Source: Chloroflexota bacterium (GTDB lineage: Bacteria; Chloroflexota; Dehalococcoidia; Lucifugimonadales; Australimonadaceae). Taken from it: a DNA stretch of 42,796 nt. The notes below the pieces were generated by a model. The model was not told where the DNA came from and made no database searches. It worked only from the letters and a program-made list of their open reading frames with translations. Positions 1 to 42,796 of the stretch are shown here, in pieces (within the stretch, counting starts at the first letter, position 1; every line of letters starts with the position of its first letter). The position numbers and the translations under genes are program-made. The stretch lies in NCBI GenBank assembly GCA_009838965.1, contig VXQP01000100.1, forward strand, positions 1 through 42,796, read 5' to 3'.

Positions 1-1052
1 ACCCTGAACCCGCCCATCCCCTCACCGTCCACCAGCACGTCCATACCATGCAGGTTCGCTCTACGTTCGATGCGGCTCAGTCCGCTCCGTTCCGCTATCT
101 CCGCTCGATACCCATCGATCCCCAGCGACCGCAGCCATTCGGCTTGCGACATCTCCCCCGCTTCCGTGAATCCCGCCGCGATCGCCGCCGACCGCACGGA
201 CGTGAACTCCACGTGCGCGCTGATGTCCTGCCTCCCCACGCCGAAGTACGGGTTCATCCCCAGCGTGTGGCCTGAGTAGCACCGCAGCGTCCCCGCGCGG
301 CGGGACTCGTCATAGTAGACCGACGCCTCGTGCCCGTAGTCGATCAACAGCAGGTAGCCGCATTCGATGGCGGCGAACGATTCCGTGAGCCACGCATCCG
401 GCGCGAGGCATACCTCTGTCCGGAAGCCCTCGGAGAGCGTCACGCCCAGGCTGTCGAGCCGCTCGGCCAGCGCCGGCGTGGACGGCTCGCCCGTCACCTC
501 GATGAACCCGCCCTCCGGCGCTGCGTCCACGAACAGCTCGCGCAGCCGCCCGCCCTCCTGCGTAACACGGTGCAGTGGCATAGCGTCGAGCAGTTCGTTC
601 GCAAGCACGACCCCGCTCCCGCCCACTGCCGGTACGCCGCCGGAGCGCACCCACCGGGCGGGGAAGTCCGGGGACGGCTCTCGCGGATCGACCGCCGTGT
701 ATGCCACTGCGTCGGCGAAACCGCCGCCGAGCGCTGGCGCGTGTGCGATGACGTCCAGCGCGAGCGTGCCGTCGCCCGCGCCAGCCTCGATGACGGCGAA
801 TGGCGCCGGGCTGCCGATCGCACGCCACATCGTGAGCAGTTGGCGGGCGGCGAGCGCGCCGAAGACGGGATGCGCGAGCGGAGCGGTGTAGAAGTCGCCG
901 AGTGGGCCGAAGGAGCGGCGCGACGCGTAGTAACCGCCGTCCGGCCAGTAGAGCGCGACCTCCATGAACTCAGCGAACGTGATGGGGCCGCGCGACGCGA
1001 TGCGTCTGCGGACTTCGGCGTCAGCCTCTGTGGGAGTGAACAAACCTGTCAT
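1..1052 (-). CDS. MidA-family (DUF185) class I SAM-dependent methyltransferase, C-terminus cut by window edge
   Basis: Reading down from an ATG at 1050-1052, the frame stays open to the window edge, about 350 residues. The protein starts MTGLFTPTEADAEVRRRIAS and carries GPITFAEFMEVALYWPDGGYY near residue 20 and GDFYTAP near 50, the usual N-terminal signature of MidA/NDUFAF7 proteins. A SAM-binding loop (VIEAGAGDGTLALD) follows near residue 90, then ANELLDAMP and LLIDYGH, two further conserved family blocks. The last visible residues (GMGGFRV) match the family's C-terminal region, so only a short tail is missing. In eukaryotes the homologue methylates an arginine of respiratory complex I; the bacterial substrate is not established. 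A small zinc-ribbon gene lies just upstream on the same strand. Confidence 0.85.
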   Translation of the reverse strand, partial: MTGLFTPTEADAEVRRRIASRGPITFAEFMEVALYWPDGGYYASRRSFGPLGDFYTAPLAHPVFGALAARQLLTMWRAIGSPAPFAVIEAGAGDGTLALDVIAHAPALGGGFADAVAYTAVDPREPSPDFPARWVRSGGVPAVGGSGVVLANELLDAMPLHRVTQEGGRLRELFVDAAPEGGFIEVTGEPSTPALAERLDSLGVTLSEGFRTEVCLAPDAWLTESFAAIECGYLLLIDYGHEASVYYDESRRAGTLRCYSGHTLGMNPYFGVGRQDISAHVEFTSVRSAAIAAGFTEAGEMSQAEWLRSLGIDGYRAEIAERSGLSRIERRANLHGMDVLVDGEGMGGFR

Positions 1053-1087
1053 GCGCCCTGACAGGGGTGTGCTGACCGCTGGAACGG

Positions 1088-1282
1088 CTAGCGCGGGTTA
1101 CGGTTGACGTGGCTGCCTTCCGATTCCCAGCTGGTGATCTTTATGGAATTCCTGAACTCGCGGGTCTCCCCACACCGCTTGCAGGTGCCGTAACTGGTGG
1201 GCCCGTTCGGGCTCTCTATAGCCCAATGATGCGCACAGCCGGGCTCCGCCTCGGCAACCTCGATCCCCTGCTGCTGGGTCAT
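1088..1282 (-). CDS. Small zinc-ribbon-like hypothetical protein (64 aa)
   Basis: This short ORF sits between citrate synthase and the MidA-type gene on the same strand. It contains a Cys-x-His-His pair near residue 16 and a Cys-x-x-Cys pair (CKRCG) near residue 34, spaced like a small zinc ribbon. The central stretch reads HHWAIESPNGPTSYGTC. I recall similar tiny proteins from Chloroflexota genomes, but no function is known to me. No signal peptide or membrane segment is visible. The conserved-looking metal-ligand pattern in such a short ORF argues that it is real and not a shadow of another frame. Confidence 0.6.
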   Translation of the reverse strand: MTQQQGIEVAEAEPGCAHHWAIESPNGPTSYGTCKRCGETREFRNSIKITSWESEGSHVNRNPR

Positions 1283-1311
1283 AACGCTCCGTGCCTCCCT
1301 CTCCTGGCGGT

Positions 1312-2451
1312 CTAACCTCGTTGGTCTATGGGTACGAACTCGACGTCTATCGGTCCGTCATATCTCATCTGCGGCCTGATGAGCATGTTCTTGTCCTGCT
1401 GTTCCAGCACCTGCGCGACGTAACCGGGCACCCGTGCAACGGCGAAGATGGAGATGAACAGGTCTTCCGGTATGCCCAGCAAGTAGTACACGGAGCCGGC
1501 CCAGAAGTCCACGTTCACGCATATCCCGCGCTCCGCATATGGGCGCATGTGCTCTTCCACCCGGCTGAGTATCTGGAACCACTTCGGGTCCCCCATCTTC
1601 TCAGCCAGGCGGCGGGAGCCCTCGCGAAGGTGCCGTGCGCGCGGGTCTTCCGCACGGTAGACGGCGTGCCCGAAGCCCATGATGCGCTCGCGCCGTTCGT
1701 GCTTCCCTTTGAGGTACTCCTCGACGTTGTCGACCTCCCCGATCTCCAGCGCCATCTTCATCACGCCCTCGGCGGCTCCGCCGTGCAGCGGGCCCTTGAG
1801 CGTGCCCAGACCGGTCACGATCGCGCCGTGAACGTCGGCGAGCGTGCTCGCCGTGACGCGGGCTGCGAAGGAGGAGGCGTTGGAGCCGTGGTCCAGGTGG
1901 ACGATGAGGTCCTTGTCCATGAGACGGGCGGTCTCGTCGTCGGGACGCTCGCCGAGGAGCATGTAGAGGAAGTTCGCTGCGTGGGAGAGAGAGGAGTCGG
2001 GAGAGATCGGAGCCTGGCCGCTGCGGATACGGTGGTGAGCGGCGACGATGGTGGGGGTCTGTGCGGTGATCTGGAGGCCCTTCCGTAGCGTCGCCTCGTG
2101 GGAGATGTCGTCGACTTCAGGATCGAACGCTGCCAGGGCGGAGATACCGGTGCGGAGCACGTCCATCGGGTGAGCATCCTTCACTCGCTCGATGATCTCC
2201 AACACTTCCTGGGTTACTGCTCTGTTACTGCGGAGAGTCGAATCGAACTCGTCTAACTCGGCGCGCGTCGGGAGGCGCTTCACGAGCATGAGGTGCATGA
2301 CTTCCTCGAAGCTCGCGTGCTCGGCCAGGTCGTGGATCTCATAGCCCCGGTAGATGAGGCGTCCCACGTCGCCGATGACCAGACTGGACTCAGTGGACTC
2401 GAAGTAGACGTCCCTGAGCCCGCGCTTAAGCTCGATCTCCTTCTGGGCCAT
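1312..2451 (-). CDS. gltA: Citrate synthase (type II family, 379 aa)
   Basis: The enzyme condenses oxaloacetate and acetyl-CoA to citrate at the entry of the TCA cycle. The 379-residue length fits the shorter bacterial citrate synthase/2-methylcitrate synthase group. Recognisable blocks include GLRDVYFESTESS at the N-terminus, RGYEIHDLA, LDHGSNASSFAARV with the first catalytic His region, GPLHGGAAEGV, MGFGHAVYRAEDPRA with the second active-site His, and NVDFWAGSVYYLLGIP with the active-site Asp. The start is an ATG preceded by GGGAGGGAGG at a suitable distance. It is divergent from korAB. A methylcitrate synthase role cannot be excluded, but no prp genes are present, and the korAB neighbour favours a TCA role. 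Confidence 0.93.
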   Translation of the reverse strand: MAQKEIELKRGLRDVYFESTESSLVIGDVGRLIYRGYEIHDLAEHASFEEVMHLMLVKRLPTRAELDEFDSTLRSNRAVTQEVLEIIERVKDAHPMDVLRTGISALAAFDPEVDDISHEATLRKGLQITAQTPTIVAAHHRIRSGQAPISPDSSLSHAANFLYMLLGERPDDETARLMDKDLIVHLDHGSNASSFAARVTASTLADVHGAIVTGLGTLKGPLHGGAAEGVMKMALEIGEVDNVEEYLKGKHERRERIMGFGHAVYRAEDPRARHLREGSRRLAEKMGDPKWFQILSRVEEHMRPYAERGICVNVDFWAGSVYYLLGIPEDLFISIFAVARVPGYVAQVLEQQDKNMLIRPQMRYDGPIDVEFVPIDQRG

Positions 2452-2995
2452 GCAGCCTCCCTCCCTCGAACCTCAGGCATAAATCAGCCCCTTCTCCATC
2501 GGGGGATGCGGAGCGGGGCTGCATGGACGCAGAGCAGATACAACCTCCGCGCCGGATGCCTGGGTTCGCTTCGAGGATCCGGCTCCCGCCAGACTCTCGC
2601 GCCGTCGGCGAGCATACCGCCGCCCTCTCTACGGTGTCAACGCGCGCGCTCGTAACCGCTCACAGGCGGCTGTCGCCTTGAAGCCGCTGTCTCATCTGAC
2701 CGGAAGACGCCGAATCACCCCCACTCGTCGGGATAGAGGATTCCGCCTCGCAGAACGCCCGTAGATGACTGAATCGTTCATTCCGTTAATCCTGGAGCGC
2801 GGGAACCCTTGTATTACATGGACGCCTTCACCGTATCGCGTCGATTGACACCCCACTCTGCGCTCCGTAACCTACCTAGTTGGCGTGTGTCAGCCTGGCC
2901 GCTCGCTGCGCACGGTGCCTGACTGCGAAAACCACCCGTCTCCGGGCTCATCTGACAGGAAGCAGTCAGGGAGGCTTACACGGAGGACTGAGACG
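2452..2995. other. Divergent intergenic region between citrate synthase and korA
   Basis: About 540 bases without a convincing gene. It holds the korA promoter (2845-2873) and the korA leader on the right. On the left, in the minus direction, a GGGAGGGAGG ribosome-binding site precedes citrate synthase and a weak -10-like TTTATG lies about 35 bases upstream of it. TGAA-TCG-TTCA near 2770 is a short imperfect palindrome. I recognise no riboswitch or RNA gene here. Confidence 0.5.
2845..2873 (+). promoter_or_regulatory. Sigma-70-type promoter for korAB
   Basis: A perfect -35 box TTGACA lies at 2845-2850, followed by a 17-base spacer and a -10-like TAACCT at 2868-2873. Transcription would start near 2880, leaving a leader of about 115 bases before the korA ATG at 2996. 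The -10 is only a partial match to consensus. Confidence 0.5.
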
Positions 2996-4705
2996 ATGGC
3001 CAGCCGAAGTGAGATTATCGTCCGCTTTGCCGGCGAAGGTGGCCAGGGAGTCGTAACCGCTGCGGAGATGCTGGCCCGGGCTGCCACCGGCGTCGGCTAC
3101 CATGCGCTTACCTTCGCTACCTTCCCCTCGCAGATCCTTGGAGGCCCCACCTGGACACAGGCGCGCGTCTCCCGCACCCCCGTCGAGAGCCCCGGCGATG
3201 CCATCGACATCCTCGTCGCCTTCAACGACGAGGCCTACCACGAGCATCGCACCGAGGTGCATGACGGCGGCATCATCCTCCTCGACCCCTCCATCACTCC
3301 CCTGCCTGACGAGCACCTCCGCTGCGTGACCGTCCCCTTCGATGAACTCGCCAAGCAGACCGGTGAGTCCCGCGCTGCCAACATGGTCGTCATGGGCGGC
3401 CTCTCCCGGCTCATCAACATGGACGTGAACTACTTCAAGGAGTTCGTCTCCCAGCGGTTCGCTGGCCGGGACAAGGTCGTCGAGGCCAACCACATGGCGC
3501 TCGACCTCGGCCTCGCTCACCTCGCGGAGGAAGACCCCATCAGCGACCTCGGCGAACCCGAGAAGCCTGACTACGAGCAGGTCTTCATCAAGGGGAACGA
3601 CGCGCTCTCCGTTGGTGCGCTGCACGCCGGCATAGACTTCTACTTCGGCTACCCCATATCCCCCGCGACGCCCGTTCTCGTCTACATGGAACGCAACCTC
3701 GTGGGCGAAGGCAAGTTCGCCTACCAGGCCAGCTCCGAGATCGAGGCCATCACCGGCATCGTCGGCGCGGGCTTCGCGGGCAAGAAGTCCATGACCGCCA
3801 CGTCCGGCCCCGGCTTCACCCTCATGGGCGAAGGCATCGGGCTCGCGTGGATGGCCGAGATTCCGTGCGTCATCGTGGACGTGCAGCGCGGCGGCCCCGC
3901 CACCGGCCTCCCCACCAAGACCGAGCAGTCGGACCTCAATGCCGCGCTCAGTCCAGCTCACGGCGACTCCTCCATCCCCGTGCTCGCCGTCGGCAGCGTG
4001 GAAGAGTGCTTCTTCGGAGCCGTCCAGGCCTTCAACTGGGCCGAGCGCTACCAGGGGCCCGTCATCCTCCTCAGCGAGCACTCGCTCGCCGAGCGTGCGC
4101 AGAACATCCCCAAGCCTGACCTCGCCGCCACGCCGGTCGAGAGCAGGAACGTCTACAAGGGAGAGAACGGCTATCTGCGGTACGAGTCGACGGAGATCTC
4201 TCCGTTCCCCGTCCCCGGCGGGGCTGGCGCATACGTCGCCAACGGCTCCGAGCACGACATCTACGGCGACACCACCCACCTCGCCAAGTACCATATCCAC
4301 ATGACCGAGCGCCGCTTCAGCAAGCTCAAACTGCTGGAGGACGGCGCCTACGAGAGCGACAACGCCTCTGCGTCGGTCGCCGTCATGCCGTGGGGCGGTT
4401 CCAAGGGCTCCGGACTGGAAGCCTTCCGGCAACTGCGGAGCGCGGGCGTGGACATCGCGTGGTACTACACCATGTTCCTCAACCCCCTGCCTGCGGCGCT
4501 GCTGGACGAGCTGCGCTCCAAGGACCTCGTCCTCGTCCCCGAGCTCAACTACCAGGGACAGTTCGCGAGCGTCCTCCGCTCCCTCGGCGTCAGGGCAGAG
4601 GCCATCACCCAGTACACGGGCTTGCCGTTCCGTCCCACGGAACTCGGCGAGCGGATCAAGGCGCGCCTGGCCGGAGCCGGGCAACCGCAGGCGGTGAACG
4701 CATGA
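2996..4705 (+). CDS. korA: 2-oxoacid:ferredoxin oxidoreductase, fused gamma-alpha subunit (KorA type)
   Basis: This is the large subunit of a 2-oxoacid (probably 2-oxoglutarate) ferredoxin oxidoreductase, which decarboxylates its substrate to an acyl-CoA and reduces ferredoxin. The ATG at 2996 is chosen because CGGAGGA lies just upstream and the protein then begins with the gamma domain (VRFAGEGGQGVVTAAEML, residues about 8-25). The alpha domain starts near residue 195 (GNDALSVGALHAGIDFYFGYP) and contains SGPGFTLMGEGIGLAW and the QRGGPATGLPTKTEQSDL block typical of the pyrimidine-binding subunit. The length, 569 aa, matches fused gamma-alpha proteins. Its TGA overlaps the korB ATG by four bases, implying translational coupling. 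There is no separate delta (ferredoxin) subunit nearby. Confidence 0.92.
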   Translation: MASRSEIIVRFAGEGGQGVVTAAEMLARAATGVGYHALTFATFPSQILGGPTWTQARVSRTPVESPGDAIDILVAFNDEAYHEHRTEVHDGGIILLDPSITPLPDEHLRCVTVPFDELAKQTGESRAANMVVMGGLSRLINMDVNYFKEFVSQRFAGRDKVVEANHMALDLGLAHLAEEDPISDLGEPEKPDYEQVFIKGNDALSVGALHAGIDFYFGYPISPATPVLVYMERNLVGEGKFAYQASSEIEAITGIVGAGFAGKKSMTATSGPGFTLMGEGIGLAWMAEIPCVIVDVQRGGPATGLPTKTEQSDLNAALSPAHGDSSIPVLAVGSVEECFFGAVQAFNWAERYQGPVILLSEHSLAERAQNIPKPDLAATPVESRNVYKGENGYLRYESTEISPFPVPGGAGAYVANGSEHDIYGDTTHLAKYHIHMTERRFSKLKLLEDGAYESDNASASVAVMPWGGSKGSGLEAFRQLRSAGVDIAWYYTMFLNPLPAALLDELRSKDLVLVPELNYQGQFASVLRSLGVRAEAITQYTGLPFRPTELGERIKARLAGAGQPQAVNA

Positions 4706-5574
4706 CAGGAACGGCCAAGAACCCCGAGTACGACTTCCTCTGGTGCCCCGGCTGCGGCGACTTCGGTGTACGCCGCGCCCTCGAGTTCGCCATGCGCGAC
4801 TGGAACATCGAGCGCGAGATCCCGATGAGCCACAACGTCGTCGTCGCCGGCATCGGCTGCTCCGGCAACCTCGTTCACCTGTACGAGGGCGAGCAGCCCT
4901 ACGGCTTCCACGGCATCCACGGACGCTCGCTCCCCCTCGCCCTCGGCGTGAAGATGGCGCGGGAGGACCTCAACGTCGTTGTCGTCGCAGGCGACGGCGA
5001 CTTCCTCAGCATCGGCATGGAGCACATCGCGCCCCAGGCCGCGCGGAACCTCAACATCTGCGCTGTCATCATGGACAACGGCGTCTACGGCCTCACCAAG
5101 GGACAGTCGTCCCCCACCACCGTCGAGGACACCGTCACCAGCTCCACCCCCTACGGCAAGCTCGAGGCCACCCTCAACCCCCTCGACCTCTACCTCACCC
5201 TCGGCGTCACCTACATCGCCTCCGGCTACTCCACCAAGCCCCGCGACCTCGCCGCCATGATCAAGCGCGGCATGGAGCACGACGGCTTCTCCATCGTCCA
5301 CGTCAACTCCCCCTGCACCACCTACAACGACACCTACGCCCTCCTCAAGGGCAACAAGGCGAAGGGCATCGATCCCCTGGCCTGGGAGATCCCGGACGAC
5401 CACGACGCCACCAGCAAGAGCGCCGCGCGAGAGATCATCGAGCAGGGCGGCGTACCCCTCGGCGTCGTCTACCAGGACGACTCACGGCCCTCGCTCGACC
5501 AGCGCATGAGCGGCGTCCGCGAGCGCGTCACCGCCCGCTCCCCCCAATCCCTGCTGGACGCCTTCTCCGTCTAG
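4702..5574 (+). CDS. korB: 2-oxoacid:ferredoxin oxidoreductase beta subunit (KorB type)
   Basis: The thiamine-diphosphate-binding partner of the preceding subunit, 290 aa. The start ATG at 4702 overlaps the korA stop. Visible features are CPGCG (Cys15, Cys18), IGCSGN (Cys53) and SPCTTYND (Cys205), the four cysteines expected to hold the single [4Fe-4S] cluster of KorB proteins. The ThDP/Mg site shows AGDGD (residues 96-100) and MDNGVYGLTKGQSSPTT (from about 124). The HGIHGRSLPLALG block is also typical of the family. Substrate choice (2-oxoglutarate, pyruvate or another 2-oxoacid) cannot be settled from sequence alone, but citrate synthase across the promoter region favours a TCA-cycle role. 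Confidence 0.92.
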   Translation: MTGTAKNPEYDFLWCPGCGDFGVRRALEFAMRDWNIEREIPMSHNVVVAGIGCSGNLVHLYEGEQPYGFHGIHGRSLPLALGVKMAREDLNVVVVAGDGDFLSIGMEHIAPQAARNLNICAVIMDNGVYGLTKGQSSPTTVEDTVTSSTPYGKLEATLNPLDLYLTLGVTYIASGYSTKPRDLAAMIKRGMEHDGFSIVHVNSPCTTYNDTYALLKGNKAKGIDPLAWEIPDDHDATSKSAAREIIEQGGVPLGVVYQDDSRPSLDQRMSGVRERVTARSPQSLLDAFSV

Positions 5575-5585
5575 CGTCTTTATTC

Positions 5586-5656
5586 CGTCGTTCCGGCGCA
5601 GGCGGGAACCTCGCAGCCACTGACTGATGTAGGGGCGCCCCTTGTGGGTGCCCTTT
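5586..5656. repeat. Two adjacent interspersed repeat units (families A and B)
   Basis: 5586-5616 is a copy of the palindromic family whose core is TTCCnGCGnAnGCnGGAA. 5626-5656 is a copy of a second family, GATGTAGGGGCGCCCCTTG and following bases, seen again at 12225. Both lie between korB and a small membrane protein gene and may also act as a weak transcription barrier. Confidence 0.75.
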
Positions 5657-5711
5657 CTTATGGCTACTCTTCAGCGAACCGAATGGCGTAACGGCTGAAC
5701 AGGAGGCAACC

Positions 5712-6041
5712 ATGGATTCCCCGACGGTGCGGCGCGCAGTGGTGGCCCTGCTGGTTGCCCTGACGCTGGCGGCTGTCGCCTGGGCCATCAGGACCCTGGT
5801 CGAGGCGTTCGCTCTCCTGCACAACGCTCTCGTGTACCCCCTGTACGTCAATGCTGGTCCGGGTAATTCCGACGATCGCATCCGGCTGGTCTTCGTGGCC
5901 GCAGGCATCGTGGTCGTACTGGCCATCGTGGGTTACGTCGTGTTCAGCAAGTGGCGGGACGCCGTCGAGTACGACGATGAGCAGGAGTTCGATGTGGAGG
6001 AGGAAGCATTCGACGACGACGAGGAGATCCCTCGGGACTAG
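5712..6041 (+). CDS. Small two-helix membrane protein with acidic C-terminal tail (109 aa)
   Basis: No named family is recognised. A good ribosome-binding site (AGGAGG) precedes the ATG. Two hydrophobic segments are clear, at about residues 8-35 (VVALLVALTLAAVAWAI) and 58-79 (LVFVAAGIVVVLAIVGYVVF), separated by a short loop. The last 25 or so residues are strikingly acidic (runs of Asp and Glu such as EEEAFDDDEEIP), presumably on the cytoplasmic side. The gene stands alone downstream of repeats and is convergent with the molybdopterin oxidoreductase, whose stop lies only three bases away. The function is unknown. Confidence 0.65.
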   Translation: MDSPTVRRAVVALLVALTLAAVAWAIRTLVEAFALLHNALVYPLYVNAGPGNSDDRIRLVFVAAGIVVVLAIVGYVVFSKWRDAVEYDDEQEFDVEEEAFDDDEEIPRD

Positions 6042-6044
6042 ACC

Positions 6045-6668
6045 CTACCGCCACCCTCTGAAGCGCTCCTCCCGCCAGGGGTCGCCGCGCATGTGGTAGC
6101 CCAGCTCCTCCCAGAAGCCCGGACGGTCGTCGGTCATGAACTCGACCCCGCTCACCCACTTCGCGCTCTTCCAGCCGTAGCGCGACGGCACGACCAGCCG
6201 CAGCGGACCGCCGTGCTGCCCCTCGAGCGGAGCGCCGTCCATGCGGTGCGCGAACAGCACGTCCGGCGAGCGCAGCGCCTCGACGTCGATGTTCGCCGTG
6301 TAGCCGTCGTAGCAGTGCAGCATCGCGAACCGCGCCGACGCCGTCGGCTGCGCCAGGTCGAGCACCCGCGACGCAGGAACGCCCTCCCAGCCGACGTTCA
6401 GCCGGCTCCACTGCGTGACGCAGTGGAAGTCCGCCGTGACCTCGATCCGCGCGAGCGACTCCCACTCCGCCCACGTCAGCTCCGTCTCGCGCTCCACCTC
6501 GCCGAACAGCCGGAGCCGCCACGTAGCGAGGTCGATGCCGGGCGTCGTACCCATACTCATCACCGGCATCTTCGGTGTCACGTACTGGCCGGGCGGCACG
6601 CGCTCCTCCATCCCCTTCGGGATCCCACGCCTGCCGAACGCCGCCGCCACCTGCCGGAACACTTCCAC
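6045..6668 (-). CDS. Sulfite-oxidase-like molybdopterin-dependent oxidoreductase
   Basis: A 207-residue protein of the oxidoreductase molybdopterin-binding (sulfite oxidase/YedY-like) fold. Cys83 in DFHCVTQWSRLNVGW is the expected molybdenum-ligating cysteine. Further family blocks are HCYDGYTANIDVEAL, LEGQHGGPLRLVVPSRYGWKSAKWV and PGFWEELGYH. There is no Tat signal, so it should be cytoplasmic, like the YuiH group. The longer reading to 6743 runs through an interspersed repeat and is rejected; a GTG at 6668 with GGAGGT six bases upstream gives the most natural start, although the GTG at 6674 is possible. The physiological substrate is unknown. Confidence 0.85.
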   Translation of the reverse strand: MEVFRQVAAAFGRRGIPKGMEERVPPGQYVTPKMPVMSMGTTPGIDLATWRLRLFGEVERETELTWAEWESLARIEVTADFHCVTQWSRLNVGWEGVPASRVLDLAQPTASARFAMLHCYDGYTANIDVEALRSPDVLFAHRMDGAPLEGQHGGPLRLVVPSRYGWKSAKWVSGVEFMTDDRPGFWEELGYHMRGDPWREERFRGWR

Positions 6669-6685
6669 GCTCACACCTCCATCCT

Positions 6686-6840
6686 CGTCGTTCCTGCGAA
6701 GGCAGGAACCTCGTCCCCGCCTCTCCCTTGAGGAGAGAGGCAACGCGCTTCAGCGCGCGGTGAGGGTGAACCCCTCTGTGGGGAGGCCGCTCATGGTGAG
6801 CCTGTCGAACCACGTCGTTCCCGCCCAAGCGGGAGTCTCG
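6686..6840. repeat. Cluster of interspersed intergenic repeats upstream of ccmA
   Basis: At least four repeat units lie side by side. 6686-6716 and 6813-6840 are family A palindromes. About 6717-6775 is a family C unit (CTCTCCCTTGAGGAGAGAG, ending in GGTGAGGGT). About 6790-6812 is ATGGTGAGCCTGTCGAACCA, which I recognise as a sequence recurring between genes in many bacterial assemblies. No gene is encoded here. Confidence 0.75.
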
Positions 6841-6857
6841 CCCCTCTCTGAACAGGG

Positions 6858-6863
6858 TACACT
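6858..6863 (+). promoter_or_regulatory. Candidate -10 box of the ccm operon
   Basis: TACACT lies 14 bases before the ccmA ATG at 6878 and no ribosome-binding site follows it, so the ccm mRNA may be almost leaderless. No clear -35 box is visible because repeats fill the upstream DNA. Confidence 0.3.
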
Positions 6864-6877
6864 GTCCCGCGACCCCC

Positions 6878-7636
6878 ATGACAGACCAGCCCGCATCGAC
6901 CGCCACGCGCTCCGGCCACGCGCTGGAGCTGCGCGGCGTCTCCAAGACGTACGGCACGACCCACGCCCTCCGCTCCGTCGACCTCGACGCGGCGTGGGAG
7001 CGCGTGCTCGTGCTGTTCGGGCACAACGGCGCAGGTAAGAGCACGCTCCTGCGCGTCGCCGCCGCGCTCGTCAAGCCGACCGCGGGCAGCGTGACGACGG
7101 CAGGCTTCGACGCCGACAGGCACACGCAGCGCGTCCGCGCCGCCACCGGCTACGCCGGCCACGGCACGCTCCTCTACGACGACCTCACGCCGGAGGAGAA
7201 CCTGCGCTTCTACGCCCGTCTGCACGGCGTGCCGCAGCCGGACGAACGAACCGGCGAGGTGCTGCGCGACGTCGGTGCGGAGCGCTGGGCCCACCGCCGC
7301 GTGCGCGGGCTCTCCAACGGCATGCAGAAGCGCGTCGCCATCGCCCGGGCGTTGCTGCACCGACCCGCACTGCTCCTGCTCGACGAGCCCGACTCCGGCC
7401 TCGACGTGCAGGGCCAAGCGTTCGTCGAGACCGTCGTGCGAGCGGTCGCGGACGGCGGCGGGGCCGTCGTCCTCTCGGCGCACGACCCCGCGCGCGGGCT
7501 GGCCATCGCCGACGACTTCGCCGTCCTGCGCGGCGGACGCATCGCCGCGACGGGCGAGGCAGCGAGTGCTGCACCGGACGAGGTCGCCGCTCTGCTGAGC
7601 GCTCCCCCCATTAATACGTCAGAGGGGGCGGCCTGA
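6878..7636 (+). CDS. ccmA: Heme exporter/cytochrome c maturation ABC ATPase CcmA
   Basis: The cytoplasmic ATPase of the CcmABCD complex, which releases holo-CcmE so that heme can be passed on to apocytochromes c. The 252 residues contain Walker A GHNGAGKST (48-56), signature LSNGM (145-149) and Walker B LLLLDEP (165-171), followed by the His-switch region SAHDPARG. The signature carries N in place of the common G (LSGGQ), a variation seen in CcmA-like proteins. Identification as CcmA rests on the following ccmB, ccmC and ccmD-like genes. Its TGA overlaps the ccmB ATG by one base. Confidence 0.9.
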   Translation: MTDQPASTATRSGHALELRGVSKTYGTTHALRSVDLDAAWERVLVLFGHNGAGKSTLLRVAAALVKPTAGSVTTAGFDADRHTQRVRAATGYAGHGTLLYDDLTPEENLRFYARLHGVPQPDERTGEVLRDVGAERWAHRRVRGLSNGMQKRVAIARALLHRPALLLLDEPDSGLDVQGQAFVETVVRAVADGGGAVVLSAHDPARGLAIADDFAVLRGGRIAATGEAASAAPDEVAALLSAPPINTSEGAA

Positions 7637-8310
7637 TGCGGGAGACGCTGCGCGCCGCGCTGACCATCTACGCCAAGGACGTGCGCCTCGAACTGCGGAC
7701 GCGCGAAACGCTCTTCTCCGTCCTCGCGTTCGCCTTCGTCGTCGCCTTCATCTTCACGTTCGCGTTCGAGCCGTCGCCGCAACTCATCGCCTCCATCGGG
7801 CCGGGCATCGTCTGGGTCGCCTGGATCTTCACCGCCGTGCTCGGCATGAACCGCACCTTCCTGCTGGAGCACGAGCGCGGCACGCTGGACGGCCTGCGGC
7901 TCGCCCCCGTCCCCCGCGAGGCGCTGTACCTCGGCAAGCTGCTGAGCGTCGTCACCCTGCTCGTGACGGTCGAGGCGCTCATGCTGCCCGCCTTCCTCGT
8001 CCTGTACGACCTCTCGCTCTTCAACGTCTGGTTCATCGCCATCGCGCTCGCCGCGACGGTCGGCATCGCCGCGGTCGGCACGCTCTTCTCGGCCATCGCC
8101 GTGCACACGCGGGCGCGCGAGGTGCTGCTGCCGATGCTCTTCCTGCCGGTCGCGCTGCCGCTGCTCATCGGCGCGGTCACCGGCGCGCGGGAGGCGCTCG
8201 ACGGCGAGGGCTGGGACGGAGTGGGGCGCTGGCTGCAGCTCATCGTCGCCTTCGACGTCGTCTTCCTCGTGCTATCATCGCTCGTGTTCGAGTACGTATT
8301 GGAGGAGTGA
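7636..8310 (+). CDS. ccmB: Heme exporter membrane subunit CcmB
   Basis: A 224-residue polytopic inner-membrane protein with about six hydrophobic segments, forming the membrane part of the CcmAB transporter. The N-terminus has the family's cytoplasmic start (YAKDVRLELRTRE), and the middle shows FLLEHERGTLDGLRLAP, a conserved CcmB loop between membrane segments. The length is typical of the family. Start and stop overlap its neighbours (ccmA by one base, ccmC nearby), as in a tightly coupled operon. Confidence 0.9.
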   Translation: MRETLRAALTIYAKDVRLELRTRETLFSVLAFAFVVAFIFTFAFEPSPQLIASIGPGIVWVAWIFTAVLGMNRTFLLEHERGTLDGLRLAPVPREALYLGKLLSVVTLLVTVEALMLPAFLVLYDLSLFNVWFIAIALAATVGIAAVGTLFSAIAVHTRAREVLLPMLFLPVALPLLIGAVTGAREALDGEGWDGVGRWLQLIVAFDVVFLVLSSLVFEYVLEE

Positions 8311-8312
8311 GC

Positions 8313-8990
8313 GTGACCGGCGCCTGGAGACTGGGACTCCTGCTCGTGACGGGAGTCCTCGTGCTGATTGACATGTACCTCATCTTCGCCTACGCCCCCA
8401 CCGAGCGGTCGATGGGCATCGTCCAGCGCCTCTTCTACTTCCACGTCCCGGTCATCCTCACCAGCTGGCTCGCGTTCGCGCTTGCCGCGGCGAGCAGCGT
8501 CTGGTACCTCGTCAAGCGCGAGCGCGTCTGCGACCGTCTCGCCTACGCCTCGGCGGAGGTCGGCGTCGTCTTCTTCACCGTCGCCATCATCACGGGCGCG
8601 GTCTGGGCGAAGCCGGTGTGGGGCACGTGGTGGGTGTGGGACGCGAACGGGACGCTCACCTTCGTGCTGTGGCTCATCTTCATCGGCTACCTGATGGTGC
8701 GCGCCTACGCGCCCGACGCCGAGCGCGGCCGGCGCTGGTCCGCCGTGACCGCCATCATCGGCGCGGCGACCGTGCCGTTCGTCTACATGGCGGCGGACTG
8801 GTGGGGCGGGCTGCACCCGGAGCGGGTCACCGGCCCCGGCGCACAGGGCTCGCTGGAGTCGGAGATGTTCGTCACGCTCATGTTCTCGTTCGTCACCTTC
8901 ATCGTGCTCTTCACGGCCCTCATCGCCGAGCGTTACGCGCTCCGCAGCGACGAGGACACCATTGAGGAGCTGCGGCTCGCCGCCGCCTGA
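8313..8990 (+). CDS. ccmC: Heme handling membrane protein CcmC
   Basis: CcmC presents heme to CcmE. The 225-residue protein has six predicted membrane segments and the diagnostic tryptophan-rich motif of the heme-handling family (WGTWWVWDANGTLTFVLW, near residue 106). Conserved His residues occur in LFYFHVP (about residue 45) and in the later loop WWGGLHPE. Two GTG starts are possible, 8307 (overlapping the ccmB stop) and 8313. The second is preferred because GGAGG at 8301-8305 then lies seven bases upstream. Confidence 0.92.
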   Translation: MTGAWRLGLLLVTGVLVLIDMYLIFAYAPTERSMGIVQRLFYFHVPVILTSWLAFALAAASSVWYLVKRERVCDRLAYASAEVGVVFFTVAIITGAVWAKPVWGTWWVWDANGTLTFVLWLIFIGYLMVRAYAPDAERGRRWSAVTAIIGAATVPFVYMAADWWGGLHPERVTGPGAQGSLESEMFVTLMFSFVTFIVLFTALIAERYALRSDEDTIEELRLAAA

Positions 8991-8997
8991 GGACCTC

Positions 8998-9243
8998 ATG
9001 CGCAACCGACTGTTCACCGCAATCGCCGTCTGCCTGCTCGTGCTCGCGCTCACCGCGCCCGCCGCACTGGCGGCGCCTGCTACGCAGGACGCGCCGGGCG
9101 AGAGCAACCTCGGCTACCTGCTCGCGGGCACACTGCTCACCTGGGCGGGCTTCTTCGCCTACGCCGTCTTCCTCTGGCGCAAGAACCGGGACCTCCGCCG
9201 CGAGGTCGACGACCTGCGGCGCATCTTGGGGGAGAAGGAGTAG
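8998..9243 (+). CDS. ccmD: CcmD-like small membrane protein (81 aa)
   Basis: A short protein seven bases after ccmC. CcmD proteins have one membrane helix and a basic, coiled tail; they belong to the complex that lets heme-loaded CcmE leave CcmC. Here a helix at about residues 38-60 (GYLLAGTLLTWAGFFAYAVF) is followed by LWRKNRDLRREVDDLRRIL. Unusually, residues 1-28 form a clear cleavable signal peptide (ALTAPAALAAPA), longer than in enterobacterial CcmD. The ATG at 8998 is chosen over a TTG at 8962 that would lie inside ccmC. Confidence 0.7.
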   Translation: MRNRLFTAIAVCLLVLALTAPAALAAPATQDAPGESNLGYLLAGTLLTWAGFFAYAVFLWRKNRDLRREVDDLRRILGEKE

Positions 9244-9248
9244 GGAAT

Positions 9249-9279
9249 CGTCATTCCCGCGAAGTCAGGGGTTTCGCCC
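9249..9279. repeat. Interspersed repeat, family A (degenerate copy)
   Basis: CGTCATTCCCGCGAAGTCAG and following bases match the left arm of the family A palindrome; the right arm has decayed (CAGGGGTTTCG). It marks the border between the ccm operon and the AT-richer cassette to its right. Confidence 0.6.
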
Positions 9280-9292
9280 TGTAATGGCACCC

Positions 9293-10066
9293 TTAACTCT
9301 TGGTTGCCTCCAACTTCAAGGCCAGTTCGTCGCGCTGGGACCATCTAACGGCATACTCTCGGATGGGAGTAAAGGCATACGCATTCCATACGTCGCCACG
9401 TGCGCTTCGGTCATCTAAAATCGCTATGGGATCCCAATGCGGGTCATGCTGTTGGATATCGGAAAACCGGTACGCCAACCGTTCCGCCCAACTACGTGCT
9501 ACTGGCGTGCTGGCTGCTGACAAAGGGTGGATTAAGAGGTCACTCCCCGAATTGACGTGAAATTTGACTGTATGTTCCTCGCGGTGCCCTGATACAGTGA
9601 ACCCTACATCATACGTAACACCGCTTTGAATTATGAAGGATTCTACTTCATCGTCGAAAAGGACACGCGAATTCGGCCTACGTTTGTGAATCAAGCTGCT
9701 TATTCCTAGAATCGCCTGGATCATTTCATGGGTGTCGATTCCCACGGATTCAGCATTCATTTCTATGTGGAAGCGATTGCGTTGCAGAGACACGCCATGA
9801 GCTTTGGCTATGGTTCTTGCCTCTGCCATCAAGGTCTTGCTCAATGTAAGCCCGTTCACGTATAGGTAACCCAAAGTGTCTCCCATGTCACTCAGGTCGA
9901 TGCGTCCCTCGTGAAATGCTCGCATTTCCAACTCTATTCCTTCACCATCCGGCCTAACGAATGGCGTCGATAAAATACAACCATCTTGAAGTACAGAAAT
10001 CCCAAAGTCTCCCTGCAGTTGGGAGAGATACCTACTGATAACCTCTGTGCAAGCATTCGACATCAT
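9293..10066 (-). CDS. DUF1828/DUF1829-like protein of unknown function
   Basis: A 257-residue soluble protein. The start at 10066 is preferred to the longer frame at 10141 because GGAGGT lies eight bases upstream and the ATG overlaps the upstream gene's TGA by four bases. The N-terminal half carries DLSDMGDTLGYLYVNGLTLS near residue 55, which resembles the DUF1828 core; the C-terminal half, rich in beta-strand-like patches, would correspond to DUF1829. No enzyme motif is visible. Base composition is clearly lower in G+C than the flanks, which suggests recent acquisition. Pairing with a DUF6978-like partner recalls two-gene accessory cassettes of unknown, possibly defensive or toxin-antitoxin, function; that role is inference. 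Confidence 0.65.
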   Translation of the reverse strand: MMSNACTEVISRYLSQLQGDFGISVLQDGCILSTPFVRPDGEGIELEMRAFHEGRIDLSDMGDTLGYLYVNGLTLSKTLMAEARTIAKAHGVSLQRNRFHIEMNAESVGIDTHEMIQAILGISSLIHKRRPNSRVLFDDEVESFIIQSGVTYDVGFTVSGHREEHTVKFHVNSGSDLLIHPLSAASTPVARSWAERLAYRFSDIQQHDPHWDPIAILDDRSARGDVWNAYAFTPIREYAVRWSQRDELALKLEATKS

Positions 10067-10509
10067 GAAGGCGTACCTCCTTCCCGAGCATCCAGAGCAA
10101 ACAGTCTGCCCGTGTAGTGTCCTCTCAAAGAGACGTTGCATTCTTCCAAGAAGTCCAAGAGCTCTTCATTAGGATCGCCAACCCGAATATCGTCAGGAAT
10201 ATAAACTCGCTTGTCTTCCCATTCATCGTCCCAGAAATGTTTGTGAGGTTGCTTAATTTGCTCTCTTGTAACGGGGTCACGATGGTAGTCATGCGCAGTA
10301 TACTTGCGAATGGGTATGTTCTTATACAGTAGTGCGAAACTCCGGTTTCTTTGGCCGACAAACCCTCGGAGATTGAGAACTTCGTTGGAATCGAGACAAA
10401 GAACCTTGGCCTCCAGTCGGTGATTGTTGCCTTCGTTTCTCCAAGAGAGATTAGCGGCAATCACCTTTTCTTCTTCGATTATACGCTGCGCTTCGGCTTC
10501 TGTGACCAC
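10063..10509 (-). CDS. DUF6978-like protein of unknown function (148 aa)
   Basis: First gene of the AT-richer pair, starting at GTG. The N-terminus is charged and helical (EAEAQRIIEEEKVI). The middle forms strand-like stretches (NHRLEAKVLCLDSNEVLNL, FALLYKNIPIRKY). A His-rich block follows: HDYHRDPVTREQIKQPHKHF, then YIPDDI and EELLDFLEECNV. This layout resembles the DUF6978 family as I remember it, with its conserved 'HxxP…G…HxH' region; I am only moderately sure. No clear ribosome-binding site precedes the GTG. Translation is coupled to the downstream DUF1828-like gene. Confidence 0.6.
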   Translation of the reverse strand: MVTEAEAQRIIEEEKVIAANLSWRNEGNNHRLEAKVLCLDSNEVLNLRGFVGQRNRSFALLYKNIPIRKYTAHDYHRDPVTREQIKQPHKHFWDDEWEDKRVYIPDDIRVGDPNEELLDFLEECNVSLRGHYTGRLFALDAREGGTPS

Positions 10510-11106
10510 GTTCTATCTGCGCCTTCCTTCCCTTACCTCCCTAAGCTACGCTTCTGGGACCAGTCTTATACCATAGCAGAGTGCGACTCCACTAGCTTCC
10601 CGTGTCTCGTCGGCCCGCGCCCTCCGGCTTCCTACAGGTTTCCCCTCGGCGCCGAGAGGGCAAGTGCCCCTGCGTCGGGCTGTCCCGAACCAGCAGACTC
10701 GCGCACTTGTCGGGTCGACTTGATTGCGGCGGCGCACTCCTCGCCTCCTCACATCACCACTGTGACACGCGCCCATTGCGCGAACGATAACCCCTCCCTA
10801 CGCTGTTCCCAACGGGTTAGCCGGAGTGACGCGCAGCGGCGCGGTCGGGCCGCAAGGCGGGTGAGCAACTATGAGCAGGAATGAGGGGTTCTGCACAGGA
10901 AAGAGCAGCGGATAAGCAGTTATGAGCAGTTGGACTGCTCACGCAGAGGGCTGATTCCAGAGGTGAATCTGGGCCGGTGAGCAGAAATGAGCAGCGTTTC
11001 CCCCCGGAACGTTCCCTCCGACCTGATGTAGGGGAGGTTACCGCTTGGCGCTCTGGGCGCGCGTCGTGTACGCTCGCGGCATCCTGGGCGTGAGGAAGGA
11101 GACATC
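10510..11106. other. Gene-free region with clustered hairpins and 10-bp direct repeats
   Basis: About 600 bases between the divergent DUF pair and the first bicupin. The left part (about 10640-10700) holds three consecutive potential stem-loops: CTCGGC/GCCGAG at 10645-10656, GGGCA-AG-TGCCC at about 10658-10669 and CGGG-CTGT-CCCG at about 10677-10688. The right part (10862-10996) carries the TGAGCAG array listed separately. I do not recognise a tRNA, tmRNA, SRP RNA or RNase P RNA. ORFs here look unconvincing. Confidence 0.5.
10862..10996 (+). repeat. Array of 10-bp TGAGCAGnnA direct repeats with a central palindrome
   Basis: Three clusters of units at exactly 10-base steps: TGAGCAACTA/TGAGCAGGAA/TGAGG at 10862, 10872 and 10882; TAAGCAGTTA/TGAGCAGTTG at 10913 and 10923; TGAGCAGAAA/TGAGCAGCG at 10978 and 10988. 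The middle cluster runs into an 8-bp perfect inverted repeat, TGAGCAGT (10923-10930) and ACTGCTCA (10934-10941), with a 3-bp gap. Helical-turn spacing upstream of a gene suggests protein binding sites; the protein is unknown. Confidence 0.7.
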
Positions 11107-12213
11107 ATGGGAGACGAGTTCGAGTTCAACCCCTGGTACGGCAACTTCCCGTACACCGACTTCATCAAGAGCGAAGGCATCCCCATCCACGAGGCGTACT
11201 CGGTCGACTGCCATACGGTCGAGGTCGAGCCGTGGGAGCGCCTCGGCGGCCTCGGCGCGTACGTGCACCTCGCCGGACGCTCCGACTACCTCTCGGCGTA
11301 CGTCGTCGAGATCCCGCCCGGCGGCGAGCTCAAGCCCGAGCAGCACATGCACGACAAGCTGGTGCACGTCGTCTCCGGGCGCGGCTCCACGATGATCGAG
11401 CGTCCGGACGGCCGCAGGTACTCGTTCGAGTGGGGGCCGAGCGCCATCTTCGCCATCCCGCTGAACGCGAAGCACCAGATCTTCAACGGCTCCGGCACCG
11501 AGCCCGCGCGGCTCGCCGCGGTCACGGACCTGCCCATCATCTTCAACATCTTCCGCAACCCGGACTTCATCTTCGACAACCCGGTCCAGTTTCCGGAGCG
11601 CTCCGATGTCTCCCGGTACTTCGACGGCGAGGGCGAGTTCCGCGAGGTGAAACCCGGACGCCACCAGTGGGAGACGAACTTCGTGCCGGAGCTCGTCAAC
11701 TTCGAGCTGCCGCCGTGGGCGGCGCGCGGCGCCGCGGGCAACAACATCCAGTTCCTGCTCGCCGACTCGTCCATGCACTGCCACATCTCGGAGTTCCAGC
11801 AGGGCACGTACAAGAAGGCGCACCGGCACAACGCGGGCGCGCACATCTTCTGCGTCACCGGCGAGGGCTACTCGCTCCTCTGGCACGAGGGCGAGAACCC
11901 GGTCGACACCGTGCGCGTCGACTGGAAGCCGGGCTCGCTGTACGCCCCGCCGGACGGGCCGACGTACCACCAGCACTTCAACGTCGCCGACGGGCCGTCG
12001 CGCTACCTCGTGTTCGGGTTCGGCGGCGCGCGCTACCCGGTGCTCGAATCGAAGATGGTCGGCTACGAGAACATGGACAAGTCCACGAAGGAAGGCGGCC
12101 ACCAGATCGAGTACCAGGACGAGGACCCGCGCGTGCTCGACCTGTACGAGAGCGAGCTCTCCAAGCGCGGCCTGAACTCCAAGATGCGGGAGTTCGTGGG
12201 GTCGCGGGGCTGA
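11107..12213 (+). CDS. Bicupin protein, tandem copy 1 (368 aa)
   Basis: A two-cupin-domain protein. Domain 1 (about residues 55-150) has KPEQHMHDKLVHVVSGRGST with cupin metal-ligand histidines and glutamate-like positions; domain 2 (about 235-310) has KKAHRHNAGAHIFCVTGEGYS and the late YHQHFNV histidine. The overall architecture recalls gentisate 1,2-dioxygenase-like bicupins, but the proteins are divergent and the substrate is unknown. AGGAGA lies before the ATG. The next gene is a same-length paralogue exactly 1299 bases downstream. Soluble; no signal peptide. An iron-dependent ring-cleaving or related oxygenase is one possibility, not shown by the sequence. Confidence 0.85.
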   Translation: MGDEFEFNPWYGNFPYTDFIKSEGIPIHEAYSVDCHTVEVEPWERLGGLGAYVHLAGRSDYLSAYVVEIPPGGELKPEQHMHDKLVHVVSGRGSTMIERPDGRRYSFEWGPSAIFAIPLNAKHQIFNGSGTEPARLAAVTDLPIIFNIFRNPDFIFDNPVQFPERSDVSRYFDGEGEFREVKPGRHQWETNFVPELVNFELPPWAARGAAGNNIQFLLADSSMHCHISEFQQGTYKKAHRHNAGAHIFCVTGEGYSLLWHEGENPVDTVRVDWKPGSLYAPPDGPTYHQHFNVADGPSRYLVFGFGGARYPVLESKMVGYENMDKSTKEGGHQIEYQDEDPRVLDLYESELSKRGLNSKMREFVGSRG

Positions 12214-12224
12214 GACCGGGGTGT

Positions 12225-12331
12225 GATGTAGGGGCATCCCTTGTGGGTGCCCTTGCCCCGAAGCGGGCGCCCACGAGGGACGCCCCTACACCTGACCAGG
12301 AGGCGAGGTTCCTGCCTCCGCAGGAACGACG
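12225..12331. repeat. Inverted pair of family B repeats plus a family A copy
   Basis: 12225-12255 (GATGTAGGGGCATCCCTTGT…) faces an inverted copy at about 12264-12290 (GGGCGCCCACGAGGGACGCC…), giving a hairpin with arms of about 25 bases that could act as a terminator of bicupin copy 1. A family A palindrome in reverse orientation follows at about 12303-12331. Confidence 0.75.
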
Positions 12332-12405
12332 CACGAGGGTGGCGGGCGTGGGCCGCGTCGTGTAGGCTCACGCCTGTCCCGAATACACGGAACGGAGCGT
12401 TACTC

Positions 12406-13512
12406 ATGGGCGACGAGATCGAGTTCAATCCCTGGTACGGCAACTTCCCGTACACCGACTTCATCAAGCAAGAGGGCATCCCGCTCCACGAGGCGTACGC
12501 CGTCGACTGCCACACGGTCGAGGTCGAGCCGTGGGAGCGCCTCGGCGGCCTCGGCGCGTACGTGCACCTCGCCGGACGCTCCGACTACCTCTCGGCGTAC
12601 GTCGTCGAGATCCCGCCCGGCGGCGAGCTCAAGCCCGAGCAGCACATGCACGACAAGCTGGTGCACGTCGTCTCCGGGCGCGGCTCCACGATGATCGAGC
12701 GTCCGGACGGCCGCAGGTACTCGTTCGAGTGGGGGCCGAGCGCCATCTTCGCCATCCCGCTGAACGCGAAGCACCAGATCTTCAACGGCTCCGGCACCGA
12801 GCCCGCGCGGCTCGCCGCGGTCACGGACCTGCCCATCATCTTCAACATCTTCCGCAACCCGGACTTCATCTTCGACAACCCGTTCGTGTTCCCGGAGCGG
12901 ATGGCGGCGGAGCGGTACTTCGACGGCGAGGGCGAGTTCCGGCAGGTGAAGCCGGGCCGCCACCAGTGGGAGACCTGCTTCGTGCCGGAGCTCGTCAACT
13001 TCGAGCTGCCGCCGTGGGTCGCCCGCGGCGCGGCGGGCAACAACATCCAGTTCCTTCTCGGCGACTCGTCGATGCACTGCCACATCTCGCAGTTCTTCGA
13101 GGGCACGTACAAGAAGGCGCACGCCCACAACTCGGGCGCGCACATCTTCTGCGTCACCGGCGAGGGCTACTCGCTGCTCTGGAAGGAGGGCGAGAACCCG
13201 GTCGACACGGTGCGCGTCGACTGGAAGCCCGGCACGCTCTACGCCCCGCCGGACGGCCCGACGTACCACCAGCACTTCAACGTCTCGGAGGGGCAGTCGC
13301 GCTACCTCGTGTTCGACTTCGGCGGCGCGCGCTACCCCGTTCTCGAGTCCAAGATGTGGAGCTACGAGAACATGGACAAGTCGGAGAAGGCCGGCGGGAT
13401 GCAGATCGAGTACGAGGACGAGGACCCGCGCATCCACGCGCTCTTCGAGAGCGAGTTGTCCAAGCGCGGCCTGAAGTCGCGCATGCACGAGTTCATCCCG
13501 ACCCTGGCGTGA
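12406..13512 (+). CDS. Bicupin protein, tandem copy 2 (368 aa)
   Basis: Paralogue of the preceding gene, with identical length and the same two cupin domains (KPEQHMHDKLVHVVSG; KKAHAHNSGAHIFCVTGEG; YHQHFNV). The ATG at 12406 is chosen because it aligns with copy 1; the longer upstream frame runs through repeats. Bases 12514-12882 are identical to 11215-11583 by my reading, while the second halves differ at many silent and some coding sites (for example WAARG/WVARG, SEFQQG/SQFFEG). The pair could be two subunits or two enzymes of differing specificity. The repeats between the genes suggest separate transcription units. Confidence 0.85.
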   Translation: MGDEIEFNPWYGNFPYTDFIKQEGIPLHEAYAVDCHTVEVEPWERLGGLGAYVHLAGRSDYLSAYVVEIPPGGELKPEQHMHDKLVHVVSGRGSTMIERPDGRRYSFEWGPSAIFAIPLNAKHQIFNGSGTEPARLAAVTDLPIIFNIFRNPDFIFDNPFVFPERMAAERYFDGEGEFRQVKPGRHQWETCFVPELVNFELPPWVARGAAGNNIQFLLGDSSMHCHISQFFEGTYKKAHAHNSGAHIFCVTGEGYSLLWKEGENPVDTVRVDWKPGTLYAPPDGPTYHQHFNVSEGQSRYLVFDFGGARYPVLESKMWSYENMDKSEKAGGMQIEYEDEDPRIHALFESELSKRGLKSRMHEFIPTLA

Positions 13513-13561
13513 GGGCTCCGGCTCGCCGGACGACGCTCGCCACAGCGCAGCAGTAACGAGT

Positions 13562-13587
13562 CCCCGCCCTCTCTGAGGAGCGGGGAT
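13562..13587. terminator. GC hairpin after bicupin copy 2
   Basis: CCCCGC at about 13562 pairs with GCGGGG at about 13580 around a CTCTCTGAG-type loop. No run of T follows, so it may be a weak terminator or a remnant of a family C repeat. Confidence 0.35.
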
Positions 13588-13589
13588 TC

Positions 13590-13598
13590 TGCTACAAT
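13590..13598 (+). promoter_or_regulatory. Extended -10 promoter for ccmE
   Basis: TGCTACAAT fits the extended -10 form TGnTAnnnT and lies 32 bases before the ccmE ATG at 13631. No -35 box is obvious, as allowed for extended -10 promoters. Confidence 0.4.
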
Positions 13599-13630
13599 GT
13601 GATGCAGTTCACAGACTCTGGCGCAGACCC

Positions 13631-14140
13631 ATGCAGTACACGCCCGCAGAACAGCCCGCAACGCCCATCGGGGCGACCGGCGCGACGTCGTTCCTCACGA
13701 AGCAGCGCAAGCTCATCATCGTCGGCATCGTGCTGCTCGCCGCGTTCGGCTACTTCGGCTTCACCGCGTTCCAGGCCGCGACCTCGTTCTACCTGACGGT
13801 CGACGAGCTCGTCGCGCAGGGGCCCGCCGCCGGAGAGTCGGTCAAGGTGAAGGGCGCGCTCGTCGAGGGCTCCTTCGACCGCGCGAGCACCGAGAACACC
13901 ATCGCAACGTTCCAGCTCCACGAGAACGGCGCACAGATCGACGCCACGTACGACGGCGTGCTGCCGGACCTCTTCTTCAACCCGCACTCGGAGATCGTGC
14001 TCGAGGGCACCTACGAACCGGGTGGGGTGTTCATGACCGACCGCGTCTTCGTGAAGTGCGCCTCCAAGTACCAGTCGCTCGAAGGCGAAGCCCCGTACGA
14101 GTATGAGGACTCCTACGCCACGACCGCCGACCCGGCCTGA
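13631..14140 (+). CDS. ccmE: Heme chaperone CcmE, cysteine (CxxxY) type
   Basis: CcmE carries heme covalently on the outer face of the membrane and passes it to cytochrome c synthetase. The 169-residue protein has one N-terminal membrane anchor (about residues 27-48, LIIVGIVLLAAFGYFGFTAF) followed by an OB-fold domain (YLTVDELVAQ, VKVKGALVEGSF, PHSEIVLEGTY). In the usual HxxxY motif the heme-binding His is replaced by Cys: VKCASKY, Cys143 and Tyr147. Cysteine-type CcmE is known from some sulfate reducers and archaea. The gene is separated from ccmABCD by about 4.4 kb. The downstream DUF309 gene overlaps by one base. No strong ribosome-binding site is visible. Confidence 0.85.
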   Translation: MQYTPAEQPATPIGATGATSFLTKQRKLIIVGIVLLAAFGYFGFTAFQAATSFYLTVDELVAQGPAAGESVKVKGALVEGSFDRASTENTIATFQLHENGAQIDATYDGVLPDLFFNPHSEIVLEGTYEPGGVFMTDRVFVKCASKYQSLEGEAPYEYEDSYATTADPA

Positions 14141-14619
14141 TGGCGCAGCAGCCGCTCACCCGCCCCCCGCAGGAGTTCCCCCATGGCGCACGCCGCCAGG
14201 CCGACGCGCAATGGCTCGCGTACGTCGCGGAGACCGGCGACACCGGCGACAGCGCGTCGCTGGCGGGGTCCGCAACGCTGCAGCGCGGCATCGCCGAGTT
14301 CAACGACGGGCGGTTCCGCGACAGCCACGACACGTTCGAGGAGCTGTGGAGGAGCACGCCGTACCCTGAGCGGCTCTTCCTGCTGGCGCTCACGAAACTC
14401 GGCGCGGGGTTCGCGCACGCGCTCCGCCGGAACGACAAGGGGATGCGCAGCCAGCTCACCGAGGCCGTCCGCATCCTGCGCGCGTTCGCTCCGGCCTACG
14501 CCGCCGTGGACACGCAGCGGCTGATCGCCGACGTCAGCGCCCGGCTCGCTCACGGCGACGGCCACTTCAGTCCGCCCTTCCCCACCATCGCCGGGACGGA
14601 AGACGATGCCCATGAGTAA
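14140..14619 (+). CDS. DUF309 domain protein (159 aa)
   Basis: The segment from about residue 50 matches DUF309: FNDGRFRDSHDTFEELWRST, then ERLFLLALTKLGAGFAHALRRN. The alpha-helical family has a conserved His/Glu pattern (here SHDTFEELW) and no agreed function; it has been suggested to be a small metal-binding or hydrolase-like fold, which I cannot confirm. Residues 1-45 are a poorly conserved extension. The ATG overlaps the ccmE stop by one base, so the two are co-translated. A GC hairpin follows the stop. Confidence 0.8.
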   Translation: MAQQPLTRPPQEFPHGARRQADAQWLAYVAETGDTGDSASLAGSATLQRGIAEFNDGRFRDSHDTFEELWRSTPYPERLFLLALTKLGAGFAHALRRNDKGMRSQLTEAVRILRAFAPAYAAVDTQRLIADVSARLAHGDGHFSPPFPTIAGTEDDAHE

Positions 14620-14625
14620 AAGAAC

Positions 14626-14654
14626 GCCCCGCCCCTCTTTCGAGAGGCGGGGCT
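14626..14654. terminator. Bidirectional GC hairpin between DUF309 and zinc-ribbon genes
   Basis: GCCCCGCC and GGCGGGGC pair around CCTCTTTCGAGA, with TCT/AGA extending the stem. It lies between two convergent genes and could end transcription from both sides, although neither side has a long T run. Confidence 0.5.
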
Positions 14655-14695
14655 CCGGCTTCGCCAGGCGCTGCGAGAAGGGCGAGCGCTTCGTC

Positions 14696-14887
14696 CTACG
14701 CCGCCGCCTTCACCGCCGCCAACCTCGCTGCCCTGAGCGCGCGTCCTTCCGCTTCGGCCCTGGCGAGTCGTCCGTCCGGCAGGTCGATCATGTGGCCGCA
14801 CTGGATGCACTCCAGGTAGGGGCCGTAGATGTCGACCGCGTCGTAAAGGTCCCCGTTACACCGCTTGCAGGCTTTGAAGAGTATCAT
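14696..14887 (-). CDS. Small zinc-ribbon protein (63 aa) divergent from hspR
   Basis: A 63-residue protein with two Cys-x-x-Cys knuckles, CKRC (residues 7-10) and CIQC (residues 27-30), separated by GDLYDAVDIYGPYLE: the spacing of a zinc ribbon. The C-terminal half is Ala/Arg-rich and helical (LARAEAEGRALRAARL). AAGGAGGAC precedes the ATG. No named family is recognised. Upstream lies the mirror-image promoter shared with hspR-grpE-dnaK, so this gene is a candidate HspR-regulated, stress-induced protein. Confidence 0.7.
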   Translation of the reverse strand: MILFKACKRCNGDLYDAVDIYGPYLECIQCGHMIDLPDGRLARAEAEGRALRAARLAAVKAAA

Positions 14888-14984
14888 CGGTGTCCTCCTT
14901 CCCCACTCTTCCTACAGAGAACTACGCTGGCCGGGCTGTTTCGGTTTCCTCTTCTTTCGTTCCGTTTCTCGTCGGGCTGGTCGC

Positions 14985-15023
14985 ATGATAAGAGTTGACA
15001 TGAATCGTGTCAATCCATATCAT
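14985..15023. promoter_or_regulatory. Symmetric divergent promoters with HspR-type operator
   Basis: Plus strand: TTGACA (14995-15000), 17-base spacer, TATCAT (15018-15023) towards hspR. Minus strand: TTGACA (15013-15008), 17-base spacer, TATCAT (14990-14985) towards the zinc-ribbon gene. The two -35 boxes form TTGACA-N7-TGTCAA. The known HAIR operator of HspR is CTTGAGT-N7-ACTCAAG, with the same seven-base gap and TTGA/TCAA arms. Binding here would block both promoters. Confidence 0.75.
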
Positions 15024-15087
15024 ACGGGTACCAGCATATGCGAGAGCGCCGACGCTCCCGCCTGAGGAGCGGACGAGGCATTCAACG

Positions 15088-15594
15088 ATGCAACAGCGAC
15101 GCAGACCAACGGCTACCGAACGGCTCCTGTCGTCCCTCCGGATGCCCGGCGAGGGAGAGCGCGCCGCACCGCCCGCACGCCGGGCGCAGGCCCCTCTGGA
15201 GCGCCCGCAAGCGTCCGTCCCGGAGGAGGGGCTGTACATCATCAGCGTGGCCGCGCGCATCCTGCACATGCACCCGCAGACGCTCCGCAAGTACGAGCGC
15301 GTGGGGCTCGTGCGGCCGTCGCGGACGGTCGGGATGCTGCGGCTGTATTCGGAGCGCGACATCGCGAAACTGCGCATGATCAAGCACCTCGTGGACGAGA
15401 TGCGCCTGAACCTTGCCGGCGTCGAGATGGCGATGGCCGTCTTCGACCGTCTCTCCTCGGCGATGGAAGCGGCGCAGGCCCCTCCCGCCCAGCCCGCACG
15501 TGCGGCCGTGCCGTTCGAGCAGGCGATGCAGGACATCCTGGAGATGTTCCTCGGAACGAGCAGACCGACACCCCGCAAGCCCGGAGAGCGATAG
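15088..15594 (+). CDS. hspR: MerR-family heat-shock repressor HspR
   Basis: HspR represses chaperone genes by binding HAIR inverted repeats; free DnaK level modulates its activity in actinobacteria. In this 168-residue protein a MerR-type winged helix-turn-helix begins near residue 50 (YIISVAARILHMHPQTLRKY, then ERVGLVRPSRTVG and RLYSERDIAKLRMI). The MHPQTLRKYE segment is the hallmark of HspR among MerR proteins. Residues 1-48 are a Pro/Ala/Arg-rich extension, and the C-terminus has a helix ending in QDILEMFLG. The ATG at 15088 gives the best start; an upstream extension would cross the promoter. It leads an hspR-grpE-dnaK operon and is probably self-regulated. Confidence 0.88.
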   Translation: MQQRRRPTATERLLSSLRMPGEGERAAPPARRAQAPLERPQASVPEEGLYIISVAARILHMHPQTLRKYERVGLVRPSRTVGMLRLYSERDIAKLRMIKHLVDEMRLNLAGVEMAMAVFDRLSSAMEAAQAPPAQPARAAVPFEQAMQDILEMFLGTSRPTPRKPGER

Positions 15595-15599
15595 ACCCG

Positions 15600-16151
15600 A
15601 TGTTTACCGCAGACGAAGCACACGAACAGACCGACGCCGGCCAGCCGGAGGCTGCCGAGGCGCAGGCCCCGGAGGACCCCATCGCGCAGTTGGAGCGCGA
15701 GCGCGACGAGATGAAGGCGATCGCCCAGCGCGCGCAGGCCGACCTGGTCAACTACAAGCGCAGGGCTGAGGAGGAGCGCTGGGCGCTCGCGCGCAGCGCG
15801 TCGAACAGCGTCGTCAGCAAGCTCCTCCCCATCGCCGACGACCTGCAGCGCGCAGTGGACGCGCTCCCGGACGACGCGCCGGAGAGCTGGAGCAGCGGGC
15901 TGCAGCTCGTCTCCCAGAACATGCGCGCACTGCTGGAGTCGGAAGGCGTCACCCGGTTCGAACCCGCGCCGGGCGACCCGTTCGACCCCGCCGAGCAGGA
16001 GGCCATCGCCTCCCAGCCGAGCGCCGAGCACCCCTCCGGCGCCGTCCTCATGACCATCAGCGCAGGCTACCGCGGCAGGGACCGCGTGCTGCGCGCCGCA
16101 CAGGTCGTCGTCTCGCAGGGCGCGCCAGGCGACACGACAACGAACGACTAA
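15600..16151 (+). CDS. grpE: Nucleotide exchange factor GrpE
   Basis: GrpE releases ADP from DnaK. The 183 residues comprise an acidic, disordered N-terminus (about 1-25), a long helix ([20 protein letters not shown], then NYKRRAEEE), and the beta-wing region ([20 protein letters not shown], then [24 protein letters not shown]) with the family's conserved FDP…EA and GY…RVLRPA-like patterns. It begins five bases after the hspR stop and is followed by dnaK after 19 bases, with AAGGAG in the gap. Confidence 0.92.
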
Positions 16152-16170
16152 CACCGCAAGGAGTAATGGA

Positions 16171-18087
16171 ATGGCGAAGGTAATAGGGATAGACCTCGGA
16201 ACGACCAACTCGGCGATGGCCGTCATGGACGCAGGGGAGCCGCTCGTCCTCGAGAACACGGAAGGCGGGCGCACGACCCCGTCCGTCGTCGCCGTCAACC
16301 CCAAGAACGGCGAGCGGTACGTCGGCATGGTCGCCAAGCGGCAGGCGGTGACCAACCCGGTCAACACCGTCTACTCCGTGAAGCGGCTCATCGGGCGGAA
16401 GTTCACCGAGACCGAGGCGGAGCGCAAGACGCTCGGCTACGTCACCAAGGCCGGCAAGGCGGGAGACGCCGCCGTCGTCATGAACGACCGCGACTACTCC
16501 CCGCCGGAGATCTCCGCCATGGTGCTCCAGAAACTGAAGACCGACGCGGAGGCGAAGCTGGGTGAGCCGGTGAACCAGGCCGTCATCACGGTGCCCGCCT
16601 ACTTCAACGACAGCCAGCGGCAGGCGACCAAGGACGCCGGGACGATCGCGGGCCTGGAGGTGCTGCGCATCATCAACGAGCCCACCGCCGCGGCGCTCGC
16701 CTACGGACTCGACAAGCACCAGGACGAGGTCATCGCCGTCTACGATCTCGGCGGGGGCACCTTCGACATCTCCATCCTCCACATCGGCGACGGCGTCTTC
16801 GAGGTGAAGTCCACCAACGGCGACACGCACCTCGGCGGGGACGACTTCGACCAGCGCGTCATCGACTGGCTCGCCGACGAGTTCAAGCGCGAGCAGGGCA
16901 TCGACCTGCGCGACGACCGCATGGCCCTCCAGCGCCTGAAGGAGGCCGCCGAGCGCGCCAAGATCGAGCTCTCCAGCGCACAGCAGACGGAGATCAACCT
17001 GCCGTTCGTCACGGCGGACGCCTCCGGCCCCAAGCACCTCGCGATGAGCCTCACCCGCTCCAGGCTGGAGCAGCTGACCGTCGACCTCGTCGCCCGTACC
17101 GTCGGCCCGTGCCAGCAGGCGCTGAAGGACGCGGGCGTCAGCGCGGGCGACGTTGCGGAGGTCGTCCTCGTGGGCGGCATGACGCGCATGCCCGCCGTCA
17201 TCGACCGGGCGAAGGAGCTGTTCGGCAAGGAGCCGCACAAGGGCGTCAACCCGGACGAGGTCGTCGCCGTCGGCGCGGCCATCCAGGCCGGCGTCCTGCA
17301 GGGCGACGTCACCGACATCCTGCTGCTGGACGTGACGCCGCTCACGCTCGGCATCGAGACGCTCGGCGGCGTGGCGACGCCGCTCATCAAGCGCAACACC
17401 ACCATCCCCACGTCCATGAGCGAGATGTTCACCACCGCCGCGGACGGCCAGCCCAGCGTGGAGATCCACGTGCTGCAGGGCGAGCGCACGATGGCCGGCG
17501 AGAACAAGACGATAGGCCGCTTCAACCTGGACGGCATCGCGCCCGCGCCGCGCGGCATCCCGCAGATCGAGGTGTCGTTCGACCTGGACGCCAACGGCAT
17601 CCTGAACGTCTCCGCGAAGGACAAGGCCACCGGCAAGGAGCAGCGCATCACCATCACCGCGAGCTCCGGCCTCGCCAAGGACGAGGTCGAGCGCCTCGTG
17701 AAGGAGGCGGAGGCGCATGCCGAAGAGGACGCGCGCAAGCGCGAGCAGATCGAGGCGCGCAACATCGCCGACACCAGTGCCTACCAGGCCGAGAAGACGC
17801 TGCAGGAGTTCGGTGAGCAGATAGACGCCGACCTGAAGAGCGAGGTCGAGGCGCGCATCGCGGACGTGCGGAGCGTGCTCGCGCAGGAGGATGCGGACGC
17901 CGCGTCACTGCAGGCAGCCACCCAGGCGCTCTCCGCCGCCGTCCAGAAGATCGGCGAGGCGGTCTACGCCCGCCAGCAGGCCGAGGCGGCGTCAGCCTCC
18001 GGGCCGGACGACGCTCCGCCGTCTGACGAAGGCCCCGGCGACGCCGGGGACGACGACACCATCGAGGGCGAGTACCGCGAGGTGTAG
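16171..18087 (+). CDS. dnaK: Chaperone DnaK (Hsp70)
   Basis: The ATP-dependent Hsp70 chaperone, 638 aa, which is the usual length. Signatures are [16 protein letters not shown] (residues 4-19), [20 protein letters not shown] (about 132), [20 protein letters not shown] (about 190) and [20 protein letters not shown] (about 332). The substrate-binding domain begins [14 protein letters not shown]. The C-terminus ends in EGEYREV, matching the acidic tail that binds co-chaperones. AAGGAG precedes the ATG. No dnaJ follows in this operon; a co-chaperone must be encoded elsewhere. A strong hairpin ends the operon. Confidence 0.97.
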
Positions 18088-18119
18088 GCGGACGCGCTCA
18101 CGCCGCGTAAGACATCGCC

Positions 18120-18143
18120 GGGGGCGGCCTTCGGGCCGCCCCC
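18120..18143 (+). terminator. Strong hairpin terminator with UUCG loop after dnaK
   Basis: GGGGGCGGCC (18120-18129), TTCG (18130-18133) and GGCCGCCCCC (18134-18143) form a perfect 10-bp stem with a stable tetraloop; GTGCTTCTTC follows as a short pyrimidine tail. Confidence 0.8.
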
Positions 18144-18225
18144 GTGCTTCTTCGCGCTGCCCAGGTCGGCCCTTCCTGCCGCCCTTGTCGTGGTGACGAA
18201 GTGATGACGTTCGGGTTACGATGGT

Positions 18226-20046
18226 ATGAAGGCCATGCTTATCCGAAGACAAACACCCCTGGTCCTGCTGGCGATGCTCGTGGCGGCGGCTTTCGCGTCG
18301 CTGTTGCTGCTGCCCGCGTCCGGCCAGACCTTCGACAAAACAGAAGGCAAGACCGGCAGCGGCGGGTTCAGCGTCGGCGTGTTTGCCGGTATCGCGGATG
18401 CGCAGCTAGCGAAGAACGTATTCAACAGCACCTATAACACGTACGTCCCAACTAATCAGACTCCGGTTGCGCTCAGCTCGGGCATCACCAATCCCGGCGC
18501 GCACACCATGGGCGACACCGCGTACCTGGCGAACCCGGAGGTACAGCCTCAGTACACGTTCTTCGACGGAACGCTCTACGTCTCCAACGACCCCGAAGCG
18601 CACAACACGATCCTCATCACGGCGGTCGCTTCCGAAGTGACGCCGAACACCGACGGCTGCGTCGAGGCGACGGTGCGGAGCGGACGCGACACCATCACGG
18701 TGCAGATGCCGACGACGGCAGATACGGGCGGAAACACCTTCTACCAGGCGTTCGTCCGCGTCCTCGACCCACGCGTTGAGTTGCCACAGGGAACGCCGGA
18801 CTACGAGTCCAGCGACGGCCCGGACTGCGTGGAGGACACCAGTGTCACCCCCTCTCCCTCCTACTACGACACGGATGGGGTAGGACGGACCGAGATTGCC
18901 TCGATCCTCGGGCGGCACGGCGACACCGTCACCATCAGCATCGCTGGCGCCGGACAGGTGTCGCTGGAGGTGGACGGCGAGGGGCCGGATCTGGACGAGA
19001 TCACGCCGGAGCACGACAGCGCCTGGCGCTCTGGCCGCCTCGACTTCTCGTTCGAGGTGCGCGACGACGACTCCGGTCTGCGGCACGACGGCGAACTCGT
19101 GCGCTCGGCAGACGGCGACGACACGCAGGTCAACGGCGACCGCGACCAGGTGACCTCCGGCGAACCGCTCACCGTGCGCTCCCCCGGGCAGATCGCCGTG
19201 AACGGCAAGGCTGCCGACATAAGCCTCCGGGTGGGCTCCATGTCGGACATCACGGACATCGGGCGCTGGACGCTGCTCGGGAGCCGGCCGGGCGTCGCCT
19301 ACGAGTTCTCGGCGCGCGGGAACAACTTCGACGAGGGCCGCTACGTGATGGAGGTAACCGCCAGGGACCGCGCCGGCAACGAGACCATGAGCGTCGGGTG
19401 GTACGACGACATGGACGACCCTCAGCCGTACACGTTCACGATCGACGATACGGAGCCGTCCGTCCGCGCGGTGCAGGCAGGCGTCGGGTACGACACGCGC
19501 GAGGAGAAGGAGGTCCCCGACCGCAAGTCCATCATGGTGGACTTCGGTGAGGCGTTGCGCTCCGGGATCGACCACGAGCAGTTCACGGTCTCCGGTCATC
19601 GCGTGGTGGGCATCGTCCACCCGGGCCGCCTGTCGGGCGACGAGATGGCCATGGACATCGAAGGCAACCCGATAGACGACCCCCGCAGCCGCATCTACCT
19701 GCAGCTTGCGGACGAGCTGGCGTCCGACGAGACGCCGGACGTGCTGCTCTTCGGAGGGATCGTCTACGACCTCGCAGGCAACCCCAACGACTCCGTCGAC
19801 CGCACCGCGGAGGACACCGTCGCGCCGCTCTTCAGGGTCGGAGTGGCTGCGCTTGCGGAGGGGGTAACCCTCACCCCCCGGTCCCCTGCCCGCCAGGGAG
19901 GAAGGGAAGGGGCGGCTGGTCGCGAACGGCGACGGCGAGTTCGTCGTGGACGTACGCTCCGACGAGGAAGTGCGCCGCAGGCCGACGGTCTACTTCGTGG
20001 GCATCGACACGGTCGAGGGGACGAAGAACGGCACGAAGACCGGTAA
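18226..20046 (+). CDS. Secreted surface protein, 5' part of a gene split by a repeat-linked frameshift
   Basis: The N-terminus is a signal peptide (LVLLAMLVAAAFASLLLLPA, then SGQ). The following 500 or so residues are beta-rich, Asp/Gly/Thr-rich and low in Cys, with Ig-like or cadherin-like strands such as YVMEVTARDRAGNETM, TFTIDDTEPSVRAV and IVYDLAGNPNDSVD, as in large extracellular repeat proteins. Coherent sequence stops near 19850 (TVAPLFRVGVA). From there the frame runs through a family C repeat and continues as arginine-rich out-of-frame sequence to a stop at 20046. The surface protein resumes in another frame about 60 bases later (next entry). Probably a pseudogene or phase-variable gene; a sequencing error is less likely because the break coincides with a repeat. 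Confidence 0.7.
   Translation: MKAMLIRRQTPLVLLAMLVAAAFASLLLLPASGQTFDKTEGKTGSGGFSVGVFAGIADAQLAKNVFNSTYNTYVPTNQTPVALSSGITNPGAHTMGDTAYLANPEVQPQYTFFDGTLYVSNDPEAHNTILITAVASEVTPNTDGCVEATVRSGRDTITVQMPTTADTGGNTFYQAFVRVLDPRVELPQGTPDYESSDGPDCVEDTSVTPSPSYYDTDGVGRTEIASILGRHGDTVTISIAGAGQVSLEVDGEGPDLDEITPEHDSAWRSGRLDFSFEVRDDDSGLRHDGELVRSADGDDTQVNGDRDQVTSGEPLTVRSPGQIAVNGKAADISLRVGSMSDITDIGRWTLLGSRPGVAYEFSARGNNFDEGRYVMEVTARDRAGNETMSVGWYDDMDDPQPYTFTIDDTEPSVRAVQAGVGYDTREEKEVPDRKSIMVDFGEALRSGIDHEQFTVSGHRVVGIVHPGRLSGDEMAMDIEGNPIDDPRSRIYLQLADELASDETPDVLLFGGIVYDLAGNPNDSVDRTAEDTVAPLFRVGVAALAEGVTLTPRSPARQGGREGAAGRERRRRVRRGRTLRRGSAPQADGLLRGHRHGRGDEERHEDR
19865..19912. repeat. Family C repeat inserted within the surface-protein gene
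   Basis: Read on the minus strand, CCCCTTCCCTTCCTCCCTGG…GGGGGGTGAGGGT matches the unit at about 40434-40483 (CCCTCTCCCCTTGGGAGAGG…GGGGGTGAGGGT). It introduces a TAA (19865-19867) in the frame used downstream and shifts the reading frame. Confidence 0.7.
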
Positions 20047-21274
20047 GTACGTCTACTCGATACGGAGTGTGCAGACCGGCGGCGCGCTCGTGGAGCAGGA
20101 GGACCCGCTCCACTGGCGCAGGGCGTACGAGGCGTCCCGCCTGACCGGCCTCGGCGAACTGATCGGCGTGATCGTGTCCGCGGAGGACGAGAACCGCAAC
20201 GTCTTCTCGACGCCCGGCTGGAAGCCGGCTTCACGACAGGACAACCCGTCGGACGACGACGTACTCGACGTCGAGGCGATGGACGAGGCGGGGCTGCTGC
20301 TCGAGCTGGACACGGACTTCAACGACGACGCGACGCCGGAGTTGCGGGTGACCCCGCGCCGCGGGCAGGAAGACGACGAAACGGAGAGCGCGAGGCCGAT
20401 CGTGGCCATGCTGTTCTCAGCGGAGGGGGAGGAGTACGCGCTCTGCCCCTCGGGCACCAACGGCGGCTGCGGTGGCGACAACCCGGACGCGGAGTTCTCG
20501 GACTCGCACGCGAAGGTGTACATCACCGAGATCACGCTGAACGGAGGCGATGCGTCGGCGCGGTTGAGCAGGGTCGACGATGCGCAGTTCGCGCTCCAGG
20601 CGGGGAACCTGGCGCAGGGACGCCACGAGGTCGTCTACAAGGCGGTCGACGAGGCGGGCAACGAGGCTGAGGGCGAGTTCGCATTCTCGGTCGTGGCGCG
20701 CGGCGCCTACGAGATCGACATATCGCCAGGCTGGAACCTGATCTCGGTGCCGGGAACGCCGGTGGACCCGTCGCTGAACGCCGTGATTCCTCCCAGTGGG
20801 GGAATCTCGGCAGTGATGTCGTACCAGGACAGCAACTGGCTGACGGCGGCGGTGGATGAGGACGGTTCGTGGCGCGGCAGCCTGACGGAGATCGAGGCGG
20901 GCTACGGCTACTGGGTGTACGCGACGTCGTTCGCAACGGTCGCGCCGCTGATCCCGGAGCCGGAGACGACGTCGCTGCCGCCGACGGTCCGCGTGAACCA
21001 CGGCTGGAACCTGCTGGGCGTCATAGACCTGTTCCAGAACGCGGCAGGGAAGGCGCCGGGAGCAGGAGACGGGGACGGCGAAGCCGACAACTACTTCGGC
21101 AGCTTCGATTGGCGCGTCGCCTACACCTTCGACGGGCAGTACCACCGCTGGGTGCGCATCGCTCCGGAGGACGACAAGGACGACGAAGAAGAGGACGACG
21201 ACGAGCCGCCTGAGATCGTGAACGGCAGGGGCTACTGGGTGTGGTCCGCGGAGCCGGGCACGCTCGTACCGTAG
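19946..21274 (+). CDS. Surface protein, 3' part of the split gene
   Basis: The frame is open from 19868, but the first plausible start is GTG at 19946; coherent protein begins slightly earlier (LVANGDGEFVVDVRSDEE). No ribosome-binding site is visible, so independent translation is doubtful. The 442 residues include PTVYFVGIDTVEGTKNGTK, an Ig-like element (HEVVYKAVDEAGNEAEGEF) and two C-terminal copies of a Gly-Trp-Asn-Leu domain (SPGWNLISVPGTP and NHGWNLLGVIDLF), each ending in GYGYWVYA or GRGYWVWS. Such domains end many bacterial surface proteins. An acidic stretch (DDKDDEEEDDDE) may bind Ca2+. Together with the preceding entry it would make a protein of about 1000 residues. Confidence 0.65.
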   Translation: MDVRSDEEVRRRPTVYFVGIDTVEGTKNGTKTGKYVYSIRSVQTGGALVEQEDPLHWRRAYEASRLTGLGELIGVIVSAEDENRNVFSTPGWKPASRQDNPSDDDVLDVEAMDEAGLLLELDTDFNDDATPELRVTPRRGQEDDETESARPIVAMLFSAEGEEYALCPSGTNGGCGGDNPDAEFSDSHAKVYITEITLNGGDASARLSRVDDAQFALQAGNLAQGRHEVVYKAVDEAGNEAEGEFAFSVVARGAYEIDISPGWNLISVPGTPVDPSLNAVIPPSGGISAVMSYQDSNWLTAAVDEDGSWRGSLTEIEAGYGYWVYATSFATVAPLIPEPETTSLPPTVRVNHGWNLLGVIDLFQNAAGKAPGAGDGDGEADNYFGSFDWRVAYTFDGQYHRWVRIAPEDDKDDEEEDDDEPPEIVNGRGYWVWSAEPGTLVP

Positions 21275-21296
21275 GCTGTGCGCTCGGAGGGGCGAC

Positions 21297-21920
21297 GTGG
21301 GACTGCTTGAGACGCATGTCGTCAGGAAGCACGACGGTCTGGCGGTTGTCCTGTGGGAAGGACAGCTTCTGCGGCTGACGCAGCCGGAGGGCCCGCAGGT
21401 TATCGACTTCAACGCGTTCAACCTGGACAACCCCTGGGAACACCTGGGGTCGTCGGTGACGCGACGCCGGGAGACGACCCATCCGACCACGGGGACCAAG
21501 CTTTGGACACGGCCACCGTGGGAGCGTCCGATGCTCGAGGTCACCGCTGACACCGTCGAGCACCAGCCGTCGCCCAGCGGGGCGGTCACGCACGACACGC
21601 TCAGCGGGCGATGTTGCGCCGTCAGCAGAGTGGAGCGTTACGGCATCGACTCGCCGGGGTGCCAGGAGATCCTCGCGAAAGCAGTGGAGCCGTTCGGCCT
21701 CGACGGGAACTACGTGCACGACCCGTTCAACATCTTCATGCGCACGGGGATCGACGAGAACGGCCGGACGTTCTGGGAGGAGCCGTTCGACGTGAAGGAG
21801 GGCGACTACATCGACATGCGGGCGCTGATGCCGTGCATCGTCGCGGTCTCAGCCTGCCCCGGCCGGTCGAGCGGCCCCGGCGAGCGGGCGCTGGGCCTCG
21901 AGATATACGAGGCCGGATAG
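21297..21920 (+). CDS. DUF1989 (urea carboxylase-associated family) protein
   Basis: A 207-residue protein of the DUF1989 family, whose members occur next to urea carboxylase and in other amine catabolism settings; their own reaction is not firmly known. Family blocks are LLRLTQPEGPQVIDFNAFN near residue 25, HDTLSGRCC, YVHDPFNIFM near 140 with a probable metal-binding His/Asp, GDYIDMRALM and the C-terminal VSACPGRSSGPG. GGAGG six bases before the GTG at 21297 fixes the start. There are no urea carboxylase or allophanate hydrolase genes nearby, so it stands alone here, convergent with a rhodanese gene. Confidence 0.82.
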   Translation: MGLLETHVVRKHDGLAVVLWEGQLLRLTQPEGPQVIDFNAFNLDNPWEHLGSSVTRRRETTHPTTGTKLWTRPPWERPMLEVTADTVEHQPSPSGAVTHDTLSGRCCAVSRVERYGIDSPGCQEILAKAVEPFGLDGNYVHDPFNIFMRTGIDENGRTFWEEPFDVKEGDYIDMRALMPCIVAVSACPGRSSGPGERALGLEIYEAG

Positions 21921-21931
21921 ACGGCGGCAGC

Positions 21932-22324
21932 TCAGTTGCAGCCGCACCTGATGCCCGCTGCGACGACCGCTCCGGACCCGTGGGTCGGATGGCCGTCCCG
22001 CTTCCACCAGTCCAGCCCCCCGATGAGTTCGCGCACCTGGAACCCCAGTTGCAGCAGCTTCATCGCGGTCTGCGTCGACGCGTTGCACCCGATGCCGTCG
22101 CAGTAGCAGACATAGGTTTTCGACCTGTCGAACGAGGTGGTCGTCTCGGCGCTGATCTCCCGGTGCGGGAGACTTATCGCGCCCGGGATGTGCTCGTGAG
22201 CGTAGGCGCTCGCGGCGCGCCCGTCGACCACGACGACAGGTTCGCCCTTCTCGATGGCCTCGTACAGGTCCGCCGAGTCCGTCTCATACGCCAGTTTGGC
22301 CTGGTAGTAGCTGAGTTGGTCCAT
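21932..22324 (-). CDS. Rhodanese-domain sulfurtransferase with C-terminal CxC
   Basis: A 130-residue single-domain rhodanese, which moves sulfane sulfur through a persulfide on an active-site cysteine. Residues 29-36 (PVVVVDGR) and 41-53 (YAHEHIPGAISLP) are the usual CH2A-like blocks, and the active-site loop is YVCYCDGIGCNAS with Cys75 the probable nucleophile. The loop has three cysteines (73, 75, 80), and the protein ends in CGCN, an added CxC not usual in the family; it could form a redox or metal pair. It is the last gene of the minus-strand group reaching up to 27276. Confidence 0.87.
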   Translation of the reverse strand: MDQLSYYQAKLAYETDSADLYEAIEKGEPVVVVDGRAASAYAHEHIPGAISLPHREISAETTTSFDRSKTYVCYCDGIGCNASTQTAMKLLQLGFQVRELIGGLDWWKRDGHPTHGSGAVVAAGIRCGCN

Positions 22325-22372
22325 GCTCGCGATCCTTTCCGCGGCAACTAGAAGAGCTGTGGAACAACCATT

Positions 22373-22921
22373 CTACCTGACTACGGCACTCTCCCAGCGA
22401 TCGCGGGTCATGCCGTAGAGAAGCGTGTCCCAGTCGCGGCCCTTGAAGTGTTCGGTGGCAGCCTGCCTGCCTTCGAGCGACATCCCAAGCTTCTCCAGGA
22501 CGCGGGCGGAGGCAACATTCTCCGCGATGCACCACGATGAGAGACGGCGCACCCCCAGCTCGCGGAACGCGAAGTCCGCCATCGCCGTCGCCGCCTCGGT
22601 CGCGTAGCCCCGGCCCCAGTACTCGGGCGATAGCTCGAAGCCGATGTCCGCCTCGGTGTCGTCGTCAGGCTTGCGGCGCACGCCGCAACTGCCGACGAGC
22701 GCCCCGCTCTCGCGCAGCAGGACAGCGAGTTGGAAACGGCGTCGCGGAGACTCGGACTGCCAGTCGATGAACTGTTGGACGAACCGCTGCGCATCGTCGA
22801 GCGTGCGCCCTTCCCACGGGTAGTAGCGGAGGTAGCGGGCGTCGCTCTGATAGGCGAGCACGGCAGGAGCATCGTCCTCCGTGTACTCGCGCAGGACAAG
22901 CCGGGGCGTCTCCAGGCGCAT
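22373..22921 (-). CDS. GNAT N-acetyltransferase, RimJ/RimL-like
   Basis: A 182-residue acetyltransferase of the RimJ/RimL type, using acetyl-CoA to acetylate a protein N-terminus or small amine. It begins with the typical ETPRLVLREYTEDDA, has the central strand FELSPEYWGRGYATEA containing the acetyl-CoA pyrophosphate loop (R/Q-x-x-G-x-G/A as WGRGYA), and ends with WCIAENVASARVLEKLGM, EGR, the usual family ending. The substrate cannot be told. It lies eight bases downstream of the small cupin gene. Confidence 0.9.
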   Translation of the reverse strand: MRLETPRLVLREYTEDDAPAVLAYQSDARYLRYYPWEGRTLDDAQRFVQQFIDWQSESPRRRFQLAVLLRESGALVGSCGVRRKPDDDTEADIGFELSPEYWGRGYATEAATAMADFAFRELGVRRLSSWCIAENVASARVLEKLGMSLEGRQAATEHFKGRDWDTLLYGMTRDRWESAVVR

Positions 22922-22929
22922 GGCGCAGG

Positions 22930-23280
22930 CTAGCGCCCGTAGTCGTCCTGCAGCCGCACGACGTCTTCCAGCTCCGGCGTGCTCACCTCGAGGATGACGG
23001 CGGGTTCCGTGGACATCCCCTCGATGCGGTGCACCGTGCCGGGGTCGACCATGTACGGCTCGCCGAACTCCATGACGATGTCCCGCGGGCCACGCTCATC
23101 GGTGAGGTTCAGGAGCGCGTGGCCGCGCACCAGCAACATCGTCTCGCGCTTCTGCTCGTGGTACTGCTTGCTCAGCCGCTGACCGCGGCGGATGCGCAGG
23201 TACTTGATGCAGTACGCCTCGTTCAGGTCAACGATGTGCTCGCTGCCCCATGGCTTTGGTATGACGTCGCCAGGCTTCAT
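22930..23280 (-). CDS. Small cupin, mannose-6-phosphate isomerase type II-like
   Basis: A 116-residue single cupin resembling the C-terminal isomerase domain of type II phosphomannose isomerase/GDP-mannose pyrophosphorylase. KPWGSEHIVDLNEAY opens the protein; RGQRLSKQYHEQKRETMLLV holds the metal-ligand region, followed by PGTVHRIEG with the second cupin His, and the end TPELEDVVRLQDDYGR is the family's common C-terminus. It could isomerise or bind a sugar phosphate; the exact substrate is unknown. Confidence 0.85.
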   Translation of the reverse strand: MKPGDVIPKPWGSEHIVDLNEAYCIKYLRIRRGQRLSKQYHEQKRETMLLVRGHALLNLTDERGPRDIVMEFGEPYMVDPGTVHRIEGMSTEPAVILEVSTPELEDVVRLQDDYGR

Positions 23281-23316
23281 CTCAACTCCGATTCTATCGC
23301 GTCGCTCCGCGCCATC

Positions 23317-24399
23317 CTAGAGTGCGCTGGCCGAAATTCGGGCTTCATCGAACCGCAATCCGAGTCCGGGCTCGTCCGGCATCACGAGGCGCCCCGTCGC
23401 GGGGTCGAGTTGCGGCACCTCTTCGAACAGCGCGAACGCCCACGGCATGTGCTCGACGTAGAGGCCGTTCGGCGCGGCGGCAAGCGCGTGGCCGAGTATC
23501 TCCGGCGCCAGGTGGGTCACCACCGGCAGGTTGTACGCCTCGGCCATGTGCGCGGCCTTCATCCACTGCGTGATGCCGCCCACGCGCAGCAGGTCCACCA
23601 TGACGATGTCGATGGAGCGCGCCTCCAGCATGTGGCGGAACGGCTCGACGCCGTAGTGGTACTCGCCCGCGGCGATAGGGGTGTCCAGCGCATCGGCGAT
23701 GCGCGCGAGCCCGGCATAGTCCTGGAAGTGCACCGGGTCCTCCAGCCAGAAGAGGTCGTACTCGGCCATGCCACGCCCCACGGTGATAGCCCTGTTCACG
23801 TCCCACCCCTGGTTGATGTCGACCATGAGGTCGACGCCATCGCCGACTGCCTCGCGCATCGTGCGCAGCCGCGCTAGCTCCGCTTGCGCCGACGCCTCGG
23901 CTCCCATGCGGAACTTCATCGCGCGGAAGCCCTGCCCGACGAGGTCGGCGGCGGTGGCGGCGAGCGCTTCGAGGTCGTAGTGCCGCCAGAGGAAGCCGCT
24001 GGCGTAGGTGGGGACGGAGCCGGAGGCCGCGCCCAGCAGCTTCCAGACCGGCATCCCCAGCGCCTTGCCGCGGATGTCCCAGAGCGCCACGTCTATCGCT
24101 GAGATGGCGCGCGTCACGAGCCCCGCGGGCGACCCGCCGCCCGCCTTACGGGCGAGGTTCTTCCCTATCGCCTCAACGGCGTGCGGGTCAGCGCCGACCG
24201 TCTCCGCCGCGAGCGCGTCCACCATCTCCTTCAGCGCCTTCGTGACGAGCGTCGACGCGAAGCCCGCGTAGGCGATGCCTTCGATGCCGTCGTCCGTGCG
24301 CAGGCGGAGCGTGACGTAGTCGGCCTCCTCGCGCGGCGCGGCCGGTCCCGGCTCGCGCGGGATGCGGACTGCCATCGTCTCGAACGACGCTATGCGCAT
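23317..24399 (-). CDS. Mandelate racemase/muconate lactonizing enzyme family protein (enolase superfamily)
   Basis: A 360-residue enzyme that would abstract a proton next to a carboxylate using Mg2+. The N-terminal capping domain is followed by the barrel with FRAMKFRMG (Lys of the KxR motif), VDINQGWD and WLEDPVHF and AAGEYHYG (three metal ligands Asp, Glu, Glu) and VVTHLAPEILGHAL, where the His corresponds to the catalytic His of mandelate racemase. The late VEHMPW block fits sugar-acid dehydratases. Likely an acid sugar dehydratase or racemase; the substrate is undetermined. The neighbouring sugar-phosphate-type cupin fits a sugar catabolism cluster but does not prove it. Confidence 0.87.
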   Translation of the reverse strand: MRIASFETMAVRIPREPGPAAPREEADYVTLRLRTDDGIEGIAYAGFASTLVTKALKEMVDALAAETVGADPHAVEAIGKNLARKAGGGSPAGLVTRAISAIDVALWDIRGKALGMPVWKLLGAASGSVPTYASGFLWRHYDLEALAATAADLVGQGFRAMKFRMGAEASAQAELARLRTMREAVGDGVDLMVDINQGWDVNRAITVGRGMAEYDLFWLEDPVHFQDYAGLARIADALDTPIAAGEYHYGVEPFRHMLEARSIDIVMVDLLRVGGITQWMKAAHMAEAYNLPVVTHLAPEILGHALAAAPNGLYVEHMPWAFALFEEVPQLDPATGRLVMPDEPGLGLRFDEARISASAL

Positions 24400-24410
24400 G
24401 CGTTTGCCTC

Positions 24411-25544
24411 CTACGCGAGCCCGTGCACGGGGAAGATAAGCCGCTCGATCTCCGCCGCCTGCTGCTGCACGAACTCGCGCGACTTCTCGTGTAACTGCGC
24501 TTCAATCTGGGGCAACACGGCGTCCCGCAGGTGCAGGCTCGTCAGGAACGCGTCGGTGCCGGACGGCAGTTCGTCCGGCCACTCGCGACCCAGCATCGAG
24601 CCGTAGGCGAGCGTCCAGCAGCGCGCCGTGGCGTCGAGGTCGTAGCCGCCGCCCCCGAACGCGAGCAGCGGGTAGCCCATGCCGCCGAGCCGCCGCACAG
24701 CGGCCTCGTAGCCGTGCGTGCTGAGCGCAAGGTGCGTCAGCGGGTCGGTGACGTAGGCGTCAGCGCCCATCTGCACGGCAAGCACGTCCGGCGCGAACGC
24801 CTGGATGAGCGAGGGCACGATGCGCTCGAACGCGTCCAGGTAGACGTCGTCGCCCGTGTACGGGAAAAGTGGCAGGTTCACAGAGTAGCCCGCGGCCTCG
24901 CCCGCGCCAACCTCGTTCACCGCGCCGGTGCCGGGAAAGAGCCAGCGCCCGCTCTCGTGCACGGAGACCGTCATCACGTCCGTATCGCGGTAGAAGGCGG
25001 CCTGCACGCCGTCGCCGTGGTGCGCGTCGACGTCCACGTACACCACGCGCAGGCCGCGCCTGCGTAGCACATTGATGGCGATGACCGGGTCGTTGAAGAT
25101 GCAGAAGCCGGACGCCCACCCCCGCATCGCATGGTGCAGCCCGCCTGCCGGAGCGAACGCCGCCGACGCCTCCCCGTCCGCGATCAGCTCCGCCGCCTGC
25201 ACCGACGCGCCCGTGGAGAGTAACGCCGCCTCGTACATACCCTCGTAGACGGGGTTGTCGCCGTGCGCGGAGAAGCCGTGCCGGTCGCCGTCGGCCTTCT
25301 CGCCGCTGCTGAGGCGTCGGACGGTCTCGACGTACTCCTCGGTGTGGAACGTCGTCAACTCGTCGAGCGTCACGGGGCGCGGCGGAACCAGCAGAGCGTG
25401 CTCGTCCTCGAACGCCCCGTAGGCGCGCAGCAGGGCGTAGGTATGGCGCAGGCGCACGGGGCGCATCGGATGGCCCTCGCGCAGCACATGGCCGGAGAGC
25501 ACGTCGTCGTAGACGTAGGCCGCTTTCCCGGTGGGGTCCGCCAT
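24411..25544 (-). CDS. acuC: Histone-deacetylase-family protein AcuC
   Basis: A zinc-dependent deacetylase of the class I/II HDAC fold; AcuC in Bacillus deacetylates acetyl-CoA synthetase. The 377-residue protein shows the active-site His pair (GGLHHAMRGWASGFCIFND), the zinc ligands in VDVDAHHGDGVQ, HESGRWLFPGTG, and the late QMGADAYVTDPLTHL and FGGGGYDLDATARCW blocks. The ATG at 25544 is preferred because the longer frame (to 25676) enters the preceding gene's coding DNA. It follows the nucleotidase by 46 bases and is followed by the enolase-family gene after 11 bases. The substrate may be a protein or a small amide. Confidence 0.88.
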   Translation of the reverse strand: MADPTGKAAYVYDDVLSGHVLREGHPMRPVRLRHTYALLRAYGAFEDEHALLVPPRPVTLDELTTFHTEEYVETVRRLSSGEKADGDRHGFSAHGDNPVYEGMYEAALLSTGASVQAAELIADGEASAAFAPAGGLHHAMRGWASGFCIFNDPVIAINVLRRRGLRVVYVDVDAHHGDGVQAAFYRDTDVMTVSVHESGRWLFPGTGAVNEVGAGEAAGYSVNLPLFPYTGDDVYLDAFERIVPSLIQAFAPDVLAVQMGADAYVTDPLTHLALSTHGYEAAVRRLGGMGYPLLAFGGGGYDLDATARCWTLAYGSMLGREWPDELPSGTDAFLTSLHLRDAVLPQIEAQLHEKSREFVQQQAAEIERLIFPVHGLA

Positions 25545-25590
25545 GGGGCGCAGTCTATCAGGACGGTGCATCGCCTCTCGACGAGGCCGG

Positions 25591-27276
25591 TCAGTTGAGA
25601 CGGGTGATGCGGTCCTGCGGGCCGGGGGCGACCGGGCTGGCGGCTTCGAAGTATGCGACCAGAGCGGCGACGTCAACGTCGCCCCCGGTGCGCTCGGTGC
25701 CTTGCCTCAGTATGGCGTACTCGTCGCCTCCATCGGCCAGGAAATTGTTGGCTGTGACGCGGTACGTTGCATCAGGGTCGACGGGGACGCCATCGATCGC
25801 GATGGTGGAGGGGTCCACCCTCGATCCCACCGGACGCGCCGCATCCCAGGTGTAGCTGAACCCGCTAGAGACCTGCAGCACGTCGCTTGTATCGTCCGTG
25901 GCGCCGCGGAACTGTGACTCGAGCAGGGACGCTATCTGGGCGCCCGTGAGCGACATGGTGACGAGGCTGTTTCCGAAAGGCAGCACCGAGAACGCCTCTC
26001 CGTAGGTCAACTCCCCATCGGACTCCGGGCCCGTGCTGTCGAAGAGGATGTCTTCGCGGATGCCGCCGGGGTGCATGAAGGCCACCACCGCGCCGCCGCT
26101 CCCGGCGGCTCGCGTCGACGCCAGGTGTGCATCGGCGATGACGTCTCCGAGCGCGGACTCGCCGGCGTCATTCCGCCAGCGGGTGACGTCCGCGGTGATG
26201 GAGCCGACGACGGCGTTGGCAAGCGGTGCCGAGAGGCCGTCGTACCGGTCGATGAGCGTTGTGAGCGCCGGATCGGGCGTGACCCCGGCCTGGGAGTTGG
26301 GAACGTTCTCAGCGATCTTCACCGTGAGGTCTCCCGTGGCCCGGTCCAGGGCGGCGTCGATGACCGTGAACAGCCGTCCCCGGTTGTCGGCCATGGTGAC
26401 CCACTTTCCGTCCACCTGGCAGACGAACTCGTCGTTGGCCTGGCCTGCGATGATGACGTCCACCGCGTCGTCCATACGCGCGGCGACGTCGGCGAGGCGG
26501 CCGGTCAGGCCGGAGCCGCAGTCGTTCTGACCGCCGTCGGACCTTCCGCCCTCGTGCAGCAGGACGACGATGGCCTCGATACCCTCGGCCTGCAGGCGGG
26601 GGACCAGGGCGTTGACCGTCTCTGCCTCGTCCAGAAAGGTCAGGCCCTCAACCGCCCACTGGGACACGATGGACGGCGTGCCCAGGAGCGTGAGGCCGAT
26701 GAAGGCGACGCCAACGCCCTCGTAGCGCCGGACTGCGTAGGGAGGAAGAACGGTGTCGGCGCTGGCGTCCTCTATGACGTTGGCGGCGAGGAACTCGAAA
26801 TCGGCGCCGCCGAACGGGTCACCGTCCAAGTCGCCGTCAACCGGATGAGGGCCGCCGTGCTGCATGCGCCGGAGTTCGGCGAGCCCTTCGTCGAACTCGT
26901 GGTTGCCCACGCCGTTGAAGTCCAGCCCCATCAGGTTCATCGCCTCGATGGTCGGCTCGTCGTAGAAGAGCGCGGAGACGAGGGGCGACCCTCCGATAAG
27001 GTCGCCTGCGGAGACGAAGACGGAGTTCTCGACCTCGGCCCGTGCGGCCTTGATATTGGCGGCGAGGTAATCGGCGCGCCCGACCCCGCCGAAGGAGTCG
27101 GAGGACGTGGCGATGTGGCCGTGGAAGTCGTTGAGGGCGAGGATGCGCAGCGGTATCTCGCCGGATGCCGGAGGAGTCTCAACGACCTCGTCTTGCGTTC
27201 GCGTGGAGCAACCGGACGTCAGCGCTGTCACGGCCAGCAGGAGAGAGATACAGAAGAAACGGACGCCTCGGTGCAC
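25591..27276 (-). CDS. Lipoprotein 5'-nucleotidase/UshA-family metallophosphoesterase
   Basis: An exported enzyme that would dephosphorylate nucleotides or related phosphoesters outside the membrane. Starting at GTG 27276, a short signal (FFCISLLLAVTALTSGC) ends in an LTSGC lipobox with Cys23. The metallophosphatase domain holds LALNDFHGHI, SAGDLIGGSP and GVGNHEFDEG, with IVVLLHEGG completing the dimetal ligands. The C-terminal 5'-nucleotidase domain (from about residue 340) contains GDVIADAHLAST, FMHPGGIREDI and YGEAFSVLPFGNSLV. The start is the weakest point: a TTG at 27318 is also possible, and no strong ribosome-binding site is seen. Length 561 aa is normal for the family. Confidence 0.88.
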   Translation of the reverse strand: MHRGVRFFCISLLLAVTALTSGCSTRTQDEVVETPPASGEIPLRILALNDFHGHIATSSDSFGGVGRADYLAANIKAARAEVENSVFVSAGDLIGGSPLVSALFYDEPTIEAMNLMGLDFNGVGNHEFDEGLAELRRMQHGGPHPVDGDLDGDPFGGADFEFLAANVIEDASADTVLPPYAVRRYEGVGVAFIGLTLLGTPSIVSQWAVEGLTFLDEAETVNALVPRLQAEGIEAIVVLLHEGGRSDGGQNDCGSGLTGRLADVAARMDDAVDVIIAGQANDEFVCQVDGKWVTMADNRGRLFTVIDAALDRATGDLTVKIAENVPNSQAGVTPDPALTTLIDRYDGLSAPLANAVVGSITADVTRWRNDAGESALGDVIADAHLASTRAAGSGGAVVAFMHPGGIREDILFDSTGPESDGELTYGEAFSVLPFGNSLVTMSLTGAQIASLLESQFRGATDDTSDVLQVSSGFSYTWDAARPVGSRVDPSTIAIDGVPVDPDATYRVTANNFLADGGDEYAILRQGTERTGGDVDVAALVAYFEAASPVAPGPQDRITRLN

Positions 27277-27350
27277 GCACCGGATGGTAACACCCGCGCC
27301 CACCGGCTGACAGACCAACGGCGCTCGTAGCGGCCCAAGCTGTGTGGCGG

Positions 27351-27359
27351 TGCTATCCT
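27351..27359 (+). promoter_or_regulatory. Extended -10 promoter of the MATE-like gene
   Basis: TGCTATCCT matches TGnTAnnnT and lies 21 bases before the ATG at 27381, with GCGGAG as a ribosome-binding site between them. Confidence 0.35.
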
Positions 27360-27380
27360 GTCCGCTCTGCGGAGCACTCT

Positions 27381-28751
27381 ATGTGGGACTTCTTCCGTTA
27401 CTACATCAGGCTATGGGACTGGCGACTCTTCCTTTTCATCCTGCTGTTCCTGGGCCTGCCGAACATCTACCAGCTCTACCGCGTGCGCCTCATCGGGAAC
27501 GAGTTGCCCGATCCCGGAAGTCTGGCCATCGTGTCGCAGTGGCAGTTCGTCGGACTCACCGTCGAGGTCTTTCAGGAAGCGACAGTCCTGGCCATCTTCT
27601 TCTTCCTGGGTTCGCAGATACGCAGCAGCACGGCACTGCAACTCGACAGGGCGAAGAGCGTCTTCACGTTCATCTTCCTTGCTTCGCTAATCTTCTCTGC
27701 GGGCGTGTTCCTGTTCCGTGATGCTTTCATCACAGTCATCGGCACACCGGACGAGATTCAGCAGCAGACGAGAAGCTTTCTGGGTATCAGCATCTTCAGT
27801 GTTCCGTTCACCATGCTCGCTGCGGCCATCGTCGTACTGTTCGAAGCACTCGGCCTGCGCAGGCTGGTTTTCGCTATGGCGATCGCCAACGTCGGGTTCC
27901 GATTTGTAACGGACAGCGTCTTCTTCGGGGGACACGCATTCTCGCTCCAAGCAGACGTGGTAGGAGTGGGTTGGGCGACGCTGTTGGCAAGCCTCGCACT
28001 GTTCCTGGTAGGGCTTGTGCTGCTGTTCCGAACGAAGAGCGTGAGACTCGAGGAACTCCGTACACCGCCTTCTTTCGCCGATATGCGCGAATACCTGCGC
28101 GTCGGGCTGGGGAGCGGCATAGACAGCCTCGTTCGTAACCTCGCCTATTTCTTCATGATTATCCGGATCGTGAATACCATCGGAACAACGGAGATCGGCG
28201 GGTACTACGTAGCGATTCAGATACTGTGGAGCTTCATGCTCGTACCTGTGCTCGCCTTTGCCGACTCCGCGAAGGCGCTCGTTGCCAATGCCTCAAGCGA
28301 TATACGGCGGGTTCGGACTCTGTGGCAAGCCTCCATGGTTATCACAGCGGGAATGATGCTCGCTTGGATCGTTATCGCACCCATGTTCAGAGGTTTCGCT
28401 GGTCTGCTCAGCGATGACCCGGTGACCATCGACTGGGCCGTCACCGCATTCGGAATACTCTTCGTCCCTTACGTGCTCTTCTCCTTCAACACCGTGACGG
28501 ACAGCGTCTTCTACGGCATAGGGCTGACGAAGTACATGGCCTATCAGTCCATACTGACGAACGGGACGGTCTATCTCGTCGCGTTCCTGCTCTACGTATC
28601 CGGGACTTGGGACGTTACGTTCGAAGGCGTGATGGTGCTGTTCGCACTCGGAATCATGGTCGATTCCTTCCTGACACTGTTCTTCCTCGTGAAGGCGCTG
28701 TACGTAGACCCAGCTCGGCAAGGAACAGCAGCACGACACGAGCAAGACTGA
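27381..28751 (+). CDS. MATE-like multidrug/sodium antiporter family membrane protein
   Basis: A 456-residue polytopic membrane protein with about twelve hydrophobic segments in two halves, the layout of MATE/MOP-superfamily exporters. The ATG at 27381 follows a GGAG site and gives a cytoplasmic N-terminus ending at RLFLFILLFLGLPNIYQLYR. Conserved-looking loops are SLAIVSQWQFVGLTVEVFQE and GLGSGIDSLVRNLAYFF, similar to the start of the second MATE half. Cation (Na+/H+) antiport of drugs or metabolites would be the usual role; the substrate is unknown. Its G+C content looks lower than its neighbours', so later arrival is possible. It converges with the helicase gene, whose stop is seven bases away. 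Confidence 0.75.
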   Translation: MWDFFRYYIRLWDWRLFLFILLFLGLPNIYQLYRVRLIGNELPDPGSLAIVSQWQFVGLTVEVFQEATVLAIFFFLGSQIRSSTALQLDRAKSVFTFIFLASLIFSAGVFLFRDAFITVIGTPDEIQQQTRSFLGISIFSVPFTMLAAAIVVLFEALGLRRLVFAMAIANVGFRFVTDSVFFGGHAFSLQADVVGVGWATLLASLALFLVGLVLLFRTKSVRLEELRTPPSFADMREYLRVGLGSGIDSLVRNLAYFFMIIRIVNTIGTTEIGGYYVAIQILWSFMLVPVLAFADSAKALVANASSDIRRVRTLWQASMVITAGMMLAWIVIAPMFRGFAGLLSDDPVTIDWAVTAFGILFVPYVLFSFNTVTDSVFYGIGLTKYMAYQSILTNGTVYLVAFLLYVSGTWDVTFEGVMVLFALGIMVDSFLTLFFLVKALYVDPARQGTAARHEQD

Positions 28752-28758
28752 CCGACCC

Positions 28759-31050
28759 CTACCCACCCCTCCCCAGCAGCCCGCGCAGCAGGTCCGCCGC
28801 GACTTGCTTGTCCAGCGGATAGTTGTTGTTCCCGCACTTCGGCGACTGGATGCACGACGGGCAGCCGTCCGCGCACCCGCACTCGGCGACCGCGCCGAGC
28901 GTCGCGTCGAGCAGCTCCTCGATGACCGCGTAGGCGTGCTCCGCGATGCCGACGCCGCCCGGGTGCCCGTCGTAGATGAACACCTGCGGTTCGCCAGTGT
29001 CCGGGTGCAGCGCCGTGGAGACGCCGCCGATGTCGTTCCGATCGCAGAGCGCGAACAGCGGCAGCACGCCGATGGCCGCGTGCTCCACCGCGTGCAGGCC
29101 GCCGGGCAGGTCGGCGCGCTCCTTACGGGCGCGGTCGTACACCTCCGGCGGCAGGTCGAACCAGACGGCGGTGGTGGAGAAGAGGCGCGCGGGCAGTTGC
29201 AGCGCCGTCTCACTCAGGCTGTCGCCGCGCCGACCCGCGCCGTCATAGAGCGGGCGCTTTCGATAGCCGATCACGTGCCTCGAGACCTCCACGTCGCCGA
29301 AGCAGACCGTCGCGCCGTTCAGCGTCTTCGTCGCGCGCGTCTCCGCGATGCGGATGTCGGTCAGCTCGTGCACGTCGGTGTAGTACGCGGGCTCGCTGCG
29401 CGAGAGCCAGGCGACGTGCGCTTCGAGGTCGAGGTCCTCGACAACGTACGACTCGCCGAGGTGCAGGTAGACCGCGCCGGGGTGCAGCTGGCTGAACGCG
29501 GAGTACTCGTCGACGTGCTCCATCACGCGCCCCGACCTTGCCTCGACGACCGCATAGTCCACGTGCGACGTGGAGCGTATGTTGACCTCGCCTGCGGGGT
29601 ACTCGACCGACGGCGCGATGAACCAGCGTCCGTTGCGCTCCTGCAGCGCGCCCTCCTCGGCGAGCGCGGCCACCTGCGGCTCGAAGCCGTTGCCGAACAG
29701 TTCCCCCTCCTCCGGCGCCAGAGGGAGCTCGTACGCGGCGGCCTTCAGGTGCGGGCCGAGCACGTACGGGTTGTCCGGCCGTATGCGCGCGTGCTCGTGC
29801 GAGCGTCCGAAGACGAAGTCCGGGTGGCGCATGAGGTACTGGTCGAGCGGGTCGTCGCGGGCCACGAGGATGCTCAGCGCGCCCTCGTGCGTGCGTCCGC
29901 TGCGCCCCGCCTGCTGCCAGGTGCTCGCGACGCTCCCCGGATAACCCGTGAGGACCGTCGTGTCGAGCCCGCCGATATCGATGCCGAGCTCCAGCGCGTT
30001 CGTCGCGACGACACCCATCAGGTCGCCGTTCAGCATCCCCTGCTCCACCGCACGGCGCTCCTCCGGCAGGTACGATCCTCGGTACGGGCGCACGCGCGCC
30101 GCGAGTTCGGCATCGCTCCGCTCGAGCCGCCTGCGAACGTCGAGGCAGACGACCTCCGCCTGCCGCCGCGTGCGCACGAACACGAGCGTCCGCGCGTCCC
30201 GCTTCACGAGCATCTCCAGCAGCGCCGACGACGTGCTGCCCGCGCGGATGCGTATCCCCTCCGGGTCCACCGGCGGGTTCCAGAAGACGAAGTGTTTGCC
30301 GCCATGTGGGGCGCCGTCCTCCTCGATCGCCTCTACGGGCTTGCCGGTGAGACGCTCCGCCAGCTCGCCGGGATTGGCGATGGTGGCCGAACAGAGGACG
30401 AAGACCGGGTCGCTGCCGTAGTGCACGCACAGCCTGCGCAGCCGACGCAGCACGTTGGCAACGTGCGAGCCGAACACGCCCCGGTAGACGTGCATCTCGT
30501 CGATGACGACGTAGCGGAGCGACTGCCAGAGCCGCGCCCACGTTCGGTGGTGCGGCAGCATGCCCACGTGCAGCATGTCCGGGTTCGTGAATACGGCCTG
30601 CGCCGAGCGCCGCACCGCGCTCCGCTCACCGGTCGGCGTGTCGCCGTCGAAGATCGCGACGCGGGCAGCCAGCTTCGGTGGCAGCAGGCCCTTCAGGCCG
30701 CGCAGCTGGTCCTGCGTGAGCGCCTTGGTGGGGAAGAGGTAGAGTGCGCGGGCGTTGGTGTCCGTCAGCATCGCCTGCGCGACCGGCACGTGGTAACAGA
30801 GGCTCTTGCCGCTCGCCGTGGGCGTGGCGAGCGCCACGTCGCGCCCGCTCAGCGCGGCGTCGACGGCCCGCGCCTGGTGTGTGTAGAGCGGCAGCAGGCC
30901 GCGCTCGTCGAGCGCGGTTTCGAGACGGGGATCGAGCGCGTGCGCGAGTTCGCCGTGCGCCGCCTCGCGCTCCGCCATCTCCTGCACGTGCTCGATCTCC
31001 CCGGCGAGGCTGCCGGTACGCAGATGCTCGACGAACCGCGCCGCATCCAT
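28759..31050 (-). CDS. DEAD/DEAH-box helicase with DUF1998 domain, MrfA-like
   Basis: A 763-residue superfamily 2 helicase of the YprA/MrfA group; B. subtilis MrfA unwinds DNA in mitomycin C repair. Motif I is ATPTASGKSLCYHVPV (about residue 78), motif II VIDEMHVYRG (a DEMH variant), motif III CSATIANP, and motifs V-VI TNALELGIDIGG and WQQAGRSGR. The C-terminal DUF1998 region holds a four-cysteine cluster (CGCADGCPSC, then KCGNNNYPLDK), typical of the family's metal site. It starts two bases after the DUF503 gene, an operonic pair. Confidence 0.92.
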   Translation of the reverse strand: MDAARFVEHLRTGSLAGEIEHVQEMAEREAAHGELAHALDPRLETALDERGLLPLYTHQARAVDAALSGRDVALATPTASGKSLCYHVPVAQAMLTDTNARALYLFPTKALTQDQLRGLKGLLPPKLAARVAIFDGDTPTGERSAVRRSAQAVFTNPDMLHVGMLPHHRTWARLWQSLRYVVIDEMHVYRGVFGSHVANVLRRLRRLCVHYGSDPVFVLCSATIANPGELAERLTGKPVEAIEEDGAPHGGKHFVFWNPPVDPEGIRIRAGSTSSALLEMLVKRDARTLVFVRTRRQAEVVCLDVRRRLERSDAELAARVRPYRGSYLPEERRAVEQGMLNGDLMGVVATNALELGIDIGGLDTTVLTGYPGSVASTWQQAGRSGRTHEGALSILVARDDPLDQYLMRHPDFVFGRSHEHARIRPDNPYVLGPHLKAAAYELPLAPEEGELFGNGFEPQVAALAEEGALQERNGRWFIAPSVEYPAGEVNIRSTSHVDYAVVEARSGRVMEHVDEYSAFSQLHPGAVYLHLGESYVVEDLDLEAHVAWLSRSEPAYYTDVHELTDIRIAETRATKTLNGATVCFGDVEVSRHVIGYRKRPLYDGAGRRGDSLSETALQLPARLFSTTAVWFDLPPEVYDRARKERADLPGGLHAVEHAAIGVLPLFALCDRNDIGGVSTALHPDTGEPQVFIYDGHPGGVGIAEHAYAVIEELLDATLGAVAECGCADGCPSCIQSPKCGNNNYPLDKQVAADLLRGLLGRGG

Positions 31051-31052
31051 CG

Positions 31053-31346
31053 TCAGTCCTCGGCGGTGACGGCGCGCTCGACGTCGACGAGCTCGGCTTC
31101 GGAGTTGTGGTTGTCAGCGAAGGCGACGGCCTTGTTCAGCATCTCCTCGGCGTGGGAGTACTCGTTGCTGACGCAGGCGATGCCGATGACGAGCCGCTGG
31201 TGCTCGTCCATCGCGGCGACCTCCGCGGCGGCGAGGTGGTAGCGCTGCCGGAAGCGGTCGATGAGCGAGCGCGAGACCTGTCGCTTGCCCTTGAGCGAGT
31301 CGTTGCCGTGCAACCGGAAGGTGAGGCGGCAGGAGCCGATGTACAA
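31053..31346 (-). CDS. DUF503 domain protein (YlxP-like, 97 aa)
   Basis: A small protein matching DUF503: YIGSCRLTFRLHGNDSLKGK, then RQVSRSLIDRFRQRYHLAAA EV near residue 20 and RLVIGIACVSNEYSHAEEML near 52. The family (YlxP in Bacillus) sits beside ribosome-assembly genes in many bacteria; its molecular role is not settled. Translation begins at TTG (31344-31346). It precedes the helicase gene by two bases, which is unlike the rbfA-adjacent arrangement known elsewhere. Confidence 0.85.
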   Translation of the reverse strand: MYIGSCRLTFRLHGNDSLKGKRQVSRSLIDRFRQRYHLAAAEVAAMDEHQRLVIGIACVSNEYSHAEEMLNKAVAFADNHNSEAELVDVERAVTAED

Positions 31347-31378
31347 GGGGCTGCACCCACGAGAGGAGGATGCACGCC

Positions 31379-31387
31379 ACTATAGCA
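31379..31387 (-). promoter_or_regulatory. Extended -10 promoter of the DUF503-helicase operon
   Basis: Read on the minus strand, TGCTATAGT matches TGnTAnnnT and lies 32 bases before the DUF503 TTG start. Confidence 0.4.
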
Positions 31388-31484
31388 CGCGCCCCCGTGT
31401 GCGCCAGAGGCAGATGACGCGCGTGCGGTTTGCTGCTAACTTGCACCCCACGGAAGGGGCAGCACGCACTCTCAAGGAGGCGCT

Positions 31485-32699
31485 ATGGCGACGCAGACCC
31501 AGGAGATCCGCAACATGCGGCTCATCTCCCACCACGACCTCAACGGCTTCGGCAACATCGGCGAGGGAGTGCACCTCCACGTGAACGCGGACGGCCGGCG
31601 CATCCTCTACCTCGCCCACGAGAGCGCGCCCAAGGACATCACGAGCGTCGATGTCACGGACGTCGCCAACCCTCGTATCGTGTCCCAGACAGAGCATGCC
31701 TACCCGCACCTGCGCTCCAACTCGCTGGCCATCGTGGACGACGTGATGCTCGTGGCCTACCAGTCAGTGCAGCCGGGACAGCCGGGCACGGGCATGGGCG
31801 TGTACGACATCAGCAACGCGGAGGAGCCCCGTCGCATCGGCTTCCTCGACCTCGGAGGCCCGTACTCCCGCGGCTGCCACTGCCTCTGGTGGGTCGACGG
31901 CGAGTACGCACACCTCTCCACCGGCGCCGCCGACTTCCAGCCGCGCAACCAGCTGGACGACCAGTTCTACATGATCGTGGACGTGCGGGACCCCGAGCAC
32001 CCCGTCGAGGCCGGACGCTGGTGGGTGCCGGGCACGCGCGAGGGGGACGACGCTCCTCCCATGTGGCGGCACCCGCAGATAGACTCCGGACACCGGCTAC
32101 ACAACGCCAACGTCTATCCCCAGCGCCCGGACCGCGCCTACTGCTGCTACCTCGACTCCGGGGTGTTCATCCTGGACATCGCCGACAAGGCGAGTCCCTC
32201 GGTTGTCGGCAGCATCAACGTCGCGCCGCCCTTCCCGGGCTTCTGCCACACGGCGCTGCCCCTGTTCAGCCGCGACCTGATGGTGGTAACCCATGAGGCG
32301 GTGAAGGAGAACGGCGAGGACCACCCCAAACTGATCTGGATGATGGACATCCGCGAGGAGAGCAATCCGGTCATCATCAGCACTTTCCCGATGCCGGACA
32401 CCGGGGACTTCTTCAACCGAGGCGGACGGTTCGGCGCGCACAACATCCACGAGAACCAGCCCGTCCCCACCTGCTCGCAGTCCGACACGCTGATCTTCGG
32501 CACGTTCTTCAACGCTGGCGTGCGGGTGTTCGACACGAGCGACCCCTTCCGGCCCGAGGAGGTGGCGTACTTCGTGCCGCCCGTCCCGGAAGGCGCGCCG
32601 TCCAACGGCATCAACGACGTCTACGTGGACGAGAACGGCATCATGTACGTCGTGGACCGGCTGAAGGGCGGGCTCTACATCCTGGAGTTGACGCTCTAA
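31485..32699 (+). CDS. LVIVD-repeat beta-propeller protein
   Basis: A 404-residue soluble protein built from repeated blades of the LVIVD type: GVYDISNAEEPRRIGFLDL, IVDVRDPEHPVEAGRW, FILDIADKASPSVVGSI, IWMMDIREESNPVIISTF and VFDTSDPFRPEEVAYF. Each reads 'hydrophobic-D-(I/V)-x-(D/N)-P', a strand pair of a propeller. Residues GFGNIGEGVHLHV and RGCHCLWWVDGEYAH hold His/Cys that could bind a metal. No signal peptide is visible. AAGGAGG before the ATG fixes the start. The function of this group is unknown; similar proteins are common in marine Chloroflexota as far as I know. Confidence 0.85.
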   Translation: MATQTQEIRNMRLISHHDLNGFGNIGEGVHLHVNADGRRILYLAHESAPKDITSVDVTDVANPRIVSQTEHAYPHLRSNSLAIVDDVMLVAYQSVQPGQPGTGMGVYDISNAEEPRRIGFLDLGGPYSRGCHCLWWVDGEYAHLSTGAADFQPRNQLDDQFYMIVDVRDPEHPVEAGRWWVPGTREGDDAPPMWRHPQIDSGHRLHNANVYPQRPDRAYCCYLDSGVFILDIADKASPSVVGSINVAPPFPGFCHTALPLFSRDLMVVTHEAVKENGEDHPKLIWMMDIREESNPVIISTFPMPDTGDFFNRGGRFGAHNIHENQPVPTCSQSDTLIFGTFFNAGVRVFDTSDPFRPEEVAYFVPPVPEGAPSNGINDVYVDENGIMYVVDRLKGGLYILELTL

Positions 32700-32718
32700 G
32701 GGAGGCGCCTCCGTCTGC

Positions 32719-32765
32719 TTGACGTTTGTGAACGTCGTTACTATCGTTTCACAAACGTTTCACAA
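32719..32765 (+). promoter_or_regulatory. rex promoter overlapping Rex-type operator half-sites
   Basis: TTGACG (32719-32724), a 17-base spacer and TATCGT (32742-32747) form a promoter. TTTGTGAA (32725-32732) faces TTTCACAA (32747-32754), and a second TTTCACAA lies at 32758-32765. These are the two half-sites of the known Rex consensus TTGTGAAnnnnTTCACAA, but with a wider gap. It suggests that Rex represses its own gene. Confidence 0.75.
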
Positions 32766-32783
32766 TCGAGGAGACGGAGCCAC

Positions 32784-33443
32784 ATGACCACCGAACCTCA
32801 GGTACCCGGAGTGGTCGTCGAGCGCCTTCCCCAGTACCTCCGGGCGCTCTCCCACCTCCAGGAGATAGGGCTGGAAGTCATCAGTTCGCAGCAGCTCGGC
32901 GAGTTCCTGCAGGCCACGCCCGCGCAGATACGAAAGGACCTCAGCTACTTCGGACGCTTCGGGAAGCAGGGACGCGGCTACAGCATCCCCAACCTGCTGC
33001 TGCAACTGCGGCGCATCCTCGGCCTCGACCAGACGTGGAACGTCGCCGTCGTGGGCGTCGGACGGCTCGGCAGGTCGATCATCAGCTATCCGGGGTTCGA
33101 GCCGGAGGGCTTCCGCGTCGTCTGCGCGTTCGACTCCAACTCGCAGGTCATCGGGCAGATGGCGGGGGGCCTGCTCGTGAACGACTTCGCCAACTTCCGT
33201 GAGGTCGCCGACGCCGAGGGCGTGAAGATCGCCATCGTCGCCGTGCCCGCAGGGGTCGCGCAGGACGTGATCGACCAGCTCGTGGAGGCGGGCGTGAAAG
33301 CCATCCTCAACTACGCGCCGAAGTCAACCATCGTCCCGAACGGGGTGCGGATACAGAACGTCGATCCGGTCGTCTCGCTGCAGTCGATGACGTACTACCT
33401 GAACCCGCACGCCAATGGTGAGGTCGGGGAAGCCGAAGCCTAG
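32784..33443 (+). CDS. rex: Redox-sensing repressor Rex
   Basis: Rex senses the NADH/NAD+ ratio and represses respiratory and fermentative genes when NAD+ is high. In the 219-residue protein a winged-helix domain occupies residues 1-85 (ISSQQLGEFLQATPAQIRKD, LSYFGRFGKQGRGYS) and a Rossmann domain follows with VAVVGVGRLGRSI (about residue 90), then CAFDSN, IVAVPAG and ILNYAPKSTIVPNG, ending in SLQSMTYYLN, all characteristic. GAGGAGACGGAG precedes the ATG. The operator upstream suggests autoregulation. It converges with atpC, leaving only ten bases between the stop codons. Confidence 0.95.
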   Translation: MTTEPQVPGVVVERLPQYLRALSHLQEIGLEVISSQQLGEFLQATPAQIRKDLSYFGRFGKQGRGYSIPNLLLQLRRILGLDQTWNVAVVGVGRLGRSIISYPGFEPEGFRVVCAFDSNSQVIGQMAGGLLVNDFANFREVADAEGVKIAIVAVPAGVAQDVIDQLVEAGVKAILNYAPKSTIVPNGVRIQNVDPVVSLQSMTYYLNPHANGEVGEAEA

Positions 33444-33453
33444 TGGGCAGGGG

Positions 33454-33894
33454 TCAGGCCTGGGAGCCGCGCTCCCGCTGTGGGACGCCTGCGCCCCTAC
33501 GGCGGCGCGTGACGTTGAGCCGCACCTGGGCCCTGCGCAGCGAATGCAGCGCCCGTTCGAGGTCCACGTCCCCCTGGCGCTCTGCGATGCGCTGACGGGC
33601 GCGAGAGACGGCTTCCTCGGCCCTTGCGAGGTCGATCTCGTCCGCCCGCTCCGCCGCGTCCGCGAGAACGGACACCTTGTCGCCGTGGACGTCGATGAAG
33701 CCGCCGGTGACGACGAAGTGCTCCTCGTTGTCGCCGGTGCGGTAGCGGAGTTCGCCGGGCTGGAGCACAGTCATCAAGGCGGCGTGCTTCGGCAGGATGC
33801 CGATCTCGCCGTCGATGCCGGGAGCGACGACGGCGTCCACGTCGCCTTGGAAGAGCACGCGCTCCGCAGTTACGATCTCGAGCCGCATGGGCAT
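33454..33894 (-). CDS. atpC: F-type ATP synthase epsilon subunit
   Basis: Central-stalk subunit that couples and inhibits the F1 motor. The N-terminal beta-sandwich reads MRLEIVTAERVLFQGDVDAV, APGIDGEIGILPKHAALMTVL and GGFIDVHGDKVSVLADAAER; a helical C-terminus follows (ARQRIAERQGDVDLERALHS). The last 15 or so residues (RRRGAGVPQRERGSQA) do not look like epsilon and are encoded by DNA resembling the family B repeat, so the end may have been extended by a repeat. Six bases separate it from atpD. Confidence 0.93.
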   Translation of the reverse strand: MPMRLEIVTAERVLFQGDVDAVVAPGIDGEIGILPKHAALMTVLQPGELRYRTGDNEEHFVVTGGFIDVHGDKVSVLADAAERADEIDLARAEEAVSRARQRIAERQGDVDLERALHSLRRAQVRLNVTRRRRGAGVPQRERGSQA

Positions 33895-33900
33895 GGCGTG

Positions 33901-36205
<2,305 letters not shown>

Positions 36206-36214
36206 CGCGGTCTC

Positions 36215-37720
36215 CTAGAACGTGGCCTTGAAGGAGGCTATCGCCTCTTTCAACGACTCTTCGATCGCCTCGTCTATGTCCTTCTTCTCCTGGATCGCGC
36301 TCATCAGATCAGGCTTGGAGGTCTCCAGGTAGCCGATGAAGCGCTCCTCGAACTCCCGCACGCGGTCCACCGGCACGTCGTCCATGTGGCCGTTCACCGC
36401 GGCGTACATGGAGCAGACCTGCTGGGGGAGGCTCTGCGGGCGGTACTGCGGTTGCTTCAGCAGCTCCGTGAGCCGCTGACCGCGCTCCAGCTGCGCCCGC
36501 GTCGCCGCGTCGAGGTCGGACGCTCCGAACTGCGCGAAGCTGGCGAGCGCACGGTATTGTGCGAGCTCCAGCCGCATGCGACCGGCAACGCGCCGCATCG
36601 CGCGCGTCTGCGCCGAACTGCCCACCCGGCTCACGGACAGGCCCGCGTTCACCGCGGGACGGATGCCGCTGTTGAACAGGTCCGCCTCAAGGTAGATCTG
36701 GCCGTCCGTGATGGAGATGACGTTCGTGGGGATGTAGGCGGACACGTCGCCCGCCTGCGTCTCGATGATGGGCAGCGCAGTCAGCGAGCCGCCGCCGTGG
36801 TCGTCGTCGAGCCGTGCGGCGCGCTCCAGCAGCCTGCTGTGCAGGTAGAACACGTCGCCCGGGTACGCCTCGCGGCCCGGAGGGCGGCGGAGCAGCAGCG
36901 ACATCTGGCGGTACGCCCACGCGTGCTTCGTGAGGTCGTCGTAGATGATGAGCGCCTCGCGCCCGCTCGCCATGAACTCCTCACCGATGGCGCAGCCCGC
37001 GTACGGCGCGAGGTACTGCAGCGGCGCGGGGTCGGACGCGTTGGCGGCCACGATGACCGTGTGCTCCATCGCCCCGTACTCTTCCAGCGTCGCCTGGATC
37101 GAGGCAACCTTGCTCTGCTTCTGGCCTACGGCCACGTAGATGCAGATGAGGTTCTCGCCCTTCTGGTTGATGATGGTGTCGATGGCGATGGCGGTCTTGC
37201 CCGTGAAGCGGTCGCCGATGATCAGCTCACGCTGGCCGCGCCCGATGGGGATCATGCCGTCGATCGACTTGATGCCCGTCTGCACCGGCCTGTTGACCGA
37301 CTGCCGCACCACGACGTTAGGCGCGACGATCTCGATTGGGCGGATGCCGTCCGTCTGCACCGCGCCCTTGCCGTCCAGCGGCTCGCCCAGCGGGTTCACC
37401 ACCCGGCCCAGGAGCGCGTCGCCCACGGGCACGCGGGCGATCTCACCGGTCGCCTTGACCAGGTCGCCTTCCTTCACGCCAACGTCCGGCCCCATGACCG
37501 CCGCGCCGACGAGGTCTTCCTCGAGGTTGAGCGCGAGACCGGCCAGACCGCTCGGGAACTCCAGCAGCTCGCCGAAGCCGACCTTGCTCAGGCCGTGGAT
37601 GGTGGCGATGCCGTCTCCAACCTCTACGACAGTTCCCACCTCTGTGAGGGTAGTCTCGCCGCCGAACTCCTCGATCTGCCGCTTGAGTACGGCTGCGATG
37701 TCCTGTCCGCGAGTCGTCAT
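36215..37720 (-). CDS. atpA: F-type ATP synthase alpha subunit
   Basis: Non-catalytic nucleotide-binding subunit, 501 aa. It shows [20 protein letters not shown], the P-loop [15 protein letters not shown] (169-176), [22 protein letters not shown] and [28 protein letters not shown], the last holding the arginine-bearing loop (SVSRVG) next to the catalytic site. In E. coli the P-loop reads GDRQTGKT; here Phe172 replaces Gln172. The ATG at 37720 overlaps the end of atpH by four bases. Confidence 0.96.
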
Positions 37721-38289
37721 GCCCGCTCCTCCGTTTCACGCGCCGTCCGGGGGAGGCCCTGCCGTTCGAGGCTCTGCCGCAGACCGTTCAGGCGGGAGCG
37801 CACGCTCCCGTCGATGATCTGGTCTCCCACCCGCACGACGATTCCGCCGATGATGTCCGAATCTTCCTGGACGTCGAGAACGACCTCTTTGTCCAGCATG
37901 GCCCCGAGCGAGGCCGTCAGCGTGCTCCGCTGCTCAGCCGATATGGGCACGGCACTCGTCACCGAGGCCTGCACCCGTCCGAGGCTCTCATTCAGCAGGC
38001 GTCCGTACTCGCTGACGACCGCGCCGAACGAGCCAACCGCCTGCCGCTGCACGAGCAGCCCCACGAAATTGCGCACCAGCGGGTCTGCCTCGGCTGCGAC
38101 TTGAGCAGCCGCCTCCGCCTTGCGCGCCGCCGGTATGCGCGGCTCATTGAAGAACAGCGCCGCCGACGGGTCTGCCAGCCCCTCCGCTATGCCGGAGAGG
38201 CTGTCCAGCCAGGCTTCCTGCTTCCCCTCGGTCTCCGCCAGGGAGAAGAGCGCCTGCGCGTAGCGCTTCGCTATGGGCGCTTTCGCCAT
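37717..38289 (-). CDS. atpH: F-type ATP synthase delta subunit
   Basis: Peripheral-stalk subunit linking b to the top of F1, 190 aa. The helical N-domain opens with [20 protein letters not shown], and the C-domain carries the typical [20 protein letters not shown], then [19 protein letters not shown], the family signature. Its end overlaps atpA by four bases, and it begins nine bases after atpF. Confidence 0.94.
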
Positions 38290-38298
38290 CCCGCGCTC

Positions 38299-38841
38299 CT
38301 AGTTCCGCCCTGCGCGGGCGTCCCCCTCCGCGAGCACCTCGTCGATCAGATCGCGGTGCGCGTCGGGGTCCAGTGAACGGTGGATGATGCGCTCTGCGGC
38401 GCTGACCGCGAGCGACGCGAACTCGGAGCGCACCTGCTCGAGGGCAGCATCGCGCTCCTGCCGGATCTCCTCGCGGGCCCGGTCGATCAGCTGCGCCGCC
38501 TCGGCACGTGCCTGCGTCGCCTGCTGTTCGCGGTAGCGTTCCGCAGCCTCGCGTGCCTCAGCGAGCACGCGCTGGCCCTCCTCGCGCCCCTCCAGCAGGG
38601 TGCGTTGCATCGCCTCCTGCTGCTCCTGGGCCTCGCGCCGCACGCGGTCGGCCTCTTCGAGGCTGTCCCGGATCCTGCCGGACCGGGCGTCGAGCACTCC
38701 CAGGATGCGCTTGTACGCGAGGGTGTAGAGGAGCGCCACCAGCAGGCCGAACGTGACCAGGTAGGCCAGCAGGCTCCACGGGTCTATGCCCAGCGCTCCT
38801 ATGCCGCTTGCTTCTTCGGCTAGTCTTGGTGCTGACAGCAC
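38299..38841 (-). CDS. atpF: F-type ATP synthase b subunit
   Basis: Stator subunit, 180 aa. A membrane helix at about residues 20-42 (PWSLLAYLVTFGLLVALLYT) is followed by a long charged coiled coil (DARSGRIRDSLEEADRVRRE, AQEQQEAMQRTLLEGREEGQ, and on to residue 170). The start is GTG at 38841 with GAGGAGG nine bases upstream. A short Ala/Leu/Glu-rich region precedes the helix, and there is no second b' gene. Confidence 0.93.
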   Translation of the reverse strand: MLSAPRLAEEASGIGALGIDPWSLLAYLVTFGLLVALLYTLAYKRILGVLDARSGRIRDSLEEADRVRREAQEQQEAMQRTLLEGREEGQRVLAEAREAAERYREQQATQARAEAAQLIDRAREEIRQERDAALEQVRSEFASLAVSAAERIIHRSLDPDAHRDLIDEVLAEGDARAGRN

Positions 38842-38886
38842 GTCGCCCGCCTCCTCATGTGCGTTGCATTGCTCACGCCGCGCCGC

Positions 38887-39120
38887 TTACGCAACGAAGA
38901 TGAGCAGGATGGCCACCACGAGGCCGTAGATGCCGATGGCCTCCGTGAACGCCAGCGCCAGAATCATGTTCGGCGCGATAGCGTCGCGGGCCTCAGGGTT
39001 CCTGCCAAGGGCGTTCATCGCGCCGCTGCCCAGGATACCCAGGCCGACGCCGGCGCCGGCCATGCCCAGCCCGGCCAGGCCCACGGCGAGGAACTTGCCC
39101 ATCTCTCCGAAATCGTTCAT
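38887..39120 (-). CDS. atpE: F-type ATP synthase c subunit
   Basis: Ring subunit that binds the coupling ion, 77 aa with two membrane helices. The ATG at 39120 follows AAGGAGG. Helix 1 is AVGLAGLGMAGAGVGLGILG, then the polar loop ALGRNPEAR, and helix 2 MILALAFTEAIGIYGLVVAI with ion-binding Glu60. The residue after the Glu is Ala, not Ser or Thr, and no Gln occupies the helix-1 position used for Na+, so a proton-driven ring is likely. Confidence 0.95.
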   Translation of the reverse strand: MNDFGEMGKFLAVGLAGLGMAGAGVGLGILGSGAMNALGRNPEARDAIAPNMILALAFTEAIGIYGLVVAILLIFVA

Positions 39121-39194
39121 TCCCCAAACCTCCTTGGTCTGTTCAGGCGGAGCGTTCGGCGTTCCGCCTCCGTTTTGCCCGCGCGGTGGCGGGT

Positions 39195-40067
39195 CTAGTG
39201 CTGTCCGGCCTCTGCGTGCTCTTCCCTGTGACCCTCGTGCGGGGCCACCGCAAGCACCGCGAACACGAGCGTCAGGCCCATGAACACGAGCGCCTGCACG
39301 CCCCCGACCAGTATCTCCAGCCCGTAGAAGATGATGGGCGTCACGAAGAAGGTCAGGAACGTCATCATGAACAGGACGATCTCTCCGGCCAGCATGTTGC
39401 CGAAGAGACGGAACGTGAAGCTGATGATGCGGATGAAGTGGCTGATGAGCTCCAGTAGCCCGATGAACGTCTGTACCGGGTTCCCGAACCGGAAGAACTC
39501 CCGGAGGTACCCGAACCTGTGGACGCGGAACCCCCACACCTCGATGAACACGAACGCGATGAGCGCGAGTGCAAGCGGCATATTGATGTCCGTGCCCGCG
39601 CTCCGCAGCAGATGCGTCGTTACGTGGTCCGCGCCCTCTGCCTTGAAGCCGACGGTCGGGTAGATGGGCAGCAGCGCCATCCACGCGTTGAACGCGACGA
39701 ACACGAAGATAGTCGCGAGGAGCGGGAACCAGCGCCGGGCATAGCGCTCTCCCGCCATACCCCTGATGAAGCCGTAGAGCGCCTCCACCAGCACCTCCAG
39801 GAAGCCCTGCAAACGCCCCGGAACCATGGCCATGCGGCGCGAGCCGAGTCCGAACAAGAGCAGGATGACGATGCAGGTGAGCCAGGCGGAGAGGAGTGTG
39901 TTGGTGACGGTGAAACCGCCGATAGCGAATATCTTCTGGGGCGCCAGGTGCACCGCCGGAGCGTCGATCAGGCGCTCGAAGCCCAGAAGCTTGGCGCCTA
40001 TCGGCCCCAGCACCACGCCAAGCAAGGCCAGCGCCAAGACCGGCAACAGGATCAGACGACTCTTCAC
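39195..40067 (-). CDS. atpB: F-type ATP synthase a subunit
   Basis: Membrane subunit forming the ion half-channels, 290 aa with about six helices. The essential Arg sits in TFRLFGNMLAGEIVLFMMTF, and the first visible family block is MALLPIYPTVGFKAEGADH. The start is GTG at 40067, overlapping the last base of the atpI-like stop. The C-terminus ends in a His/Glu-rich tail (APHEGHREEHAEAGQH) that is unusual, extending beyond the last helix. Confidence 0.94.
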   Translation of the reverse strand: MKSRLILLPVLALALLGVVLGPIGAKLLGFERLIDAPAVHLAPQKIFAIGGFTVTNTLLSAWLTCIVILLLFGLGSRRMAMVPGRLQGFLEVLVEALYGFIRGMAGERYARRWFPLLATIFVFVAFNAWMALLPIYPTVGFKAEGADHVTTHLLRSAGTDINMPLALALIAFVFIEVWGFRVHRFGYLREFFRFGNPVQTFIGLLELISHFIRIISFTFRLFGNMLAGEIVLFMMTFLTFFVTPIIFYGLEILVGGVQALVFMGLTLVFAVLAVAPHEGHREEHAEAGQH

Positions 40068-40315
40068 TATCCGTCAGCCTCTTCATCCCGGCTGCTGTCC
40101 CTGCTGCCGGTAAGGTAACCCGACGCCATCCGGTAGACCCCGTAGAACGCAAGGACTACTCCGAAAAGGAGCCCTCCCAGGAGGAAGAGAGGCGAGGTTC
40201 CCGCTCTGCCGTCGAGCCACACCCCTGCCAGCGTCGGGAGAACGATCGCCGTGGCGATGTACCAGCCAAGGCCGGTGAACTGCGCCGCTGAAACCCACCA
40301 CGAACGGCGTTTCAT
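40067..40315 (-). CDS. atpI: AtpZ/AtpI-type small membrane protein of the ATP synthase operon
   Basis: An 82-residue protein with two membrane helices: GLGWYIATAIVLPTLAGVWL and LFLLGGLLFGVVLAFYGVYR. This matches the AtpI/AtpZ accessory family, which helps assemble the c-ring or supply Mg2+. The spacing GVWLDGRAGTSPLF between the helices is typical. It leads the operon and overlaps atpB by one base. An extended -10 box lies 22 bases upstream of its ATG. Confidence 0.8.
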   Translation of the reverse strand: MKRRSWWVSAAQFTGLGWYIATAIVLPTLAGVWLDGRAGTSPLFLLGGLLFGVVLAFYGVYRMASGYLTGSRDSSRDEEADG

Positions 40316-40337
40316 ACACTGATCAGGAGCTGCGTGA

Positions 40338-40346
40338 ATCCTATCA
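40338..40346 (-). promoter_or_regulatory. Extended -10 promoter of the ATP synthase operon
   Basis: On the minus strand TGATAGGAT fits TGnTAnnnT; the -10 hexamer ends 22 bases before the atpI ATG at 40315. No ribosome-binding site is evident in the short leader. Confidence 0.45.
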
Positions 40347-40385
40347 CAATATCCCGCGCAAGCAAAGCGGAACGCCCTTGTGCAC

Positions 40386-40483
40386 CGTCATTCCCGCGAA
40401 GGCGGGAATCTCGCAGCCCTCTGTACGGCGTGCCCGGCTCCCCTCTCCCCTTGGGAGAGGGGCTGGGGGTGAGGGTGGCGTCC
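40386..40483. repeat. Family A and family C interspersed repeats
   Basis: 40386-40416 is a near-perfect family A palindrome (TTCCCGCGAAGGCGGGAA). About 40434-40483 is a family C unit: CCCTCTCCCCTTGGGAGAGG, a hairpin, followed by GGGGGTGAGGGT. Together they separate the ATP synthase operon from the bifunctional nuclease gene. Confidence 0.85.
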
Positions 40484-40484
40484 C

Positions 40485-41159
40485 TTACTGCGTCTCGCCC
40501 GGCTTCCCGAGGTCCTCGAGCCCCGGCAGGTCCTCCAGGAACTCCGAGAACGCGGAGAGCTTCTCCATCTCCTCCTCGGTGACCCCCTGCCTCGCGGGAC
40601 GCGGCCGCCGCCGCGGCGAGCCCTCACTCCCCTCCTCCTCCACACTGCCGTCCACGACGACCCCTGCGCGCTCCAGCACGCGGTCCTCCACGAAGATCGG
40701 CACCTTGGAGCGCACGGCTGCCGCATCGCCGCCTTCCTGCCGGGCGAACTCCTCCGCCTCCTGCAGCGACGAGAACCAGTGCTCCTCGCCGTCCTTGCCC
40801 TGCACGAGTTGCCCGCCGCGCACGGCCACTGCTATCGCGTCACTCGGACGGCAGTCGATCTCCGACTCCGAACCGTCCGCCAGCGTCAGCACGAGCCTGG
40901 CGAAGAAGGTGTCGTTCTCCAGGTCGCAGACGACGACGTGCTTGATGGCCGCGCCGAGCGAGCTGATGACCGAGCCCAGCAGGTCGTGCGTGAGGGGCCG
41001 CGCCGCCGTGACGTCCTGCAGCTTCAGCGCGATGGCGTCCGCCTCCGGCGAGCCGATGCGTATCGGCAGGTAGCGGTCCGACTCTCGCTCCTTGAGGATG
41101 ACGACGCGCTGATAGTTCATCAGGCTGACGCGGATACTGTCGATGAGCATCTCTTGCAT
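40485..41159 (-). CDS. Bifunctional nuclease (BFN/DUF151) domain protein
   Basis: A 224-residue protein with an N-terminal DUF151/BFN domain (residues 1-125): QEMLIDSIRVSLMNYQRVVI, YLPIRIGSPEADAIALKL and SEIDCRPSDAIAVAVR. The first BFN-domain protein studied, in plants, had DNase and RNase activity. After it comes HWFSSLQEAEEFAR, then a proline/arginine-rich linker and a charged helix at the C-terminus. The ATG at 41159 is chosen because it begins exactly at the domain; GGAAGG lies upstream. Confidence 0.85.
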   Translation of the reverse strand: MQEMLIDSIRVSLMNYQRVVILKERESDRYLPIRIGSPEADAIALKLQDVTAARPLTHDLLGSVISSLGAAIKHVVVCDLENDTFFARLVLTLADGSESEIDCRPSDAIAVAVRGGQLVQGKDGEEHWFSSLQEAEEFARQEGGDAAAVRSKVPIFVEDRVLERAGVVVDGSVEEEGSEGSPRRRPRPARQGVTEEEMEKLSAFSEFLEDLPGLEDLGKPGETQ

Positions 41160-41217
41160 GGCACACCTTCCGGCGGCCATTCTAGGAACACGGCGCGCCA
41201 ACGGTCAACGCAAGCCT

Positions 41218-41871
41218 CTACAGCATCGCGCCAGTGGGCTGCAGCACGACCACCTGCGTATCGTCCGGCAGGTTCGCCCGCGTCACGGTCAGACGCGGCT
41301 GCGCCTCCGGCTCGCGGACGCCCAGCTCTTGCAGGAACGGCCCCAGCTCGCGCAGCGGATGCTTGTTGCCGCTGTGCGCGTACAGCATCGGGATGATGAT
41401 GCGCGGCTCGACGTTTCGCACGATCTCGACCACGTCCGCGGCCGACAGTCCGGTGTCGCTCCCCACTGGCGCCATCAGCACATGCGGCGAGCCCAGCGCG
41501 TCGACCTCCCGGTTCGTGAGCAGCCGGTCCGGGTTCCCCAAATGGCAGAACACGATGCCCTCGGCCTGCGCGGAGAACACCGTGTTCCACTGCTGCGGCT
41601 CGCCCTCCTGCGTGCGGCGCGTCGTGCGGAGGCCGCGCAGGTGCATCCCCGCAGCCTCGTACTCGCCGGGGCCGTCGAGCGCTATCGGCTCGCCCGACAC
41701 CGCGCCGAGCGCCGAGTGGAGCGGGTCGCTGCTGCTCTGCGTCACGAGGTCGGCCTGCGCCTGCGGCGGCGGTATGCGCAGCCCCAGCTCTGGCGGGAAC
41801 GGGTCCATGACCAGCGTCTTGTTTCCCGAGCGCACACGGAACGCCGCGTGGCCTATCCAGGTGATGTCCAC
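41218..41871 (-). CDS. Metallo-beta-lactamase fold hydrolase (UlaG-like)
   Basis: A 217-residue protein of the metal-dependent hydrolase group. The N-terminus VDITWIGHAAFRVRSGNKTL VMDP has the family's first strand and loop (GHAxF…DP); later come DGPGEYEAAG, IVFCHLGNPDRLL, VLMAPVG and IIIPMLYAH. The usual HxHxDH metal motif is replaced by scattered His and Asp, as in UlaG-like proteins. GTG at 41871 lies just after the bioY stop (TAG), with GGAG upstream, implying coupling. Substrate unknown. Confidence 0.85.
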   Translation of the reverse strand: MDITWIGHAAFRVRSGNKTLVMDPFPPELGLRIPPPQAQADLVTQSSSDPLHSALGAVSGEPIALDGPGEYEAAGMHLRGLRTTRRTQEGEPQQWNTVFSAQAEGIVFCHLGNPDRLLTNREVDALGSPHVLMAPVGSDTGLSAADVVEIVRNVEPRIIIPMLYAHSGNKHPLRELGPFLQELGVREPEAQPRLTVTRANLPDDTQVVVLQPTGAML

Positions 41872-41872
41872 C

Positions 41873-42526
41873 CTAACGCTCCTTGCGCCCCACGAGCGCC
41901 CATGCACCCGGCAGCGCTACCGAGGCCACGTACAGCTTGATGAGGTCGCCCGCCACGAACGGCCAGAGGCCCCACTGCAGCGTGTCCGGGATGATGCTCG
42001 CGCCGGACGTCCACTCGTTGTCCACGGCCCAGTAGCCGAGCCAGAGCAGCCCCGGAACGTACAGCACGACGTTGCCCGCGAGCAGCGCCAGCAGCACGCG
42101 CCAGCTGCGGTCCCAGCCGCGCTCAGCGAGCCGCCCGACCACCCATGCTGCGCCGATGAAGCCGACGATGTAGCCGCCGCTGGCGATCTGCCAGACGAAG
42201 TCAGCGCTGCCCATCCACGGAAAGATGACGTGGAAGACCGTCCCTTCGCCGAGCGACGGCGCGAACACCGGCAGGCCGACCATGCCGACGAGCATGTAGA
42301 GCGCAAGGCTCGCCGCGCCGCGGTTCGCCCCCAGCGCGCCGCCCGTGAGCAGCACCGCGAGCGTCTGCCCCGTGATGGGGACGGGCGTGAACGGGAGCTT
42401 CACTGCGATCTGGGCGAACAGCGCCACGAGCAGGGCGAAGCCGGCCACGAGCGCAGCGTCGCGCAGGAGGCCCTTGCCGGGGATTATCGAATCGATGAGG
42501 GGGAGACGTATCTCGGTTGTCTGCAT
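41873..42526 (-). CDS. bioY: Biotin transporter substrate-binding membrane protein BioY
   Basis: The S-component of an ECF-type biotin importer, 217 aa with about six membrane helices. Family blocks are LPFTPVPITGQTLAVLLTGG ALGANRGAASLALYMLVGMVG LPVF near residue 45 and SGGYIVGFIGAAWVVGRLAE near 115. ATG at 42526 is chosen because the longer frame runs past an extended -10. No bioM/bioN or birA gene is adjacent; BioY may work alone or with a shared energising module. Confidence 0.9.
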   Translation of the reverse strand: MQTTEIRLPLIDSIIPGKGLLRDAALVAGFALLVALFAQIAVKLPFTPVPITGQTLAVLLTGGALGANRGAASLALYMLVGMVGLPVFAPSLGEGTVFHVIFPWMGSADFVWQIASGGYIVGFIGAAWVVGRLAERGWDRSWRVLLALLAGNVVLYVPGLLWLGYWAVDNEWTSGASIIPDTLQWGLWPFVAGDLIKLYVASVALPGAWALVGRKER

Positions 42527-42533
42527 GCAGGGG

Positions 42534-42542
42534 AGTATAGCA
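42534..42542 (-). promoter_or_regulatory. Leaderless-type extended -10 promoter of bioY
   Basis: On the minus strand TGCTATACT reads as an extended -10 (TATACT at 42539-42534); only seven bases separate it from the bioY ATG at 42526, so transcription would begin at or next to the start codon. No ribosome-binding site exists in that gap. Confidence 0.5.
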
Positions 42543-42572
42543 GGAGCGCGCCGTTCTCCGGCGGGGACAACC

Positions 42573-42796
42573 CTACGACCGCCGGCGACACAGCGCGACG
42601 ATCCCGACGCCAACGATGGCTGCGATGCCAACGAGCACCACAATCGCCACGATGAGCATCCCGGCGCCGCTGCCGGACGACAGCTCAGGCGTGGGCGTCG
42701 GCGTGGGTTCAGGCGCGGGCACTGGCGTTGCCGTGGGCGGCACGGGCGTCGGCGTGGGGAGCGGCGTAGGCGTCGCCGTGGGAATGGGAGTGGGGG
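42573..42796 (-). CDS. C-terminal part of a Pro/Thr-rich membrane-anchored surface protein
   Basis: The gene enters from the right edge and ends with TAG at 42575-42573. The visible 73 or so residues begin with a low-complexity PTPT-type stalk (PTATPTPLPTPTPVPPTATP), then SSGSGAG, one hydrophobic helix (MLIVAIVVLVGIAAIVGVGI) and a basic tail CRRRS. This is the design of a surface protein held by a C-terminal helix, with the stalk spanning the cell envelope. The main extracellular domain lies outside the window, so its function is unknown. Confidence 0.75.
   Translation of the reverse strand, partial: PTPIPTATPTPLPTPTPVPPTATPVPAPEPTPTPTPELSSGSGAGMLIVAIVVLVGIAAIVGVGIVALCRRRS

Follow-up and report, generated by a model that had tools for sequence, protein, structure and literature searches.

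A candidate HspR operator shared by the divergent promoters of the dnaK operon and of a small zinc-ribbon gene in a SAR202-type Dehalococcoidia

Introduction

Can a single repressor site control both the hspR-grpE-dnaK operon and a small gene transcribed away from it? The question is raised by positions 14985-15023 of the window (the whole stretch of 42,796 nucleotides that was analysed), where two promoters of opposite orientation share one palindrome. Judged by its sequence, the host is a SAR202-type member of the Dehalococcoidia (Chloroflexota), bacteria that live in the ocean and in sponges. No literature was found for HspR in combination with Dehalococcoidia, and publications on SAR202 and heat shock held nothing on HspR in title or abstract. 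A previous interpretation, made from the letters of the window alone (the sequence-only reading), proposed that one HspR dimer could switch off both promoters. The analysis reported here favors this proposal: a probability of roughly 0.8 is assigned to the reading in which the palindrome is a shared HspR operator for both promoters and the zinc-ribbon gene is a member of the HspR regulon. An abundant, essentially uncultured ocean lineage gains in this way a testable operator for its heat-shock regulon, which is probably extended by one unnamed, conserved gene family.

Divergent promoters and flanking genes

The gene identities given by the sequence-only reading on either side of the promoters were confirmed. 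The plus strand codes for an HspR-like repressor of the MerR type (15088..15594), which is the dnaK-linked paralogue HspR1 defined by its ORF, profile matches, a genus alignment and a tree, followed by GrpE (15600..16151) and DnaK (16171..18087), both assigned by profile matches. The minus strand codes for a 63-aa zinc-ribbon protein (14696..14887) with a CxxC-N16-CxxC motif and a helical tail that ends in Ala-Ala-Ala, as defined by its ORF, family comparison and a structural model. Its ribosome-binding site AAGGAGG is found in the sequence at 14894..14900 (minus strand). The gene is likely monocistronic since a terminator-like hairpin (12 pairs, 10 of them G-C) with a T-rich tail is present downstream of it (14626..14653, minus strand). 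A longer hspR frame starting at GTG 15007, which had been listed mechanically, was rejected because this codon falls within the palindrome and ATG 15088 is the start conserved in the genus alignment. Elsewhere in the window, two tandem cupin-like ORFs of 368 aa and about 370 aa in region 11107-13512 resemble each other closely and seem to stem from a duplication, and the overlapping ORFs 18226-20046 and 19946-21274 (region 18226-21274) look like a single long surface protein whose frame is interrupted by a frameshift.

The segment 14985-15023 reads ATGATAAGAG TTGACA TGAATCG TGTCAA TCCATATCAT. A promoter consensus scan of positions 14000-16000 yielded exactly two sites, TTGACA-17-TATCAT, one per strand, each with 11/12 matches (shuffled sequences give 0.0). 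Both strands have the -35 and -10 hexamers of a sigma-70 promoter at the expected distance of 16-18 bp. The hspR-grpE-dnaK promoter is composed of the -35 box TTGACA at 14995..15000 and of the -10 box TATCAT at 15018..15023 (plus strand), while the same hexamers of the zinc-ribbon gene promoter are at 15008..15013 and 14985..14990, respectively (minus strand); the spacer is 17 bp in both cases. In addition to the scan, the assignment is based on conservation for the hspR-side -35 box, on the comparison of genomes with and without the zinc-ribbon gene for the opposite -35 box, and on spacing counts for the two -10 boxes. The mirror-image promoters of the sequence-only reading are thus exact in the window sequence, and the two -35 boxes do form the arms of the palindrome TTGACA-N7-TGTCAA (14995..15013, without strand). 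The 39-mer 14985-15023 is identical to its own reverse complement at 30 of its 39 positions. The exact palindrome occurs once in the 3.0 Mb genome, for 0.02 occurrences expected at its size and composition. The -35 boxes are 7 bp apart, so that two polymerases could probably not bind together.

Conservation of the palindrome

The sample was composed of 59 genomes of the order, from the host's own genus up to 40 families. Assembled DNA upstream of a dnaK-linked hspR gene is available in 54 of them; of the other five, three have contigs that stop short of this region and two carry only a second HspR paralogue. A palindrome with at most three arm mismatches is found upstream of the dnaK-linked hspR in all 54 testable genomes, its arms matching 10-12 of the 12 bases in every genome but one (9/12). 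Relatives lacking the inverted repeat or the divergent gene would have spoken against the sequence-only reading, and a search for them showed the repeat throughout and, in 39 of these 54 genomes, a small zinc-ribbon gene transcribed away from hspR. The arms are invariant in the genus, and in the genus alignment no other part of the intergenic DNA is as conserved as the block made of both arms and both -10 boxes. Inner palindrome positions outside the -35 boxes (6-7 and 11-12) are conserved in addition to the boxes themselves.

The pattern TTGAYAYR-N3-YRTRTCAA has 58 sites in 45 of the 59 genomes of the order, to be compared with 3 sites for the reversed control pattern. In a phylum-wide sample of 151 genomes it matches the host genome and three of the 150 others, of which one belongs to the class of the host. 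The repeat is present in other orders of the class, with 10-12 of the 12 arm bases, at nearly all dnaK-linked hspR genes examined.

The HspR paralogues and the comparison with HAIR

HspR1 has a MerR-type helix-turn-helix domain (PF13411, E 3e-15; PF00376 also scores above its cut-off). The protein reaches 94.6 bits (E 2.7e-27) with the NCBIfam model of HspR, NF047375, whose curated cut-off is 105, and at E 1e-10 the only further match is a fused-dimer HspR model. As the score is about 10 bits under the curated cut-off, the protein is named HspR-like; the paralogue HspR2 scores 103 bits. Gene linkage is that of HspR: the order hspR-grpE-dnaK is found in nearly all genomes of the order and the paralogue occurs as dnaJ-hspR2-clp. 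The dnaK-linked HspR1 and the dnaJ/clp-linked HspR2 proteins separate in the tree, where all but one of the 18 HspR2 rows cluster together with full support. Most genomes code for the two paralogues and either is a candidate binder, which counts against our explanation.

The HspR operator of Streptomyces, Helicobacter and Campylobacter is HAIR, CTTGAGT-N7-ACTCAAG. The palindrome shares with it the geometry of the inverted repeat, TTGA-N11-TCAA, its position next to hspR-chaperone operons and its overlap with a promoter. It differs in the arms, TTGAYA and TRTCAA in place of CTTGAGT and ACTCAAG; of the six bases of the HAIR core TTGAGT, two are different here, a further point against our explanation. 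These arms (TTGACA or TTGATA) double as -35 boxes, and among the genomes that have the divergent gene, about half show exact -35 hexamers on the two strands. There is also a single site here and three in S. coelicolor. The likeness to HAIR put forward by the sequence-only reading holds for the geometry and fails for the arm sequence. Note that HspR of Helicobacter pylori is known to require HAIR-like sites whose arms are poorly conserved (PMC6102357).

Pattern sites outside the dnaK locus have a regulon-like distribution. They precede hsp20 in six members of the genus and in one other genus, the dnaJ-hspR2-clp genes in two genomes, an HspR-like gene in one and clpB in one. The repeat covers the -10 region of the hsp20 promoter and is hence more than a -35 box. 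In the host genome (G000), two HAIR-like sites, one perfect and one degenerate, are found just upstream of hsp20 (L104:1458-1519, contig C92), the perfect one overlying the -10 region of a TTGACA promoter. Three genomes (G000, G004 and G012) have hybrid sites in which one arm is ACTCAA, namely TTGATA-N7-ACTCAA at the host dnaJ-hspR2-clp operon (L098:3406-3426, contig C99) and TTGACA-N7-ACTCAA at the dnaJ-hspR2-clp genes of G012. In G022, 164 bp separate the dnaJ palindrome from the start codon downstream of it. Three perfect operator matches have no heat-shock gene beside them (G044:C12:75157, G018:C1:1981451 and G053:C158:1409); the first adjoins an RNA-methyltransferase-like gene.

The palindrome is named a HAIR-like HspR operator because of its TTGA-N11-TCAA spacing, of the hybrid sites with one HAIR arm and of its locations at heat-shock genes. 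This assignment, presumed by the sequence-only reading, is supported at the sequence level by the persistence of the palindrome where the divergent gene is missing, by its position over the hsp20 -10 region and by its occurrence before dnaJ-hspR2-clp and clpB; HspR would be the protein that binds it. The regulation is likened to the HspR-HAIR system and strict membership is not claimed, since HspR1 scores below the curated cut-off and the arms are not CTTGAGT.

Linkage and promoter of the divergent zinc-ribbon gene

The 39 genomes with the divergent gene, which include one (G042) where the gene escaped the search and was recovered by reading frames, cover about 30 families. A -10 box at spacing 17 or 18 faces the zinc-ribbon gene in 26 of the 39 genomes (mean of 0.75 genomes at other spacings) and the hspR side in 33 of them (mean of 0.55). 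Of the 39 genomes that have the gene, 19 show an exact minus-strand TTGACA, compared with 0 of the 15 that lack it (Fisher p=4e-4, uncorrected for relatedness; the genomes being related, p-values overstate their independence). The -35 hexamers facing the gene are TTGACA (19), TTGATA (17), TTGATT (1), ATGATA (1) and TTAACA (1). TTGACA is kept more strictly on the hspR side, which suggests that the zinc-ribbon promoter is the weaker one.

Several of these numbers count against our explanation: 13 of the 39 genomes have no good -10 box facing the zinc-ribbon gene, the -35 box of this gene is not the exact consensus in 20 of 39, and a -10-like hexamer is still found on that side in 8 of the 15 genomes without the gene. 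A further point against it is that in several other orders of the class hspR and the zinc-ribbon gene are often separated by 0.6-1.4 kb. The mirror symmetry of the sequence-only reading, exact in the window, has TTGACA on both sides in only about half of the genomes; it accompanies the zinc-ribbon gene and is not universal. The operator was absent at five checked loci of zinc-ribbon family members that are not next to hspR, and it belongs therefore to the hspR locus and not to the zinc-ribbon family.

The zinc-ribbon protein and its carboxyl terminus

Members of the family have 52-75 aa and their invariant residues are four cysteines plus a few glycines and one aspartate between them. No family of Pfam or NCBIfam covers the protein. 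Searches of Pfam, NCBIfam, PDB sequences and PDB folds returned only generic ribbons (RPB9, topoisomerase I, LysW, Lar, ZifS) with weak scores, the RPB9- and topoisomerase-type ribbons among PDB folds having E values of 0.1 or worse. In the AlphaFold2 model (mean pLDDT 90.5) the zinc ribbon continues into a helix.

Both the length and the sequence of the tail vary, yet its end is constrained: it is Ala-Ala in 28 of 39 proteins and Val-Ala in 7, together 35 of 39, while among other genes from the same genomes 7 of 336 end in this way (a first gene set had given 0/175; the better set of 336 was used). Most tmRNA tags found in the order terminate in LAA or VAA. A carboxyl-terminal Ala-Ala, the feature of ClpXP degrons of this class, is a demonstrated ClpXP degron in sigma-AntA, where it is conserved in 67 of 71 orthologues (PMC7142297). 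The zinc-ribbon family has in common with sigma-AntA and other proteins with an encoded Ala-Ala degron that this end, similar to that of the ssrA tag, is found in nearly all orthologues; it differs from sigma-AntA in that the end belongs to a zinc ribbon of 52-75 aa and that the degron is predicted from sequence. The Ala-Ala or Val-Ala end suggests a ClpXP-type degron, and its conservation and resemblance to tmRNA tags and sigma-AntA lead us to infer a short-lived protein. A heat-shock protein with a possible degradation tag of its own is thereby indicated. The degron-like end is new in this analysis and was absent from the sequence-only reading. In genome G029 (L221) the only listed tmRNA tag that ends in AV (GEREFALAV) coincides with an hspR-linked zinc ribbon that also ends in AV, a match hinting that the end of the protein may track the degron of its host.

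Proposed regulation and alternative explanations

The 19-bp palindrome would be the operator of the HspR-type repressor encoded alongside. A bound dimer would cover the -35 boxes of the two divergent promoters and exclude RNA polymerase from hspR-grpE-dnaK and from the zinc-ribbon gene together, a compact layout in which the arms of the repressor site are -35 boxes on both strands. Under heat stress the repressor would be released and both units expressed. In actinobacteria, DnaK is the co-repressor of HspR and is titrated by unfolded protein. The overlap of the two promoters probably leaves room for a single polymerase at any one time. The conserved Ala-Ala end makes ClpXP-type proteolysis probable, and the short-lived zinc-ribbon protein would then appear as a pulse. 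Our best guess for its task is that of a small stress protein helping DnaK or tuning HspR. The claim of the sequence-only reading that HspR exerts shared control and that the zinc ribbon is an unrecognised heat-shock gene gains support from the comparison of sequences (palindrome in 54/54 genomes, gene in 39/54, TTGACA in 19/39 versus 0/15), and the gene is a probable, previously unnamed heat-shock gene. A more elaborate version is tentative, and we would sooner doubt than adopt it as a whole: a new SAR202 heat-shock family formed by a zinc ribbon with an ssrA-like degron, placed under the HspR dimer of the dnaK operon, whose self-limiting pulse modulates HspR or DnaK, and with operator arms that serve as -35 boxes for each of the two competing promoters.

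The arms are exact sigma-70 -35 consensus hexamers, and the palindrome might be just two overlapping -35 boxes whose symmetry is a by-product, with no shared repressor site. This is very improbable considering that the palindrome persists in the 15 genomes without the zinc-ribbon gene, lies over the -10 and not the -35 region at hsp20, is 164 bp away from the start codon at the dnaJ gene of G022, and has conserved inner positions (6-7 and 11-12). It is unlikely, though less so, that the operator serves the dnaK operon only and that the zinc-ribbon gene is a bystander, constitutive or differently controlled. The lack of a clear -10 box facing the gene in about a third of the genomes, the family members at other loci of the genomes, which lack the operator, and the greater distance between the gene and hspR in other orders would fit such a bystander; the divergent linkage maintained over about 30 families, the exact TTGACA that faces the gene only where the gene is present (19/39 versus 0/15) and the mirror -10 spacing of 17-18 argue for common control.

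Two further proposals concern the task of the protein and are compatible with shared control by HspR. In Firmicutes, McsA acts on CtsR and is encoded in the ctsR-mcsA-mcsB-clpC operon. A zinc-finger protein encoded beside a heat-shock repressor is common to both systems, a likeness of gene setting, whereas McsA shares the operon of its repressor and the zinc-ribbon gene is divergent. A similar role as direct HspR modulator, in which a zinc/cysteine sensor inactivates or stabilises HspR and the degron resets the system, agrees with the divergent pairing with the repressor gene, the four invariant cysteines and the degron-like end, and is a possibility that we consider less likely than not: family members occur away from hspR in the same genomes, which makes a general role as likely as HspR modulation. 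The same degree of doubt applies to a function like that of Ruc (Rv0991c), namely that of a redox-activated holdase which is induced by heat, binds zinc and hands its clients over to DnaK. The Mycobacterium tuberculosis protein is a heat-induced, redox-regulated zinc-ribbon chaperone under HrcA, and has with the present protein in common the size class, the two CxxC pairs, the linkage to chaperone genes, which for Ruc extends to Chloroflexi, and the control by a heat-shock repressor, predicted in the present case (PMC7448276). Ruc differs by its control by HrcA and SigH, and its tail is disordered while a helix is predicted here. Ruc is taken by us as an FmdB-type ribbon (PF09723). This profile matches 7 of 34 family members, the best E value (0.023) falling short of the gathering cut-off, and 19 of 20 genomes with the zinc ribbon also code for clear PF09723 proteins at other loci; an assignment of the family to Ruc/FmdB was rejected on these results.

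Additional members of the zinc-ribbon family

Copies of the family away from hspR (L044, L049, L061, L191, L194, L203) often have a GRP-R/K tail that resembles an AT-hook. Most of these copies, of which there are several per genome, also end in Ala-Ala or Val-Ala. In G003 (L006:2208-2633) the zinc-ribbon frame extends to 142 aa, past ...AAKVAA, which resembles a frameshift or a stop loss at the usual end of the protein.
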